Below, in pieces: positions 1 to 64,000 of a stretch of 64,000 bases of DNA. The notes under the pieces were generated by a model. That model was not told the DNA's origin. It was given only the letters and a program-made list of their open reading frames with translations, and searched no databases. The DNA is from Turicibacter bilis (GTDB lineage Bacteria; Bacillota_I; Bacilli_A; MOL361; Turicibacteraceae): positions 1,736,001-1,800,000 of the forward strand of contig NZ_CP071249.1 of the NCBI RefSeq assembly GCF_024499055.1, given 5' to 3'. The position numbers were made by a program, and so were the translations under genes. Every line of letters starts with the position of its first letter. Positions within the stretch are counted from its first letter, which is position 1.

Positions 1-1177
1 CAAAAATTGTTTTCATTTCTTTGATTTCATCTTCAGCAATCATACGTACGGCTTCTAATGTTTCAGATTTACCTGCTCCACTATCTCCGATTACAACGAT
101 ATTACTTTGTTTTCCACTTTTTAATGTTAATTCAATCATAGCACCGTGTAGTGGAAGTTTCTTTTCATTAATCATTTTAACATTATATAAGGTTAAGATC
201 ATTTTTTTCATATATCCGAAATAGTCGTGGTCTTCGCTATATGAAGCATATCCAATCATAATGTCATTTGCTTTATCTTGATAGAAGACTGCGCGATCTT
301 CTTTATCTTTATTACCATATACATAAATTAAGTCTGGCTTACGATTTTGACATTCTTCTAAGTCTGCTAGTTCGAATAAATTACACATTGTGACACCTTG
401 CGCCATGAAATCACGGTGGAAGTAGACATAAGCTAATGCTGTTCCTACTTTAGCAGGGTAAACGAACCAGTTATTTGGATCTAAGTATAATCCATCTAAT
501 GGATTTTCAAAGACTTCTTGGAAGATTCCATCACGTTTTGTACGTTTTGGATAAGTGATAAATGGAGGTGTTAATACGATTGATTCAATAAAAGCAGGAT
601 AACGTAATCCCATATATTGCATTGGGATATCCCATTGAATTTCATTTAAAACTAAGCCTGCATTGGCACCTACAATTAACTGGCGATAAACGTTTTGGTG
701 GTGTCCGAATAAACGCTCTTCAATCGTACGGTAAACTTTTAATACTAAGTTTGTAAATGAATTATTTGCTTCAATAAATTTGATTTTCTGAATACCTGTT
801 CCTTCTGCACTGTTATAGATAATACTATAACGTTCTAATTGACGCCAATAATCATAAAGTGCTTCAATAAATTCAATTAATGTGTCTTTATGTTGTAATA
901 AAACGATGAACGAACGATTCATCTGCATGATTTCGTCAATTTCTAAAACTAATAATAACTTAAATAACGAAGTTAATTCACTTGCAATTTGCCCTTCCCC
1001 GCATACGTAAGATAACTGCTCATATACTGGTGATTCTTTCTTTTTTAATTTTTTTAAGAATCTTGTTAAAACTCGTTCGAACCCTTGGCTATTTAATAAC
1101 TCATCTTCTGTATTACAATAGTGTGCAGAAAAGTTGATAACTGCGGTATTACGTTCTAATTCAAATTGTGGCTTCAT
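1..1177 (-). CDS. P-loop NTPase of unknown function, 3' end outside window
   Basis: The frame is open from an ATG at 1177, preceded by a GGGGA ribosome binding site, for 392 codons to the window edge, so the C-terminus is missing. Near residues 366-374 there is a Walker A-like motif, GDSGAGKSE, preceded by hydrophobic IVVI. This resembles the P-loops of HPr kinase and PEP-carboxykinase-like enzymes, which also have a GxSGxGKSE/T form. The N-terminal ~350 residues match nothing I recognise and show no signal peptide or membrane segment. It is probably a cytoplasmic nucleotide-binding enzyme; a kinase or PEPCK-like role is only a guess from the P-loop. It lies 20 nt upstream of the aminotransferase gene's stop codon and on the same strand as it. 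Confidence 0.75.
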   Translation of the reverse strand, partial: MKPQFELERNTAVINFSAHYCNTEDELLNSQGFERVLTRFLKKLKKKESPVYEQLSYVCGEGQIASELTSLFKLLLVLEIDEIMQMNRSFIVLLQHKDTLIEFIEALYDYWRQLERYSIIYNSAEGTGIQKIKFIEANNSFTNLVLKVYRTIEERLFGHHQNVYRQLIVGANAGLVLNEIQWDIPMQYMGLRYPAFIESIVLTPPFITYPKRTKRDGIFQEVFENPLDGLYLDPNNWFVYPAKVGTALAYVYFHRDFMAQGVTMCNLFELADLEECQNRKPDLIYVYGNKDKEDRAVFYQDKANDIMIGYASYSEDHDYFGYMKKMILTLYNVKMINEKKLPLHGAMIELTLKSGKQSNIVVIGDSGAGKSETLEAVRMIAEDEIKEMKTIF

Positions 1178-1196
1178 TACGTTGTCCCCTTTCTTC

Positions 1197-2288
1197 TTAC
1201 TTTTTACATTCAGGAAGAACTTCCTTAATGTATTCAATTAGTAAGTCAATCTCCCTTTCTGTGATTTCTCCGATAATTCCAACGCGTAGCATTCTTCCAG
1301 CGTAAATTCCCATTCCTCCCGCAACGGTGAAGTCATATCGTTCATCAATTAGTGCTGTTAACTTGCTTCCATCTATATCTTTTGGAACGATAACAGGCAC
1401 TAATACATTTCCTCGAATGGATTCATCTTCAATAAATAAAGTAAATCCTAACTCTTTAAATTTATCTTCAGCATATTTACGAATGGATTGTTTGTCCTCA
1501 ATAATTTGAGGTAATCCTTTTGCTAATAGTTGACGCAATGCGGCTTGTAATGCTACAACGATTGAAATAGCTGGTGTAAATGGTTGCTCAGCTTTGTTGT
1601 AAAAATAATTCAAATACTTACGATAGTCCCAATAATATTTTGGAATGTTTGAATGTTCTACTGCTTCTTTTGCCTTATTACTTAAAGCAACAAAGCTAAG
1701 TCCGGGAGGAAGTAAAAATCCTTTTTGGCTACTAGCGACTGCACAGTCAACTCCCCATTCATCTAAATGAAACTGTTGAACGATCATTCCACTAATACAG
1801 TCCGCAATTAAAAGACGATCTGTATTTTTTGTTAAATTTCCTAATTGTTCAAGATTATTCACAACACCTGTTGCAGTTTCATGATAGGTAACAAAGATTC
1901 CTTTGATTGCTGGATGTTTTTCTAACATCTCCTGAACATCTACTACATTATAAGTTTTTCCCCACTCATAACGTAATTCATGAACTTGTAATCCATAAAC
2001 TTGACAGATTTCAATAAATCTTTCCCCAAACCATCCTGTATTAATGACTAAGACTTCATCATTTGTCGAGAACAAGTTGACGATTGTTGATTCCATCGAT
2101 CCTGTCCCAGATGATGTTAGGATCAAAACATCATTGTTAGTATCAAAGACAACTTTTAAATCTTCATTAATTTCTTTTAATAGTTGATGATAATCTGCCA
2201 TTCGATGATGAATTAAGTCTTGTCCTAATACTTGTCTAATTTCTTCAGGCACATTCGTAGGACCAGGTGTAAATAAAATCTTACTCAT
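1197..2288 (-). CDS. class V aminotransferase (alanine-glyoxylate / serine-pyruvate type)
   Basis: A PLP-dependent fold-type I aminotransferase of about 363 residues. The N-terminal FTPGPTNVP is the family signature. SSGTGSME is the cofactor phosphate loop, IADCISG supplies the PLP-contacting Asp, and SSQKGF holds the predicted Schiff-base Lys. Relatives include alanine-glyoxylate aminotransferase, the so-called soluble hydrogenase subunit and PucG. The substrate cannot be read from the sequence; glyoxylate, serine or ureidoglycine are options. ATG 2288 is preferred because GGGTG lies 6 nt upstream; a GTG at 2297 is also possible. It is separated from purD by a terminator, so it is probably transcribed apart from the pur operon, with the P-loop gene next after it. 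Confidence 0.88.
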   Translation of the reverse strand: MSKILFTPGPTNVPEEIRQVLGQDLIHHRMADYHQLLKEINEDLKVVFDTNNDVLILTSSGTGSMESTIVNLFSTNDEVLVINTGWFGERFIEICQVYGLQVHELRYEWGKTYNVVDVQEMLEKHPAIKGIFVTYHETATGVVNNLEQLGNLTKNTDRLLIADCISGMIVQQFHLDEWGVDCAVASSQKGFLLPPGLSFVALSNKAKEAVEHSNIPKYYWDYRKYLNYFYNKAEQPFTPAISIVVALQAALRQLLAKGLPQIIEDKQSIRKYAEDKFKELGFTLFIEDESIRGNVLVPVIVPKDIDGSKLTALIDERYDFTVAGGMGIYAGRMLRVGIIGEITEREIDLLIEYIKEVLPECKK

Positions 2289-2383
2289 TTGTGTCACCCA
2301 CTTCTTTATAAATAACAGTATATATATAAAATACGTCTTTTTCCTTAATTTGTCATTATCTGCTAATGTTTTTTTTAATATAT

Positions 2384-2411
2384 AAAGGGAGATTGCTACT
2401 CATCTCCCTTT
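2384..2411 (-). terminator. terminator at the end of the pur operon
   Basis: A perfect 10-bp stem (AAAGGGAGAT / ATCTCCCTTT) with an 8-nt loop lies just past purD. On the minus strand it is followed by a U-rich but interrupted tract. It marks the end of the nine-gene purine operon. Confidence 0.7.
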
Positions 2412-2420
2412 ATGCTATGT

Positions 2421-3674
2421 TTAGCAACTTGTTGCTTTTTTTGCGATGTCAGTTCGATAGAATAGATCATCACAATTAATTTTTTGAATTTCTTTATAAA
2501 CTTTTTGGCGTGCCTCTTCTAATGTGTTTCCACTTCCAACCACAAACAGAACACGTCCACCATTTAATGTAATCTTTCCATCTACTAGTTTTGTTCCCAT
2601 ATGACAGACATCGACATCTACTAAGTTTTCAAGTCCTTCAATCACAGTTCCTTTGACATATGAACTTGGATATCCTTTTGCTGCTAATACAACTCCTACT
2701 GTGGCTTGATCCGACCAAACACATTCGATATCTTTTCCATCAAGTAAAGAGAATATAATATCTGTTAATTCTGTTTCAAGACGAGGTAGTAATACCTCTG
2801 TTTCAGGATCTCCAAAACGTGCATTGAATTCAATCACTTTAATTCCATTTGCTGTTTTCATGAGTCCAGCATATAAGATTCCTGTAAATGGGATTCCTTC
2901 TTCAATCATTGCTTTGGTCATCGGCTCAATAACAGTTTGAATAGCTTCTTCATAATCAGTATCTAAGATTAATGGGTGTGGACTATGATTTCCCATTCCA
3001 CCTGTATTGAGACCTTTATCATTATCATATGCTCGTTTATAATCACGTGCAATTGGCATGGCTTTATAAATATCATTTGATACAAAGGCCATTAATGAGA
3101 ATTCTTCACCATCTAAAAATTCTTCAATGACTACTTTTGAAGAAGCATCTTCAAACTTACGGTCTAAAAGCATTTCTTTTACTGTTTGGTTAGCTTCTTC
3201 TAATGTTTGACAAATAACAACACCTTTTCCGGCTGCTAAACCATCTGCTTTGATTACGATTGGCATCGATTGAGTTTCTAAGTATGCTAATGCTTCTTCT
3301 ACTTGAGTAAACTCGCCATAAGCAGCCGTAGGAATGTTATATTTCGACATCATATATTTAGCGAATGATTTACTACCTTCGATTAAAGCGGCTTCTTTTG
3401 TTGGACCAAATACGGGTAAATCTAATTCCTTGAATTTATTAACAACCCCAGCCATTAATGCCATTTCTGGTCCTACGATGGTTAAATCAATTTGATTTTT
3501 CTTTGCAAAGTTAGCTAATGCATTTACATCAGTCTCTTCAATAGGAACTAATGTTGCTTCAATCATTCCGTCATTTCCTGGCGCACAAAAAATTTCTGTT
3601 ACTTTTGAATCACGAGCTAATTTTTTAACGACTGCATGTTCGCGTCCACCGCGTCCAATAACTAAAACTTTCAT
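2421..3674 (-). CDS. purD: phosphoribosylamine-glycine ligase (GAR synthetase)
   Basis: Catalyses step 2 of purine synthesis: phosphoribosylamine + glycine + ATP to GAR. It is an ATP-grasp enzyme of 417 aa, normal for the family. VIGRGGREHA at the N-terminus is the first nucleotide-binding loop. IKADGLAAGKGV is the ATP-grasp lysine loop, NTGGMGNHSP lies mid-protein, and EFNARFGDPETE carries the metal-binding Glu/Asn residues. The ATG is preceded by AGAGGAG. It is the last gene of the pur operon, 26 nt after purH. Cytoplasmic. Confidence 0.98.
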   Translation of the reverse strand: MKVLVIGRGGREHAVVKKLARDSKVTEIFCAPGNDGMIEATLVPIEETDVNALANFAKKNQIDLTIVGPEMALMAGVVNKFKELDLPVFGPTKEAALIEGSKSFAKYMMSKYNIPTAAYGEFTQVEEALAYLETQSMPIVIKADGLAAGKGVVICQTLEEANQTVKEMLLDRKFEDASSKVVIEEFLDGEEFSLMAFVSNDIYKAMPIARDYKRAYDNDKGLNTGGMGNHSPHPLILDTDYEEAIQTVIEPMTKAMIEEGIPFTGILYAGLMKTANGIKVIEFNARFGDPETEVLLPRLETELTDIIFSLLDGKDIECVWSDQATVGVVLAAKGYPSSYVKGTVIEGLENLVDVDVCHMGTKLVDGKITLNGGRVLFVVGSGNTLEEARQKVYKEIQKINCDDLFYRTDIAKKATSC

Positions 3675-3700
3675 TTCTTTCTCCTCTATTCCCGCTTCAA

Positions 3701-5233
3701 TTAATGTTTAAAATGACGAACTTTTGTGAAGACCATTGCGATTCCATGTTTATTACATGCATCAATTGAGTCTTGGTCTTTAATTGATCCACCAGGTTGA
3801 ATAATCGCTTTGATTCCATATTTTGCAGCTAATTCGACTGTATCTGACATTGGGAAGAAGGCATCTGACGCTAGGTAAGCCCCTTGTGCTAATGCTCCAG
3901 CTTGTTCTAATGCAATTTTAGCTGATCCAACACGATTCATTTGTCCAGCTCCAACTCCGATTGTCATATCATTTTTAACTAATGTAATGGCATTTGATTT
4001 AACATGTTTACAAACTTGGAATCCGAATAATAATTGTTCTAAGTCTTCTTCCGTTGGTTTAACTTCAGTGACACATTCTAAATCTTCTTTTTTCACTTGA
4101 ACTGTGTCTAACTCTTGAACTAATAATCCACCTTTAACTGAAACTAATTTTTGTCCTGGTTGTAGACGTTGACTCATATCTGTTGTTAATAAGCGAATGT
4201 TCTTCTTTTGTTTTAAAACTTCTAACGCTTCTTCTGTGAAGCTTGGTGCAATGACGATTTCTAAAAAGATTTTATGTAATTCTTCAGCTAATGGCTTCGA
4301 TACTTCACGGTTTAAGGCAACAATTCCACCGAAGATTGATGTTGGATCGGCTTCATAAGCTTTTGCATAAGCTTCTTCAATTGTTGTTCCAAGTCCTACT
4401 CCACATGGATTCATATGTTTAACCGCAACGGCTGCAGCTCCTTCAAACTCTTGTAAAATTTCTAAAGCTGCGTTTGCATCTGAGATGTTATTGTAAGATA
4501 ATTCTTTCCCATGTAATTGCTCACTCGATACAACACTATATGATGGTTGTTGTAATGTTTGATAAAATGCTGCTTTTTGGTGTGGGTTTTCTCCGTAACG
4601 TAACGTTTGCTTTAAGTCATAAGTGACTGTTAGTTTTTCTGGAACTTCTACTTCGTTAATTTCATTAAAATAGTTAGCGATCATCGCATCGTATGCTGCT
4701 GTATGATTAAAAACTTTTCCAGCTAACATTTGACGTGTTTTTAGAGTTGTATTGCCTTGCTCACGAATTTCAGAAATGATTAAATCGTAATCATTTGCAT
4801 CGACAACTACTGTGACATCATTAAAGTTTTTCGCTGCTGAACGTAACATTGATGGTCCACCGATATCGATATTTTCGATTTTATCTTCGTGAGTGGCTTC
4901 AGGGTTTTGAATGGTTTTAGCAAATGGATATAAATTAACACAAACTAAGTCGATGTATTCGATGTTGTTTTGTGTGACTTGTTCTTGATGATGAGCATCG
5001 TCACGTTTAGCTAATAATCCACCATGTACCATTGGGTGTAACGTTTTAACGCGTCCTTCTAAGATTTCTGGAAATCCTGTCACTTCATCAATAGCAATGA
5101 CGTTCATGCCTGCTTCTTCTAATGTTTTCTTTGTTCCTCCAGTTGAGATAATTTCATATCCTAATTCGACTAAGTTTTGAACGAATGATACTAAGTTTGT
5201 CTTGTCTGATACACTAACTAATGCACGTTTCAT
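3701..5233 (-). CDS. purH: bifunctional AICAR transformylase / IMP cyclohydrolase
   Basis: Performs the last two steps to IMP: formylation of AICAR by 10-formyl-THF, then ring closure. It has 510 aa, the usual length. The N-terminal MGS-like cyclohydrolase domain (about 1-150) contains [10 protein letters not shown] and EGRVKTLHP. The C-terminal transformylase domain has [10 protein letters not shown] and KHMNPCGVG, with the Lys-His pair used in catalysis. It needs 10-formyl-THF, whose precursor enzyme is encoded by fhs in this window. An AGGAGG site precedes the ATG. It lies between purN and purD. Confidence 0.98.
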
Positions 5234-5247
5234 CTCTCGTACTCCTC

Positions 5248-5808
5248 CTAAGCTTGTAAAAGTTGCGTAATAACTTGCGGATACAACTCATGTTCTAATG
5301 CGTGAATACGCGTTTCAACTTCTTCTCTTGTTTCATTTCCTGTTCGTTTAAAGCATGCTTGATCGATAATATTTCCTGTATCAATCCCTGCGTCAACATA
5401 GTGTACAGTCACTCCCATGACTTTTACACCATAATTTAAAGCATCTCCAATTCCATCACGACCTGGAAAAGCAGGTAATAACGCTGGATGGATGTTAATA
5501 ATTTTACCTTCATAGGCATTGAGTAAGGTTTCCCCGATAATACGCATATAACCAGCTAAGACAATTAAATCTGGTTGAATCAAATTTAATCGTTGGCAGA
5601 TTTCTTTTTCGAAATCTGCTTTTGTTTCATACTCTTTTGGATTAAAAACGAATGTCGGAATGTGTAGTTTTTCCGCACGTTCTAAACAGTAAGCTCCTGC
5701 TTTGTCGCAAACTAGTAATGCCACTTCACATGTTTTTTGATGTAACTTATCAACGATAGTTTGAAAGTTGCTTCCACTTCCTGATGCAAAAACAACTATT
5801 TTTTTCAT
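5248..5808 (-). CDS. purN: phosphoribosylglycinamide formyltransferase (10-formyl-THF dependent)
   Basis: Transfers a formyl group from 10-formyl-THF to GAR (step 3). The 186-aa protein has the family's [10 protein letters not shown] phosphate-binding start. AGYMRIIG and [12 protein letters not shown] contain the catalytic Asn-His pair, and a conserved Asp sits in [10 protein letters not shown]. Its ATG overlaps the purM stop by 4 nt (ATGA), indicating translational coupling. No purT is seen here, so GAR formylation appears to depend on folate. Confidence 0.97.
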
Positions 5809-6830
5809 ACTAATTGAACTCCTTCACTGTCTGTTACTACACCGATGACGTGTGGTTTTTCTCCAGCTTCTGTTAAACTATTCATTGCTTTTTCCACGTC
5901 TTCTGCTGCTACGATGATTGCCATTCCAATTCCCATGTTGAAGATGTTATACATTTCACGCTCATCTAACTTTCCTAATTCTTTTAAATAGTTAAAGATT
6001 GGTGGCATTGGATATGAGTCTTTATTGATTTTCACCCCATGACCAGCCGGTAAAGTACGAGGAATATTTTCATCAAATCCTCCACCTGTAATGTGTGCCA
6101 TTCCATGAACGTCTACCTCTTTTAATAAAGATAAGATTGGTTTAACATAAATTTTTGTTGGAGCTAATACAGCTTCTCCAACTGTCATTCCTAATGATTC
6201 TTCGTATGTGTTTAAATCGATGTTGTTATCTTTGAATAAGATTTTACGGACTAGTGAGTATCCATTTGAGTGAATTCCGCTCGATAATAATCCGATGATG
6301 ACATCACCTGCTTTTACTTTTTCACCTGTGATTAATTGATCTTTTTCAACAACTCCAACAGCAAATCCTGCTAAATCATAGTGGTCTAAGTCATACATAT
6401 CTGGCATTTCAGCAGTTTCTCCACCTATTAAGGCAGCACCTGCTTGTTCACATCCGTCTGCCACTCCTTTAACAATAGCTTCAATTTTTGCAGGCTCATT
6501 TTTTCCAACTGCTACATAATCAAGGAAGTATAATGGTTCTGCCCCTTGTACAACGATGTCGTTAACACACATAGCTACGCAGTCAATTCCAATCGTGTCA
6601 TGAACATCAGCTTTAATAGCAACCATTAATTTTGTTCCAACACCATCTGTTCCTGAAACTAATAAGGGTTGTTTATAGTTTAGGGACGATAAGTCAAACA
6701 TGGCTCCAAAAGCTCCAATTCCAGAGAATACCCCTTTGCGATGTGTTTTTGCTACGTGTTTTTTAATACGGTTAACCGATTCGTAGCCTGCTTCTAAGCT
6801 AACCCCAGATTGTTCATATGCTTTACTCAT
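5805..6830 (-). CDS. purM: phosphoribosylformylglycinamidine cyclo-ligase (AIR synthetase)
   Basis: Closes the imidazole ring: FGAM + ATP to AIR (step 5). At 341 aa it is the standard length. Motifs are [11 protein letters not shown] near the start, [12 protein letters not shown] (ATP and metal site), [14 protein letters not shown], and [13 protein letters not shown] towards the C-terminus, all typical of the PurM/PurL superfamily. It shares that fold with the two synthetase domains of the PurL encoded upstream. An AGGTGG ribosome binding site precedes ATG 6830. It lies between purF (14-nt gap) and purN (overlap). Confidence 0.98.
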
Positions 6831-6844
6831 TTCTCTTCCACCTC

Positions 6845-8275
6845 TTATTTAACTTCTTTGTTTGCACATTTTACATCTTCATATAAATAGGTTGGGTAAT
6901 CGCCGTTAAAACAAGCGACGCATTGTCCGCAGTTTTTTCCGAGTTTTGGACTGCGTCCCACTCCTTTTGTTAATCCATCAACTGAGATGAAAGCAAGCGA
7001 ATCGGCACCAATCACTTCACAAATTTGCTCTGTTGTATGGGTTGCCGCAATGAGTTCATCATATGTTGAGAAATCAACTCCATAAAAACATGGGAATTTA
7101 ATTTCAGGTGAAGCGATGCGTACATGGACTTCCTTAGCTCCTGCCTCACGCAACATGTCAACCATTCTACGAGACGTTGTTCCACGAACGATTGAGTCAT
7201 CAATTAAGACCACGCGCTTGTCTTTAACAATTGAGCGAACAGCTGATAATTTCATCTTCACACCTTGTTCACGAAGTGTTTGTGAAGGTTGAATGAATGT
7301 ACGACCGATATATTTATTTTTTACCATTCCGATTTCGAATGGGATGTTTGCCTCTTCGGCATATCCAATAGCCGCGCTTAATCCTGAATCAGGAACACCT
7401 ACTACGATATCGGCTTCAATCGGTGCTTCTTGTGCTAAAATACGACCACAATTTTTACGAGCTTGATGAACGTTAATTCCTTCGACGTCACTGTCAGGGC
7501 GTGCAAAGTAAACGTACTCCATACTACACATGCTTTGATCACATGTTGTTGCATATCGTTCTGATGTTATTCCCTCTAAATCGATACGAATAACTTCTCC
7601 TGGTTTGACGTCACGAATATACTCTGCCCCGATGACATCAAAAGCACAAGTTTCAGAGGCAACAACGATTCCATTGTCCCCAATGCGTCCAAGTGATAGT
7701 GGACGTAAACCAAATTTATCTAAAGCAATGTACATTTCGTTTTCTTTTAATAATAAGAAGGCAAAAGCTCCTTCGATATAAAGTAATGATTCTTTTAAAG
7801 CAGTTAGCATGTCTCCACGTTGACGCTTTAATAAGTGAGCTAAAATTTCTGAATCTGATGTTGTTTGAAAGATACTTCCTTCACTTTCTAAATACACTTT
7901 TAATTGATTGGCATTAACTAAGTTTCCATTATGACATAATCCAAGTGGACCAGATTGAGAACGGAATAAAAAGGGCTGTACATTCATGATTCCTCCTCCA
8001 CCAGCTGTTGAATAACGAACGTGACCAATTGAATGGATTCCTTTTAAACGATCGATATCTTGTTGGGTAAAGACGTTACGAACAAGTCCTTCTCCTTTAT
8101 GCTGATGAAGCATTTTTCCATCACTTGTGACAATTCCTGCTCCTTCTTGACCGCGATGTTGAAGGGCATGAAGACCGTAATAAGTTAATTCAGCTGCATT
8201 TTCATGGTTAAATACTCCGAACACACCGCATTCTTCATTCATCTTATTTTCAAAAAATAAATCTAATTCTGACAT
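6845..8275 (-). CDS. purF: amidophosphoribosyltransferase
   Basis: Catalyses the committed step, PRPP + glutamine to phosphoribosylamine. With the ATG at 8275 the protein starts with a short propeptide before Cys16 in [10 protein letters not shown]; autocleavage would expose that Cys as the N-terminal nucleophile of the glutaminase domain. [12 protein letters not shown] is the PRPP-binding loop. The C-terminal NCGQCVACF cysteines match the Fe-S cluster ligands of the Bacillus-type enzyme, which is oxygen sensitive. The upstream GTG at 8284 overlaps the ribosome binding site, so ATG 8275 is preferred. It begins 10 nt after the purC stop. Confidence 0.97.
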
Positions 8276-8285
8276 ATTCCCCACC

Positions 8286-8996
8286 TTAGCGACTTACGCG
8301 ATTTAAAATTTCAATATAAGCTTCTTCTACATTTCCAAGGTCACGACGGAAACGATCTTTGTCTAATTTTTCGTTTGTTTCTTTGTCCCATAAACGGCAT
8401 GTATCTGGTGAAATTTCATCTGCTAATACGATTGTCCCGTCTTCTGTACGTCCGAATTCAATTTTAAAGTCGATTAAACGGATTCCTTGTGCATCGAAGA
8501 ATTCAATTAAGGCTTGGTTGATTTCTAATGTCATTTCTTTGATTGTTGCTAATTCTTCATATGTCGCTAATCCTAATGCTACGGCATGATCGTCATTGAT
8601 TAACGGATCTCCATATGCATCATTTTTGTAGCATAATTCGTATACCACATTGCTTGGAATTGTTCCCTCTTCGATTCCTAAGCGTTTTGCCATGCTTCCT
8701 GCGATGATGTTACGGACGATAACTTCTAATGGTACGATTTCAACTTTGTGACATAATTGATCACGGTCATTTAATTTTTCGATGAAGTGAGTTTTAACTC
8801 CACGTTTTTCTAACATTTCGAAAATGATAGTTGTAATCGCGTTATTTAAAATTCCTTTGTTAGTAATACTTGTTTTTTTTACCCCATTGAATGCTGTTGC
8901 ATCATCTTTATAGTGGATGATTACTTTTGCTACATCATCTGTTTTGAAAATTTGTTTTGCTTTTCCTTCGTATAACATTACTCGCTCTTGATTCAT
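8286..8996 (-). CDS. purC: SAICAR synthetase
   Basis: Joins aspartate to CAIR using ATP (step 7). The start at ATG 8996 follows a GGAGG site by 8 nt; the ATG at 9011 lies upstream of that site and is unlikely to be used. The 236-aa protein begins [15 protein letters not shown], the family's ATP-binding start. [12 protein letters not shown] and [10 protein letters not shown] hold substrate contacts, and [11 protein letters not shown] is the C-terminal signature. The 310 nt upstream hold two structured RNA hairpins, so expression may be tuned separately from purL. Confidence 0.97.
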
Positions 8997-9042
8997 AGCT
9001 ATGCCCTCCATTTTATCTCTATATAATATAGAAAGTAATTTT

Positions 9043-9082
9043 AGACAAACGCTCCGAGCTTTTGCGAGGAGCTAGTTTGTCT
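9043..9082 (-). promoter_or_regulatory. RNA hairpin 2 of a twin pair in the purL-purC gap
   Basis: On the minus strand AGACAAAC pairs with GTTTGTCT and encloses an inner CTCC/GGAG stem with the loop side reading CTCGGAG. It lies about 45 nt upstream of the purC start and is followed by AAAATTAC, not a clean U-tract, so it does not look like a simple terminator. Its inner sequence resembles that of the hairpin at 9096-9140. The function is unknown; RNA processing, attenuation or a ligand-binding RNA are options. Confidence 0.5.
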
Positions 9083-9095
9083 TATCCTGTGGGTT

Positions 9096-9140
9096 GAATA
9101 AACTCTCCGAACCTCTGTGAGGAGTTAGGATTGTTTATTC
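9096..9140 (-). promoter_or_regulatory. RNA hairpin 1 of a twin pair in the purL-purC gap
   Basis: GAATAAAC pairs with GTTTATTC as the outer stem. The inner part (CTCCTC...TTCGGAG on the minus strand) closely matches that of the neighbouring hairpin although the outer stems differ in sequence. That is the pattern expected if the structure and inner core are what matter. No U-tract follows. The rest of the gap (9141-9306) shows no ORF or further motif that I recognise. Confidence 0.5.
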
Positions 9141-9306
9141 TCAAGGTTCCTTTCTTCTCTCATCCTAATTACTTGTTTTTTTACTCAATCTAGTTTCAAA
9201 TAGCAGCTTGGCTATAAAGTTACAAACTATCTAACGACTCTCTATGTGTCACTGCCAGTTTTCATAACTTTTACGCGAAGCTAACCGCTTGATCTAACCT
9301 TTTATA

Positions 9307-12300
9307 TTATTTAAAGTATTTAACTCCACTTTGGAAGATTAATTGATCGTAGTCACCTGGTACGTTTTTAAAGATTTGTTCACCCATACGTTCAGAGTGT
9401 CCCATTTTACCAAGAATGCGTCCATCTGGACTTGTGATACCTTCTACGGCTGCAATTGATCCGTTTGGATTATAGATTCCATTCATTGTTGGTTTTCCGT
9501 CTAGGTCAACATATTGTGTCGCAATTTGACCATTTTCGATTAATTGTTTGATCATAGCATCGTTAGCAACGAATTTCCCTTCTCCATGTGAGATGGCTAC
9601 GTTGTGGATATCTCCAACATTTGCTCCTGATAACCAAGGTGATTTATTTGAAGCAATTCGTGTACGAATAATTTTAGACATATGACGGTTAATATCATTT
9701 TTCGTTAATGTTGGTGAATCTTCTGTCACCATTCCAAATTTTCCATATGGTAATAACCCTGATTTGATTAAGGCTTGGAATCCGTTACAAATCCCTAAAA
9801 TTAATCCATCACGCTCTAATAATCCTTCAATACTTTCACGGATTTGTTCATTCATTAATACTGATGTAATGAATTTTCCTGATCCATCTGGCTCATCTCC
9901 GGCGCTGAATCCTCCTGATAACATTAAAATTTGTGATTCATTGATATGTTTAACCATACGTTCGATTGACGCTTCGATATCTTGATGGTTTTGGTTACAG
10001 AATACATCAATCATTGATTTAGCTCCTGCTTGTTCGAAAGCACGTGCAGTATCATACTCACAGTTTGTTCCCGGGAAGACTGGTAAGAAGACTTGTGGTG
10101 TTGCACCTAACGATGACGTTGTGATGATTGTATTTTCATAATTCACTGTTGGAACTTTTGCTTCTTCAGCTACAGATGCGACTGGATATAAGTTTTCAAA
10201 TGTTCCTTGCCATGCAGCTAAGCTCTCCTCAATTGTAATGACTTCTTGGTTGATTACGATTAACGGATCAGTTGTTGTTTTTCCTAATAAGTGTGCCTGA
10301 TCGAATAATAATGGACGATCCGATTCAACAATGATTGAACCTAATTCTAAGTTAAATAAATCATATCCTGTTTTAATATTTGCTCCAATTTTATTACCAA
10401 ATGACATTTTAGCAATCGCTTCAGCAATCCCACCTTGTTTAATTGTGAAGGCAGATTTGATATGCCCAATTGTAACCATGTCATAGATAAAGTTAAAGTT
10501 TTCTTTTAATTGTTCGATATTTGGCATTAAATCTTTTGTTGGTTCATGTTTAATTAAGTAGATATAATGTTCTGGGGCTTTAAATTCTGGTGATAAAATT
10601 TTATTTGCTTTTTCAACTTGTACTGCGAATGAGATTAATGTCGGTGGAACGTGTAAATCTTCAAATGAACCACTCATACTATCTTTCCCACCAATTGCTG
10701 GTAAGCCAAATCCTTTTTGAACGTAAATTGATCCTAATAAAGCTGCAAATGGTTGTCCCCAGTTCTTAGGATCTTGACCTAAACGACGGAAATATTCTTG
10801 GAATGAGAAACGAATTCCTTGCCATTTACCACCTAATGCCACGATTTTAGCCATTGATTCAACGACAGCATAAGCTGATCCGTGGAATGGTGACCATGAT
10901 GTAATCTCAGGATTATATCCGTAAGTTAACATACTGACAGTGTTTGTCACTCCATGAAGAAGTGGAATTTTATGAACTGAACCTTCTGTTTCAGTTAATT
11001 GATATTTCCCACCGTAAGGCATTAAAACAGTTGTTCCTCCGATAGTCGAATCGAACATTTCAACCATTCCTTGTTGTGAGGCAACGTTTGGTTGTTTTAA
11101 GTTATTTAAGAATTTTTCTTTAATTGATTTTCCTTCTACTTTACTTACAAATGGATTATCTTCTAAATCAGTTGGTACGATAATATTAGTTGATTGACGT
11201 GCTCCATTTGTATCTAAGAAGTCACGTGATAAGTTAACGATGGCGCGTCCGTTCCAGTTCATCACTAAACGGTTAGTATCTGTCACTTCTGCTACGATTG
11301 TTGCTTCTAAATTTTCTTTATTCGCGAACTCAATTAATGCATTCACATCTTCTTTAGCTACTAAGACCGCCATACGTTCTTGCGATTCTGATACGGCAAG
11401 TTCTGTTCCATTTAATCCGCTATACTTGACAGGAACAGCATTTAAGTCAATATTTAATCCATCTGCTAACTCACCGATGGCAACACAAACCCCACCTGCT
11501 CCAAAGTCGTTACATTTTTTGATTAAACGAGTCACTTCACCGTTACGGAATAAGCGTTGGATTTTACGCTCAGTTGGTGCATTTCCTTTTTGAACTTCTG
11601 ATGAAGCGGTTTGAATTGATGTTTCAGTGTGGGCTTTTGATGATCCAGTTGCACCACCGATTCCATCACGTCCTGTACGTCCACCTAATAAAACAATAAT
11701 ATCCCCTGCTTCAGGCTTTTCACGACGAACGTCACTTGCTTTAACAGCTCCGACAACTGCTCCAACCTCCATATGTTTTGCTTTATATCCTTCATGATAA
11801 ATTTCACGAACGAATGTTGTTGGTAAACCAATTTGATTTCCATATGAACTATTTCCATCAGCTGAACGTTTAGAAATAATTTTTTGTGGAAGCTTTCCTT
11901 CCATTGTTTCTTCTACTGTTTCTAAAACATTTGCTCCACCGCTAATACGCATCGCTTGGTAAACATAAGAGCGGCCTGATAGTGGGTCACGAATAGCTCC
12001 TCCGATACATGTTGAGGCTCCACCAAATGGTTCAATTTCTGTTGGATGGTTATGTGTTTCATTTTTGAACATTAATAACCATGGTTCAGTTTCTCCATCA
12101 ACATCAACATCGATATAGATGCTGCACGCATTGATTTCATCTGAAACTTCTAAATCATTTAATGATCCTAATTTGCGTTGTTCTTTCATTGCAATTGTTG
12201 CCATGTCCATTAAAGTCATTGGCTTACGATTATGATGCACACGCTCACGCATCATGCAGTACTCTTCAAATGTTTGTTGTAAAATATCATGGAAACGTCC

Positions 12301-13014
12301 ACTTTCAAATGTCACATTTTCAATTAATGTTTCGAATGTTGTATGACGACAGTGGTCTGACCAGTAAGTATCAAGCACTTTTAACTCCGTTTCTGTTGGA
12401 TTACGGCGTTCTTCTTTGCGGAAGTAGGCTTGAATCATTTTAATATCATCAAGTGTCATTGCCATTCCGTGTTCATGTAAGAAATTATTTAATAATTCAT
12501 CACTATAATCGATAAACCCTTCATAAGTTGGAACATCTTCAATTTCTACATTTTCATCGAAAGATAGTGGTGCTTGTAAATCTTTTTCACGCATTTCAAT
12601 CGGGTTAATGTAGTATTGTTTAATTTTTTCGATTTCTACTTCTGATGCGATTCCATCTAAAATAATCACTTTACCACTCTTAACACGAACTTCGTCATTT
12701 CCTGTTAAAAGTTGAATACATTGAATTGCAGAGTCGGCACGTTGATCATATTGACCTGGTAAAAACTCAACAGCAAAATACGTTTTACCTTCTAAGTCTA
12801 ACGACATGCTAACGATGTCTGTTACTGTTTCTGATAAAACATTTTGCTTTGCTGTCTCAATCTCTTGCCCGTTAACGTTAAAGACATCATAAACGTTAAT
12901 CGTACGCACATTTGTTAATGATAAATGTAAGTTCTCATTTAAATCATGACATAAGCTTTTCGCTTCTGTGGCATACATCTCCTTCTTTTCTACAAAAACA
13001 CGATACTGACTCAT
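9307..13014 (-). CDS. purL: phosphoribosylformylglycinamidine synthase, single-chain form
   Basis: Converts FGAR + glutamine + ATP to FGAM (step 4). At 1,235 aa it is the long form in which an N-terminal PurS-like part, two AIR-synthetase-like domains and a C-terminal class I glutaminase are fused. Bacillus instead uses separate PurS, PurQ and short PurL. Visible motifs: DTYWSDHCRHTTF (catalytic region near 220), FKNETHNHPTEIEPFGG, and LGGRTGRDGIGGATGSS. In the glutaminase are LPVFPGTNCEYD, the GGFSAGDE loop, LGICNGFQ with the nucleophile Cys, and a C-terminal SHGEGKF His/Glu. It lies 16 nt after purK. Confidence 0.98.
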   Translation of the reverse strand: MSQYRVFVEKKEMYATEAKSLCHDLNENLHLSLTNVRTINVYDVFNVNGQEIETAKQNVLSETVTDIVSMSLDLEGKTYFAVEFLPGQYDQRADSAIQCIQLLTGNDEVRVKSGKVIILDGIASEVEIEKIKQYYINPIEMREKDLQAPLSFDENVEIEDVPTYEGFIDYSDELLNNFLHEHGMAMTLDDIKMIQAYFRKEERRNPTETELKVLDTYWSDHCRHTTFETLIENVTFESGRFHDILQQTFEEYCMMRERVHHNRKPMTLMDMATIAMKEQRKLGSLNDLEVSDEINACSIYIDVDVDGETEPWLLMFKNETHNHPTEIEPFGGASTCIGGAIRDPLSGRSYVYQAMRISGGANVLETVEETMEGKLPQKIISKRSADGNSSYGNQIGLPTTFVREIYHEGYKAKHMEVGAVVGAVKASDVRREKPEAGDIIVLLGGRTGRDGIGGATGSSKAHTETSIQTASSEVQKGNAPTERKIQRLFRNGEVTRLIKKCNDFGAGGVCVAIGELADGLNIDLNAVPVKYSGLNGTELAVSESQERMAVLVAKEDVNALIEFANKENLEATIVAEVTDTNRLVMNWNGRAIVNLSRDFLDTNGARQSTNIIVPTDLEDNPFVSKVEGKSIKEKFLNNLKQPNVASQQGMVEMFDSTIGGTTVLMPYGGKYQLTETEGSVHKIPLLHGVTNTVSMLTYGYNPEITSWSPFHGSAYAVVESMAKIVALGGKWQGIRFSFQEYFRRLGQDPKNWGQPFAALLGSIYVQKGFGLPAIGGKDSMSGSFEDLHVPPTLISFAVQVEKANKILSPEFKAPEHYIYLIKHEPTKDLMPNIEQLKENFNFIYDMVTIGHIKSAFTIKQGGIAEAIAKMSFGNKIGANIKTGYDLFNLELGSIIVESDRPLLFDQAHLLGKTTTDPLIVINQEVITIEESLAAWQGTFENLYPVASVAEEAKVPTVNYENTIITTSSLGATPQVFLPVFPGTNCEYDTARAFEQAGAKSMIDVFCNQNHQDIEASIERMVKHINESQILMLSGGFSAGDEPDGSGKFITSVLMNEQIRESIEGLLERDGLILGICNGFQALIKSGLLPYGKFGMVTEDSPTLTKNDINRHMSKIIRTRIASNKSPWLSGANVGDIHNVAISHGEGKFVANDAMIKQLIENGQIATQYVDLDGKPTMNGIYNPNGSIAAVEGITSPDGRILGKMGHSERMGEQIFKNVPGDYDQLIFQSGVKYFK

Positions 13015-13030
13015 TTCTCATCCTCATCCT

Positions 13031-14161
13031 TTACTTTGGAAAATTAATTAAAAACTGATTAACTGTTTCTTCTAACTTTGTTTCAAAATCGTTCATGAAT
13101 GTTAAATGCCCAACTTTTCGATTGGCTCGCATCTCCTCTTTCCCATAAAGGTGAAGCTTTGCATCTGAAAATTCAGGTTTTGTCCACATATTTAACGTAT
13201 ATTCGACATGTTGACCAAGTAAATTCACCATGATTGCTGGCTGAATTAAGGTTGGCTTGATGAGCGGTAACCCACAAACTGCGCGAATATGTTGTTCAAA
13301 TTGTGATACATTGCATGCATCGATGGTGTAATGTCCTGAGTTATGTGGTCGTGGTGCTAGTTCGTTGATGATAATGTCATCTTCGACAACAAACATTTCA
13401 ATAGCTAATGTTCCGACAAAATCTAATTTTTCAATTAATGTTGCTGCAACTTCTTCTGCTTTTTTTGCTAAATTAGCATCAATTCTTGCAGGAACGATAC
13501 TTAAATGAAGAATCTGATTTTGATGAATGTTTTCAACAACTGGGAACGTTTCAACCTGATCGTTTGTCCCTCGAGTGACGATGACTGAGATTTCTTTTGT
13601 AAATGGTACAAATCCTTCTAAAATACAGTTTTGGTTTTCTACAACAGAATGAACATTTTCTAAATCAGAATCTGATTTTAATGTCCATTGGCCTTTTCCG
13701 TCATACCCACCACTTACTGTTTTTAAGATACTAGGATATCCAATCTTTTTAATAGCATTTTTTAAGTCATTAAAGTTATCTACTTTTTCAAATGGTGCTG
13801 TTTTAAAACCACAGTTATTAATTGATGTTTTTTCAATGTAGCGATGTTGTGTCATTGCAAGTGGTCGATATCCTTGTGGAATATAACCAGCTGATGCTAA
13901 TTTTTCCACGACATGACTATCGATATTTTCAAATTCGTAAGTGACAACGTCGCTTACGGCTAATAATTGTGTTAAAGCTTCTTCACTGTCATAAGGTGCA
14001 TTAATTTCTAGGTCTGCTACTTGTGCAAGTGGTCCCAAAGCAGCAGGCTCTAATACTGCTACTTTGTATCCCATTTGCTTTGCTGATATGGCCATCATGC
14101 GTCCAAGCTGACCGCCACCAATGATTCCGATTGTTGAAGGAGGTAAGATAAGATTAGTCAT
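13031..14161 (-). CDS. purK: 5-(carboxyamino)imidazole ribonucleotide synthase
   Basis: Makes N5-CAIR from AIR, bicarbonate and ATP. It is an ATP-grasp protein of about 376 aa with an N-terminal [12 protein letters not shown] dinucleotide-like loop, [14 protein letters not shown] (ATP loop) and [14 protein letters not shown] near residues 265-280. ATG 14161 gives an 8-nt overlap with purE (ATGACTAA); a GTG at 14170 is an alternative. PurK with PurE is the bacterial two-step route to CAIR. Confidence 0.96.
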
Positions 14162-14666
14162 TAAGATCACTATCCTTTAACACGGTATCTGTCATCATTT
14201 GTCGGTACTCATCAAGTTTTGTTGCTATGCTATCGTAAGATGTACTTAACATGGAAGCGGCAAGTAATCCTGCGTTTTTAGCCCCTGCTTTTCCGATAGC
14301 AACTGTTGCAACTGGAATTCCTCCTGGCATTTGAACGATTGACAAAAGTGAATCCATTCCATTTAATGCTCTGGATTGAACTGGAACACCAATGACTGGA
14401 AGGGTTGTTTTTGCTGCAACCATTCCAGGTAAATGAGCGGCTCCACCAGCTCCAGCAACGATAACCTTAATTCCTCGCTCACGAGCAAGTTCAGCATATT
14501 CGAACATTTTATCTGGTGTCCGATGTGCTGACACCACATTTGCTTCATATGAGATTTGCAACTCATCTAAAATTGCCATTGTTTCTTGCATCGTTTCTAA
14601 GTCAGATTTACTTCCCATGATGATTCCGACTAATGGTTTTTCTGAGATTTCATAAATTCTCTCCAC
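14154..14666 (-). CDS. purE: N5-CAIR mutase
   Basis: Rearranges N5-CAIR to CAIR. The GTG at 14666 is preferred because GGGGAGG lies 8 nt upstream; the longer frame from 14738 would run through the promoter. The 170-aa protein has [10 protein letters not shown] at the start, [11 protein letters not shown] with the catalytic His, and [11 protein letters not shown], all class I PurE signatures. It is the first gene of the pur operon. Confidence 0.95.
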
Positions 14667-14700
14667 GATCGTGTCCTCCCCTATATTTATCTTTTCTATC

Positions 14701-14728
14701 CTTATAATATATAAAACTAAGGTGACAA
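14701..14728 (-). promoter_or_regulatory. predicted sigma-A promoter for the pur operon
   Basis: On the minus strand TTGTCA (14728-14723) is separated by 16 nt from TATAAG (14706-14701), with an AT-rich spacer. It sits about 35 nt upstream of the purE start. No purine riboswitch and no clear PurR box is seen beside it. In the 170-nt fhs-purE gap I see no clear terminator, only weak hairpins, so some read-through from fhs is possible. Confidence 0.5.
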
Positions 14729-14908
14729 TTAAGCACACGTAACCCTAAAGGGGAACTAACGACTATGCAAAATTAAATTTTACAAGTCACCGTAAAAGTC
14801 AAAATTCGTTGTCATTGATACTACTTTTGTATCAGAGTACAATGAAGAGACTTTATAGAGCGATTGTCACTCAAAGCTAGATTGTGTAAAAGACTAAAGG
14901 CGAAGTTT

Positions 14909-16570
14909 TTAGAATAATCCTACACATTCACCTTCTGGTGTTACATCCATTTTTAATGCAGCTGGTTGTTTTGGAAGTCCTGGCATTGTTAAAACATTTC
15001 CTGTTAAGCAAACGATAAACCCTGCTCCAGCTGAGATACGGATTTCACGAATAGTGATATCAAAATCTGTTGGACGGCCTAATACTTTTGGATCATCACT
15101 TAAAGATACTGGCGTTTTTGCCATACATACTAAGAAGTCTTCATATCCTAATTCTTTAATTGTTTCAAGTTGAGCTTGTGCTTGTTCTGTATAAATAACA
15201 TCACGCGCCCCGTATACTTTTTGAGCAATTGTTAAGATTTTATCTTCTAATTTATCTTCACGGTTATATAAATGACCGAATGTTTGATTATTGTTTTCAA
15301 TTAATTCAATCACGCGGTTCGCTAATTCTTTTGCTCCTGCTCCACCGTTTAACCAAACATTTGCGATTTCACATGGATGATTGTTATCTTCACACCATGT
15401 TTTTAAGAAATTAAGTTCTGCTTCTGTATCATGTGTGAATTGGTTAATTGCCACGACGTAAGGTAAATTAAATTGTTGAATTGAATCAATGTGTTTCGCT
15501 AAGTTTTCAACACCTTTTGCTAATGCTTCAACGTTCTCTTCTTTTAAGTTATCGTACTCAACTCCACCATGCATTTTTAACGCGCGGATTGTTGCAACAA
15601 TAACAACACAATCAGGTGTTAAATTTCCTTCACGACATTTAATATTTAAGAATTTCTCTGCTCCTAAATCTGCTCCAAATCCTGCTTCAGTCACCACATA
15701 TTCTCCAAGTTTTAAGGCTGTTTTTGTTGCAATGATTGAGTTACATCCATGAGCAATATTCGCAAATGGGCCACCATGTACGATAGCTGGTGTATGTTCA
15801 CATGTTTGAACTAAGTTTGGTTTAAGTGCATCTTTTAATAGCATCGTGATTGCACCTTGGATTTTTAAGTCTTTAACAAAGACCGGTTGATCCTCAGGTG
15901 TGTATGCCACGATAATGTTTCCGATACGTTGTTTTAAGTCTTCAAGGCTTGTTGCTAAGCAAAGAATTGCCATGATTTCAGAAGCAACTGTAATGTTGAA
16001 TCCATCTTTACGTTCGATTCCATTAACATGCGAACCTTGTCCAATCGTAATGTCGCGTAAGGTACGATCATTTAAATCTAAACAACGTTTGAAGACGATT
16101 TTTGTTGGATCAACGTTACATTCATTTCCTTGGTAGATGTGATTATCAAGTAAGGCACAGATCGCATTGTTCGCTGTTGTGATTGCATGAATATCTCCTG
16201 TGAAATGTAAGTTTAAATCCTCCATTGGTAGAACTTGTGAGTACCCTCCACCAGCTGCTCCACCTTTAAGTCCCATAACTGGGCCAAGTGACGGTTCGCG
16301 TAAAGCAATAACCGATTGTTTTCCAACGTGGTAGAAACCTTGTCCTAACCCAACTGTCATCGTTGTTTTTCCTTCACCTGCTTTAGTTGGACTAATTGCC
16401 GTAACTAAGATCAATTTTCCATTTTCTTTTTCACTGTTCATGACACTTAAGTCAATTTTTGCTTTATATTTACCGTAGCACTCAATCTCATCTGAGATAT
16501 TTAATTGCTCTGCAATTTCAGTAATTGGTTTTAATTCAATTTCTTTAGCAATTTGTAAATCATTTTTCAT
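14909..16570 (-). CDS. fhs: formate-tetrahydrofolate ligase
   Basis: Makes 10-formyl-THF from formate, THF and ATP, supplying the formyl groups used by PurN and PurH. Formate would come from pyruvate formate-lyase, also encoded here. The 553-aa length is typical. SPTKAGEGKTTM is the P-loop, followed by LREPSLGPVMGLKGGAAGGG and the C-terminal AGAGFIVCLTGN. AAAGGAG lies 9 nt before ATG 16570. Its leader carries a purine riboswitch, so the gene is predicted to be shut down when guanine or hypoxanthine is plentiful. Confidence 0.98.
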   Translation of the reverse strand: MKNDLQIAKEIELKPITEIAEQLNISDEIECYGKYKAKIDLSVMNSEKENGKLILVTAISPTKAGEGKTTMTVGLGQGFYHVGKQSVIALREPSLGPVMGLKGGAAGGGYSQVLPMEDLNLHFTGDIHAITTANNAICALLDNHIYQGNECNVDPTKIVFKRCLDLNDRTLRDITIGQGSHVNGIERKDGFNITVASEIMAILCLATSLEDLKQRIGNIIVAYTPEDQPVFVKDLKIQGAITMLLKDALKPNLVQTCEHTPAIVHGGPFANIAHGCNSIIATKTALKLGEYVVTEAGFGADLGAEKFLNIKCREGNLTPDCVVIVATIRALKMHGGVEYDNLKEENVEALAKGVENLAKHIDSIQQFNLPYVVAINQFTHDTEAELNFLKTWCEDNNHPCEIANVWLNGGAGAKELANRVIELIENNNQTFGHLYNREDKLEDKILTIAQKVYGARDVIYTEQAQAQLETIKELGYEDFLVCMAKTPVSLSDDPKVLGRPTDFDITIREIRISAGAGFIVCLTGNVLTMPGLPKQPAALKMDVTPEGECVGLF

Positions 16571-16667
16571 TAAGATCGCTCCTTTTTTATATCCTCATTG
16601 ATTCTCTACTAAGTATTCTGTTTAGATTGATTACTCGGGATACACTATACCATGATATAACGTTTGA

Positions 16668-16709
16668 AGCATAAATAAAAGGCACCTTTAGAACAGTGAC
16701 TAAAGGTGC
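16668..16709 (-). terminator. riboswitch-controlled terminator in the fhs leader
   Basis: On the minus strand GCACCTTTAG pairs perfectly with CTAAAGGTGC (8-nt loop), followed by CCTTTTATTT. It lies between the riboswitch and fhs. Its 5' arm (GCACCTT) can pair, with one bulged base, with AAGGTTGC in the 3' strand of the riboswitch P1 stem. Ligand binding that locks P1 would therefore free the terminator, giving an OFF switch. The mechanism is inferred from pairing. Confidence 0.8.
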
Positions 16710-16826
16710 TAATAACATTCTGTAAAGTTATGGAAGTACTTTTTGTTAAATTGAGTCGAATTTTGTACTTTTTATCTCATTTTAACGGTTAATATACCCC
16801 ATTGTACTTAACTGATCTTATTTGTG

Positions 16827-16902
16827 CAACCTTCATAGTCCCTATATTTACGGCAAGGGGTAGAAACTTTCGAACCTTATTATCGATGATATATGAATGT
16901 TG
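16827..16902 (-). promoter_or_regulatory. purine riboswitch, guanine/hypoxanthine type
   Basis: The minus strand contains the core GTTTCTACC, then CCGTAAAT and GGGACTATG, as in the xpt-class aptamer. P1 is formed by CAACaTTCATA and TATGAAgGTTG. The ligand-specifying base in GACTATG is C (equivalent to C74 of xpt), which pairs with guanine; adenine riboswitches have U there. It lies about 260 nt upstream of the fhs start, an unusual but logical target because fhs feeds one-carbon units into purine synthesis. Confidence 0.92.
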
Positions 16903-16972
16903 TGATTTTCATTTGACTTGTTTCATTTGTGAAAAAACTTGTAAAAAAAAACATATGCGCTAGTAAAAACAC

Positions 16973-17071
16973 TTAACTCATACGTTTAACTTTTTTATCA
17001 CAAATATGAAATTGTAGGCATAAAAATGTCGCAAATTGCTTCTTCTCTTGTTGAATATCCATGCGCTTCAT
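16973..17071 (-). CDS. small ORF (32 aa) upstream of the fhs riboswitch
   Basis: The ORF starts MKRMDIQQEKKQ and ends CDKKVKRMS. It has an excellent AGGAGG site 8 nt before the ATG and starts about 45 nt after a near-consensus promoter, so translation is likely. The peptide is lysine-rich at both ends with a short hydrophobic centre (FATFLCLQFHI) holding one of two Cys residues. I recognise no family. It may be a leader peptide or simply a small protein; its stop lies about 70 nt before the aptamer. Confidence 0.55.
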   Translation of the reverse strand: MKRMDIQQEKKQFATFLCLQFHICDKKVKRMS

Positions 17072-17124
17072 TTTGATGTCCTCCTACAAAATTAACCATT
17101 TAATTTCAAAATATTTACAATTGA

Positions 17125-17153
17125 ATTATAAACTAACCAAATCCAAATATCAA
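17125..17153 (-). promoter_or_regulatory. predicted sigma-A promoter for the small ORF / riboswitch / fhs transcript
   Basis: On the minus strand TTGATA and TATAAT are separated by exactly 17 nt, close to the vegetative consensus. Transcription would begin near 17117, giving a leader of about 550 nt before fhs. The stretch 17154-17285 is AT-rich and shows nothing further. Confidence 0.75.
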
Positions 17154-17285
17154 CAACATTTGTAAATTTTAGATAAATTTAATTTAAAATATAAACTATA
17201 TTCTTATTTATGAAAATTGAATTTAAAATATAACATTGTTATTTTATTTTTTGAGGAATCTTAAATATTGTCGTATTTTTTGGTG

Positions 17286-17314
17286 TTGCAACCTTTTATG
17301 AGTTATGCTATCAT
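17286..17314 (+). promoter_or_regulatory. predicted sigma-A promoter for guaB
   Basis: TTGCAA (17286-17291), a 17-nt spacer and TATCAT (17309-17314), with TG one base before the -10 (extended -10). It is divergent from the fhs promoter, about 130 nt away. Confidence 0.7.
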
Positions 17315-17330
17315 GTTTACAACTAAAAAC

Positions 17331-17365
17331 GGGCTAATTCATATTCCCTCTTGAATCATATGCCC
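17331..17365 (+). promoter_or_regulatory. leader hairpin of guaB
   Basis: GGGC pairs with GCCC and, inside an internal loop, ATTC with GAAT, in the roughly 90-nt leader between the promoter and the guaB ribosome binding site. I do not recognise a riboswitch class. It may be no more than mRNA structure. Confidence 0.3.
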
Positions 17366-17412
17366 TTTAAGGACAGAAAATAACTATAATTATAACTAAA
17401 GGAGGACACGCC

Positions 17413-18888
17413 ATGAACTTATTAAACGGTAAAGTGGTTTCTACAGGATTAACATTTGATGATGTTTTATTAATCCCTCAACGTAGTGAAGTATTACCAA
17501 AGGATGTATGCTTAAAAACAAAATTAACACGTGGAATCGAATTAAATATTCCAATCATTTCATCTGCAATGGACACAGTAACTGAATCACGCTTAGCTAT
17601 TGCGCTTGCTCATCAAGGTGGAGTTGGATTTATTCATAAAAATATGTCAATTGAGGAACAAGCTGAAGAAGTTCGTCGTGTTAAATTATATCAAAATGGT
17701 ATGATTTCAGATCCTGTTACATTATCAGGAGATATCACTATTGCGGAAGCAAACGATAAATGCAAACACTATAAAGTATCTGGATTCCCAGTTGTTGATG
17801 AAAATGGTGTGTTAACTGGAATTATCACTAACCGTGATATGAAATACCGCGTTGATCAAAGTGTAAAAGTTTGTGATGTTATGACTGGACGCGATAAGTT
17901 AATCACTGCTCCTGTAGGAATCACATTAGATGAAGCAAAAGAAATCTTAATGCAACACCGTATTGAAAAACTTCCTATCATCAATGAAGAAGGTGTATTA
18001 TGCGGATTAATTACAATCAAAGATATTGATAAAACAATGTCATATCCAAATAGTTGTAAAGATACTCAAGGGCGTTTACGTTGTGGAGCTGCCGTTGGAA
18101 TTGGTGCAGATACACTAGCTCGCGTGACTGCTTTAGTTGAAGCAGGTGTTGACGTCATCACAGTTGACTCAGCTCACGGGCACTCTTTAGGTGTTATTAA
18201 TACAGTTCGTCAGATTAAGGAAACATTCCCAGAATTACAAGTTATCGGTGGAAACATTGTTACTCCAGAAGCAGCAAAAGATTTAATCGATGCTGGAGCT
18301 GATGCAGTTAAAGTTGGTATCGGACCAGGTTCTATCTGTACAACTCGTGTTGTTGCTGGTGTAGGTGTTCCTCAAATTACAGCGGTTAATGATGTCTATG
18401 AATACTGTAAAACAGTTGGTGTTCCAGTTATTGCTGACGGTGGATTAAAATTAAGTGGAGACTTTGTTAAAGCAATTGCTGCTGGGGCTGATTGCGCAAT
18501 GTTCGGTGGTTTATTCGCTGGATGTGAAGAAGCTCCAGGTGAAGAAATTTTATTTAATGGACGCCGTTACAAAACTTACGTTGGAATGGGATCTTTAGCT
18601 GCAATGAAACGTGGTTCAAGTGATCGTTACTTCCAAGGAAAACAACAAGAAGCTAAAAAATTAGTTCCTGAAGGAATTGAAGCCCGCGTCCCTTACAAAG
18701 GAAAATTAGAAGATGTAATCTATCAATTATGTGGCGGTTTACGTGCCGGAATGGGTTACTGTGGAACAGCTACAATTGAAGACTTAAAAACAAACGGTAA
18801 ATTTGTACGTATTACAAATGCAGGTCTTCGTGAATCTCATCCACATGATGTTGAAATCACTCAAGAAGCTCCAAACTACCAAAAATAA
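17413..18888 (+). CDS. guaB: IMP dehydrogenase
   Basis: Oxidises IMP to XMP with NAD+, the entry to guanine nucleotides. The 491-aa protein starts with [16 protein letters not shown] tandem CBS regulatory insert spans about 95-205. The catalytic barrel follows: [23 protein letters not shown]-type loop with the active-site Cys, [19 protein letters not shown] and the flap [18 protein letters not shown] precedes the ATG. It is a single-gene unit closed by a strong terminator. Confidence 0.98.
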
Positions 18889-18890
18889 TA

Positions 18891-18920
18891 AAAAAGTGTA
18901 ACTTCGGTTACACTTTTTTA
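18891..18920 (+). terminator. guaB terminator
   Basis: AAAAAGTGTAAC-TTCG-GTTACACTTTTT: a perfect 12-bp stem with a UUCG tetraloop and a T-run, directly after the guaB stop. Confidence 0.95.
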
Positions 18921-18925
18921 TTTGA

Positions 18926-19229
18926 GTTTAAATTTAATTTAACTAAATTTTATCATAAAATTTGATGAAATTTGATAAGGAATAGGTGACTTCAAAACCA
19001 TGAATTATATTTCGCCATGTATGTATAAATCAATTAATAGTATCCTTCATACGAATGGATAATAACATAAATAATTTTTAGCTATCCTCTAAAATAATAT
19101 CCTTGAATATAATATTGACTTAACTTAATTATTATCATCCTTATCCACAGATCACAAAAAAAACTTTACACTGAGTACCGGTTGGTATCAATAAATTTAT
19201 TATGAACAAGATTTTGTAACACAGCTAAA
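18926..19229. other. AT-rich intergenic stretch with a DnaA-box sequence
   Basis: No convincing gene is present. TTATCCACA, a perfect DnaA-box consensus, lies at 19141-19149. A second, TGTGGATAA, lies at 19256-19264 in the opposite orientation, inside the spoVT terminator hairpin. A 19-codon frame starting at 19001 has only a poor ribosome binding site and is not called. Confidence 0.4.
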
Positions 19230-19231
19230 AT

Positions 19232-19275
19232 AAAAAAGATACTTATTCACTCAATTGTGGATAAGTATCTTTTTT
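19232..19275 (-). terminator. spoVT terminator (works in both directions)
   Basis: AAAAAAGATACTTAT pairs with ATAAGTATCTTTTTT around a 14-nt loop, with T-runs on both strands, directly downstream of spoVT. Confidence 0.92.
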
Positions 19276-19284
19276 GTTTTCAAA

Positions 19285-19824
19285 TTAACCTTCTAAGTAT
19301 TTACCTAAGAATGATGTTGCGATTTTAGCACTGTTAATATCTAATTCATTAACTAATTCATCTTCTTCAGTTCCTACTAAAATAACTGCACCTAAGCTAT
19401 CTCCATTTGAGATAATTGGAATCATTACGAATGAACGCTCAGTTGTTTCACCATCAACGATTTCTAAAACTTCTTTTCCTTCAGCGATTTTAGATGTACG
19501 ATTTTCAATCATGTCGCTTAATGGACGGCTAACACGACGGTTTAAATATTGTTTTTTAATTTCTCCAGAAGCTGCAATAATATCTTCACGGTCTACAATT
19601 AAAATACCTTTTTTAGTAGATGCTTGCATTGCATCAGCGTATTGTTGTGCAAATGCAGAAATGTCAGCGATTGGAGAATATTTTTTTAATACAACCTCTC
19701 CTGATTGATTAACGAAAATTTCTAAAGAATCCCCTTCGCGAATACGCATCGTTCTACGAATTTCTTTTGGGATTACAACACGACCTAAGTCATCTATACG
19801 ACGAACAACTCCAGTTGCTTTCAT
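19285..19824 (-). CDS. spoVT: stage V sporulation regulator SpoVT
   Basis: A DNA-binding transcription factor of the AbrB family that tunes forespore (sigma-G) genes. The N-terminal swapped-hairpin domain reads MKATGVVRRIDDLGRVVIP, almost as in Bacillus. The C-terminal ~130 residues form a GAF-like sensor domain. ATG 19824 is chosen to match the family start; a TTG at 19833 is the alternative. It follows mfd in the same orientation, as in Bacillus. Confidence 0.95.
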   Translation of the reverse strand: MKATGVVRRIDDLGRVVIPKEIRRTMRIREGDSLEIFVNQSGEVVLKKYSPIADISAFAQQYADAMQASTKKGILIVDREDIIAASGEIKKQYLNRRVSRPLSDMIENRTSKIAEGKEVLEIVDGETTERSFVMIPIISNGDSLGAVILVGTEEDELVNELDINSAKIATSFLGKYLEG

Positions 19825-19882
19825 CTTTCTCAAAACCTCACTTTCAAATTATCTAACATTAGTTTTTATGTTTTTTAATAAA

Positions 19883-22800
19883 TTATACCTTTTTTACATC
19901 TTTTTTGAATCTTTCGAAATTTTTAAATAAATCTAATGCATATTCGAACCATTGTAACCTTTTAACAACTGGTAAATCAAAAATAATATTTATTCGATTA
20001 TCCTTATACGCCAGACGAATCATAGAACCGATCTTGTGAACAGCTTCAAATAATTTCTGTCCATCAATATCTTGTGTAATTTCTTCCTTTAATATGAATT
20101 CTATCGTATTTTTAGTCGATTTTGTTTTTTCAATATATGGTTCGGTTATATTCTTTAAAAAGGTCAGATCAATTAAATATTTAACATCATCAGGGAAATC
20201 ACCAAAACGGTCAATTAATTCATCGATAACGTCTTTATATTCTTCATCATTAGTAACTTTTTTAATTTTTTGATAAATTTCAATTTTGGTCGATTCATCA
20301 CTGATATAAAAATCAGGTATGTACGCATCAACTTTCGTTGGAAAGTCAAATTCTAATTTTGGTAATTCAAATGAAGCGACTTCAAAATTGCTACCTTCTC
20401 TTGCGTGAACTACTGCTTCACTTAACAATTGAGTATATAAATCCAGTCCAACTGTATCTATAAATCCATATTGTTGTGCTCCTAACATATCTCCAGCTCC
20501 ACGTATTGCTAAGTCACGCATGGCAATCTTGAATCCTGAACCAAGTTCAGTAAATTCTTTAATTGTTTGTAGCCTTTTTTCAGCATTTTCAGTTAATACT
20601 TTATTTCTAGGATACATGCAGTAAGCATAAGCAATACGATCACTTCTTCCGACGCGACCTCTTAGCTGATATAGTTGTGATAAGCCTAATCGATACGAAT
20701 CTGAGATAATCAGAGTGTTCGCATTTGGTATATCAATCCCTGTTTCAATAATAGTGGTACAAACTAAGACATTAAATTTCTTTTCTTCGAAATCCGCCAT
20801 CGTTTGTTCAAGTTGTTCTTTACTCATTTGTCCATGAGCATATTCAACCACTGCATCCGGCACTAACTTTTGTATTCTTGCCGCTCTTTTCTCTATATCT
20901 GATACTCTATTATATAAATAGAATACTTGTCCATCCCTAGCCAATTCACGTTCGATTGCATCACGAATTACTCCATCATGTTCTTCCAGTACATAAGTTT
21001 GTACCGGATAGCGATTCATTGGTGGAGTCTCAATCAATGATAAACTTCGAATACCAATCATCGACATTTGTAATGTCCTTGGAATTGGTGTTGCAGTAAG
21101 CGTTAAGACGTCAACTTCAGTTTTAAACTCTTTGATTTTCTCTTTATGTTCAACCCCGAAGCGTTGTTCTTCATCGATAATTAAAAGTCCTAAATCTTTA
21201 AAGATTACATCTTTTGATAAAATTCGATGCGTTCCGACAACGATATTTATTTTACCACTTTTTATATTTGTTAGCAATTCCTGTTGTTCTTTTATTGACA
21301 CATAACGATTAAGTAATCCAATTTTTACATCAAAATCCTTAAAACGTGCCACAAATGACTCATAATGTTGCTTAGAAAGAATTGTTGTTGGTGCTAAATA
21401 GGCAACTTGCTTCCCATCCTGGACTGCTTTAAATGCAGCGCGCATCGCTACTTCCGTCTTTCCGTATCCAACATCTCCGATTAATAAACGATCCATTGGA
21501 TGTGGCGCTTCCATATCTTCTTTAATCTCAGCCACAGCCCTTAGCTGATCATCTGTTTCAACATATGGGAAGGCATTTTCAAACGCATGTTGCTCAATCG
21601 TGTCTTTTGAGAATGCGTAACCAGGTAAATGCTCGCGTTTAGCATAAATTTTGATTAATTTATCTGCAATATCTTTAACCGTTTTCTTAACTTTTGCCTT
21701 CGTTTTCTCCCATTCCGATGTTCCTAGTTTGTGGATTTTCGGTTTTGCCCCCTCTGATCCTACATATTTTTGAACCATCTCAATTTTGTCGATTGGAACA
21801 TATAGTTTATCGCCTCCGCGATAAGCAATCATTAAGAAATCTTTACGGGCACCATTTGTTTCTAATGTCTCAATCCCAATATACTGTCCAATTCCGTGTT
21901 GAACATGAACCACATAGTCTCCGAGCTTAAGCTCATTATAGTCTTTAATCTTCTTACCTTCTTTAAAATTACTTTTATAAGCTGTTTGTTTTTTTCGTTT
22001 TGTATGAACCTCATAATCCGTATAAACAACAATATTCGGTTCTAATAGTTCAAAACCTAATGGTAATCGCTCATAGACAAGATGGATCGAACCTTCTCTA
22101 ATTTCATCGATCGTCGTTGGGAATGCAACAGTCACTCCTGATTCTTCTAAATAATTGGCTAAGTTATTACGTGCCTCCACACTTGAAACTGTGACAAAGA
22201 CTGTAACCCCATTTTCTTTGAGTCGTTTACACTCTTTCGCAAAAAATTCAAGTTGTCCATGAAACTCAGTAACACTCTTAGTCATTAGCTTAACGTGTTC
22301 TGTCAACTTGATTTCTTGTAATGAACTCGTATGTTCAAGTAAAAATAGCTGTCTAGAGACTTTTGTTTGAGTAATTGGATGATATAAATTTAAATCAACG
22401 ACTGTTTTTCCATTTTCGATGGCTCCTTCTTGCCAGGCTAATGCATCTTCATTCATATGCTCTTGATTCTCTAAAATACGATTGTAATCAATATAGATTA
22501 CCAATGGATCATCGAAATAAGATAGCAATGTATCTGGTTTTTCATACAATAATGAAATATATTTATGCATGACCTCTAAATCTTGATGATTTTTAATCTT
22601 TTCTATATCACCATAGATTCTAGCATATAAATTATCACGTGTTTCCCCTTCAACAAGTGGTGCCGTTTTTGTTAAGCGTTCTTTAATATTTTTTTCAAAA
22701 CGCTCAACTTGCTCGTCTGAATAAACAAGTTCAAATGTTGGAACGAGAGCTGCCTTTTCAACTTTATTAATCGAACGTTGAGTTTCTGTTGAAAAATAAC

Positions 22801-23413
22801 GAATTGTATCAATTTCATCATCAAAGAATTCAATACGAATTGGATTCTCTTCTGTCATCGGAAAAACATCTAAGATTCCGCCTCGAACACTAAATTCACC
22901 CATATGCTCAACAGCACGAACCGATTGATAACCTAACTCAACTAATTTACGTTTTAGTTCATCAAGTTCGTAAGTTCCACCAACCTCTAATTGAATATCG
23001 GCTTGTTTAAAAATCTCTTTTGGTGTTAAGAATCGTGTCGCACCAGCAACATGTGTTACAACGATTTTATTTTGATTTTCAATTATTGAAGCTAGTGTAT
23101 TCATTCGTTCGATACGTAACTCAGAACTTGAAGCAAGCATCTCAGCTGTTATAAATTCATCCATAGGAAAAAGACGGACTGAATTCATGTCCATCAAATC
23201 AATGAGTTGATCATACAAACGCTGAGCGTGATATAAATTTTGCATCATAATGATCATCGGTCGTTTTTTATTTTCGAAAATCATTTGTAATAATGGTGCA
23301 TAAAAAGAAGTTGTAACCCCGCTTAATAAAACATTTTGATTATCCTTATCTAATGTATTCATCAAAGTTTGAAGTTGTTCAGACTTTGAAATATACTGAT
23401 TCATCACATTCAT
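19883..23413 (-). CDS. mfd: transcription-repair coupling factor
   Basis: Removes RNA polymerase stalled at DNA lesions and recruits UvrA. It has 1,176 aa, the full length. In order: the N-terminal UvrB-like part (about 1-350), the CarD-like polymerase-interaction domain starting LGDYVVHVQHGIGQYIG (near 490), and the RecG-like translocase with Walker A LIGDVGYGKTE and Walker B IIDEEQRFG. RGRVGRSDR is motif VI, followed by the TRG motif with RDLAIRGAGDMLGAQQYG and a C-terminal UvrA-binding domain. It follows pth by 27 nt; Bacillus has fin (yabK) between these genes, absent here. Confidence 0.98.
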   Translation of the reverse strand: MNVMNQYISKSEQLQTLMNTLDKDNQNVLLSGVTTSFYAPLLQMIFENKKRPMIIMMQNLYHAQRLYDQLIDLMDMNSVRLFPMDEFITAEMLASSSELRIERMNTLASIIENQNKIVVTHVAGATRFLTPKEIFKQADIQLEVGGTYELDELKRKLVELGYQSVRAVEHMGEFSVRGGILDVFPMTEENPIRIEFFDDEIDTIRYFSTETQRSINKVEKAALVPTFELVYSDEQVERFEKNIKERLTKTAPLVEGETRDNLYARIYGDIEKIKNHQDLEVMHKYISLLYEKPDTLLSYFDDPLVIYIDYNRILENQEHMNEDALAWQEGAIENGKTVVDLNLYHPITQTKVSRQLFLLEHTSSLQEIKLTEHVKLMTKSVTEFHGQLEFFAKECKRLKENGVTVFVTVSSVEARNNLANYLEESGVTVAFPTTIDEIREGSIHLVYERLPLGFELLEPNIVVYTDYEVHTKRKKQTAYKSNFKEGKKIKDYNELKLGDYVVHVQHGIGQYIGIETLETNGARKDFLMIAYRGGDKLYVPIDKIEMVQKYVGSEGAKPKIHKLGTSEWEKTKAKVKKTVKDIADKLIKIYAKREHLPGYAFSKDTIEQHAFENAFPYVETDDQLRAVAEIKEDMEAPHPMDRLLIGDVGYGKTEVAMRAAFKAVQDGKQVAYLAPTTILSKQHYESFVARFKDFDVKIGLLNRYVSIKEQQELLTNIKSGKINIVVGTHRILSKDVIFKDLGLLIIDEEQRFGVEHKEKIKEFKTEVDVLTLTATPIPRTLQMSMIGIRSLSLIETPPMNRYPVQTYVLEEHDGVIRDAIERELARDGQVFYLYNRVSDIEKRAARIQKLVPDAVVEYAHGQMSKEQLEQTMADFEEKKFNVLVCTTIIETGIDIPNANTLIISDSYRLGLSQLYQLRGRVGRSDRIAYAYCMYPRNKVLTENAEKRLQTIKEFTELGSGFKIAMRDLAIRGAGDMLGAQQYGFIDTVGLDLYTQLLSEAVVHAREGSNFEVASFELPKLEFDFPTKVDAYIPDFYISDESTKIEIYQKIKKVTNDEEYKDVIDELIDRFGDFPDDVKYLIDLTFLKNITEPYIEKTKSTKNTIEFILKEEITQDIDGQKLFEAVHKIGSMIRLAYKDNRINIIFDLPVVKRLQWFEYALDLFKNFERFKKDVKKV

Positions 23414-23440
23414 TCAAACACCCACCTTCTGTGACAAGTC

Positions 23441-24001
23441 CTATTTACTATACTCAGTCATCACTTTATTAAATGATTCTGTTAATGCCATTTCACAAGC
23501 TTTTACTGATAAATCAATCGCCTGATTGACAAGTGCTAACTCATCTTCTGTAAATTTTCCTAACACATAATCCACTACTGGAATTTTGGGATGGCGATCG
23601 ATTCCCACACGAATACGTTTAAATTCTTGTGTTTTAGTGTGTGCGATTAATGACTTAATTCCATTATGGCCACCTGCACTTCCTTTTAAACGCATTCGAA
23701 TCTTTCCGTGTGGTAAATCTAAATCATCATAGATGACAATTAAATCTTCGATATCAACATCATAAAAATCCATAACTGCACGAACTGACTCTCCAGATAA
23801 GTTCATGAAAGTTGTTGGTTTCAATAATATAACCTTTTCACCTTTAACAACTCCACGCCCAATCTCACCTTTAAATTTTTTTTCTTCTGATAAATCAATA
23901 TTCCATGCTTTGCTTAATTCATCAATAACCATAAATCCAGCATTATGGCGTGTTCTTTCATATTTTGAACCTGGGTTTCCCAGACCTACAAACAATTTCA
24001 T
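23441..24001 (-). CDS. pth: peptidyl-tRNA hydrolase
   Basis: Releases peptides from prematurely dissociated peptidyl-tRNA. The 186-aa protein has [19 protein letters not shown], containing the conserved Asn and catalytic His. IYDDLDLP supplies the catalytic Asp, and [11 protein letters not shown] is the tRNA-contacting loop. It lies between prs and mfd as in Bacillus, but without ctc. The 227 nt between it and prs hold the prs terminator and no other feature I can support. Confidence 0.97.
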
Positions 24002-24180
24002 AAAATTTCACCTCATTCAGAGTTTAAATAACATATCCTATTTTACAGTAATCGCATACGTTTTACCAATATTTCTTCTAGTATTTGAGTGGTTTTCTTT
24101 TTAATGGAATACGTTTTAAAAAAAGAGACATTTCACTTTATTTTCTGCTAAATTAAACAGATTTATTGCAAGTAAATAAA

Positions 24181-24216
24181 AAAAAGCGAAGCTAAATGTT
24201 AAGCTTCGCTTTTTTG
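24181..24216 (-). terminator. prs terminator
   Basis: AAAAAGCGAAGCT and AGCTTCGCTTTTT form a strong stem 14 nt past the prs stop, with T-runs on both strands. Confidence 0.92.
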
Positions 24217-24228
24217 ATTTTAAAATAA

Positions 24229-25203
24229 TTAGAAATTGTATAAATCACGATTGTAAACGAATAAATCCGAAACTGGTTCGTCATTTAAGATATGTAAAAT
24301 ACCTTCCGCTAATAATTCACCAACTGATAATTGTGTAATTTTAGGGCTTCGTTTTTCTTCTGGCAGATTAATTGTATTTGTTGTGACTAATTCTTTGATT
24401 GCTGAGTTTTCGATACGCTCAACCGCAGGTCCTGAAAGAATTGGATGCGTACATGCTGCATAAACAGATAATGCTCCACGCTCTTTTAATGCATTTGCTG
24501 CAATTTGAATTGTTCCTGCTGTATCAATCATATCGTCAATGATGATGGCATGTTTACCTTCAACTTCACCGATTAATCCCATAACCTCTGCAACGTTTGG
24601 TTTTGGACGACGTTTATCGATAATAGCAATAGGTGCATTTAAGTACTCAGCTAATACACGAGCACGAGTTGCTCCTCCATGATCTGGTGAAACAACAACG
24701 ATATCTTCTAAGTTTTTATCAATGAAATATTTTGCAATAATTGGCATTGCACGAAAATCATCGATTGGAATATCGAAGAATCCTTGAATTTGTGTTGCGT
24801 GTAAATCCATCGTCATCACGCGTGTTGCTCCCGCTGCCTCAATTAAGTTAGCTACTAACTTAGCTGTAATTGGCTGACGAGCTTTTGCTTTACGATCTTG
24901 ACGTGAATAACCATAATAAGGCATGATCACGTTAATTGTTTTCGCTGATGCACGTTTAAGTGCATCGATCATTACTAAAAGTTCCATTAAATTTTCATTA
25001 ACTGGATTATGTGTTGGCTGAACAACGAATACATGGTGTCCACGAACAGTTTCGTTAATGTTAACTTGTACTTCTCCATCGGCAAATCGGTTAACTGTTA
25101 AATCAGATAATGGTACTCCGATACGATCTGCAATTTCTTGCGCTAATGGTCGATTAGCATTTAAACTAAAAATTTTAAACTTCTTACGATTAATTTCTGC
25201 CAT
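24229..25203 (-). CDS. prs: ribose-phosphate pyrophosphokinase (PRPP synthetase)
   Basis: Makes PRPP from ribose-5-phosphate and ATP, the starting substrate for PurF. The 324-aa class I enzyme has [10 protein letters not shown], the catalytic flexible loop [18 protein letters not shown], the [13 protein letters not shown] site, [13 protein letters not shown], and the PRPP loop [11 protein letters not shown]. It sits downstream of glmU, as in Bacillus. Confidence 0.98.
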
Positions 25204-25320
25204 GATGATTTAACCTCCTAGAATAAACACACTTCAGACAGTATTTTACACAATTTCTTATTTTTTTTCAATTATTTCAGTAAATGTTTAAGACATATTA
25301 CCAATTTTTAAATTTTTTTA

Positions 25321-26688
25321 CTATTTTTGACGAATAACTTTTGCATATCCTTCTTTATTTTCCTGTTTTGAACGAGCAATAGCTAAAGCATCTTCTGGTA
25401 CATTTTTAGTAATTGTTGATCCCGCTGCTAAATAAGCATTCGGTTCCACTGTAACTGGCGCTACTAAGTTGACATTACATCCAACCATGGTATTTGCACC
25501 AATGACTGTTTTATGTTTGTTCTTTCCATCGTAATTAACAGTAATTGATCCACAACCCATATTGACATTTTCACCAAGTTCAGCATCTCCAATATAACTT
25601 AAGTGTGCTGATTTTGCTCCATCTTTAAACACAGATTTTTTAATTTCTACGAAATTTCCAATACGAGCTTTATTTCCGATTTCAGCATGCATGCGAATAT
25701 GTGCGAATGGTCCTACTGTTGTCGAAGCTCCAATTATTGAATCAGAGATAACTGACGCGTTAATTGTCGTATGCTCTCCAATTGTTGAATTAATAATTTG
25801 AGAATTCGCTCCAATAACTACATTGTTCGCAATAATGGATGGACCTGTAATCATCGTTCCTGGATAGATAATAACATCTTGTCCAATTTGTACGTCTGTT
25901 CCGATATATGTCGCTTCAGGATCAATGATTGTCACTCCATTGCGCATATGGAATTCATTGATGCGTTTACGTAATACTTTTTCAGCATAAGCTAATTGGA
26001 CACGATCATTAACCCCTAATGTTTCTTCAAAATCTTCATTCACATACGCGACTACTTTTAATCCCATATCACGAATGATTCCAACTAAGTCTGTTAAATA
26101 GTATTCCCCTTGTGAGTTATTATTTGTGATTTTTGTTAAAGCTTCAAATAATACTTTATTATCATAGCAGCAAACACCTGTATTAATTTCTTTTACAAGC
26201 AATTCTTCCGTATTTGCGTCTTTTTGTTCAACAATACGTAACACATTTCCTTCTTCATCACGAATGATACGTCCATATCCTGTCGGATTATCAGTGCACG
26301 CCGTTAAAATAGTAATAGCTGCTTTTTGTGATTGATGATAGTCAAATAAATTAGAGATTGTTTGTTCTGTTAAAAGTGGAACATCTCCATAGGTAACAAT
26401 CGTTACTCCATCTAATCCTTCTAATAATTCTTTCGTCATCATGACCGCATGACCAGTTCCTAATTGTTCAGTTTGCATCGCATATTCAACACGATCTTGT
26501 AATTCAGCACGAACTGATTCAGCTTCATAACCAATAACAGTTACAATTTTATCTACCCCAATTTTTTCTAAATTTGTAACTGCATGATCAACCATCGATT
26601 TCCCTAATACTTGATGTAGTACCTTATGTAAACTCGACTTCATACGAGTTCCTTTTCCTGCCGCTAATACAACCGCATACTTGTTCAT
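25321..26688 (-). CDS. glmU: bifunctional UDP-GlcNAc pyrophosphorylase / GlcN-1-P acetyltransferase
   Basis: Makes UDP-GlcNAc for cell-wall synthesis. The 455-aa protein has an N-terminal nucleotidyltransferase domain starting VVLAAGKGTRMKS, with YGDVPLLT carrying a metal-binding Asp. The C-terminal left-handed beta-helix (about 250-440) is made of hexapeptide repeats such as IGANSQI and VGPFAHI. It contains AHLSYIGDAELGENVNMG of the acetyltransferase site. ACGGAGG precedes the ATG. Confidence 0.98.
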   Translation of the reverse strand: MNKYAVVLAAGKGTRMKSSLHKVLHQVLGKSMVDHAVTNLEKIGVDKIVTVIGYEAESVRAELQDRVEYAMQTEQLGTGHAVMMTKELLEGLDGVTIVTYGDVPLLTEQTISNLFDYHQSQKAAITILTACTDNPTGYGRIIRDEEGNVLRIVEQKDANTEELLVKEINTGVCCYDNKVLFEALTKITNNNSQGEYYLTDLVGIIRDMGLKVVAYVNEDFEETLGVNDRVQLAYAEKVLRKRINEFHMRNGVTIIDPEATYIGTDVQIGQDVIIYPGTMITGPSIIANNVVIGANSQIINSTIGEHTTINASVISDSIIGASTTVGPFAHIRMHAEIGNKARIGNFVEIKKSVFKDGAKSAHLSYIGDAELGENVNMGCGSITVNYDGKNKHKTVIGANTMVGCNVNLVAPVTVEPNAYLAAGSTITKNVPEDALAIARSKQENKEGYAKVIRQK

Positions 26689-26811
26689 AACAATCCTCCG
26701 TTATTTTGTCTTATTTCTTTTAGTATAGCATACTTCAACCTTTCATCAAATTTAATTTTTATGAGATATCCTTGAGCAAGACTGACATTTCAATTTTTCT
26801 CTTCAAGATAC

Positions 26812-26851
26812 AAATAAAAGAAGCTGACACCCTAAAGGATGGCAGCTTCTT
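26812..26851 (-). terminator. spoVG terminator
   Basis: AAGAAGCTG and CAGCTTCTT form the stem (26818-26851); on the minus strand CTTTTATTTG follows. It lies about 100 nt past spoVG and before glmU, so these two genes are mostly transcribed separately. Confidence 0.8.
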
Positions 26852-26950
26852 ACTTGATGCCTTTTCGTGAAGTTTATTATATTTATCATAAATCGATTAT
26901 TTAATCGTGTTTAATCTAGATTAATTAAACTCCCCTAATTTTAAAAATGA

Positions 26951-27205
26951 CTATTCTGCTTCTTCGTAAGCTTTAATGACAAATTGCTCTAACTCTTTAC
27001 GTGTATCATGATTGATTGGATGTGCAATGTCTTTAAACTCCCCTGTTGATGTCTTACGACTTGGCATTGCTACAAATAAGTGTTCATCCCCTTGAATGAC
27101 ACGTAAGTCATGAATGACAAAACAATCATCTAAAGTAATAGATGCGATAGCTTTCATTCTGTTGTCTGTCTCTACTTTACGAATTCTTACATCTGTAATA
27201 TTCAT
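26951..27205 (-). CDS. spoVG: septation / RNA-binding regulator SpoVG
   Basis: An 84-aa global regulator; family members bind RNA or DNA and affect septation and virulence or sporulation genes. The protein matches the family from ITDVRIRKV through [29 protein letters not shown] and FKDIAHPIN. An excellent AGGAGG site precedes the ATG. In Bacillus purR and ridA lie between ispE and spoVG; here only 215 nt separate them and neither gene is present. Confidence 0.97.
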
Positions 27206-27375
27206 TCTTTCTCATCCTCCTAAGTTGTCCTGATCTCACATTTAATATACCATTTTTTGTAAGCACTTTTATGTCATTTTTGTGTTCTCTGTCATTTTTT
27301 ACAATTATATACATTTTTTTGTTAGAATTCAAGACATTTATGTTGTTTACTCTAATTTACTACTTTTAGATAAAT

Positions 27376-27415
27376 AAAAAAGCACCTTAATCAACTCTAG
27401 GATTAAGATACTTTT
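27376..27415 (-). terminator. ispE terminator
   Basis: CTTAATC and GATTAAG form the core stem, extended by A/T pairs. On the minus strand it ends in GCTTTTTTATTT immediately after the ispE stop. Confidence 0.85.
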
Positions 27416-27420
27416 AATGG

Positions 27421-28281
27421 TCACCCAATTAATCGAACTGCATGAACTTCATGCTCTCTAAAACATCCATTAATACTGTTTATAATTCGTCGTAATTTAT
27501 ACTCTTTACGTACTAGCGCAAAAACTGTCGGTCCGCTACCGCTCATTAATACAGCATCTGCTCCAAACTGGACAAGTTTATTTTTAATCTCAGCAACCAC
27601 TGGATAACGTTCTAATGTGACTTCTTCAAGTGAATTTCCTAAGCGATCACAAATTCCTTGATAGTCTTTATTGTCAATGCACTTTAACATTCCCTCAATA
27701 TCTAAATGCTCAACTTGGTTAGCGTCTAACGCTTCATAAATTTCTTTGGTTGATACGCCAATTCGTGGCTTGATTAAAATGACCCAACATTTTGGGGGAG
27801 ATGGAATTGGTTGAATGATTTCCCCACGACCTGTTGCTATCGCTGTTCCTCCATAAACACAAAACGGTACATCTGATCCTAGCTGTGCCCCTAGTTCAGC
27901 CAATTCGTCTATTGTACAATCTACTTTCCAAAGTTCTTTTAATGCTTTTAGTGTTGCGGCAGCGTTACTACTTCCACCTGCTAATCCTGCTGCAACTGGA
28001 ATTCGCTTTTTAATATAGATTTCAACACCTTTATCAATATTAAAATGTTGCTTAAAAAGTTGGGCGGCTTGATACGCCAAGTTTTTTTCATTAAGTGGCA
28101 TTGTGAACTCATTTGATTTAATTACAATTTCATTCTTTTCAAGGGGAGTGACCGTAATATAGTCTGCTAAGTCGACAGTTGTCATAATCATTTCAACTTC
28201 ATGATAATTATCTTTACGTTTATAGAGCGTATCGAGTGCTAAATTTATTTTTGCTGGAGCTTTAATTGTTATCATAGCCAT
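27421..28281 (-). CDS. ispE: 4-diphosphocytidyl-2-C-methyl-D-erythritol kinase
   Basis: A GHMP-family kinase of the MEP isoprenoid pathway; it phosphorylates CDP-ME. The 286-aa protein starts [13 protein letters not shown], with the catalytic Lys region. It has the glycine-rich ATP loop [17 protein letters not shown] and the C-terminal [11 protein letters not shown]. The precursors it makes would feed the polyprenyl synthetase encoded at 38854. It lies downstream of veg, as in Bacillus. Confidence 0.97.
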
Positions 28282-28332
28282 TCCTCCAATCAGTATGACT
28301 TTATTTTATCATATGACTTTATTTAATTATAC

Positions 28333-28367
28333 AAAAAAAGTAGTAAACAATGTTGACTACTTTTTTT
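28333..28367 (-). terminator. veg terminator
   Basis: AAAAAAAGTAGT and ACTACTTTTTTT form a perfect 12-bp stem directly after the veg stop. Confidence 0.92.
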
Positions 28368-28371
28368 AATA

Positions 28372-28605
28372 TTAATTAAACTTTAATTCAACTGATCCAG
28401 TTAAAACATCAATATAGCTATAAGAAACACGATCAACTGAATCGCGTTCGCTATCTAAATCAATTACAAAAATAGAAGGATACGTATTAGATAAAACACC
28501 TGTATGCTCAACCACACGGTTACGACTTTCATAGGCAGTAAGCTTTACTTCCTTACCTACTTGTTCACTTAACTCTTGACGAATATTAACAATATTATTA
28601 GCCAA
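28372..28605 (-). CDS. veg: Veg protein
   Basis: A 77-aa small protein of the Veg family (DUF1021), highly expressed in Bacillus, where it is reported to stimulate biofilm matrix genes. It matches the family over its whole length, with IVNIRQELSEQVGKEV at the start and SYSYIDVLTG near the end. It forms a small beta-barrel-like fold in relatives. It sits between yabG and ispE as in Bacillus and has its own terminator. Confidence 0.95.
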   Translation of the reverse strand: MANNIVNIRQELSEQVGKEVKLTAYESRNRVVEHTGVLSNTYPSIFVIDLDSERDSVDRVSYSYIDVLTGSVELKFN

Positions 28606-28716
28606 AACATCACGCCCTTTCTATTATAAAGCATACCACAAAAAGAAAAAATTTTCAATATTATTATGTGCTAAACACTTGAAATTATGCATTAACAATG
28701 ATAAAATTAAATATTT

Positions 28717-29529
28717 TTACAATTTTCTGATACCATAACGAAGGGTTCCCTTCGTTTGAAGCCCTCCAATACCAGCAATTTTTGCAATAGTTTTCTCAAT
28801 CGCTTCTCGTAAATCAACTTGTTCTTCATACGGAGTTAACGCGATTGTGGCGGCAATAATCGCGGGATCCAGTGCATGAATATTAATTCGTTTAGGAGAT
28901 GACGCAAAATTTGCACCTGAACCAATCAATGCTTCAAAATGTGATTGGCAAGCGCCCGCAATGACAATTAAATAGTCCAAAGAAGGCTCTATCTCACGTA
29001 AAGCATTAACCGTTTCAACAAAATATTTAGAACTTCGATAAGAATTTAAATCGTCTTCGTGTTCTTTATCTTCTAGGGCATCATGACCAGTAATCACCAC
29101 GATATTCGGTCTTAATCTCTTGACCAATTCTGGCACTTTAGTCTTCATCTCTTTTTCTGGAACGGCAAAAGCTTGCGCATAAACTTTTGCATATTTATAT
29201 AACTTTATACTCTTCTGGAGATACTCTTCATCTCCATCAATATGTAAGATTCGTCCACTAATATAAAAATCACCATTATCATAACTACGCATTTGATTCA
29301 TAACAGGTGGTAAGATTGTCCGATATTGATCAAATTCGACTTGTTCAGCCCGTTGATATTCTTCACGTGAAATGATTTCTAAATCACTAATAGGAGCATC
29401 AGCGGTCAGTCTAAAAAAGATCCCTTTCAAATAAACTGTATCACCTACTATTTCTTCAATTCGGAACATTGTATCAGAGTTATACGAACGTCGTCCAACA
29501 ATATCTCCTACTTTGACTTCCTGACTCAT
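28717..29529 (-). CDS. yabG: sporulation-specific protease YabG
   Basis: A cysteine-type protease (peptidase family U57) that processes spore coat proteins late in sporulation. The start MSQEVKVGDIVGRRSY matches the family. FRIEEIVGDTVYLKGIFFRLTADAP follows, and IVVITGHDALED is a conserved block. QSHFEALIGSGANFASSP is another, adjacent to a conserved Cys in AGACQSH. ATG 29529 follows GAGG by 8 nt; upstream in-frame starts overlap that site. Its presence shows the organism makes endospores. Confidence 0.95.
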   Translation of the reverse strand: MSQEVKVGDIVGRRSYNSDTMFRIEEIVGDTVYLKGIFFRLTADAPISDLEIISREEYQRAEQVEFDQYRTILPPVMNQMRSYDNGDFYISGRILHIDGDEEYLQKSIKLYKYAKVYAQAFAVPEKEMKTKVPELVKRLRPNIVVITGHDALEDKEHEDDLNSYRSSKYFVETVNALREIEPSLDYLIVIAGACQSHFEALIGSGANFASSPKRINIHALDPAIIAATIALTPYEEQVDLREAIEKTIAKIAGIGGLQTKGTLRYGIRKL

Positions 29530-29578
29530 CCTCATCACCTCACGTTATTATATGCAATCCCTAAAAAATCGGTACATA

Positions 29579-29616
29579 AAAAAAGAAGGCCTTCTTATGA
29601 TAGAAGACCTTCTTTT
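29579..29616 (-). terminator. rsmA terminator
   Basis: AGAAGGTCTTCT and AGAAGGCCTTCT arms, followed on the minus strand by TTTTTTT, directly past the rsmA stop. Confidence 0.88.
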
Positions 29617-29618
29617 TA

Positions 29619-30494
<876 letters not shown>

Positions 30495-30522
30495 TTAAAT
30501 AGCTCCTTTATTTTAAACAATT

Positions 30523-31065
30523 CTAGTTTGAGTCAGTTAAGACATCTACAACTTGTTGTTTCGTAATCCCAAACATCATTAGACGTTTTTGAAGTTGTTT
30601 ACCATTCACATAGCCAATTCCTAAGGCTTCACTCAGCTTCTCACGAATCTTTGCACTATTTGGATGACCGATGAGTCCAAAATCAAATAAGAACTGTGTT
30701 TCAATTTCCTCAATGACCGCTTCTTTTGGCGTCACTAAATTACCTAATGCCGCTTTAATCGCTTCATCACTCGCATGTTCAACACCAACCCCACTTCCAT
30801 TTTTAGCAATGGCATCAACTTTTTGTAAATAGGCATGTTTACAATTTGGAACAGCCTGCATAACGGTCTGGCGAATTTTATTTCCCGGAAAATCAGGATC
30901 AGTAAAAACAATAATCCCACGACTCATTTGAAGTGTTGTAATTTGCTCTAATATTTTCTCATTAATGGCTGAGCCATTCGTTTCTAACGTCTCAATTTCA
31001 GGATAGACTTCTTTTAGACGTCGGGTATCGTCGCGACCTTCTACGACAATAACTTCTTTAAACAT
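30523..31065 (-). CDS. rnmV: ribonuclease M5
   Basis: Matures the 5S rRNA precursor. The 180-aa protein begins with a Toprim domain: IVVEGRDDTRRLKE supplies the catalytic Glu and IVFTDPDFPGNKIR the metal-binding DxD. A conserved C-terminal RNA-binding part follows. It is linked to rsmA as in Bacillus. Confidence 0.96.
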   Translation of the reverse strand: MFKEVIVVEGRDDTRRLKEVYPEIETLETNGSAINEKILEQITTLQMSRGIIVFTDPDFPGNKIRQTVMQAVPNCKHAYLQKVDAIAKNGSGVGVEHASDEAIKAALGNLVTPKEAVIEEIETQFLFDFGLIGHPNSAKIREKLSEALGIGYVNGKQLQKRLMMFGITKQQVVDVLTDSN

Positions 31066-31095
31066 ATTTTTTTCCTCAATTTCTTTTATAAAATT

Positions 31096-32394
31096 TTATT
31101 GAACATTCTCATGTAATAATTCTAGAATTCTTTGTTTCGCTTCCCCATCTGGACTTAATCGAATTAAATCTAATGGGAAATAAACTTTATGTTCTTGTTT
31201 TGGTTTGACCGCAATAATTCCTTTAATGATGGTTGATACTTCAGAGATTTCTTGAATTGATCCATCACGCATCAATAATTCAATACAGTCTGGTAAACAA
31301 TTCGTTTTATGTCCATAGTAATCGTATGGTGTTTTGACGCTATGATCAGTTAATAAATAATAGTCTGGATTAATACCTAATTCAATCATATATTCTTTCA
31401 CTTGCTTTAGCTTTTCATTGGTTTCATCATTTGGTGTATAGTGCACCTCTTTTAATAATCGACGATTAATAAAACGATCGGCGAAATCACGTAAAATCTC
31501 ATCTTCCTCATCGGTAAATAAAGAGGCATAATAACTAATTGTTGAATCATCAAATTTTAAATATGTTTCAACTGAAGGATCTTCCTCTAAAAATAAATCT
31601 TTTAGTGCTCCCAGTGGACGTTTAAATTCATAGCCAGAAAAAATCAATTCACGAACACGACGAAGCATATTTTGAATAACTAAGTCAAAACTTCGACCGG
31701 TTGAGTGTAAATAGACCTGCCAGTACATCTGATAACGACTCATTAAATAATCTTCAATCGCATGCATTCCTGACACTTTGTACACAATTTTATTATTAAC
31801 AACACGCATCGTTCTTAGAATTCGCTCAACATCAATTTCTCCATACGGAGCCCCCGTAAAATAAGCATCACGAAGTAAATAATCTAAGCGATCAGCATCT
31901 AATTGACTTGAGATAATACTAATAATTAATGGATTCGGATATGTTTTATTAATCACATCTCGAACTTTCGTAGCAAATCCTTTTTGATAGGCTTCTAATA
32001 CTCGATTCACTTCCGTGTTTTCCATAATAATGCGTTCTGTAAATAGCTCATGGCGTACACTAAAAACAGATTCAAATGAATGTGAAAAAGGACCATGACC
32101 TAAATCATGAAGTAACGCAGCTGATAAAACTAGTAAACGTTCATCTTCACTTAATATCGTTCCACGATGCATTAATGCTCGAATAATTTTTCGTGCCATT
32201 TCATACACACCTAATGAATGTGAAAAACGGCTATGTTCTGCCGTATGGAAAACCATATACGTTCCACCCAACTGTTTAATACGGCGTAATCGTTGCACCT
32301 CTTTTGTTTGAATTAAATCCCAAATTAATTGATCATAAACATGAACATATCCATATACCGGATCTCTAAATACTTTTTCTTCTAACTTTGTCAT
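31096..32394 (-). CDS. HD-domain phosphohydrolase (dGTPase-like, YwfO family)
   Basis: A cytoplasmic metal-dependent hydrolase; relatives cleave dNTPs to nucleosides and triphosphate. The metal-site motifs are HSRFSHSLGV and LLHDLGHGPFSHSFE near residues 50-110. A later conserved Asp lies in SSQLDADRLDYLLRD. ATG 32394 is preferred because GGTG lies 6 nt upstream; two further in-frame starts lie within 12 nt. It is 432 aa with this start. It sits upstream of rnmV, behind an inverted repeat that overlaps its likely promoter. Confidence 0.9.
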   Translation of the reverse strand: MTKLEEKVFRDPVYGYVHVYDQLIWDLIQTKEVQRLRRIKQLGGTYMVFHTAEHSRFSHSLGVYEMARKIIRALMHRGTILSEDERLLVLSAALLHDLGHGPFSHSFESVFSVRHELFTERIIMENTEVNRVLEAYQKGFATKVRDVINKTYPNPLIISIISSQLDADRLDYLLRDAYFTGAPYGEIDVERILRTMRVVNNKIVYKVSGMHAIEDYLMSRYQMYWQVYLHSTGRSFDLVIQNMLRRVRELIFSGYEFKRPLGALKDLFLEEDPSVETYLKFDDSTISYYASLFTDEEDEILRDFADRFINRRLLKEVHYTPNDETNEKLKQVKEYMIELGINPDYYLLTDHSVKTPYDYYGHKTNCLPDCIELLMRDGSIQEISEVSTIIKGIIAVKPKQEHKVYFPLDLIRLSPDGEAKQRILELLHENVQ

Positions 32395-32431
32395 TCGCAT
32401 CACCATCTATATACCATCATTATTTTTAAAA

Positions 32432-32463
32432 ATAATGTAAAAATCTTGATTTCTTACATTATA
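32432..32463 (-). promoter_or_regulatory. inverted repeat overlapping a -10 sequence upstream of the HD hydrolase
   Basis: ATAATGTAA (32432-32440) and TTACATTAT (32454-32462) form a perfect 9-bp inverted repeat with a 13-nt spacer. On the minus strand TATAAT lies at 32463-32458, inside one arm. This could be an operator, but the -35 region is poor. Confidence 0.35.
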
Positions 32464-32605
32464 AGTATACCACATTCTTGACAGACTTGAACTAACACGA
32501 CAAAACGTTTCCTAAATATTAAAAATAATCTATACCTTTTTGAAATAATATCATATAAATATGTTATAATACCAATATGATAACGTTTTTAAAGGGCGTG
32601 GTTCT

Positions 32606-32929
32606 ATGTGTTTGAAAACAAGAGATTACTTCATTAATGATCAAGTGTCTTTCTTAAAGCATCATCAACTTTTTTCCATGATGATTTGTGAAATCTATGA
32701 CCTTCTCACCCTTCATCAACCTGAACCTTTAAGCATTGAGCAAATTTTTCAACAATTAACCCCTTTTCTAAAAGCTCGCATTCGATTTGTGATAAAAAAC
32801 GAACCACAGGCGCTAATCTTATTTAAAAATGAACTCGATATAGTTTCCTATATGGCTAATTTACTAGCTAATAAAACATTTAAAATCCATCACTTTGGAA
32901 ATGAATACTATTATCTTGGTGAATCATAA
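32606..32929 (+). CDS. hypothetical protein, 107 aa
   Basis: I do not recognise this protein. It is predicted helical and cytoplasmic, with a two-block layout. The N-terminal helices (about 1-75) contain KHHQLFSMMICEIYDLL, and the C-terminal part reads FKIHHFGNEYYYLGE. The size and the ending are reminiscent of a small winged-helix domain, but that is a weak impression. Promoter-like TTGAAA / TATAAT with a 19-nt spacer lies at 32540-32570. GGG lies 10 nt before the ATG. It is convergent with the DUF1450 gene across a shared terminator. Confidence 0.65.
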   Translation: MCLKTRDYFINDQVSFLKHHQLFSMMICEIYDLLTLHQPEPLSIEQIFQQLTPFLKARIRFVIKNEPQALILFKNELDIVSYMANLLANKTFKIHHFGNEYYYLGES

Positions 32930-32976
32930 TTAATTGATCATATTTTTATCTTTTACTACTTTTATGCACTTAACAC

Positions 32977-33020
32977 AAAAAAGGACAAGAAAGTCGATTA
33001 TTTTGACTCCTTGTCCTTTT
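32977..33020. terminator. bidirectional terminator
   Basis: AAAAGGACAAG with TTGTCCTTTT, plus AGTC/GACT inside, between two convergent genes (32606-32929 and 33029-33280). T-runs occur on both strands. Confidence 0.85.
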
Positions 33021-33028
33021 CTTATTCT

Positions 33029-33280
33029 TTATTTTCCTAAGAATTCTTTTACTTTTTGGATTAACTCATCTTCATTTTCCGCTAAAATTGGCTTATTATT
33101 AACGAAAACAAAAGAACGATCACGACCTGGTCCACAATATGACTGGCATCCTTGATAAATTTTCGCTTTTGGGTCAATCGCTTTTAAGCGTGGTAATAAT
33201 GTATTTAAATTTGTTGCTTTACATTTATCACAAACGCGGAACTCATTTGGTTCTGCAAATAAATCATCTAAATTAAACAT
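33029..33280 (-). CDS. DUF1450-family small cysteine protein
   Basis: An 83-aa protein related to the YuzB/DUF1450 group. Two cysteine pairs are visible: VCDKCKA near residue 18 and GCQSYCGPG near 45. FVFVNNKPI follows. The arrangement resembles a thioredoxin-like ferredoxin fold, and a 2Fe-2S cluster is possible, but neither cluster nor function can be proven from sequence. AAGGTG precedes the ATG by 6 nt. It is a single-gene unit. Confidence 0.75.
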
Positions 33281-33334
33281 CGATTACACCTTCCCTTTTC
33301 TAAAATTTTTGAAGTGTATCTCTATAAAAGTTTA

Positions 33335-33375
33335 TAAAAAAATGAGCTTTCTGTCAATGAAAACACAAAGCTCAT
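33335..33375 (-). terminator. pta terminator
   Basis: ATGAGCTTT and AAAGCTCAT form the stem; on the minus strand it is followed by TTTTTTATAAA, about 35 nt past the pta stop. Confidence 0.85.
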
Positions 33376-33409
33376 CTCTCTCTCATTTATTTAAAAAATA
33401 ACTTTATTT

Positions 33410-34375
33410 CTATAATAATGTTTGGTTAGCCGTGATGATTGCTGTTCCGTAAACATCTTCTGGAGAACATCCACGTGATAAATCATTAACTGGTTTATTT
33501 AATCCAGCTAAGATTGGTCCTACTGCTTCAAATCCACCTAAACGTTGAGCAATTTTATATCCGATGTTTCCTGAGTTTAAATCAGGGAATACGAATACAT
33601 TGGCTTGTCCTGCTACTTTAGAATCTTTAACTTTTGTTTTTGCTACTGCTGGAACAAAGGCAGCATCAAATTGTAACTCTCCATCATAATCGAAATCTAA
33701 TTCCATTCCGTTTAAGATTTCCATTGCTTCTGTTACTTTTTTAGTTTCTTCAGTTTTAGCTGAACCTTTTGTTGAGAAGCTTAATAAGGCAACTTTTGGT
33801 TCAATATCAAACATACGTGCAACACGTGCTGATTCAATGGCGAATTCTGCTAAATCACTGCTTGATGGGTTTGGATTGATCGCGCAGTCAGCAAAGATAT
33901 AACGCTCATCTCCACGTAACATAGCAAAGTATCCAAATGTTTTAGAGATTCCTGGTTTTGTTTTAATAATTTGTAAGGCTGGACGTACCGTGTCTCCAGT
34001 TGAGTGAATAGCACCTGAAACTAAACCTGCCGCTAATCCCATGTGTACTAACATCGTTCCGAAGTAATTCACGTTTAAGACTAATTCACGTGCTTGCTCT
34101 TCAGTTACTTTTCCTTTACGAACAGCAACTAATTCAGTAACCATTTCATCTAATTTGTTATAATGTTTTGGATCAATAATTTCGCATCCTTCTAGTGAAT
34201 AGGTTCCAGCAGCAGCTTGTACTTCCTCAATTGATCCAATTAAAATTGGTTTTAACATGTTTTCGCGTGCTAACAAACTAGCAGCTTGAACAACGCGTGG
34301 TTCGTTACCCTCTGGGAAAACGATGCGAATATTTTTTCCAATGATTTGGTTTTTTAAACTTGTCATGATATCCAT
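33410..34375 (-). CDS. pta: phosphate acetyltransferase
   Basis: Interconverts acetyl-CoA and acetyl phosphate. With acetate kinase (not in the window) it yields ATP from the acetyl-CoA made by pyruvate formate-lyase. The ~321-aa protein has IVFPEGNEPRVVQAA at the start, LVSGAIHSTGDTVRPALQ and the C-terminal VFPDLNSGNIGYKI, all Pta signatures. ATG 34375 follows AAGGTGG by 8 nt; the GTG at 34387 overlaps that site. Confidence 0.96.
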   Translation of the reverse strand: MDIMTSLKNQIIGKNIRIVFPEGNEPRVVQAASLLARENMLKPILIGSIEEVQAAAGTYSLEGCEIIDPKHYNKLDEMVTELVAVRKGKVTEEQARELVLNVNYFGTMLVHMGLAAGLVSGAIHSTGDTVRPALQIIKTKPGISKTFGYFAMLRGDERYIFADCAINPNPSSSDLAEFAIESARVARMFDIEPKVALLSFSTKGSAKTEETKKVTEAMEILNGMELDFDYDGELQFDAAFVPAVAKTKVKDSKVAGQANVFVFPDLNSGNIGYKIAQRLGGFEAVGPILAGLNKPVNDLSRGCSPEDVYGTAIITANQTLL

Positions 34376-34519
34376 TGAAATTACCACCTTTAATGTTTTT
34401 GTTACTTTTATTGTACTCTTTTTTCCATAAAAATAAAAGGTTAATACCTTTTATTTTTTAAAATAATTTATTCATGTTTCGTCAATCTCAACCATATGAT
34501 GAAACGAGAGGTGATTATC

Positions 34520-34942
34520 ATGGGAGTTGTTCAAGCAACCCAAAAAGATGTTGAATTACTTGCCCGACTCATGCGTGCTGAAGCCGAAAGCGATGGAAAT
34601 ATGGGGATGTTACTTGTGGGTAATGTTTGCGTGAATCGTGTCTTAGCTAATTGTCACGATTTTAAAAACATTAATACCATTCAACAAATGGTCTTTCAGT
34701 CGCCTGGGGGATTTGAAGCCGTACAATTTGATTACTTCTATCAACGCGCAAGAGATAATGAAATTAGGCTAGCGCGAAGGGTCATTAATGGAGAGCGATT
34801 TGAACCTGCGACAACGGCATTATGGTTCTACGATCCTTTCCAACCAAGTTGTCCGCCTCAGTTTTGGGGACAATGGAATTCAGGTCGATATGGAGATCAC
34901 TGCTTCTATATCCCACTTGAATCCGAACACTGTTATGACTAA
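34520..34942 (+). CDS. cwlJ: spore cortex-lytic hydrolase, CwlJ/SleB catalytic family
   Basis: A 140-aa cell-wall hydrolase domain (Hydrolase_2) used in germination to degrade spore cortex. ELLARLMRAEAESDG includes the conserved catalytic Glu. GNVCVNRVL, FQSPGGFEAV and the C-terminal FYDPF...GQWNSGRYGDHCFY blocks match the family. There is no signal peptide, which fits CwlJ (made in the mother cell and placed in the coat) rather than SleB. GGTG lies 7 nt before ATG 34520. It is directly followed by gerQ. Confidence 0.9.
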   Translation: MGVVQATQKDVELLARLMRAEAESDGNMGMLLVGNVCVNRVLANCHDFKNINTIQQMVFQSPGGFEAVQFDYFYQRARDNEIRLARRVINGERFEPATTALWFYDPFQPSCPPQFWGQWNSGRYGDHCFYIPLESEHCYD

Positions 34943-34966
34943 TTGTAATTTGAAAGGAGAGACATT

Positions 34967-35680
34967 ATGAATTATTATTACTCGTATCCTTATGGAGGAC
35001 CTGTTCCAAATCCAAGCGATCCATACTGGAGATATCAACAAGCAAATCCAATGGGAGGAAGTTACTCTAATGTAAACCCAAATACAGTGGAACCACCATT
35101 TCCAGCAGGGGCCCCAATTACACCACAAACGCCAACTGAACCTGGACAAGGAATGACTGGACCATCAGTAAGTGGTGTAACATTTGGAGGATTTGAAGTT
35201 CCAGTAGGAAATGTGATCTCAATGGCACAAGGTAACAGTTACGTAAGTAATATTCTAAGACTTAATCGTGGGAAGTTAGCTACCGTTTATATGACATTCA
35301 GTGGTAATGATGCAGCAACTGCTCGACGTACTTTTGTCGGAATTATTGAATCGGCAGGACGCGACCATATCGTTTTAAGTGATCCAAACACAGGTCATCG
35401 TTTCATTTTATTAACTGTTTATTTAGATTATGTTGAATTCCCAGAAGAAATCAACTACTACTATCCACTCGATAATACACTTAATATGGTGGATCCTGAC
35501 TTATTTGAAAAATTCCCTTCTTTAGGGGCACTTTATAACTATCAAAAACAACAAGACGAACTTTATAAGCAAAAGTATCCATACTATAACCAACTTCCTG
35601 AAAGCTTTACTCACCAACAAATTCAACAATCAAATAACTATATGCCTCAACCACCTTATGGTAATTCAGAACAATTTTAA
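34967..35680 (+). CDS. gerQ: spore coat protein GerQ
   Basis: The coat protein needed for CwlJ to reach or function in the spore coat. The N-terminal ~85 residues are rich in Pro, Tyr, Asn and Gly. The GerQ core (about 90-170) reads SYVSNILRLNRGKLATVYMT, then GIIESAGRDHIVLSDP and LLTVYLDYVEFPEE. A Gln/Tyr-rich tail follows, making it longer (237 aa) than the Bacillus protein (about 180). AAAGGAGAG precedes the ATG; the gap to cwlJ is 24 nt, so the two are one operon. Confidence 0.93.
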   Translation: MNYYYSYPYGGPVPNPSDPYWRYQQANPMGGSYSNVNPNTVEPPFPAGAPITPQTPTEPGQGMTGPSVSGVTFGGFEVPVGNVISMAQGNSYVSNILRLNRGKLATVYMTFSGNDAATARRTFVGIIESAGRDHIVLSDPNTGHRFILLTVYLDYVEFPEEINYYYPLDNTLNMVDPDLFEKFPSLGALYNYQKQQDELYKQKYPYYNQLPESFTHQQIQQSNNYMPQPPYGNSEQF

Positions 35681-35682
35681 GC

Positions 35683-35718
35683 AAAAAAGCATCTCTACAA
35701 AAAAGAGATGCTTTTTTT
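35683..35718. terminator. bidirectional gerQ / ung terminator
   Basis: AAAAAAGCATCTCT and AGAGATGCTTTTTT form a strong stem between two convergent genes; it reaches the ung stop. Confidence 0.93.
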
Positions 35719-36382
35719 AATTTAATGACCAGTCAATCGGATTCAATCCTTTTGAAGCTAAGAATTCATTAGTCTTTGAAAAAGGAGCACTTCCAAAAAA
35801 TCCACGACGAGCAGATAATGGCGAAGGATGGGCTGATTCAATCACAAAATGCTTATTTAAATCAATCAGCTTTTTCTTACTTTGGGCGTGTTTCCCCCAT
35901 AAAATAAAGACAATCGGTGTTGGTTTTTCATTTAAATAGCGTAGAACCGCATCCGTAAAGGTCTCCCATCCCATTCCAACATGTGACATCGGTTGACCTT
36001 CTTTGACTGTTAACGTCGTATTCAGTAATAAAACGCCTTGTTTCGCCCACTTACTTAAATCTCCGCTACTTGGATACTCACATTTGATATCCTCCACTAA
36101 CTCATTAAAAATATTACGCAAAGAAGGTGGCAGCTTTGTTCTTGCTTCAACTGAAAAGCTTAGACCATTCGCTTGATTTGGACCATGATAAGGATCTTGT
36201 CCTAAAATCACGACCTTGACTTCTGAATACGGGGTTAACTGGAAGGCATGAAACACTTCATTTTTTGGAGGATAAACGACTTCCGTCTCGTATTGTTGAT
36301 GTAATTGATTAAAAAGCTCCTTCATATACGGCTGTTCAAATTCTTGTTTTAAAATTAAATCCCAATCATTATGAATAAACAT
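35717..36382 (-). CDS. ung: uracil-DNA glycosylase
   Basis: Removes uracil from DNA in base excision repair. The 221-aa family 1 enzyme has VVILGQDPYHGPNQANGLSF, with the catalytic Asp and water-activating His. It also has LLLNTTLTV and the C-terminal ESAHPSPLSARRGFFGS with the catalytic His. AAAGGGTG precedes the ATG. It shares a terminator with gerQ. Confidence 0.98.
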   Translation of the reverse strand: MFIHNDWDLILKQEFEQPYMKELFNQLHQQYETEVVYPPKNEVFHAFQLTPYSEVKVVILGQDPYHGPNQANGLSFSVEARTKLPPSLRNIFNELVEDIKCEYPSSGDLSKWAKQGVLLLNTTLTVKEGQPMSHVGMGWETFTDAVLRYLNEKPTPIVFILWGKHAQSKKKLIDLNKHFVIESAHPSPLSARRGFFGSAPFSKTNEFLASKGLNPIDWSLN

Positions 36383-36407
36383 CTTATAATCACCCTTTCA
36401 TTTATTT

Positions 36408-36436
36408 TAAAAGAAAAGAACCTGTTAACAGGTTCT
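36408..36436 (-). terminator. terminator of the Gx transporter / ecfT unit
   Basis: AGAACCTG-TTAA-CAGGTTCT hairpin (a self-complementary 20-mer) followed on the minus strand by TTTCTTTT. Confidence 0.82.
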
Positions 36437-36441
36437 GCGAC

Positions 36442-37212
36442 TTACAGCAAAATAATACCGACTAACGTAATAATTCCACTTGCTAAAATAACAGTATCTT
36501 TCATTTTCCATGTTAAATGATAAATCGAAGTACGACGTTGACCGACAATATATCCTCGACATTCCATCGCATCCATCATCATGGTTAATCGTTTAATTGT
36601 ATTTGAGATCGCCGGAATAATAATAGCCATTAGTTTTGATAATTTTTCTTGTAATGAGATCTCACTAAAATCTAATCCTCGAGATTGTTGAGCACTATAA
36701 ATGAGCTTCACCTCATCTAAAATCATCGGAATTAAACGAATCGCTAAACTTGTCATAAAAGCAAACTGTTCCATAGACTGGCCTTTAATCAAGGCTTTTG
36801 CTCCTGCGACAAGTTCACTTGGAGCGGTTGTAAAAGTTAGTAGCGCACCCATGAATACGAATAACATCATTTTTGCGGTGTAGAATATTCCTAACATCAA
36901 TCCGTCTAATGTGACCTGAAGAAATCCAATTTGAAATAATGTCTTTGTGCCTTCTGTTAAGGTGAAGAACACGATAAAAAATAAATACATATATTTAAGA
37001 AACATTGCTTGCTTCAAATAAAAAGAAAATGGAATTTTACTTAAATATAAGAACATGAATATTAAACAAGCGGCAAGTAAAAGTTGTATCCATCTTGAAA
37101 TACAAATCATCATGATGATATTAAGAACCATCATTAATAATTTAGCACGTGAATCAAGTGAATGATAAAATGATGGAACACTAATATATCTTCCAAGCCA
37201 TAACTTTTTCAT
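36442..37212 (-). CDS. ECF transporter transmembrane (T) component
   Basis: An integral membrane coupling protein of energy-coupling-factor importers (EcfT/CbiQ family), 256 aa with about 5-6 hydrophobic segments. The two coupling-helix motifs that contact the ATPases are visible: AQQSRGLD (near 180) and AMECRGY (near 215). It follows the Gx-family membrane protein by 14 nt. No EcfA ATPases lie in the window, so it would have to share them with another locus. Confidence 0.88.
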   Translation of the reverse strand: MKKLWLGRYISVPSFYHSLDSRAKLLMMVLNIIMMICISRWIQLLLAACLIFMFLYLSKIPFSFYLKQAMFLKYMYLFFIVFFTLTEGTKTLFQIGFLQVTLDGLMLGIFYTAKMMLFVFMGALLTFTTAPSELVAGAKALIKGQSMEQFAFMTSLAIRLIPMILDEVKLIYSAQQSRGLDFSEISLQEKLSKLMAIIIPAISNTIKRLTMMMDAMECRGYIVGQRRTSIYHLTWKMKDTVILASGIITLVGIILL

Positions 37213-37225
37213 ACAATTCTCCTCA

Positions 37226-37774
37226 TTAGTTATTTAATTTATAGTGATTTCGAAATAATTGAAATTCATTTAAACGAGACATAACTAATTTTGCAACTAA
37301 TCCAATAACAACTCCCGTTAAAAGTCCTATTGGAAGTAAAAACATCATGTAATATGCAATGGCCTTAGTTTTAATTAAAATCATAGCTACTATAATTTGA
37401 CCAATATTATGCATGACCCCACCAATCATACTAATCCCAATTAAACTAATCTTCTCTTTTAATACTTTAAAGGCTGATACCATGCAAATATAACTCAATA
37501 AAGCACCTACAAAACCATAAGCAAACATAGAAAATGTTCCAAGCAATAACGTTGTTAAAAATGTTTTTAACATAATAACAAAAAACATATCTTTAACATC
37601 TAAATAATACAACCCAATCACAATCATAATATTAGCTAATCCTAGTTTCATTCCTGGAATCGGTAATTTAATAGGGATCATCGATTCAATAATTCCTAAT
37701 ACAATGGCTAATGCCCCAATCAAAATAACTAACATCATTTTTTCTAAGTTTTCACGATTTTTTTTTTGATTCAA
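37226..37774 (-). CDS. Gx transporter family membrane protein
   Basis: A 182-aa protein with about five hydrophobic segments. The conserved IPGMKLGLANIMIVIGLY block is typical of the family often labelled 'heptaprenyl diphosphate synthase component I' (PF07456). That label is doubtful: the family resembles substrate-binding (S) components of ECF transporters, and here it is paired with a T component. The start is TTG, 9 nt after GGGAGG. The substrate is unknown; linkage to isoprenoid genes across the divergent promoter region is suggestive only. Confidence 0.82.
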   Translation of the reverse strand: MNQKKNRENLEKMMLVILIGALAIVLGIIESMIPIKLPIPGMKLGLANIMIVIGLYYLDVKDMFFVIMLKTFLTTLLLGTFSMFAYGFVGALLSYICMVSAFKVLKEKISLIGISMIGGVMHNIGQIIVAMILIKTKAIAYYMMFLLPIGLLTGVVIGLVAKLVMSRLNEFQLFRNHYKLNN

Positions 37775-37942
37775 CGTCTAAAACCTCCCACCTAACATTA
37801 AAATCTATTATATCATGAGGAGCAAATCAAAAAACACCTTTTCTCGACAGAATGTTAGCACTTTAAAACTCTGTTAATATTTGATAAAATTATGTCATTC
37901 AAGAGTTAAGAACGATTTCAATAACTGATAGGAGGAACTCTA

Positions 37943-38362
37943 ATGAAACAATGTATCTTCTGTAAAATTATTAATAAAGAAATTCCAGGACATATTTTAT
38001 TTGAAAATGAGCATGTCTTAGCCTTCTTAGATATCTCTCAAACAACAAAAGGTCATACATTAGTTATCCCTAAAAACCATGTGAAAGATGTTTTTTCAAT
38101 GACTGAAGAAGATATGGCACATGTTTTCTCAGTTGTTCCAAAGATTGCAAATGCATTAAAAACAACCTTTAATGCGGATGGAATGAACATTGTCAACAAC
38201 AATAAACCTGTAGCGGGACAAACGGTCTTCCATTATCACGTTCACTTAATTCCTCGCTATACGTTTGAAGATTCATTTGATGTCAAATATACAAATAACA
38301 TGTCTAATTATACACCAGAGACATTAGCGGCATTAAAAGAAGAAATCTTAACAAACTTATAA
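37943..38362 (+). CDS. HIT-family protein (nucleotide hydrolase)
   Basis: A 139-aa histidine-triad protein; relatives hydrolyse AMP-lysine, AMP-NH2 or dinucleoside polyphosphates. The N-terminal CIFCKIINKEIP holds the usual zinc-ligand-like Cys pair. The triad reads VFHYHVHLIP. It has the standard length and an AGGAGG ribosome binding site. It is divergent from the Gx gene. Confidence 0.95.
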   Translation: MKQCIFCKIINKEIPGHILFENEHVLAFLDISQTTKGHTLVIPKNHVKDVFSMTEEDMAHVFSVVPKIANALKTTFNADGMNIVNNNKPVAGQTVFHYHVHLIPRYTFEDSFDVKYTNNMSNYTPETLAALKEEILTNL

Positions 38363-38438
38363 GAATTCTAACATTTGTATATTTATTCTAATCCTTGGAA
38401 TACTAATGATATTCTCATTAGAAACGGGGGATTAGGTG

Positions 38439-38873
38439 ATGATTAAACAAGTCATAAGTGAAATCAAACAACAACTTCAATGTGCAAATATCATCGATTG
38501 TCAAATTAACGAATATCAATTACAAAAACTTTATGATGGAATGATTGATCAATCCATGCATCCTGAAGATTACTTCCCTTATTTTGTCTCATATGGGCTT
38601 TTACTACTCCATTTAGATACCCATAATCAATTATTAGATTCATCAAATGAAGAACAATGTAGAAATATTATTTTATACGGTGATTTATTTTATAGTCTTT
38701 ATTATGAATACTCGATTAAACATACCTTTTCACTGATTAAACATAATATGGCTCGCGTTCTCGAATCAATTGAAATTCAATCTATTCATCATCAAAATTC
38801 ATCCGTTTATTTATTAAACACATGGATTAAAATTATGAAACAGGAGGGGTTGAATGATGGGTTACTTATCTAA
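38439..38873 (+). CDS. short HepS-like protein
   Basis: A 144-aa helical protein without a confident family match. The block NIILYGDLFYSLYYEYSI followed by a long helix resembles the GD-(Y/F)-containing region of HepS, the small subunit of heptaprenyl diphosphate synthase. HepS in Bacillus is about 250 aa, so this would be a shortened version. ATG 38439 follows GGGGG by 8 nt. The gene overlaps the polyprenyl synthetase gene by 20 nt, the position expected of a partner subunit. Function inferred mainly from context. Confidence 0.6.
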   Translation: MIKQVISEIKQQLQCANIIDCQINEYQLQKLYDGMIDQSMHPEDYFPYFVSYGLLLLHLDTHNQLLDSSNEEQCRNIILYGDLFYSLYYEYSIKHTFSLIKHNMARVLESIEIQSIHHQNSSVYLLNTWIKIMKQEGLNDGLLI

Positions 38874-39813
38874 GTTTGGATATGATGAAGTCTATTTTAA
38901 TAAAATTCTCCTTCAAAATATCGAGAATGATCCCTTATTAAAACAGGATGACGCATTAAAAAAGGCGCTTTGCGAATTAGTTAGTCAGGGTGGAAAAAGA
39001 ATTCGCCCTCTCTTTTTATTAATGGCAACTGATTTAGGAAGTTATCCTAAGAAAGAAGACTGCTATTTAGCAGCCGTTGCGATTGAGTTACTTCATCTTT
39101 CTTCACTGATTCATGATGATATTATTGATCATTCTCCAATGAGACATAATGTACTTACCCTTCATGAACGCTATGGAGCTAAAGTAGCACTTAAACTAGG
39201 AAATTATACCTTAAATAAAAGTCTTGAACTTTTTTCTCACTTTGACAATCCAAGTCTTCATTTACAATTAGCACATACCATGAAGCAACTATGCTTAGGA
39301 GAGCTCAAACAAAAAGAGGACCTTTTTAACTTTAATCTTCAACTCGAGGATTATATTGAAAAAAGTCATCAAAAGACAGGAACTTTAATTTCTGTGAGTC
39401 TTGTCATTGGGGGACTAATTGCTCATTTATCAAATAATGAACTTGATGAACTATCAAAACTCGGTCATTCAATTGGAATTGCTTATCAATTAAAAGATGA
39501 TATTTCAGATTTTACAAGCCTCTCTTCAAGTCTTGGGAAACCCGTTGGTAATGATTTAAGACAAGGCATTATTACACTTCCAACGATTTTTGCTCTTGAG
39601 GATGATCTAATCAAAGAAGAGTTGATGTCATTACACTTGAACAAAGAATCATCTACCTTTGATTCACTTTGCAAACGAATTAATTCCGGACATTATATTC
39701 AACAATCAGAGGACGTTTGCCAATCTTATATTAATAACACATTGGCAATTATGAATAAACTTCCGAATTTGAAACCTAAGATGTCGTATTTAATTGAACT
39801 ACTATTTAATTAA
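38854..39813 (+). CDS. polyprenyl diphosphate synthase (HepT-like)
   Basis: An all-trans prenyltransferase, 319 aa, that extends farnesyl or geranyl diphosphate with IPP. The first Asp-rich motif is HDDIIDHSPMRH, the second LKDDISDF, and GGKRIRPLF is the IPP-binding block. Chain length cannot be fixed from sequence; a heptaprenyl product (menaquinone tail) would fit the HepS-like neighbour. GGAGGGG precedes two adjacent ATGs (38854, 38857). Translation is coupled to the preceding gene by overlap. Confidence 0.9.
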   Translation: MMGYLSKFGYDEVYFNKILLQNIENDPLLKQDDALKKALCELVSQGGKRIRPLFLLMATDLGSYPKKEDCYLAAVAIELLHLSSLIHDDIIDHSPMRHNVLTLHERYGAKVALKLGNYTLNKSLELFSHFDNPSLHLQLAHTMKQLCLGELKQKEDLFNFNLQLEDYIEKSHQKTGTLISVSLVIGGLIAHLSNNELDELSKLGHSIGIAYQLKDDISDFTSLSSSLGKPVGNDLRQGIITLPTIFALEDDLIKEELMSLHLNKESSTFDSLCKRINSGHYIQQSEDVCQSYINNTLAIMNKLPNLKPKMSYLIELLFN

Positions 39814-39830
39814 CCGAAAGGGAGAGTTAT

Positions 39831-40640
39831 ATGAGTTATAAAATGATTGTTTTAGATTTAGATGGAACATTAATGTCATCTAAAAATGAAATCTTACCAA
39901 AAACAAAAGAGGCGTTATTTAAAGCCCAAGAACAAGGTGTCATGATTGTATTAGCATCTGGTCGGCCAACTTATGGAATGGTGAAAGCTGCTAAAGAATT
40001 ACGATTAGATGAATATCCAGGTTATATCTTATCTTATAATGGTGGACGCATCATTTCAGTTCAAACAAATGAAATGATTTATGATGATTCCTTAACACCT
40101 GAGATTTGTCATGAATTATATGATTTATCTCGTGAAATGAACGTTAATATCATGGCTTACGAAGACGAGGCTATTATAACAGCTGATGATGATCAATATA
40201 TTCAAAAAGAAGCCCATATCAACGGAATACCAATCAATCGCGTTGAAAACTTTAAAGACTCAGTCACTTTCAACTCAGTCAAATGTTTATGCACAGCAGA
40301 ACCTGAGTATTTAGCTCAAGTTGAAATTAAAATGAAAGAACGTTTAGGAAATCGTTTAAGTATTACTCGTTCTCTTCCATTCTTCTTAGAGTTCATGCCT
40401 CAAAATATCAATAAAGCTTATTCATTACAAAAATTATTAGAGCATGTTGGATTAGATAAATCTCAATTAATCGCTTGTGGTGATGGATACAACGATTTAC
40501 CAATGATTGAATTTGCAGGTCTTGGAGTCGCAATGGGAAATGCAGTCGATGAAGTTAAAGCCGCTGCTAACTATGTTACTGCTACAAATGATGAAGATGG
40601 AATTGCTCAAGTAATCAAAAAATTTATTCTTAATAACTAA
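39831..40640 (+). CDS. HAD-superfamily Cof-type phosphatase
   Basis: A cytoplasmic phosphatase of HAD subfamily IIB, 269 aa. Motif I is LDLDGTLMSSKN with the nucleophile Asp; LASGRPTYGM is motif II. A cap domain occupies about 85-185. CGDGYNDLPMIEFAGLGVAMGNA holds motifs III-IV. Relatives dephosphorylate sugar phosphates, FMN or pyridoxal phosphate, so the substrate is open. AAAGGGAGAG precedes the ATG; it lies 17 nt after the synthetase gene. Confidence 0.92.
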   Translation: MSYKMIVLDLDGTLMSSKNEILPKTKEALFKAQEQGVMIVLASGRPTYGMVKAAKELRLDEYPGYILSYNGGRIISVQTNEMIYDDSLTPEICHELYDLSREMNVNIMAYEDEAIITADDDQYIQKEAHINGIPINRVENFKDSVTFNSVKCLCTAEPEYLAQVEIKMKERLGNRLSITRSLPFFLEFMPQNINKAYSLQKLLEHVGLDKSQLIACGDGYNDLPMIEFAGLGVAMGNAVDEVKAAANYVTATNDEDGIAQVIKKFILNN

Positions 40641-40669
40641 AAAAGATAATCTTCGGATTATCTTTTTTA
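40639..40669 (+). terminator. terminator after the HAD phosphatase gene
   Basis: AAAAAAGATAATC-TTCG-GATTATCTTTTTT, a perfect 13-bp stem with a UUCG loop, overlapping the stop codon. Confidence 0.95.
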
Positions 40670-40741
40670 GTTATTTTGTTCCTACTTAATTATCAAAAAA
40701 TGAATCTCTTTTTTATGCCAAAACCTCTTCTTTTTCTCCCC

Positions 40742-40769
40742 TTGAAAAATAATTGAAAGATGCTAAAAT
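40742..40769 (+). promoter_or_regulatory. predicted sigma-A promoter for the first rubrerythrin
   Basis: TTGAAA (40742-40747), 16-nt spacer, TAAAAT (40764-40769), about 35 nt before the ATG. No PerR box was recognised. Confidence 0.55.
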
Positions 40770-40801
40770 AACTGTGTAATTATTGTTTAGGGGGGAATTT
40801 C

Positions 40802-41344
40802 ATGAATAACTTAAAAGGATCAAAAACAGAAGAGAATTTATTAACTGCTTTTGCAGGAGAATCAATGGCGCGTAATAAATATACGTTCTATGCCTCTCAA
40901 GCTAAAAAAGAAGGATACGAGCAAATCGCTAATATCTTCTTAGAAACAGCTAACAATGAAAAAGAACACGCAAAATTGTGGTACAAATTACTTCATGATG
41001 GACAAGTCGCTGATACAATGACAAATTTAAAAAATGCTGCCGCTGGTGAACACGATGAGTGGACAGATATGTATGCTCGTTTTGCGCAAGTTGCTCGCGA
41101 AGAAGGGTTCAATCGTATCGCTGTGTTATTTGAAATGGTTGGAAAAATCGAAAAACACCATGAAGAACGTTATTTAAAATTAGTGCAAAATATTGAAGAA
41201 GGTCAAGTATTTGAACGCGAAGAAGAAGTTGCTTGGATTTGCTTAAATTGTGGACATATCCATTATGGAAAAAAAGCTCCTAAAGCATGTCCGGTATGCG
41301 CTCACCCAAAAGCTTATTTTGAGTTAAACTCAGAGAACTATTAA
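40802..41344 (+). CDS. rubrerythrin (copy 1)
   Basis: A non-haem iron peroxidase that detoxifies hydrogen peroxide in anaerobes, 180 aa. The ferritin-like diiron domain (about 1-140) has [23 protein letters not shown], the [16 protein letters not shown] helix and EKHHEERY. The C-terminal rubredoxin-like Fe(Cys)4 site is CLNCGHIHYGKKAPKACPVC. It is about 80% identical by eye to the next gene and has its own terminator. GGGGG precedes the ATG. Confidence 0.96.
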   Translation: MNNLKGSKTEENLLTAFAGESMARNKYTFYASQAKKEGYEQIANIFLETANNEKEHAKLWYKLLHDGQVADTMTNLKNAAAGEHDEWTDMYARFAQVAREEGFNRIAVLFEMVGKIEKHHEERYLKLVQNIEEGQVFEREEEVAWICLNCGHIHYGKKAPKACPVCAHPKAYFELNSENY

Positions 41345-41356
41345 TGAATCGTCTTA

Positions 41357-41386
41357 AGCTATCTCCACTATGGAGATAGCTTTTTA
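41357..41386 (+). terminator. terminator between the two rubrerythrin genes
   Basis: AGCTATCTCC-actat-GGAGATAGCT followed by TTTTAT. It shows that the paralogues are separate transcription units. Confidence 0.9.
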
Positions 41387-41469
41387 TATGGTTTCTATCA
41401 TTCGAACTTAAAACGGTCATAAACCAATGCTATAATTTACTCCTATATGAAATATATGGAGGGAATCTC

Positions 41470-42012
41470 ATGAGTAACTTAAAAGGTACTAAAACAGAAC
41501 AAAACTTAATGCATGCATTCGCTGGCGAGTCAATGGCTCGTAACAAATATACTTATTATGCAGCTAAAGCTAAGGAAGAAGGATATGAACAAATCGCAAA
41601 CATCTTCTTAGAAACAGCTCGTAATGAAATGGAACATGCAAAATTATGGTTCAAATTATTACATGAAGGTGAAATTGCAGATACAATGACAAACTTAAAA
41701 GATGCTGCTGCTGGTGAAAATGATGAGTGGACAGATATGTATGCAACATTCGCTCAAACTGCTCGCGAAGAAGGATTCAACCGTGTAGCTGCTTTATTCG
41801 ATATGGTGGGAAAAATTGAAAAACACCATGAAGAGCGTTATTTACAATTATTAAAAAATATTGAAGAAGGTCAAGTATTCGAACGTGAAGAAGAAGTTGC
41901 TTGGGTATGTCAAGAATGTGGACACATTCATTTCGGGAAAAAGGCGCCGAAAGTATGTCCAGTTTGCTCATACGATCAAGCACACTTCGAAATCCGTTCA
42001 GAAAACTACTAA
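41470..42012 (+). CDS. rubrerythrin (copy 2)
   Basis: A tandem paralogue of the preceding gene with the same 180-aa length and domain order. [33 protein letters not shown] and the rubredoxin site [20 protein letters not shown] keep all diiron and Fe(Cys)4 ligands. TATAAT near 41430 and a GGAGGG site show independent expression. Two active copies suggest differential expression or dosage for peroxide defence. Confidence 0.96.
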
Positions 42013-42018
42013 TCTCTT

Positions 42019-42042
42019 AAAGAGCCGAAAGGCTCTTTTTAT
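42019..42042 (+). terminator. terminator of rubrerythrin copy 2
   Basis: AAAGAGCC-gaaa-GGCTCTTT with a GNRA loop and a T-run ending TTTTTATT. Confidence 0.9.
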
Positions 42043-42058
42043 TATGGGAAAATAAAAG

Positions 42059-42088
42059 TGTGGATAACTCCAAATGAAGTTATCCACA
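42059..42088. repeat. palindrome of two facing DnaA-box sequences
   Basis: TGTGGATAA (42059-42067) and TTATCCACA (42080-42088) are perfect DnaA-box matches in inverted orientation and form a hairpin with 10-bp arms and an 8-nt centre. It lies in the gap between two convergent genes (copy 2 rubrerythrin and pflA), 42047-42255, which otherwise holds only the pflA terminator. No T-run follows, so a terminator role is unlikely. Confidence 0.55.
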
Positions 42089-42213
42089 ACTCACTCTTTT
42101 TTATAATCGGATCTATATTAAACTCGAATATAGGTTATCAATAGAAATGGTAAAGTTTTTTAATGTCATAAAAATTTTACTGCTTCTTCTCTATTCATAC
42201 TGTTGTTGCCTAC

Positions 42214-42249
42214 AAAAAAAACTAGCCTCCAAAAAGGGAAGCTAGTTTT
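42214..42249 (-). terminator. pflA terminator
   Basis: AAAACTAGC...GCTAGTTTT stem with a purine-rich loop; on the minus strand TTTTTTTGTA follows. It lies just past the pflA stop. Confidence 0.88.
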
Positions 42250-42255
42250 AAAAGA

Positions 42256-42996
42256 TTAGATAGCTTTACCAAGAATCTCTTCTGCATGTTTAACAAGTTC
42301 GTCACTTGGTGGGAGTTGTCCATCTAACGGATAATCATATCCGAGTTGTTTCCACTTGTATTCACCCATACTGTGATATGGTAAAACTTCAATTTTTTTA
42401 ACGGTTTTCAGAGTTTTGATGTATTCGGCAGTTTTTTGTAAATCATCTTCGTCATCTGTTAATCCTGGTACAAGAACTCGGCGGATCCACATTGGAATGC
42501 CTGCATCAGAGACTAGATGACCAAATTCTAATATGTGTGCGTTGTCTTTTCCTGTTAATTGTTTATGCTTTTGTGCATCAAACATTTTAATATCAAGCAT
42601 TAGCATGTCAGTAACAGCTAATAACTCTTTTAATTGTTGTTTACGTTCCTCAGTATTGAACTTTAAATCACCTGAAGTATCAATGTTAGTATGAATGCCA
42701 TGTTTTTTACACTCTTTAAATAATTCAGTCACGAATTCCATCTGTAATAAAGGTTCTCCACCACTTACCGTGATCCCTCCACCTGAGGCATCGAAAAACT
42801 CTTTATACTTCACTAATTCTGACACAATTTCAGAAACTTCCGTTACTTTTCCTTCTTTCATTTTCCATGAATCAGGATTGTGGCAATATGCGCATCGGAG
42901 TCCGCACCCTTGGACAAAGACAATAAATCTAAGTCCTGGGCCATCAACTGTTCCGAAAGATTCTACTGAGTGTACATATCCATTCATACTAATCAC
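42256..42996 (-). CDS. pflA: pyruvate formate-lyase activating enzyme
   Basis: A radical-SAM enzyme that installs the glycyl radical on PflB. The cluster motif is CGLRCAYCHNP (CxxxCxxC) near residue 30. GGGITVSGGEPLLQ is the SAM-binding GGE block. VLPYHSMGEYKW near the C-terminus is the family ending. The length is 246 aa. It is downstream of pflB with a 22-nt gap in the usual pflB-pflA order. It functions only without oxygen. Confidence 0.97.
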   Translation of the reverse strand: MISMNGYVHSVESFGTVDGPGLRFIVFVQGCGLRCAYCHNPDSWKMKEGKVTEVSEIVSELVKYKEFFDASGGGITVSGGEPLLQMEFVTELFKECKKHGIHTNIDTSGDLKFNTEERKQQLKELLAVTDMLMLDIKMFDAQKHKQLTGKDNAHILEFGHLVSDAGIPMWIRRVLVPGLTDDEDDLQKTAEYIKTLKTVKKIEVLPYHSMGEYKWKQLGYDYPLDGQLPPSDELVKHAEEILGKAI

Positions 42997-43018
42997 CTTA
43001 TCTTCTCTTATTCACAAA

Positions 43019-45244
43019 TTACATTTTTTCGTGCATTGTACGATTGATGACGTCTAATTGTTGAGCACGTGTTAACTTAATGAAGTTTACAGCGTATCCT
43101 GATACACGAATTGTTAATTGTGGGTATTTCTCTGGGTGTTCCATTGCATCTAATAAAGTATCACGGTTAAATACGTTGATATTTAAGTGGTGACCTTTTT
43201 TAGCAACATAAGCATCCATGATTGCTACTAAGTTTTTGTTACGTTCTTCATCTGTACGTCCTAATGATTTAGGTACTAATGAGAATGTATTTGAGATACC
43301 ATCTTGTGCAGATTCAAATGGTAACTTCGCTACTGATGACATTGAAGCGATTGCTCCGTGAGAGTCACGTCCGTGCATTGGGTTTGCACCTGGTGCAAAT
43401 GGTTCACCTTCTTTACGCCCACATGGAGTTGTTCCTGTTTTCTTACCGTATACAACGTTTGATGTGATAGTTAAGATAGATTGAGTTTGTAATTTTGCAC
43501 GATATGGTTTATGTTTACGGATTTTTGTCATGAATGATGACATAACGTCTACTGCGATTTGGTCTACGCGATCATCATTATTTCCGTATTTAGGGAAGTC
43601 TCCTTCAACTTCGAAGTCAACTGCAATACCGAATTCATCACGGATTGGTTTAACTTTTGCATATTTGATAGCTGATAATGAGTCAGCTACTACTGATAAT
43701 CCAGCGATACCTGTTGCTGAAACGCGTTCTGCATCTGTATCGTGTAATGCCATTTCAATACGCTCATAGCTATATTTGTCATGCATATAGTGGATGATAT
43801 TTAATGTATTAACATATAAATCTGCTAACCATTCCATTACTTCATCGTAACGTTCCATTACTTTGTTGTAATCTAATACTTCATCAGTAATTGGTGCCCA
43901 GTGTGGTCCAACTTGTACTTTAGACTTTTCATCTTTACCACCGTTGATTGCATATAATAATGCTTTTGCTAAGTTAGCACGCGCACCGAAGAATTGTAAT
44001 TGTTTACCAACTTTCATTGGTGATACACAACATGCGATTGCATAGTCATCACCGTAGATTGGGCGCATGATGTCATCATTTTCATATTGGATAGCTGAAG
44101 TTTTGATTGACATTTTTGCACAGTATTCTTTGAATCCTTGAGGTAATTTAGTTGACCATAATACTGTTAAGTTTGGTTCTGGAGCTGGTCCTAAGTTATC
44201 TAATGTGTGTAATACACGGAATGAGTTTTTAGTTACTAATGGGAATCCATCAGTTGACATACCAGCAATTGATTCAGTTACCCAAGTTGGATCTCCTGAG
44301 AATAATTCATTGTAATCTGGAGTACGAGAGAATTTAACTAAACGTAATTTCATTACGAAGTGGTCCATAATCTCTTGTGCTTCTTCTTCAGTGATTACAC
44401 CGTTTTGTAAGTCACGCTCAATGTAGATATCTAAGAATGTAGAAGTACGTCCTAAAGACATCGCAGCACCATTTTGCTCTTTAATTGCAGCTAAGTATCC
44501 GAAGTATAACCATTGAACTGCTTCTTTAGCAGTTGTTGCTGGTTTAGAGATATCGAAACCATGTTTTGCTGCCATTTGTTTTAATTCATTTAAAGCACGG
44601 TATTGTTCAGAGATTTCTTCGCGTAAACGAATGTTTTCTTCATCCATGACACGTGAAGTGTTGTTATGGTCTTTTAATTTTTCAGCCATTAAACGATCTA
44701 CCCCGTATAAAGCAACACGACGGTAGTCTCCGATAATACGTCCACGTCCGTAAGCATCTGGTAATCCTGTGATAACACCTGATTTACGAGCTGCACGAAT
44801 TTCTGGAGTGTAAGCATCGAATACACCTTGGTTATGTGTTTTACGGTATTCAGTGAAGATATGAGATACTTCTGGATCTACATGGAATCCATAAGATTCA
44901 GCAGCTTTTTCAGCCATACGAATTCCACCGAATGGTTGTAATGAACGTTTGAATGGTTTGTCAGTTTGGAAACCAACGATTTGTTCTAAATCTTTATTTA
45001 AATATCCTGGTTCATGAGAAGTAATTGTAGATACGATTTTTGTATCTAAGTCTAAAACTCCGCCAGCTTCACGCTCAGCTTTAGTTAACTCCATTACTTG
45101 TTCCCATAATTTTGTTGTTGCTTCAGTTGGTCCTGCTAAGAAAGAGTCGTCTCCTTCATAAACAGTGATGTTTTGATTGATAAAGTCACGCACATCAATT
45201 TTTTCTTGCCATTCTGTACCTTTAAAGCCTTGCCAAGCTTCCAT
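43019..45244 (-). CDS. pflB: pyruvate formate-lyase
   Basis: Converts pyruvate + CoA to acetyl-CoA + formate in anaerobic fermentation. The 741-aa glycyl-radical enzyme has the twin active-site cysteines in IACCVSPM and the C-terminal radical loop [26 protein letters not shown] and [22 protein letters not shown] fit the family. Its products link to Pta (acetyl-CoA) and Fhs (formate) in this window. AAGGAGG precedes the ATG. Confidence 0.98.
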
Positions 45245-45310
45245 GATAGTTCCTCCTTATAGTTCTCTTAAGAACCGCTCTCTGAAATTTCAAATCTTAT
45301 TGTTACCATA

Positions 45311-45395
45311 ATTTTACAACAAGATTCCTCCCTTTGTAAAGGGTTTTCACTATACGAACATAACATTTAATAACTCCCCTTAAACGTTATAACGT
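45311..45395 (-). promoter_or_regulatory. pflB promoter region with a 12-bp palindrome
   Basis: On the minus strand TTTACA (45340-45335), an 18-nt spacer and TAAAAT (45316-45311) form a plausible promoter about 65 nt upstream of pflB. Further upstream, ACGTTATAACGT at 45384-45395 is a perfect palindrome and a candidate regulator site. It does not match the Rex, Fnr or CcpA consensus well. The remaining 45396-45569 is AT-rich and shows nothing else. Confidence 0.4.
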
Positions 45396-45569
45396 ATATA
45401 TCTTTTACAGTTATTATTATATTTCCAACACTGGAAAAAATCAACTTATATACATTAATTTTTTAAAATATTTTTATTTTTTTCTAATATAAGGAGTTAC
45501 GCTTACAATCTTATGGATAATTTACCAATATAATATAGGAAATAAAGATAAAATCCTAATTTTGATATT

Positions 45570-45609
45570 AAAAAAAGATATCTCTTTCCTAATAAAATAA
45601 AGCGTATCT
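45570..45609 (-). terminator. mntP terminator
   Basis: On the minus strand AGATAcgCTT pairs imperfectly with AAGagaTATCT, followed by TTTTTTT. A weak stem but a good U-tract just past mntP. Confidence 0.6.
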
Positions 45610-45623
45610 GCTACTGATTGTAA

Positions 45624-46205
45624 TCAAAAAAATAAGGCATTAACTCCTAGTAAAATAATCATAACTCCCCCAAGGATGTTTGCTTTATTTCCTATCATAT
45701 GCCCTAATGTTTTTCCAAAGGTTGATCCTATATAGGAAAATAAAAATGCAATAGTTGCTATGACAATAGTAGCCAGAATTAATTGTTCATAAATTAACCC
45801 GTAAGTAATCCCCGCTGCTAAAGCATCGATACTTGTCGCTATCCCAAACATCGCAAGTAACTTTAAGGATAAATCTTTTTTTTTATTGAAGCCCATCTCA
45901 TGAGATTCAATATATTCTTCTTTCGAGCTTTCAAAAGCTTCTTTTAACATTCTAACACCTAATATAATTAAAATCACACCAGCGATTAAATGATTATACG
46001 TCGTGATTTCTCCACTAACAAACTTTAATGAAACAATTCCAATGACAAATAACAGACCTTGAAAAAAGCCAAAACTAATGGATACTTTAAGACGATCTCT
46101 CACTGTATGGGCTAATCCATCCATTCCTAATGTAATAGCAACCGCAAATGCATCCATAGCTAATGCAACTGACATTATCATGATAACTACTAAATATTCT
46201 TTCAA
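45624..46205 (-). CDS. mntP: manganese efflux pump MntP
   Basis: Exports Mn2+ from the cytoplasm. The 193-aa protein has six hydrophobic segments arranged as two related halves. Conserved acidic residues lie in membrane segments: MSVALAMDAFAVAI in the first and GIATSIDALAAGI in the second half. A cytoplasmic charged loop (ESSKEEYIES) links the halves. The start is TTG, 7 nt after GGGGTG. No yybP-ykoY manganese riboswitch was found upstream. Confidence 0.93.
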   Translation of the reverse strand: MKEYLVVIMIMSVALAMDAFAVAITLGMDGLAHTVRDRLKVSISFGFFQGLLFVIGIVSLKFVSGEITTYNHLIAGVILIILGVRMLKEAFESSKEEYIESHEMGFNKKKDLSLKLLAMFGIATSIDALAAGITYGLIYEQLILATIVIATIAFLFSYIGSTFGKTLGHMIGNKANILGGVMIILLGVNALFF

Positions 46206-46410
46206 CGATTCTCACCCCAACTTTAGTTTCCTTTTATCTTTACATCTTATCGAAATGATTACAAATATATGATTAAAATTTTTCTATCTCATATTATCCC
46301 TATATAAGACTTAATAACTGTGGCCTGTTTGTGGAAAAAAATAATTGACTTTCCATAAATAGGATTTATAATAGTTATTAAGATTTACAATTTTATACAA
46401 CTTAACAAAC

Positions 46411-46512
46411 TCTTATCACGAGAGGCGGAGGGACAGGCCCGATGATGCCCGGCAACCAATCAGTCATGATACGGTGCCAATTCCTGCAGACATTGTCTGA
46501 AAGATAAGGGAA
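46411..46512 (+). promoter_or_regulatory. SAM-I (S-box) riboswitch of metNIQ
   Basis: TCTTATCACGAGAGGCGGAG is the P1 5' strand plus the kink-turn-forming core. GATGATGCCCGGCAACC, CGGTGCCAATTCCTGCAG and the closing GAAAGATAAGG follow in the canonical order. High SAM is predicted to favour the terminator just downstream and stop methionine uptake. The flanking 46206-46410 is AT-rich without an ORF. Confidence 0.97.
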
Positions 46513-46542
46513 AGTGTGATCTACATATAAATTATGTAATAC

Positions 46543-46577
46543 ACCTTTCTGCTTATCGAAGTAGAAAGGTTTTTTTA
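46543..46577 (+). terminator. S-box expression-platform terminator
   Basis: ACCTTTCT...AGAAAGGT stem followed by TTTTTTTAT, 30 nt after the aptamer and about 57 nt before metN. Confidence 0.95.
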
Positions 46578-46633
46578 TTTCATAAATAAGAAAATTGTAG
46601 CATCTGATTAAGAGAACGAAAGGGGAGAATTTC

Positions 46634-47647
46634 ATGATTGTTCTTAATCAAATAAAAAAAATATTTAATACGAATTCTGGATGTGTCACTGCTGTAGATT
46701 CGGTTAACTTATCTATCCGAAAAGGGGAAATATTCGGAATTATCGGTTACAGTGGGGCTGGAAAAAGTACACTAATTCGAATGTTAAACTTACTGGAACG
46801 TCCAACTGAAGGGACAGTTACCATTGATGGGAAAGATTTAACTCAAATCTCCTCTAAAGAGCTTCGATTAGCTCGACAACAAATTGGAATGGTCTTTCAA
46901 CACTTTAATTTACTCTGGTCACGTACGGTATTTGAAAATATCGCCTTCTCACTTGAGATTGCAGGGGTAAAAAAAGAAGAAATCAAGCCACAAGTTTTAG
47001 AACTTATTCAATTAGTTGGTTTAAGTGGAAAAGAAGACAATTATCCCTCTCAATTGAGTGGTGGACAAAAACAACGCGTTGGGATTGCACGTGCATTGGC
47101 TAACAATCCTAAAGTTCTACTTTGTGATGAAGCCACTTCAGCCCTTGATCCGCAAACAACAGATGAAATTTTAGATTTACTTGTTCAAATTAATAAAAAA
47201 TATAACTTAACTATTGTTCTAATCACACATGAAATGCATGTGATTCAAAAAATTTGTCATCATGTGGCGATTATGGAAAGTGGGCGTATCGTTGAACAAG
47301 GAGATGTCTTAACGGTTTTCTCTAATCCTCAGCATCCAGTTACTGAACGTTTCGTTAAACAAGTAGCGAGTGAAGATGACTCAATTGAGACGGTCGAACA
47401 TCTAATTAAAAAGTTCCCTAAAGGAAAAATTGTTCTTCTGAAATATCTAAAAGAAAAAGCAGAACAACCTTTCATCACAAACGTTATTCGTAACTACCAA
47501 GTGGACATTAATATTATTCAAGGAAAGGTCGTACAAACTCAAGAGGGTGGCTACGGTTCTCTTTATGTTCAACTTACGGGTCTAGAAATCATTCCAGCTC
47601 TTAATTATTTAAAAGAAGTTGGGGTAGAAGTTGAGGTGATTTCATAA
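46634..47647 (+). CDS. metN: methionine ABC transporter ATP-binding protein
   Basis: The ATPase of the high-affinity methionine importer, 337 aa. Walker A is GYSGAGKST, the Q-loop MVFQHFNLLWSR, the signature LSGGQKQRVGIARAL, Walker B LLCDEATSALD, and the switch His lies in LITHEMHV. The C-terminal ~80 residues form the NIL/ACT-like domain that binds methionine and inhibits transport. Its stop overlaps the metI start by one base. It is controlled by the S-box upstream. Confidence 0.97.
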   Translation: MIVLNQIKKIFNTNSGCVTAVDSVNLSIRKGEIFGIIGYSGAGKSTLIRMLNLLERPTEGTVTIDGKDLTQISSKELRLARQQIGMVFQHFNLLWSRTVFENIAFSLEIAGVKKEEIKPQVLELIQLVGLSGKEDNYPSQLSGGQKQRVGIARALANNPKVLLCDEATSALDPQTTDEILDLLVQINKKYNLTIVLITHEMHVIQKICHHVAIMESGRIVEQGDVLTVFSNPQHPVTERFVKQVASEDDSIETVEHLIKKFPKGKIVLLKYLKEKAEQPFITNVIRNYQVDINIIQGKVVQTQEGGYGSLYVQLTGLEIIPALNYLKEVGVEVEVIS

Positions 47648-48315
47648 TGTTTTTATTATTACTACCAAATGTCAAATGGGATAAAATGTTCTCGGCAACG
47701 CTTGAAACATTATATATGACTGCTATCGCAGGTATCTTCGTCTTTATTTTAGGATTAATTATCGGGTTAGTCTTATTTTTAACAGCACCGAATCAACTCT
47801 TAGAAAATAAATGGATTAATCGTGTTTTATCAGCATTTGTTAACATTTTTCGTTCAATTCCATTTGTCATTTTAATCATTCTTTTGTTAAACTTTACAAA
47901 ATTCTTAGTTGGGACGGTCCTTGGGCCGAATGCAGCCCTACCAGCTTTAATTATAGGAGCCGCTCCTTTCTATGGGCGTCTTGTTGAAATCGCGCTTCGC
48001 GAAATTGATAAAGGTGTCATAGAAGCTTCCATTGCAATGGGAGCTTCACTTTGGACGATTATTCGAAAAGTCCTCATTCCTGAAAGCTTACCTGCTTTAG
48101 TTTCAGGAATTACGGTTACAACGATCTCACTTGTTGGATATACAGCAATGGCTGGTGTTATCGGTGCAGGTGGTCTTGGAAATCTAGCTTACTTAGATGG
48201 ATTCCAACGTCATCGATTTGACGTTGTTTTTGTAGCAACCGTCATTATTTTAGTAATTGTCTTTGTGATTCAGTTTATCGGAGATATGATCACTAAACAA
48301 ATTGACAAACGTTAA
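47647..48315 (+). CDS. metI: methionine ABC transporter permease
   Basis: A membrane permease of 222 aa with five predicted hydrophobic segments. The cytoplasmic EAA-like coupling loop reads IEASIAMGASLWTIIRKVLIPES. NIFRSIPFVILI is typical of MetI. It forms the channel with MetN and receives methionine from MetQ. Translation is probably coupled to metN through the one-base TAATG overlap. Confidence 0.96.
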   Translation: MFLLLLPNVKWDKMFSATLETLYMTAIAGIFVFILGLIIGLVLFLTAPNQLLENKWINRVLSAFVNIFRSIPFVILIILLLNFTKFLVGTVLGPNAALPALIIGAAPFYGRLVEIALREIDKGVIEASIAMGASLWTIIRKVLIPESLPALVSGITVTTISLVGYTAMAGVIGAGGLGNLAYLDGFQRHRFDVVFVATVIILVIVFVIQFIGDMITKQIDKR

Positions 48316-48371
48316 TAAAAACTATTTATTCAGTTAAATCCTTAATCAGTTGATTAAGATTTATATATCAC

Positions 48372-48389
48372 TCGTTGGGGAAAACGAGC
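48372..48389 (+). other. hairpin in the metI-metQ gap
   Basis: CTCGTT-ggggaa-AACGAG forms a 6-bp stem in the 107-nt gap. No T-run follows. It may protect the metQ segment of the mRNA, as intercistronic hairpins often do for binding-protein genes. Confidence 0.35.
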
Positions 48390-48422
48390 AAAGAATATGA
48401 AAATTTAAGGAGGAAGTTAAAA

Positions 48423-49235
48423 ATGAAAAAATTATCATTAGGTTTATTAAGTTTAGTGGCAGCTATTTCTTTAGTTGGATGTGGAAATAGTGGTGAAGAG
48501 AAAACAACATTAAAAGTTGGAGCAACAGCTGTTCCTCATGCAGAGATTTTAGAACAAGCCAAACCATTACTTAAGGAAAAAGGAATTGAATTAGATGTTG
48601 TCACATTCCAAGACTATGTCTTACCCAATACAACTTTAGATGAAGGAGAATTAAATGCGAACTACTTCCAGCACATCCCTTACTTAGAGGGATTTAATGA
48701 AGAGCATGGAACACATCTAGTTAATGCAGGTGGAATTCACATCGAGCCAATCGGTATTTACTCTAAAAATTATAAATCTTTAGATGAATTACCTGAAGGC
48801 GCTACAATTATCATGAGTAATTCAGTTGCTGATCATGGACGTATGTTATCCTTATTACAAACAGAAGGATTAATTACTTTAGATTCTAATGTAGATGCTA
48901 GTGTTGCTACAGTAGAAGATATTATTGAAAATCCTAAAAACTTAACATTCAAAACCGATATTGATCCAGGTATGTTAGTTACTGTTTATGAACAAAATGA
49001 AGGAGATGCGGTTTTAATTAACACAAACTATGCATTAGACGGTGGATTAAATCCAATGACTGATTCTATTGCTATGGAAGGATCTGAATCTCCTTATGTA
49101 AATATCATCGCTGTTAATAGCGGAGATGAAAACCGTGATGATATTAAAACATTAGTTGAAGTTTTACGTTCTAAAGAAATCCAAGATTTCATTGTTGAAA
49201 CATATGCAGGAGCGGTTGTTCCTGTTTCTGAATAA
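48423..49235 (+). CDS. metQ: methionine-binding lipoprotein
   Basis: The extracellular substrate-binding component, 270 aa, lipid-anchored. The signal peptide MKKLSLGLLSLVAAISLVGC ends in a lipobox (LVGC). The mature protein has LKVGATAVPHAEIL and ANYFQHIPYLEGF, signatures of the NlpA/MetQ family. ATG 48423 follows AAGGAGG; the in-frame ATG at 48375 would disrupt the signal peptide and has no ribosome binding site. Confidence 0.97.
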   Translation: MKKLSLGLLSLVAAISLVGCGNSGEEKTTLKVGATAVPHAEILEQAKPLLKEKGIELDVVTFQDYVLPNTTLDEGELNANYFQHIPYLEGFNEEHGTHLVNAGGIHIEPIGIYSKNYKSLDELPEGATIIMSNSVADHGRMLSLLQTEGLITLDSNVDASVATVEDIIENPKNLTFKTDIDPGMLVTVYEQNEGDAVLINTNYALDGGLNPMTDSIAMEGSESPYVNIIAVNSGDENRDDIKTLVEVLRSKEIQDFIVETYAGAVVPVSE

Positions 49236-49242
49236 TTCATTT

Positions 49243-49273
49243 AAAAGCACTCAAGTAAATCGAGTGCTTTTTC
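49243..49273 (+). terminator. metNIQ terminator
   Basis: AAAAGCACTC and GAGTGCTTTT arms with a 9-nt loop and a T-run. Confidence 0.93.
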
Positions 49274-49338
49274 ATATCCTACGTTTAAAAAGTATGAAAT
49301 AATAAATGCTATAAAAGAGCCATAATATAAATTGATAG

Positions 49339-49373
49339 ATTATACCATAAATACAGGTAATTTATGGTATAAT
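49339..49373. promoter_or_regulatory. 14-bp perfect inverted repeat overlapping the aminopeptidase -10 box
   Basis: ATTATACCATAAAT (49339-49352) and ATTTATGGTATAAT (49360-49373) are perfect inverted copies with a 7-nt centre. The right arm ends with TATAAT, the likely -10, about 25 nt before the start codon. No good -35 is seen at the normal distance, so an activator or a repressor acting here is plausible. The left arm gives the same -10 on the other strand. Confidence 0.6.
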
Positions 49374-49399
49374 ATTAAAACAAAGAAAGGGTGAGAACG

Positions 49400-50860
49400 A
49401 TGATTGAATTCAAATCGAGTTTAAAGATTAAAAATGAAAAAACAAATTTAGTAGTTGGCGTTTTCTCAGATATCTCTCATGACATTATTACTCAATTAGA
49501 TAAAGCATTAAATAAACGTTTATCAGTTTCATTAGAAGAGGGATTAATTCCAACTAACTTTAAAGATATCACGCCAATTTATCCATTAGGGCAAATTGAA
49601 AGTAAAAAAGTTTATATTGTAGGATTAGGCAAATCAACAGATTTTACGGTTGAAAAATGTCGTAAAGTTTTAGGAAAAGTCGCAAAAGCAGCAAAAGAGG
49701 ATGTAACCATCTTATTAGAAACATTCGATTGTAAAGCTGTCTCAATTAATGAATTAGCGACAGTTTGTGCTGAAGCTATCACTTTATCAACATATAAAAT
49801 GGAAACTTATAAGACTGAAGAGAAAGCTACAACACCTGTTAATTTCTTCATCCATTGCGATTCACAAATTACAGATGATTTAAATCGTGGAGTGATTTAC
49901 GGAGAGGCAACAAACAGTGCTCGTCAATTATTAAATGAGCCAGGTAATAAATTAACGGCAACAGATTTAGCGAGTCATATCGCTCAATTCGCTAATGAAC
50001 ATGAATTAGAAATTCGCATCGTTGAAAAAGATGAAATGGAACAACTAGGAATGGGTGGAATCCTTGGTGTTAACCGCGGATCCGTCCAACCTCCAAAAAT
50101 GATTGTCGTGAAATATCAAGGAACACCACGCTTTGAAAATATCACTGCCTTAGTTGGTAAAGGTTTAACGTTCGATACAGGTGGATATTGTCTAAAACCA
50201 CGTTCTGGGATGGAAGCAATGAAAGGTGATATGGGGGGAGCCGCTTCTGCATTCGGTGCTTTCCAAGTTGCGGTACGCTTAAACTTACCAGTCAACTTAT
50301 TACTTGTTATTCCATCAACAGATAACATGATTAGCGGAGATGCAATCAAACCTGGTGATATCCTAACAACAATGAGTGGGAAAACTGTCGAAGTAACAAA
50401 CACAGATGCTGAGGGACGTTTAATCTTAGCAGATGGTATCACATTTGCTAAACACTTAGGTGCAAGCAAAATCATTGATTTAGCTACTTTAACAGGAGCA
50501 ATTATTGCAGCATTAGGTGCTGATACAACAGGAGCCTTTACTAATAACCAAGCCTTCTTAGATGAATTTCAGAAAGCTGCTGATTTAACAAATGAATATA
50601 TGTGGCAAATGCCTTTATTCCCTCGTGATCAAAAAGCTCTTCGTAATAGTGATGTAGCTGATTTAAACAATGCTCCAATCGGAAAACCTGGAGCGATTAT
50701 GGCTGCAGCCTTCTTAAAAGAATTCGTTGAAGATACACCATGGATTCACTTAGATATTGCTGGAACTGCTGATTCAAAAACAGCTTATGATTTAGGTCCA
50801 AAAGGTGGAACTGGAGTTATGGTTCGTACAATCGCAAAATACTTAGAATTACAAGGATAA
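49400..50860 (+). CDS. pepA: leucyl aminopeptidase (M17 family)
   Basis: A cytosolic two-metal aminopeptidase that trims N-terminal residues from peptides, 486 aa. The C-terminal catalytic domain has VGKGLTFDTGGYCLKP (Lys and Asp ligands) and the M17 signature NTDAEGRLILAD. The N-terminal ~160 residues form the usual regulatory domain. ATG 49400 follows AAGGGTG by 6 nt; the GTG at 49391 overlaps that site. It is a single-gene unit with a strong inverted repeat at its promoter. Confidence 0.95.
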   Translation: MIEFKSSLKIKNEKTNLVVGVFSDISHDIITQLDKALNKRLSVSLEEGLIPTNFKDITPIYPLGQIESKKVYIVGLGKSTDFTVEKCRKVLGKVAKAAKEDVTILLETFDCKAVSINELATVCAEAITLSTYKMETYKTEEKATTPVNFFIHCDSQITDDLNRGVIYGEATNSARQLLNEPGNKLTATDLASHIAQFANEHELEIRIVEKDEMEQLGMGGILGVNRGSVQPPKMIVVKYQGTPRFENITALVGKGLTFDTGGYCLKPRSGMEAMKGDMGGAASAFGAFQVAVRLNLPVNLLLVIPSTDNMISGDAIKPGDILTTMSGKTVEVTNTDAEGRLILADGITFAKHLGASKIIDLATLTGAIIAALGADTTGAFTNNQAFLDEFQKAADLTNEYMWQMPLFPRDQKALRNSDVADLNNAPIGKPGAIMAAAFLKEFVEDTPWIHLDIAGTADSKTAYDLGPKGGTGVMVRTIAKYLELQG

Positions 50861-50870
50861 TGCCTAATCT

Positions 50871-50903
50871 AAAGAGATATCGTCTAACGATATCTCTTTT
50901 TTT
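50871..50903 (+). terminator. pepA terminator
   Basis: AAAGAGATATCGT-cta-ACGATATCTCTTT followed by TTTTG, a 13-bp perfect stem. Confidence 0.95.
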
Positions 50904-50976
50904 GTTTTTAATCATAATCCTCCACTTCTTAAAATACATTAGATATTAATTATGAAACATTGATGGAGGATTAAAT

Positions 50977-52278
50977 ATGTCAGAACTAGTCAAAGATTTG
51001 GAACATATTATCTGGTCATACTTAGCAATTCCAATATTGTTATTTGTTAGTTTAATATTTACGTTCTATTTTCAAGGCGTTCAATTTAGATTTAAAAAAA
51101 TGATTCAGTGCTTAACTAAAAAATCATCTAATAGTAGTGTGTCCTCCTTTCAGTCATTTACAATGGCATTAGCTGCGCGAGTAGGCGTTGGTTCATTAGC
51201 TGGAGTTGCTCTTGGAATTTACATCGGAGGACCTGGAAGTGTATTTTGGATGTGGATAAGCGCCTTAATTACAGCAGCCGCTTCATTCGTTGAAAGTACA
51301 CTTGCACAACTGTATAAAAAAAGAGATGGGGATATTTATATTGGAGGGCCTGCTTACTACATTGAATATGGAATGCATCAAAAAGGATTTGCAGTTATTT
51401 ATGCTTTTATTATCGTCTTAACCTATACATTTGGCTTCAGTGCAATTCAAGCCAATACTATTGCAACGTCATTTAGGGATGTATTATCTATTCCTCCACT
51501 ATTAACTGGAGTTGGATTAGCATTGATCACTTCAATGATTATTTTTGGTGGGGCTTCAACAATTGCTAAAATGACATCAAAGATTGTTCCAATTATGGCT
51601 CTATTCTATATAGGAATTGGTCTTTTTGTTATGATTACTCACTTTGATTATATTCCAACTTTTTTTATGACTATTTTCCAAGATGCTTTTCAGCCATCTC
51701 CCTTAATTGGAGGAACCGTGATGTATACCATCATCATTGGAATTAAACGTGGTGTTTTTTCTAATGAAGCTGGAATGGGATCGGGTGCTCATGCAGCCGC
51801 GGTAACTAATAGCGATAATCCTACTGATCAAGGCTATATTCAATCTTTTGGAGTTTATGTTACAACACTATTTATTTGTACGATTACTGCTTTTTTAATT
51901 ATGGTGACTAATGCCGTGGAAGTTGGCACGACTCACAGTAATGGAATCGAGTTAACTCAGTATGCTTTAACAGAACTATTTGGCCCAATTGGTGGAGTTA
52001 TTTTAGCGATTTCTATTTTCTTCTTCGCTTTTAGTACCATTTTAACTGGATATTTTTATGGTGAATGTAATGTAAAATATTTATGTAAGAATGAAAAGAT
52101 TCTTTATCCTGTCAGAGTAATTGTGTTAATTGTGATTTTGATTTCATCCATCGGCTCAGCCTCATTGATTTGGTCACTTGTCGACTTAGGAGTTGCATTA
52201 ACTGCCACAATTAATGTTATGGCCCTTTGTTATTTGGCTAAAGAGGTTAAAGTTATTATGAATAAGAAAAGGTCGTAA
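50977..52278 (+). CDS. alanine/glycine:sodium symporter (AGCS family)
   Basis: A membrane importer of small neutral amino acids driven by Na+, 433 aa with about 10-11 hydrophobic segments. MALAARVGVGSLAGVALGIYIGGPGSVFWMW is the family's first conserved region. GGPAYYIEYGMHQ follows. KRGVFSNEAGMGSGAHAAA is the AGCS signature and includes the substrate-site residues. TGGAGG precedes the ATG. It is a single-gene unit. Confidence 0.94.
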   Translation: MSELVKDLEHIIWSYLAIPILLFVSLIFTFYFQGVQFRFKKMIQCLTKKSSNSSVSSFQSFTMALAARVGVGSLAGVALGIYIGGPGSVFWMWISALITAAASFVESTLAQLYKKRDGDIYIGGPAYYIEYGMHQKGFAVIYAFIIVLTYTFGFSAIQANTIATSFRDVLSIPPLLTGVGLALITSMIIFGGASTIAKMTSKIVPIMALFYIGIGLFVMITHFDYIPTFFMTIFQDAFQPSPLIGGTVMYTIIIGIKRGVFSNEAGMGSGAHAAAVTNSDNPTDQGYIQSFGVYVTTLFICTITAFLIMVTNAVEVGTTHSNGIELTQYALTELFGPIGGVILAISIFFFAFSTILTGYFYGECNVKYLCKNEKILYPVRVIVLIVILISSIGSASLIWSLVDLGVALTATINVMALCYLAKEVKVIMNKKRS

Positions 52279-52299
52279 AGTTAAACTTTACGACCCTTT
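52271..52299. terminator. bidirectional terminator
   Basis: GGTCGTAAAGT and ACTTTACGACC form a compact stem that contains the symporter stop codon; T-rich tracts follow on both strands. It serves convergent genes. Confidence 0.88.
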
Positions 52300-52302
52300 C
52301 TG

Positions 52303-52872
52303 TTATTTTACTGGAGTTTCTAAAAATTGAATTAATGAGCATGGCTCACCATCATCAAATAAACGTTCTGAATCATCTACTGTTTTACGGATTTCATCCT
52401 TAATTTCATCTAGCTTTTGTAAAATTGTATCTGTATGGAATGTTTCTACGTTATAGTATAAAAATAAATCTTCAAACGCTTTAGCTGTTCGATTTAACTC
52501 TTGATTAATTTTAATAAACGAAGTGATATTTTTACTCTTAGCTGCATTTTGGAAATGTTCTAAATCAAGGCGAATCATTTCAATTACATCATCTTCATTT
52601 TCGTATTCTTTTAAGGGAAGTGGATACGGTTTAAGACGTTCTAAGAAATAACGATTTGATCGATTGATATTATAGACATAAGATAATTTAAATTCTCCAA
52701 TATGAAATCTCACATAACAACATTTTGCACTTAATTGGAGAACTTCTCCCCCCATTTGTCTTAGTTTCATTTCATGTTGTTCAGCTTCCATTTCTAAATA
52801 ACTAGCTTGAGTTAAAACGCCTGAAGTTGTATAAGATCGAGTAGGTCTATAAGTTCGCGAGTATTTTGGCAT
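52303..52872 (-). CDS. hypothetical protein, 189 aa
   Basis: I do not recognise the family. The N-terminus is basic and Tyr/Ser/Thr-rich (KYSRTYRPTRSY). A middle part is predicted as alternating strands (CCYVRFHIGEFKLSYVYNINR), and the C-terminal half (about 100-175) is helical and acidic with IKDEIRKTVDDSERLF. There is no signal peptide or membrane segment. AAGGAG precedes the ATG. It lies 52 nt downstream of the ArsB/NhaD gene stop on the same strand and could be co-transcribed with it. Confidence 0.75.
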   Translation of the reverse strand: MPKYSRTYRPTRSYTTSGVLTQASYLEMEAEQHEMKLRQMGGEVLQLSAKCCYVRFHIGEFKLSYVYNINRSNRYFLERLKPYPLPLKEYENEDDVIEMIRLDLEHFQNAAKSKNITSFIKINQELNRTAKAFEDLFLYYNVETFHTDTILQKLDEIKDEIRKTVDDSERLFDDGEPCSLIQFLETPVK

Positions 52873-52924
52873 AATTCATTCTCCTTTAAAAGAAGTAATA
52901 GTATTTATAGGATATTTATTCTAA

Positions 52925-54199
52925 TTAGACATAAAAGATCAGAATATAGACTGTGGAAATGGCAACAGCAATTATCATGATTGGGAACCCAATTTTCAAA
53001 AAGTCACCGAATGATAGTTTATATCCTTTTTTGTGCAACATCCCACTAACAATAACATTAGATGAAGCACCAACGATACTACCATTTCCACCTAAACATG
53101 CACCTAAAGCTAATGACCACCATAAAGCCGTTGTATCCATTCCTGTCATTTGTCCGATATTTAAAATTAACGGAATCATAGTTGCGACGAATGGGATATT
53201 ATCTAAGAAAGCCGAAGCAATGGCCGCTCCCCATAAGATTAATAGTGACGTAATCATCACACTTCCACCTGTTAGGCTAATTAATCCACTTGCTAATACT
53301 TCAAGGACACCTACTGTTTCAAGTGCTCCAACCATAACGAATAATCCCATAAAGAAGAAGATGGTTGGCCACTCTACTTCCTCTAACACTTCTTCTACGT
53401 CAACTTTACTAATTAATAAAAGAATACCAGCACCTAATAAGGCAATAGTCGCTGATTCAATTCCGATTGCATGGTGTGTAGCAAATCCAGCAATTGTTAA
53501 CAATAAGATAATTCCACTTTTTTTGAGTAGGGTTGAATCAGTAATTGCCTTAGACACATCAAACTGTTCAATTTTCTTCTTATTATCTTCACTAATGTGT
53601 AATTGTTTATGGAATATAAGTTTTAAAATCAATAACACAACAGTGAAAATAACAAGCACAATCGGTCCTAAATTAAATAAAACATCCGTAAAAGATAATC
53701 CTGTTGCCCCACTAATCATAATGATGGTTGGATCCCCGATTGATGTCGCAAGCCCACCAATATTTGCACTAAAGACTTCGGTTAATAAAAACGGTATTGC
53801 ATTTAAACCTAATGTTTCTGTTATAACAAAGGTCACTGGAGCAATTAATAAAATGGTTGTAACATTATCGAGTAAAGCAGATGAAACAGCAGTAATAATA
53901 GCGAAATAAACCATAATTCGCCAAGGACTTCCCTTTGATAACTTAGCTGTTTTAATTGCAACGTATTGGAAAATTCCTGTACGCTTTAAAATGTTAACAA
54001 TAATCATCATTCCAATTAATAAACCAACGGTATTAAAATCAATAAATTCTAAAGCTTGTTCTTGATTAAAGATATGAAAAACTACCATTAGAACTGCTGC
54101 AATTAATGCAATCACAGTTCGATTAAATTTTTCAGAAATAATAATTCCATAAGCAATCAGAAATATGATAATTGCAGGAAGAAAATGTGGATTTTCCAA
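52925..54199 (-). CDS. ArsB/NhaD-family ion transporter
   Basis: An integral membrane transporter of the ion-transporter (citrate/ArsB/P-protein) superfamily, about 424 aa with roughly 11-12 hydrophobic segments. SALLDNVTTILLIAPV and SAFLDNIPFVATMIPL are the paired family motifs from its two repeats. IGGLATSIGDPTIIM and LGGNGSIVGASSNVI are the matching substrate-site loops. Na+/H+ exchange or anion efflux are both possible. TTG 54199 follows AAGGAG by 8 nt; a GTG at 54208 overlaps that site. Confidence 0.88.
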   Translation of the reverse strand: MENPHFLPAIIIFLIAYGIIISEKFNRTVIALIAAVLMVVFHIFNQEQALEFIDFNTVGLLIGMMIIVNILKRTGIFQYVAIKTAKLSKGSPWRIMVYFAIITAVSSALLDNVTTILLIAPVTFVITETLGLNAIPFLLTEVFSANIGGLATSIGDPTIIMISGATGLSFTDVLFNLGPIVLVIFTVVLLILKLIFHKQLHISEDNKKKIEQFDVSKAITDSTLLKKSGIILLLTIAGFATHHAIGIESATIALLGAGILLLISKVDVEEVLEEVEWPTIFFFMGLFVMVGALETVGVLEVLASGLISLTGGSVMITSLLILWGAAIASAFLDNIPFVATMIPLILNIGQMTGMDTTALWWSLALGACLGGNGSIVGASSNVIVSGMLHKKGYKLSFGDFLKIGFPIMIIAVAISTVYILIFYV

Positions 54200-54208
54200 G
54201 ATGTTCAC

Positions 54209-54525
54209 TCCTTTATGAAAATTTTGCAGAATTCATTATAGGATAATTGATTAGTAATTAATACACGTAATTTATGTAATAATTAGGGATAAAATAGATA
54301 ATTTTAGTTTATTATTGGATTATTTTCATAATTTATGGAACAAAATCAAATTTATAAAACGTTTTATCACCTACTTATACTAATTATTAATATTTACTTT
54401 TTTTGAATATTTAGTCCTATGAGACGATGACTTATTTTAATTTTAAAATACACCCACATTTTTTTAATACCCGTAGAATTAGACATACTAAAACAGAATG
54501 ATTTAAGTAATGGAGTGAAACATTA
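54209..54525. other. AT-rich divergent promoter region
   Basis: No ORF or known RNA is seen. On the minus strand TATAAT at 54243-54238 is a likely -10 for the ArsB/NhaD gene. On the plus strand GGAG lies 10 nt before the MATE start, but no convincing promoter was found. Confidence 0.4.
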
Positions 54526-55890
54526 ATGAAAGCAAATTGTAGTAGTGAATTCTTGGGAACTGAAAAAATTAGCAAACTCCTTTTGTCTTTTTCTATGCCC
54601 GCTTTTATCGCCATGCTTGCTAGTGGGATTTATAATATAGTCGATACTATCTTTGTAGCGAAAGGAATCGGAACTTTAGCTATAGGTGGGATTGGGATTG
54701 TTTTTCCCATTCAAACGTTATATGCTGCATTTGCTCAAATGATCTCCATTGGAGCAGCTTCAGCAATTTCAAGAAGTTTAGGTGAACAAAATAATAATCG
54801 TGCTAATCAGGTAATGACTAATGCCTATATTTTGACAACCATTATCTCAATCTTATTAATGATTACTAGCTTCTTTTTTATTAATCAAATCTTATATATC
54901 TTTGGATCAAATGAAGAATTAATTCCTTATGCACGTGATTATTTGCTCATTTCAATCTGGGCTATTCCTTTTAATGCTCTTGCTTTACTTTCTAGCGCTG
55001 TCTTTCGTTCCGAAGGAAATATTAAAATTTCAATGATCACAGTGTTAATTGGATCATTATTCAATATAGCACTCGATCTTTTATTCATTTTTGTTTTAAA
55101 CTGGGGAATTAAAGGTGCAGCTTTAGCTACTGTCCTTGCACAAGCCTTAGCGACTGCTTTTTCTTTATTCTTTATTCTTAGTCATCGCAGTATTGTTAAG
55201 TTTGAGCGAAAATACTTCATCCCAAATTTAAAAGTTTCCACTTCAATTATTAGTGTGGGGTTTTCGGCCTTTGCACGAAATGGAGCAAGCTCACTCTTTG
55301 CTCTCATCACGAACGCAACCTTAAGAAGTTATGGAGGAACTGTTTCGCTAACAGCCTTTGGAACAGTTAATCGAATCATCTCCTTTTTCTTTTTACCAAT
55401 CATGGGAATCAATCAAGGATTACAACCGATCGCTAGTTATAACTACGGAGCCAAACAACCGGATCGAATTAAACAAGTCGTTAAACTCGCACTTATATAT
55501 ACGACGATCATCGGGGCTATTGGATCAATCGTCGGAATTTTATTTCCAAGTACGGTGATTAACTTATTTACAAAAGATAAAAGTTTAATTTCCGAGGCAA
55601 CTTTTGTTTTACGATTACAACTTCTTTTCTTTTGGACCATCGGACTACAAATGGTAGCCTCAACCTTTTATCAATCATTAGGAAAACCAATCCCTTCACT
55701 ATTTCTTTCAATCCTTAGACAATTCATTATTTTAATCCCACTTATTCTCATCTTACCTCGATATACCTCACTTGGATTAAACGGTGTCTGGTATTCTTTT
55801 CCCATTTCTGATTTTACGGCCTTTGTTATTTCAGCCCTTATTCTTTGGCGAGCTTGGCATCATCTTAATAAAAAAAGCGACGACAATTAA
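54526..55890 (+). CDS. MATE-family multidrug/Na+ efflux transporter
   Basis: A membrane exporter of the MATE/DinF-NorM superfamily, 454 aa with about 12 hydrophobic segments in two halves. Characteristic blocks are SMPAFIAMLASGIYNIVDTIF and GSNEELIPYARDYLLI in the first half. MGINQGLQPIASYNYGA lies in the second half. Substrates cannot be predicted. Its stop codon lies in the left arm of a terminator that is now split by an IS element. Confidence 0.93.
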   Translation: MKANCSSEFLGTEKISKLLLSFSMPAFIAMLASGIYNIVDTIFVAKGIGTLAIGGIGIVFPIQTLYAAFAQMISIGAASAISRSLGEQNNNRANQVMTNAYILTTIISILLMITSFFFINQILYIFGSNEELIPYARDYLLISIWAIPFNALALLSSAVFRSEGNIKISMITVLIGSLFNIALDLLFIFVLNWGIKGAALATVLAQALATAFSLFFILSHRSIVKFERKYFIPNLKVSTSIISVGFSAFARNGASSLFALITNATLRSYGGTVSLTAFGTVNRIISFFFLPIMGINQGLQPIASYNYGAKQPDRIKQVVKLALIYTTIIGAIGSIVGILFPSTVINLFTKDKSLISEATFVLRLQLLFFWTIGLQMVASTFYQSLGKPIPSLFLSILRQFIILIPLILILPRYTSLGLNGVWYSFPISDFTAFVISALILWRAWHHLNKKSDDN

Positions 55891-55898
55891 TAAAATGT

Positions 55899-55947
55899 AC
55901 CCTAGAGAGTAGACAGATAAAAAAAGTCTACCCTCTAGGGTCTTTTT
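55899..55947 (+). terminator. hairpin terminator at the left end of the IS
   Basis: ACCCTAGAG-a-GTAGAC pairs with GTCTAC-c-CTCTAGGGT, then CTTTTT. Part of the stem is the terminal inverted repeat itself. It would block transcription from the MATE gene into the transposase, limiting transposition. TATAAT at 55950-55955 follows. Confidence 0.85.
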
Positions 55948-55985
55948 GGTATAATATAAACTATTAGATTTTGGGAGGATTTTAG

Positions 55986-56396
55986 ATGAGCAAGAAGTTA
56001 TTTACACCACAAGAGATTGAACAACTCAAACAAAATGAATATGTTAAGTCAGTGTCTGAAAAAGGGATTACTTATACGAAAGAATTTAAGGAGAACTTTA
56101 TTATGATGAGCGAGAAAGGAAAGTTTCCACGAGAGATATTCGAATACTATGGATTTAATGTTGCGATGCTTGGCATGCAGCGTGTGAATTCTGCAGCTAA
56201 ACGTTGGAAACAAGCCTTTAAAACTCAGGGGCCATTAGGATTGGATGATAGTCGTACCAAGAATTCTGGAAGGCCTCTAAAACGAGAGTTAACGATAGAA
56301 GAACAATTATTACGTACGCAAGCTGAATTAGAAGTTTTAAAGATTGAGAACGAATTATTAAAAAAGTTGAGACTCATGAGAAAAATGCTCGAATAG
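55986..56396 (+). CDS. IS3-family transposase OrfA
   Basis: The DNA-binding subunit, 136 aa. A helix-turn-helix region lies at about 25-65. A C-terminal leucine-rich coiled coil (EEQLLRTQAELEVLKIENEL) serves for multimerisation, as in IS150/IS3 proteins. TGGGAGG precedes the ATG. Near its end the sequence A-AAA-AAG allows a -1 frameshift into OrfB. Confidence 0.93.
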   Translation: MSKKLFTPQEIEQLKQNEYVKSVSEKGITYTKEFKENFIMMSEKGKFPREIFEYYGFNVAMLGMQRVNSAAKRWKQAFKTQGPLGLDDSRTKNSGRPLKRELTIEEQLLRTQAELEVLKIENELLKKLRLMRKMLE

Positions 56397-56400
56397 TCTC
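56360..56400 (+). promoter_or_regulatory. programmed -1 frameshift site with stimulatory hairpin
   Basis: A-AAA-AAG (56360-56366) is in the right phase for OrfA (TTA AAA AAG). A hairpin directly after it pairs GAGACT with AGTCTC and, inside, GAG with CTC. The -1 frame then runs open through VETHEKNARIV into OrfB, giving the OrfAB transposase. Confidence 0.88.
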
Positions 56401-56419
56401 TAAAGAAGTAAAGTTTCAA

Positions 56420-57316
56420 ATGATTCATCAAGTAGTGAGTCAGACATCAACTAAATTTAACTCTTTAATTTCTCATTTATGCGATAGTCTTGGTGTTTCA
56501 AGATCAGGTTATTATCGTTATTTTTCGTCATGTGCTGAAGAAGCACGTTTAAAGCGATTAAAAGAGGAACAACAACGTTTAGAAGTTATTCAACAGGCCA
56601 TTCATTTCAAGGGACGAAAAAACAAGGGAATTCGCCAAGTAGCGATGGTTCTTAAAGGAGAATTCAACATCGCCTTTAACCTAAAATCTATTCATCGAAT
56701 CATGAAAAAATATGGATTATTGAGTCAAGTTCGTCGCAGCAATCCCTATCGTAAACTCGCTAAAGCGACGCAAGCACATCGCGTCTGTCCAAATCTTGTT
56801 AACCGTCAATTTAGGCCATCAGAACCTTACAAAGTTCTATTAACCGATATCACTTATTTAAAATATGGAAAGGGTCAGACTGCCTATCTCTCGACCATTT
56901 TAGATAGTGCAACGAATGAAGTTTTAGCTTTTCAATTAAGTGATAATTTAAAGATAGATTTTGTTCTCCAAACACTGAACCAACTTGAAGAAAATCCGAC
57001 TGTCCAATTAACGAAAGAAACGATTATTCACTCCGATCAGGGCGTGCACTATACGAGTCCACAATTTTCGAATCAATTAAAGGAATTGGGAATTCAACAA
57101 TCGATGTCTAGAAAGGGTAATTGTTGGGATAACGCTCCACAAGAATCATTTTTTGGGCATCTAAAAGATGAAGCAGATATAACAAATCAACTGACATTTG
57201 ATGATTTACTCATTGAAATTGAAGATTATATGGATTACCATAACAACTTTAGATATCAATGGAATTTAAATAAGCTGACTCCTGTAGGATACAGAAATCA
57301 GCTTCAAGTTGCTTAG
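56420..57316 (+). CDS. IS3-family transposase OrfB (DDE integrase domain)
   Basis: The catalytic part, 298 aa from its own ATG, normally made as the OrfAB fusion by frameshifting. An N-terminal HTH_21 region (RKNKGIRQVAMVL) precedes the rve core. The acidic triad is D in LLTDITYL, D in IHSDQGVHYTS, and E in NAPQESFFGHLKDE. SRKGNCWDN is the conserved block before the Glu. Length and motifs fit the IS150 group. Confidence 0.95.
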   Translation: MIHQVVSQTSTKFNSLISHLCDSLGVSRSGYYRYFSSCAEEARLKRLKEEQQRLEVIQQAIHFKGRKNKGIRQVAMVLKGEFNIAFNLKSIHRIMKKYGLLSQVRRSNPYRKLAKATQAHRVCPNLVNRQFRPSEPYKVLLTDITYLKYGKGQTAYLSTILDSATNEVLAFQLSDNLKIDFVLQTLNQLEENPTVQLTKETIIHSDQGVHYTSPQFSNQLKELGIQQSMSRKGNCWDNAPQESFFGHLKDEADITNQLTFDDLLIEIEDYMDYHNNFRYQWNLNKLTPVGYRNQLQVA

Positions 57317-57352
57317 TTTTTTTTCTTTGTCCTTGACAAAGGGTACAGATTA

Positions 57353-57372
57353 TAATTGTCGTCGCTTTTTTT
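57353..57372. terminator. right half of a terminator split by the IS
   Basis: TAATTGTCGTCGC plus TTTTTTT is complementary to AAAAAA-GCGACGACAATTA at 55871-55889. Before the insertion the two halves formed a 13-bp bidirectional terminator between the MATE gene and the nitroreductase gene. They are now 1.46 kb apart, too far to form a normal terminator. Confidence 0.8.
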
Positions 57373-57892
57373 AATCGATAATCGTCCATGTTCCTCTTCG
57401 TTGTTCAGGTTCTTCCGGTGTGTTTACACGTTCGCCTAAGGCAACACCACCCATAAATTCATAACCCTCTGGAATTTTTAATTTTCCTTCATAGTCATAA
57501 AACTTTTCACTTTGATTCAACGCTTTAACTTCATCAATCCAACAACTTGCAAGATTTAAATCTTCAGCAGCAAGTAAAATATTTTGAGTACACACTGCGC
57601 AATCAACCATAGCATTAGTTGCAAGTTTATCACCTAAAATCAAAATTAGAGCTGGTGCTCCATAAAAATAATCATGTCCTATATGGCCTTTAACCATTCC
57701 AATCTCATCATTTAATTGATGAATAATCTCACAGTTTAAAATACCAACTAGAAACCAAGGCTGCTCATTATTACAACTTGGCGCACTAAGACCACATTTG
57801 ATTAATAGTTCCAACTGATTTTTCGATAATTTTGTGCCTTTAAATTCATGATGGCTTCTTCGTTTAGCAATTGCTTCTAGTGTATTCAACAA
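57371..57892 (-). CDS. nitroreductase-family flavoprotein
   Basis: An FMN-dependent oxidoreductase of about 173 aa. The N-terminal AIAKRRSHHEFKG is the FMN phosphate-contacting start. LSAPSCNNEQPWF holds conserved FMN and dimer contacts, and GGVALGERVN is the family ending. The substrate is unknown. The start is uncertain: TTG 57892 follows GAAGGGAG closely, while an ATG at 57907 has no ribosome binding site. Its former shared terminator with the MATE gene has been disrupted by the IS. Confidence 0.85.
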   Translation of the reverse strand: MLNTLEAIAKRRSHHEFKGTKLSKNQLELLIKCGLSAPSCNNEQPWFLVGILNCEIIHQLNDEIGMVKGHIGHDYFYGAPALILILGDKLATNAMVDCAVCTQNILLAAEDLNLASCWIDEVKALNQSEKFYDYEGKLKIPEGYEFMGGVALGERVNTPEEPEQRRGTWTIID

Positions 57893-58017
57893 ATCATCTC
57901 CCTTCATCAACTATTAACATTATTAGCGTATCCAAAATCTTTAAACGTAATCGATAATTTTATTTCTTAAATTTTAATTTAACGAGATAATCATCCTTTT
58001 CATTGAAAAATGTCGAT

Positions 58018-58026
58018 CATATACTA
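58018..58026 (+). promoter_or_regulatory. predicted mother-cell sigma (E/K) -10 element for cotJ operon 1
   Basis: CATATACTA matches the CATANNNTA pattern of sigma-K and is close to sigma-E -10 sequences. It lies about 115 nt before the first cotJA. No strict -35 can be assigned. Mother-cell expression is what spore-coat genes need. Confidence 0.5.
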
Positions 58027-58055
58027 AAGCATGCGGATGAGAATTTAATCCCGCT

Positions 58056-58079
58056 ACTATTTATCCTGTCATAAATAGT
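58056..58079 (+). other. leader hairpin of cotJ operon 1
   Basis: ACTATTTAT and ATAAATAGT form a perfect 9-bp stem with a 6-nt loop, preceded by a smaller GCGG/CCGC hairpin, in the ~105-nt leader. No T-run follows; probably mRNA structure. Confidence 0.4.
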
Positions 58080-58139
58080 CACTTACAAATAAACGATCTA
58101 ATTGACATAATTATAGATAAACTACTGGACGGTGAAAGA

Positions 58140-58361
58140 ATGTATACCAATAAAACTGATTTTTATCAAAATGATTACTATTATGATAAGCAGAAACTCA
58201 CATGCTCCAACTTACCTTTAGCAACAGCTTACGTTCGACCACAATCTTACAAAAATTTAAATAGTCCATTTCAAACGCTAAAACAAGGGACTTTTTTTGC
58301 CGATCTTTATGATCCATATAAACCACGAAAAGTATCTAAAGGAGGCCGTTACGATGAGTAA
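58140..58361 (+). CDS. cotJA: spore coat protein CotJA (operon 1)
   Basis: A small inner-coat protein, 73 aa. The CotJA core LPLATAYVRPQSYKNL and LKQGTFFADLYDPY are clear. A Tyr/Asp/Asn-rich N-terminus precedes it. In Bacillus CotJA is needed for CotJC assembly. It starts the operon cotJA-cotJB-cotJC; its end overlaps cotJB by 8 nt. Confidence 0.93.
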   Translation: MYTNKTDFYQNDYYYDKQKLTCSNLPLATAYVRPQSYKNLNSPFQTLKQGTFFADLYDPYKPRKVSKGGRYDE

Positions 58362-58602
58362 AGAAGTACTTCTTAGAAAACTCCAAGCGTTGAACTTGAT
58401 AGCTGTTGATCTTCAACTCTTTCTTGATACTCACCCAGGAAATAAAGAAGCATTAGAAGATTATAGACAAGTCACTAAACAATATCAAAAACTTAGAGAA
58501 GATTATGAATATGAATATGGACCACTTACTAACTTTGGTTATATGACTTCATTTGATCAATATAGTTGGGTTAATGATCCATGGCCTTGGGAACAACGTT
58601 AA
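58354..58602 (+). CDS. cotJB: spore coat protein CotJB (operon 1)
   Basis: An 82-aa coat protein with the family's LLRKLQALNLIAVDLQLFLD helix, THPGNKEAL and the C-terminal DPWPWE motif. AAAGGAGG lies 8 nt before ATG 58354. Translation is coupled to cotJA by overlap. Cytoplasmic in the mother cell, then deposited on the forespore. Confidence 0.94.
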   Translation: MSKEVLLRKLQALNLIAVDLQLFLDTHPGNKEALEDYRQVTKQYQKLREDYEYEYGPLTNFGYMTSFDQYSWVNDPWPWEQR

Positions 58603-58616
58603 GAGGAGATGAGAGT

Positions 58617-59204
58617 ATGTGGATTTATGAAAAAAAATTACAGTATCCAGTCGACATTAAACAACGTGATTTGAGAATGGCGAAAGCCATTTATGAAGAA
58701 TTAGGAGGAGCCGATGGGGAATTATCAGCTTCTATGGAATATCTACAACAACGTTACACAATGCCAACTGGGAAATCAATTGCAACCTTAACTGATATCG
58801 GAACAGAAGAGCTAGCACATCTTGAAATCGTCTCTTCTTTAATTTTTCAATTAACTGCTGGAGCAACAATGGAAGAGATTAAACGTGCTGGTTTTGATGG
58901 AATATATGCTTCACGTGGTACTTCTGTATTCCTAGCTGATCCTGAAAACACACCTTGGACAGCTGCTTATATTGATATGAAAGGTGATCCAGTTGCTGAC
59001 ATCACCTCGAATATGGGGGCTGAACAACGCGCTCGTGCTGGATATGAACACTTACTCGATATGACAACAGATGAAGATGTTAAAAAAGTCCTTTCTTATT
59101 TAAGAGAACGTGAAATTGTTCATTTCCAACGCTTTGGTGAAACACTAGTTCATGTTCAAGAGCACTTAGCTCATGATAAATATTTTTTCAAAGATAGCAA
59201 ATGA
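58617..59204 (+). CDS. cotJC: spore coat manganese-catalase-like protein CotJC (operon 1)
   Basis: A 195-aa protein of the manganese catalase superfamily. MWIYEKKLQYPVDI is the family start. The dimetal ligands are visible in TDIGTEELAHLEIV, EQRARAGYEHLLD and EREIVHFQRFGE (Glu and His in each). It may give the spore coat peroxide resistance. ATG 58617 follows AGAGGAG. It ends at a strong terminator and is about 80% identical by eye to the operon 2 copy. Confidence 0.96.
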   Translation: MWIYEKKLQYPVDIKQRDLRMAKAIYEELGGADGELSASMEYLQQRYTMPTGKSIATLTDIGTEELAHLEIVSSLIFQLTAGATMEEIKRAGFDGIYASRGTSVFLADPENTPWTAAYIDMKGDPVADITSNMGAEQRARAGYEHLLDMTTDEDVKKVLSYLREREIVHFQRFGETLVHVQEHLAHDKYFFKDSK

Positions 59205-59217
59205 TAATTGATATACT

Positions 59218-59250
59218 AATCCCTTAATCTAATGATTAAGGGATTTTATT
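59218..59250 (+). terminator. cotJ operon 1 terminator
   Basis: AATCCCTTAATC-taat-GATTAAGGGATT followed by TTATTTTA. Confidence 0.93.
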
Positions 59251-59288
59251 TTAATACTCGTTCAATGTCACCATTCTAAGCCAATAGA

Positions 59289-59297
59289 CATATTTTA
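59289..59297 (+). promoter_or_regulatory. predicted mother-cell sigma (E/K) -10 element for cotJ operon 2
   Basis: CATATTTTA matches CATANNNTA. It is about 108 nt upstream of the cotJA2 start codon. Transcription would begin near 59304 and include the first exon and intron. Confidence 0.5.
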
Positions 59298-59378
59298 AAT
59301 TAGGCAAGATGATGATGCCTATTAGTTTAAGAAGCTTCATTACTTGGAGGATGTTATGTAGTTTCTTAAACATGTTAT

Positions 59379-59398
59379 ATGGAGGTAATGCCTCCCAT
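59379..59398 (+). promoter_or_regulatory. hairpin sequestering the cotJA2 ribosome binding site
   Basis: The ribosome binding site GGAGG (59381-59385) can pair with CCTCC (59391-59395), just before the ATG at 59397. The ATG in turn lies in the P1 helix of the intron (CCATGT with GCATGG). In the unspliced RNA both site and start codon would be paired. Confidence 0.5.
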
Positions 59399-60637
59399 GT
59401 TCAGAAACGAGCATGGAGTAAGAGATCACTCTTCAACATCCTTTGAATTGCTGGAATTTCCTAAAGCTCATTCAACCACAACGTAAAAGCGAATAGCTTT
59501 AAGCGTGAAGGTGACGAAAGTAGAAAAAATGAATGAGATGGCATATGGTTAAATCCTAAGTGCTAGGACAATGGATCATCAGCAGGTAAGCCTCGAATAG
59601 AGGAAACTTCAACGACTATCCTAAATAGGAGTAGGCTATAAGCGATTGATAGCCGAAGCGGAGGATACCCTTCTACTTTATAAAAGGGTAATGATATAGT
59701 CTGCACTCATATGAAAATATGAGATGTTCTTCAATGAACTGCATGAGTCTAGCGAGCTCATGTGAACAGTGTCAAAACATAGTCGTTTTGATTTGGTGCA
59801 AACGTGATTTATAATCCTTATAATACAACCGTTCAAAATCCAGGGCTTATGCAACCTGGTATGCTACAACAAACTAGTTATCCAGCAGCACAACAATCTT
59901 CTATGCTACAACAATCTAGCTATCCAGTAACCCAACAATCTGTTATGCCTACAGCTGCTTATCCAACTTCAGCAACAACACAATTAGCTAACACAACTGC
60001 TTATCAACCCGTTCAACAAGCATTCCCAGCTGTTCAAGCTGTACCAGTTCCAGCTTGTGGTGTTCCTACTCCGGTTTGTGGAGTTCCAATGGCACAACCT
60101 GTGGTTATTCCTCAACCCGTTCAACAAGTCCAACCGGTTCAACCACAAATTGCTAGCACACAAGCAACGACTGCTCAACATAAAAAAACAACGTATGTTG
60201 AAGCCTATTTAGAACCAGTGGATGCACAGGTTCCATTAATGCAGCCAACTGTTTCAAAAAAAGTTGTTGAGAAAAAAACATATCCTGTAAGTGATGAGAT
60301 TGTTTATGTTGAGCAAAAACCATTAAAAAATTCAACGATGCAAGATTATAACTTATATTTAATGGAAAATGAATATTATTCTGATGATGAACCTAATTAC
60401 AAAAAAACGGTTCATACTACTTATCCACAAGCAAGGGCAGATAAGAAAGGTAGTCCATTAACTTGTGAAAATCTCCCTCTTGCTACAGCTTATGTTCGTA
60501 TGCAACCTTATACTTCCTTAAATAATCCAACTGAAACCTTACAACAAGGAACAGCTTTTAATGAACTTTATGACGTCTATACTCCTCAAAAAGTTGCTCA
60601 ACCTAACATCTTTATGTTAAAAGGGGGATGTCGATAA
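59397..60637 (+). CDS. CotJA-domain spore coat protein with Pro/Gln-rich extension, split by a group I intron (operon 2)
   Basis: The proposed coding sequence joins 59397-59400 to 59805-60637: ATG-T plus TG-ATT gives M-L-I-Y-N-P-Y, 278 aa. Without splicing, the ATG reads 29 codons into the intron to a TAA at 59484. A GTG at 59804 could start the second exon but has no ribosome binding site. The first ~115 residues are low-complexity Gln/Pro/Ala/Val repeats (LQQTSYPAAQQSS, VPVCGVP-like). A charged middle follows, then a CotJA core, LPLATAYVRMQPY and LQQGTAFNELYD. At 278 aa it is about four times the size of ordinary CotJA. Its stop overlaps cotJB by one base. Confidence 0.8.
59401..59804 (+). 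ncRNA. group I self-splicing intron, IA-like, no internal ORF
   Basis: The full catalytic core is visible. P1: CCATGT (exon) with GCATGG at 59411-59416, with U-G at the splice site. P2: AAGAG/CTCTT. P3: ATCCTT (59438) with GAGGAT (59661). P4: TGCTG (59449) with CAGCA (59580). P5: CTCATTC with GAATGAG. P6a: CCTC/GAGG. P7: GACTA (59614) with TAGTC (59697). P8: ACCCTT/AAGGGT. P9: CTCATAT-GAAA-ATATGAG, plus three further 3' hairpins. AACGACTATCC and GATATAGTCTGC are near-identical to the phage T4 td intron core, suggesting subgroup IA2. The terminal G is 59804. The exact 3' site and P10 are less certain than the core. Confidence 0.88.
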
Positions 60638-60885
60638 TGAATAAAAAACAATTTTTATTACAACTTCAAGCGGTTAACTTAATTGCAGTTGATTTACATC
60701 TTTTCCTAGATACACATCCGGATAATAAAGAAGCTTTAAATGATTATGAAAAAGTATCTAAACAATATCAATCACTAAAACAGCAATATGAACAACAATT
60801 TGGTCCCCTTGTGAGTTTTGGATATTCTTCAAGTGTTGAACATTACAAATGGGTTGATGAACCTTGGCCTTGGCAAAATAAATAA
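60637..60885 (+). CDS. cotJB: spore coat protein CotJB (operon 2)
   Basis: An 82-aa paralogue of the operon 1 CotJB: LLQLQAVNLIAVDLHLFLD, THPDNKEAL and DEPWPWQNK. GGGGG lies 9 nt before ATG 60637; the ATG at 60628 overlaps that site. It overlaps the upstream stop by one base (TAATG), implying coupling to the intron-split gene, so splicing may also affect its translation. Confidence 0.93.
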   Translation: MNKKQFLLQLQAVNLIAVDLHLFLDTHPDNKEALNDYEKVSKQYQSLKQQYEQQFGPLVSFGYSSSVEHYKWVDEPWPWQNK

Positions 60886-60900
60886 GGAGGAGTTTAGACT

Positions 60901-61491
60901 ATGTGGATTTATGAAAAAAGACTGCAATTCCCAGTAGATATCAAAAAACGTGATCCAAAAATGGCAAAAGCAATTTTTGATGCATTAGGTGGTGCTGATG
61001 GTGAATTAGCTGCTTCAATGGAATATCTTCAACAACGTTATAGTATGCCAACTGGTCAATCAATTGCAACTTTAACGGATATCGGAACTGAAGAACTAGC
61101 GCATCTTGAAATTGTTTCATCAATGATTTATCAACTAACTGATGGAGCAAGTATTGATGAGCTTAAAAAAGCTGGTTTAGATGGTGTTTATGCTGGACGT
61201 GGAACAAGTATCTTCTTAGCAGATCCTGAAGGAACACCTTGGACAGCTGCTTATATTGATATGAAAGGTGATCCAGTAGCAGATATTACATCAAATATGG
61301 CTGCTGAACAACGCGCTCGTGCGGGTTATGAACATTTACTAGATTTAGCAACGGATGATGAAGTCGTTCGTGTTTTATCTTATTTACGCGAACGAGAAGT
61401 TGTTCACTTCCAACGTTTTGGTGAAACATTAATGCATGTTCAAGATTTCTGTGCAACAAATCGTCATTTCTTTATGGATGATCATCACTAA
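60901..61491 (+). CDS. cotJC: spore coat manganese-catalase-like protein CotJC (operon 2)
   Basis: A 196-aa paralogue of the operon 1 CotJC with the same dimetal motifs: TDIGTEELAHLEIV, EQRARAGYEHLLD and EREVVHFQRFGE. An excellent GGAGGAG precedes the ATG. The C-terminus ends in a His/Asp-rich MDDHH. It closes operon 2. Confidence 0.96.
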   Translation: MWIYEKRLQFPVDIKKRDPKMAKAIFDALGGADGELAASMEYLQQRYSMPTGQSIATLTDIGTEELAHLEIVSSMIYQLTDGASIDELKKAGLDGVYAGRGTSIFLADPEGTPWTAAYIDMKGDPVADITSNMAAEQRARAGYEHLLDLATDDEVVRVLSYLREREVVHFQRFGETLMHVQDFCATNRHFFMDDHH

Positions 61492-61509
61492 TCAAACTTC
61501 ATTTAATAA

Positions 61510-61550
61510 AAAAGAGCTTCTATTCACTTTTTGAATAGAAGCTCTTTTCA
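61510..61550. terminator. bidirectional cotJ operon 2 / sulP terminator
   Basis: AAAAGAGCTTCTATTC and GAATAGAAGCTCTTTT form a perfect 16-bp stem between convergent genes. Confidence 0.95.
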
Positions 61551-61559
61551 CTATATCGT

Positions 61560-63221
61560 TTAATGTAACTTAACAATTTCTTTTGCTCGTGCAATAGCTT
61601 GATCAAAATGACGACAAACTTGTGCTCGTCCAATTTCACGTACCAGTCCAACACGCTTAATGACTTTATAAGGACTGTCATTAACTTCACTTAAAATTAA
61701 TGTCGTGTTTGAACGCTGACAGTTATCATGTAATAAATTTAAAGCATGAACAGCTGTCGCATCAATAACTGGAACATTACGAAGGCGAATAATTAACACT
61801 TTTGATGGTCCTTGTAACGATTGAATAGAATCTAAGAATTTATCCGCAGCTCCAAAGAAGAATGGCCCATTAATTTCATAAATTAAAATTTCATCTGATA
61901 AAGCTTCTTTTAATTCTTCATCTAATAATTCTAAATCGTCATCGTCATCATTCATTTCAATTCCTTGGATATCTGTGACATCCGTCATACGCTTCATAAA
62001 TAAGAATGATGTTAATACCATTCCAACACTGATAGCTAATGTTAAATCAAATAAAACAGTTAAGAAAAATGTTGATAATAAGACAACGACATCACTTTTT
62101 GGCGCACTTAATAACTTTTTAAACATACGCCATTCGCTCATATTATAAGAAACCATAATTAAGACAGCAGCTAATGTCGCTAGCGGGATCATTTTTACAA
62201 GTGGCATTAAGAATAATAAAATAAATAGTAACGTAATGGCATGAACAACTCCTGCAATTGGAGTACGCCCCCCATTTTTAATATTCGCAACTGTTCGCGC
62301 AATCGCACCTGTTGCAGGCATTCCCCCAAATAAACCAGAGGCAATATTGGCAACACCCTCAGCAACTAACTCCATATTTGAACGATGCTTACTTCCAATC
62401 ATTCCGTCTGAAACAACGGCTGAAAGTAATGATTCAAGAGAACATAAGAAAGCGATAGTGAAAGCTGGTGACAACAAAGTTTCAATTTTACTCCATGTTA
62501 TATGTGGAATTGACGGCATTGGGAATGACGATGATAAATTCGTGTATTGGGTCCCAATCGTTTGAACATCTAATTTTAAAAAGGCAACTAGAGCCGTCGT
62601 CACAATAATTGAAATTAATGAAGCGGGAATTTTCTTATTAATTTTTGGCCAAATAATTAAAATAGCTAATGCAATAGCTCCAATCATAAATGGCATCCAT
62701 TGTATTTGATCAAATGATGCAAAATAAAGTTTCCACTTATCAATAAATCCTGTTGGGACCGCACCAAGATTCATCCCAAAGAAGTCTTTAATTTGTGAAC
62801 TAAAAATGGTTAATGCAATCCCACTCGTAAATCCAACAGTAATTGGATAGGGGATATACTTGATGACACTTCCTAATTTCAATAATCCAAATAAAATTAA
62901 AATAATTCCAGCTAAGATCGTTGTAATTAATAATCCTTCCGTTCCATGAGCAGCTACAACACTATAAACAACCACCATAAATGTTGCACTCGGTCCACCA
63001 ATTTGAACACGACTTCCACCAAGTAAAGAAATAAAGAAACCTGCAATAATAGCGGTATATAGCCCCTGTTCAGGGGAAACACCTGAAGAAATAGCTAACG
63101 CGATTGATAGTGGCAATGCGATAATTGCGACAATCAATCCAGCAATAACGTCTTTGACGAATTGCTCCTTATTATAAGTTTTCATAACTGATAGTAACTT
63201 AGGCTTTAACCTTGTCGACAC
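61560..63221 (-). CDS. SulP-family anion transporter with STAS domain
   Basis: A membrane anion transporter (SLC26/SulP), 553 aa. The N-terminal ~410 residues hold about 11-14 hydrophobic segments. LPLSIALAISSGVSPEQGLYT is the signature region. VQIGGPSATFMVVVYS and GGMPATGAIARTVAN are substrate-site blocks. The C-terminal STAS domain (about 445-550) reads IYEINGPFFFGAADKF with a P-loop-like VIDATAVHAL. Sulfate, bicarbonate or a dicarboxylate are possible substrates. The start is GTG, 8 nt after GGGAG. Confidence 0.94.
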   Translation of the reverse strand: MSTRLKPKLLSVMKTYNKEQFVKDVIAGLIVAIIALPLSIALAISSGVSPEQGLYTAIIAGFFISLLGGSRVQIGGPSATFMVVVYSVVAAHGTEGLLITTILAGIILILFGLLKLGSVIKYIPYPITVGFTSGIALTIFSSQIKDFFGMNLGAVPTGFIDKWKLYFASFDQIQWMPFMIGAIALAILIIWPKINKKIPASLISIIVTTALVAFLKLDVQTIGTQYTNLSSSFPMPSIPHITWSKIETLLSPAFTIAFLCSLESLLSAVVSDGMIGSKHRSNMELVAEGVANIASGLFGGMPATGAIARTVANIKNGGRTPIAGVVHAITLLFILLFLMPLVKMIPLATLAAVLIMVSYNMSEWRMFKKLLSAPKSDVVVLLSTFFLTVLFDLTLAISVGMVLTSFLFMKRMTDVTDIQGIEMNDDDDDLELLDEELKEALSDEILIYEINGPFFFGAADKFLDSIQSLQGPSKVLIIRLRNVPVIDATAVHALNLLHDNCQRSNTTLILSEVNDSPYKVIKRVGLVREIGRAQVCRHFDQAIARAKEIVKLH

Positions 63222-63311
63222 CTTTCATACTCCCTTTCGAATTAGTTGCTTCAGACATTATTTTTTCTAATATTTAGCAATTTAAAACAACGATTAATAT
63301 TATACCACAGG

Positions 63312-63349
63312 AAAAAGCCTCCATAACACGTTATGAAGGCTTTTTTTAC
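63312..63349 (-). terminator. terminator of the DEAD-box helicase gene
   Basis: AAAAAGCCTcCATAA and TTATGaAGGCTTTTT arms just past the helicase stop. The 143 nt between the SulP start and this gene hold no other feature. Confidence 0.9.
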
Positions 63350-63364
63350 ACATTATTCTTACAA

Positions 63365-64000
63365 TTATCTACCTTTTGGAGCTGTTGCACCTGGTGCAGT
63401 TTTTTCAGCACGAACTGGTTTACCGTTAATTAATTTAGAGTTTAATTTACGGATAATTGCATTTGCATGTGCTTTATCTACATTAATGAATGAGAATTTT
63501 TTATAAACATCGATATCTCCGATTGCACGAGCTGGGATATCTGATTTTTTCGTTAACATTCCAACGAAGTCTTTAGCTTTAACTTTTTGTTTAGATCCAA
63601 CGTTTACGAATAAACGAACTTCGTTTTTACGCATACCTTTAGATTTATTGTTTGATGTCACTTCTTCGATATGTGCGTACTCTTTCGTACTTTGACCAAT
63701 GTTCATACGTAATAATCCTGCAGCAACTTGTTCTAAGCTGTATCCTTTTTCTAAGATTGCAGCAATTAATTCGTTTTCTTTTGTAAAGTCTTGTCCTTCT
63801 AAGTTAGCAATCACATCTTCGATAACGTTACTTGAACGTTTTTCTTGGATTTGCTCAACTGTTGGGATAGGCATTTTAGACATTTTTGTTTTTGTATAGT
63901 CTTCGATACGACGGATACGGAACATATCTTTTCCGAATACAAATGTAATTGATAATCCAGTCATACCTGCACGACCTGTACGTCCGATACGGTGTACATA
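63365..64000 (-). CDS. DEAD-box RNA helicase, C-terminal part (5' end outside window)
   Basis: The frame is open from the window edge for 211 codons to the stop. It begins with HRIGRTGRAG, motif VI of DEAD-box helicases, followed by a linker. The C-terminal domain has VRLFVNVGSKQKVKAKDFVGML, an RRM-like DbpA RNA-binding domain. Relatives (CshA/DeaD/DbpA group) remodel ribosomal or messenger RNA. The tail is short and basic (GKPVRAEKTAPGA). Confidence 0.93.
   Translation of the reverse strand, partial: YVHRIGRTGRAGMTGLSITFVFGKDMFRIRRIEDYTKTKMSKMPIPTVEQIQEKRSSNVIEDVIANLEGQDFTKENELIAAILEKGYSLEQVAAGLLRMNIGQSTKEYAHIEEVTSNNKSKGMRKNEVRLFVNVGSKQKVKAKDFVGMLTKKSDIPARAIGDIDVYKKFSFINVDKAHANAIIRKLNSKLINGKPVRAEKTAPGATAPKGR

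Follow-up and report, generated by a model that had tools for sequence, protein, structure and literature searches.

The window (the whole 64,000-nucleotide stretch of Turicibacter bilis DNA that was analysed) holds two tandem cotJABC sets, at 58140-59204 and 59804-61491, and only the second has an intron and a long Gln/Pro-rich extension on its CotJA. The upstream set ends at a terminator-like hairpin, so the intron probably lies in an independent second operon. An earlier note on this DNA had described a complete, intact and ORF-less group I intron at a cotJA-type spore-coat gene, and these points were all borne out, with the intron lying upstream of that gene. The features of the second operon, all on the + strand, were as follows.

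59270-59297, +, sigma-K-like promoter AC-N17-CATATTTTA, the presumed mother-cell promoter of the operon
59299-59385, +, 5' leader and exon 1, with hairpins at 59301-59321 and 59325-59371 and GGAGGA (59346-59351) in the second loop
59381-59385, +, GGAGG, which ends exon 1 and forms both the 5' half of the Shine-Dalgarno sequence and the 5' strand of P1 (empty site L011)
59386-59796, +, group I intron, IA2-like with group-B IStron-type ends (starts U, ends GG), 411 nt, ORF-less (RF00028, empty sites, covariation)
59390-59395, +, internal guide sequence GCCTCC, the 3' strand of P1, pairing with GGAGGU at 59381-59386
59396-59415, +, P2, which the earlier note had taken for P1 (100% paired, two-sided changes across the alignment)
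59438-59445 and 59659-59666, +, the strands of P3, forming a pseudoknot with P7
59614-59618, +, P7 5' strand GACTA, pairing with TAGTC at 59697-59701 (invariant in 8/8 aligned introns)
59619-59654, +, P7.1 and P7.2, additional helices characteristic of subgroup IA (100% paired, every variable pair covarying)
59706-59763, +, P9, P9.1 and P9.2 (all three with two-sided covariation)
59772-59791, +, possible 3' terminal hairpin TCAAAAC/GTTTTGA adjoining the 3' splice site (perfect by eye in the window and G001, misaligned or absent elsewhere)
59797-59798, +, UG, the 3' half of the Shine-Dalgarno sequence and the first bases of exon 2
59804-60637, +, cotJA-type coat gene with a Gln/Pro-rich N-terminal extension, start GTG 59804 (PF11007, E 5e-8; the G002 ortholog starts TTG-ATT-TAT-AAT at the same point)
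60628-60885, +, cotJB (PF12652, E 1.8e-28)
60901-61491, +, cotJC, Mn-catalase-like (PF05067, E 3e-50)

The search with the Rfam group I model, which the earlier note had suggested, gave one RF00028 match in the 2.79-Mb genome, at 59391-59723, with a score of 82.7 bits (E 1.5e-20; gathering score 50). RF00028 also exceeded its cut-off in three further genomes of the genus. A hand-written structure that included the P3/P7 pseudoknot was scored on eight aligned introns, where 91.3% of cells were paired and 37 pairs showed two-sided changes, distributed over 11 of the 16 helices. The covariation score was 0.343, against 0.164 in shuffled alignments (0/500 as high) and 0.04-0.09 when the structure was slid along the alignment. 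P3 to P9.2 were paired, with most helices covarying, and the catalytic core with its P3/P7 pseudoknot and P4-P6 was present; the group I intron is real and well conserved. For P1, which is nearly invariant and whose exon strand was shifted by the aligner, covariation was uninformative. The intron belongs to subgroup IA, and probably to IA2, by its P7.1 and P7.2 between P7 and the 3' strand of P3. T4 td has an IA-type core with P7.1 and P7.2, and the window intron resembles td-type IA2 introns in this respect; however, its host site lies in a 5' UTR and not in coding sequence, its exon 1 ends in G and not U, and it has no homing endonuclease gene. No ORF of its own was found within the 411 nt, and the IS607/IS605 transposase and TnpB genes were absent.

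The loop of P2 (L2, AAACGA at 59405-59410) is complementary to UCGUUU at 59783-59788, and both sides change in G001 (AAACAA/UUGUUU). This could be a tertiary contact; it was reduced to 4 bp in G004 and was absent from the cotZ copy described below.

Four other genomes of the same genus were compared with the window. G001 and G004 carried the intron at the same cotJA position. The cotJA of G002 had no intron, and its empty site (L011) reads TATGGAGGTGCAAACCG-TTG-ATT-TAT-AAT (in shorter forms GGAGGTGCAAACCG-TTG-ATT, GGAGGTGCAAACC and GGAGGTGCAAACCGTTG). The window, with the intron in brackets, reads TATGGAGG-(TAATGCC...GATTTGG)-TGCAAAC-GTG-ATT-TAT-AAT, and the comparison therefore places the intron at U59386-G59796, between GGAGG and TG. 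The cotZ gene (PF10612) of G002 carried a related intron at GGAGG^..^TGAGCTTATG (the caret marks an intron boundary or insertion point), and cotZ was free of it in G000, G004 and G001, which read GGAGGTGAGGATATG, GGAGGTGAGGATATG and GGAGGTGATTATATG, respectively (core forms GGAGGTGAG/GGAGGTGAT in the three species). As read from these alignments, cotZ is a second, independent site giving the same boundary at the same point of the Shine-Dalgarno sequence. These four empty sites moved the intron from the 59401-59804 of the earlier note to 59386-59796.

The start codon, also by alignment, is GTG 59804, seven nucleotides after the intron, and it matches the TTG of the G002 ortholog. The earlier note had placed the intron directly after a start ATG, with ATG-T joined to TG-ATT; instead, the whole reading frame lies downstream of the intron, it is the Shine-Dalgarno sequence that is split (GGAGG^UG), and the supposed exon end CCATG-T is intron sequence. 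The comparison with an intron-less relative, another check put forward in that note, went against its start codon, as G002 has no upstream ATG and its gene begins TTG-ATT. The pairing CCATGT/GCATGG, named there as P1, is P2: it is found again in the intron of L005, which lies at an unrelated gene, and in IStrons of clostridia (L026 and the majority of L043-L068). Since the same P2 occurs in the cotZ intron and in IStrons of unrelated genes, it cannot contain the start codon of cotJA.

By sequence, GGAGG(U)/(G)CCUCC is the actual P1, in which U59386.G59390 occupies the splice point. Its loop is very short, and no clear P10 was seen. The guide GCCTCC did not vary among the cotJA copies, nor in the cotZ copy or those clostridial IStrons whose insertion point follows GGAGG or GAGG. 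The U59386.G59390 pair can form, yet by the empty site this U already belongs to the intron, as it does in group-B IStrons, and G59796 is the last intron base. For the group-B IStron BcISt1, sequencing of spliced RNA showed that splicing in vivo occurs after G, with U as the first intron base (PMC4227781). An exon 1 ending in G and an intron starting with U, otherwise unusual, are the norm among group-B IStrons. Splicing after U59386, as the canonical U.G rule would have it, was rejected: its junction mismatches the empty site, and the BcISt1 data favour G^U. A 3' site after G59782, with a perfect 6-bp L2 pairing (AAACGA/UCGUUU), was also rejected, as the preceding base is not G in other species and the gene would be out of frame.

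Some 21 clostridial elements were picked up by a scan for the P1-P2 string; they begin with GG^TAACTAACAGTTAC or a near variant of it and have the same guide sequence, and several contain a TnpB-like motif. Their insertion point was always after GGAGG or GAGG. Comparison of copies within genomes fixed the 3' end CAACGG^ for eight of them; removal restored long open frames in five and a shorter frame in one (L059), and the remaining two split Shine-Dalgarno sequences, of a ferredoxin gene (AAGGAGG^TGTGTTACT-ATG) and of csrA (AAGGAGG^CAGAATA-ATG). Splitting of Shine-Dalgarno sequences is thus recurrent because of the GGAGG target. The string matches at L042, L061, L064 and L065 had no intron core and were set aside as chance. 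The exact P3-P4 string was not found in the genome and viral contigs searched, and the phage and plasmid matches that were inspected proved to be phage introns or IStrons, none of them a close copy.

Among these elements, the csrA copy (L054, Clostridium sp. KNHs214) is an IStron with a TnpB-like motif that starts at 4125, ahead of the csrA start at 6158; it occupies the last codons of an upstream fliW-like gene and the csrA Shine-Dalgarno sequence, and translation of csrA may depend on its splicing. The same strain has two shortened IStrons of about 0.9 kb, apparently without IS genes (L046 and L062), the first of which splits the ferredoxin Shine-Dalgarno sequence. A RAGATH-18 RNA (72.4 bits) was found at L026:3207-3268, just downstream of the TnpB gene of an Acetoanaerobium IStron.

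Like the group-B IStrons (BcISt1, CbISt1/4 and the clostridial elements), the window intron follows a 5' exon ending in GG, starts with U, ends in GG and has a homologous core, and its empty sites (GGAGG^TG) follow the group-B insertion rule, after GG with U first. It shares with the clostridial GGAGG-targeting IStrons the guide sequence and P2 (GCCTCCCATGTT..GCATGGAG). It differs from group-B IStrons in having no TnpA/TnpB genes, neither the TAACTAACAGTTAC 5' end nor the CAACGG 3' end, and a short P1 loop; the group-B 3' end CGG occurs only in G004, with UGG in the window and AGG in G001 and the cotZ copy.

Bacterial group I introns have mostly been described within genes, and the earlier note regarded this one as unusual, which holds only in part. 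A survey (Tourasse et al., 2014; PMC4227781) listed, for two Turicibacter strains, a group IA2 intron whose homing site is GGAGG; the surveyed intron resembles that of the window in this GG-ending homing site, in its similarity to group-B IStrons and in the lack of an IS component, and is probably the same intron or family. Splitting of the Shine-Dalgarno sequence, as the Clostridium IStrons show, is likewise not confined to this genus. The text of the survey is silent on a Shine-Dalgarno sequence, on the host gene and on any connection with the spore coat. Within the open-licence literature, a scope outside which most subscription journals lie, three points seem to be new: that the intron is located in spore-coat Shine-Dalgarno sequences, that P1 has a double role, and that the same splitting recurs among IStrons.

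We then come to the reading that we prefer, with a probability of about 0.87: a stand-alone, GGAGG-targeting, group-B IStron-like intron sits inside the Shine-Dalgarno sequence of the second cotJA-JB-JC operon, and its splicing would gate translation. In the primary transcript, the guide GCCUCC would pair with GGAGG(U) to form P1, which would both set the 5' splice site and hide the Shine-Dalgarno sequence, at that stage separated from the GTG start by more than 400 nt. Self-splicing initiated by GTP would then cut after GGAGG and after G59796 and join the exons, with the predicted junction GGAGG^UGCAAACGUG (GGAGG^UGCAAAC). The product, GGAGGUG-CAAAC-GUG, would have its Shine-Dalgarno sequence released from P1, completed and at full strength. 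Judged by sequence only, splicing creates the ribosome-binding site from GGAGG and UG.

In spliced RNA, GGAGGUG can pair with the 16S tail over 7 bp, at -13.0 kcal/mol. Only GGUG stands before the start in unspliced RNA, with -5.2 kcal/mol in the window, -5.4 in G004, -6.3 in G001 and -8.5 at cotZ. In the fold of the unspliced RNA, four of the five GGAGG bases had an unpaired probability near 0; in a simple model of the spliced leader, the Shine-Dalgarno sequence was partly folded. Because a residual GGUG remains 5 nt ahead of the start codon, some translation of unspliced RNA may persist, most of all at cotZ. The claim of the earlier note that splicing is needed to make the protein stood in so far as removal is probably needed for good expression, but the frame is not split and leaky translation of unspliced RNA is possible. 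Splicing-gated translation is thus strongly implied by the sequence, from which we infer splicing itself and the size of its effect on translation.

The arrangement resembles the c-di-GMP-II riboswitch/allosteric group I ribozyme of C. difficile (Lee et al., 2010, via PMC3984707), which is a 5'-UTR group I intron whose splicing puts a ribosome-binding site beside the start codon; unlike it, the window intron showed no detectable c-di-GMP aptamer and gave no sign of a ligand or of a second, alternative 5' splice site. It suggests a route by which such an arrangement could originate, with an intron in the Shine-Dalgarno sequence first and a sensor later. The motif targeted by this mobile intron family is also the Shine-Dalgarno core, so that insertion would silence the ribosome-binding site and splicing would restore it exactly. 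The intron is also a natural, aptamer-free candidate for splicing-gated translation in sporulation genes, for which the intron-free orthologs are controls.

The leader upstream of the intron (about 88 nt) folded with an MFE of -22.9 kcal/mol (z -2.58) and showed seven pairs with two-sided changes among four species. It occurred once per genome and always before cotJA, including the intron-less cotJA of G002 (L011:1173-1259), and belongs to the gene rather than to the intron. With GGAGGA in its apical loop it resembles, by analogy, an mRNA stabiliser of the STAB-SD type. A motif AC-N16/17-CATANNNTA was read by eye just before the leader in 4/4 species; across the window alone, sigma-K-like matches (five found, 2.65 expected) were no better than chance.

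Whether the intron does more than splice divides the remaining explanations. The one we lean towards is a neutral passenger, with constitutive and efficient splicing, no effect on the timing or level of the coat gene, and a Shine-Dalgarno site that is occupied only as a GGAGG target. This is compatible with the splicing step of the preferred reading and denies a regulatory role. Relatives insert after GGAGG or GAGG wherever present, often in coding sequence, any intron obliged to splice would be expected to be conserved, and a ligand-binding aptamer was not found. However, three species have retained the intron at one site since they separated long ago, the two stand-alone sites seen in the genus both lie in spore-coat Shine-Dalgarno sequences, and P1 hides the Shine-Dalgarno sequence, so some dependence of expression on splicing would follow.

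It is unlikely, on our estimate, that the intron has been domesticated as a mother-cell checkpoint acting through splicing, in which P1 closes the Shine-Dalgarno sequence and splicing tuned late in sporulation times CotJA (CotZ in another species), and that across Bacillota GGAGG-homing introns have repeatedly made splicing-gated switches of Shine-Dalgarno sequences. Any active control in the mother cell is speculative. Slightly less likely again is a regulated switch, in which a ligand, GTP, Mg2+ or a factor of the mother cell would adjust splicing and the conserved leader would be the sensor, much like the C. difficile c-di-GMP ribozyme. The architecture is like that of splicing-created ribosome-binding sites (PMC3984707), and the leader directly upstream is structured and covarying, but it is present equally in G002 before the intron-less cotJA, and inspection of the cotZ intron found no comparable leader. 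No Rfam riboswitch exceeded its threshold, a search that an undescribed aptamer class would escape. The leader was rejected as an intron-coupled riboswitch, as it matched no Rfam family and is present where the intron is absent. The model of the earlier note, with an intron running from after ATG-T (59400) to G59804 and a fusion of ATG-T with TG-ATT that makes the start of the frame, is very improbable: CCATGT/GCATGG can form a P1-like helix with U.G, the fusion is in frame and the Rfam model likewise aligns this helix as P1, but after splicing the RNA would still have the GGAGGTAATGCCTCC hairpin on its Shine-Dalgarno sequence, and the P2 recurrence and the G002 start given above both oppose it.

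Within the genus, three species had the intron at cotJA (the window, G001 and G004), and the fourth (G002) had the related intron at the cotZ Shine-Dalgarno sequence. Between the three species, intron identity was 87-89%, whereas the fourfold sites of cotJC, near saturation, were 41-47% identical; this shows that the ribozyme is constrained. Identity of the flanking leader was 65-75%, with thus no sign of a recent co-converted tract. G002 was an outlier for the CotJA and CotZ proteins but not for cotJC DNA. These data fit a single ancient gain at cotJA by the common ancestor of the three species, with a separate cotZ insertion in the G002 line; alternatively, the cotJA intron may have been lost in G002.

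Other group I introns were also seen. The further RF00028 matches in G002 and G004 were several unrelated introns with GIY-YIG-like ORFs in an apparent anaerobic ribonucleotide reductase gene (L036-L039). In G003 (L006), an IStron-like group I intron with a TnpB-like ORF interrupts an apparent DUF188/YqxD-type gene.
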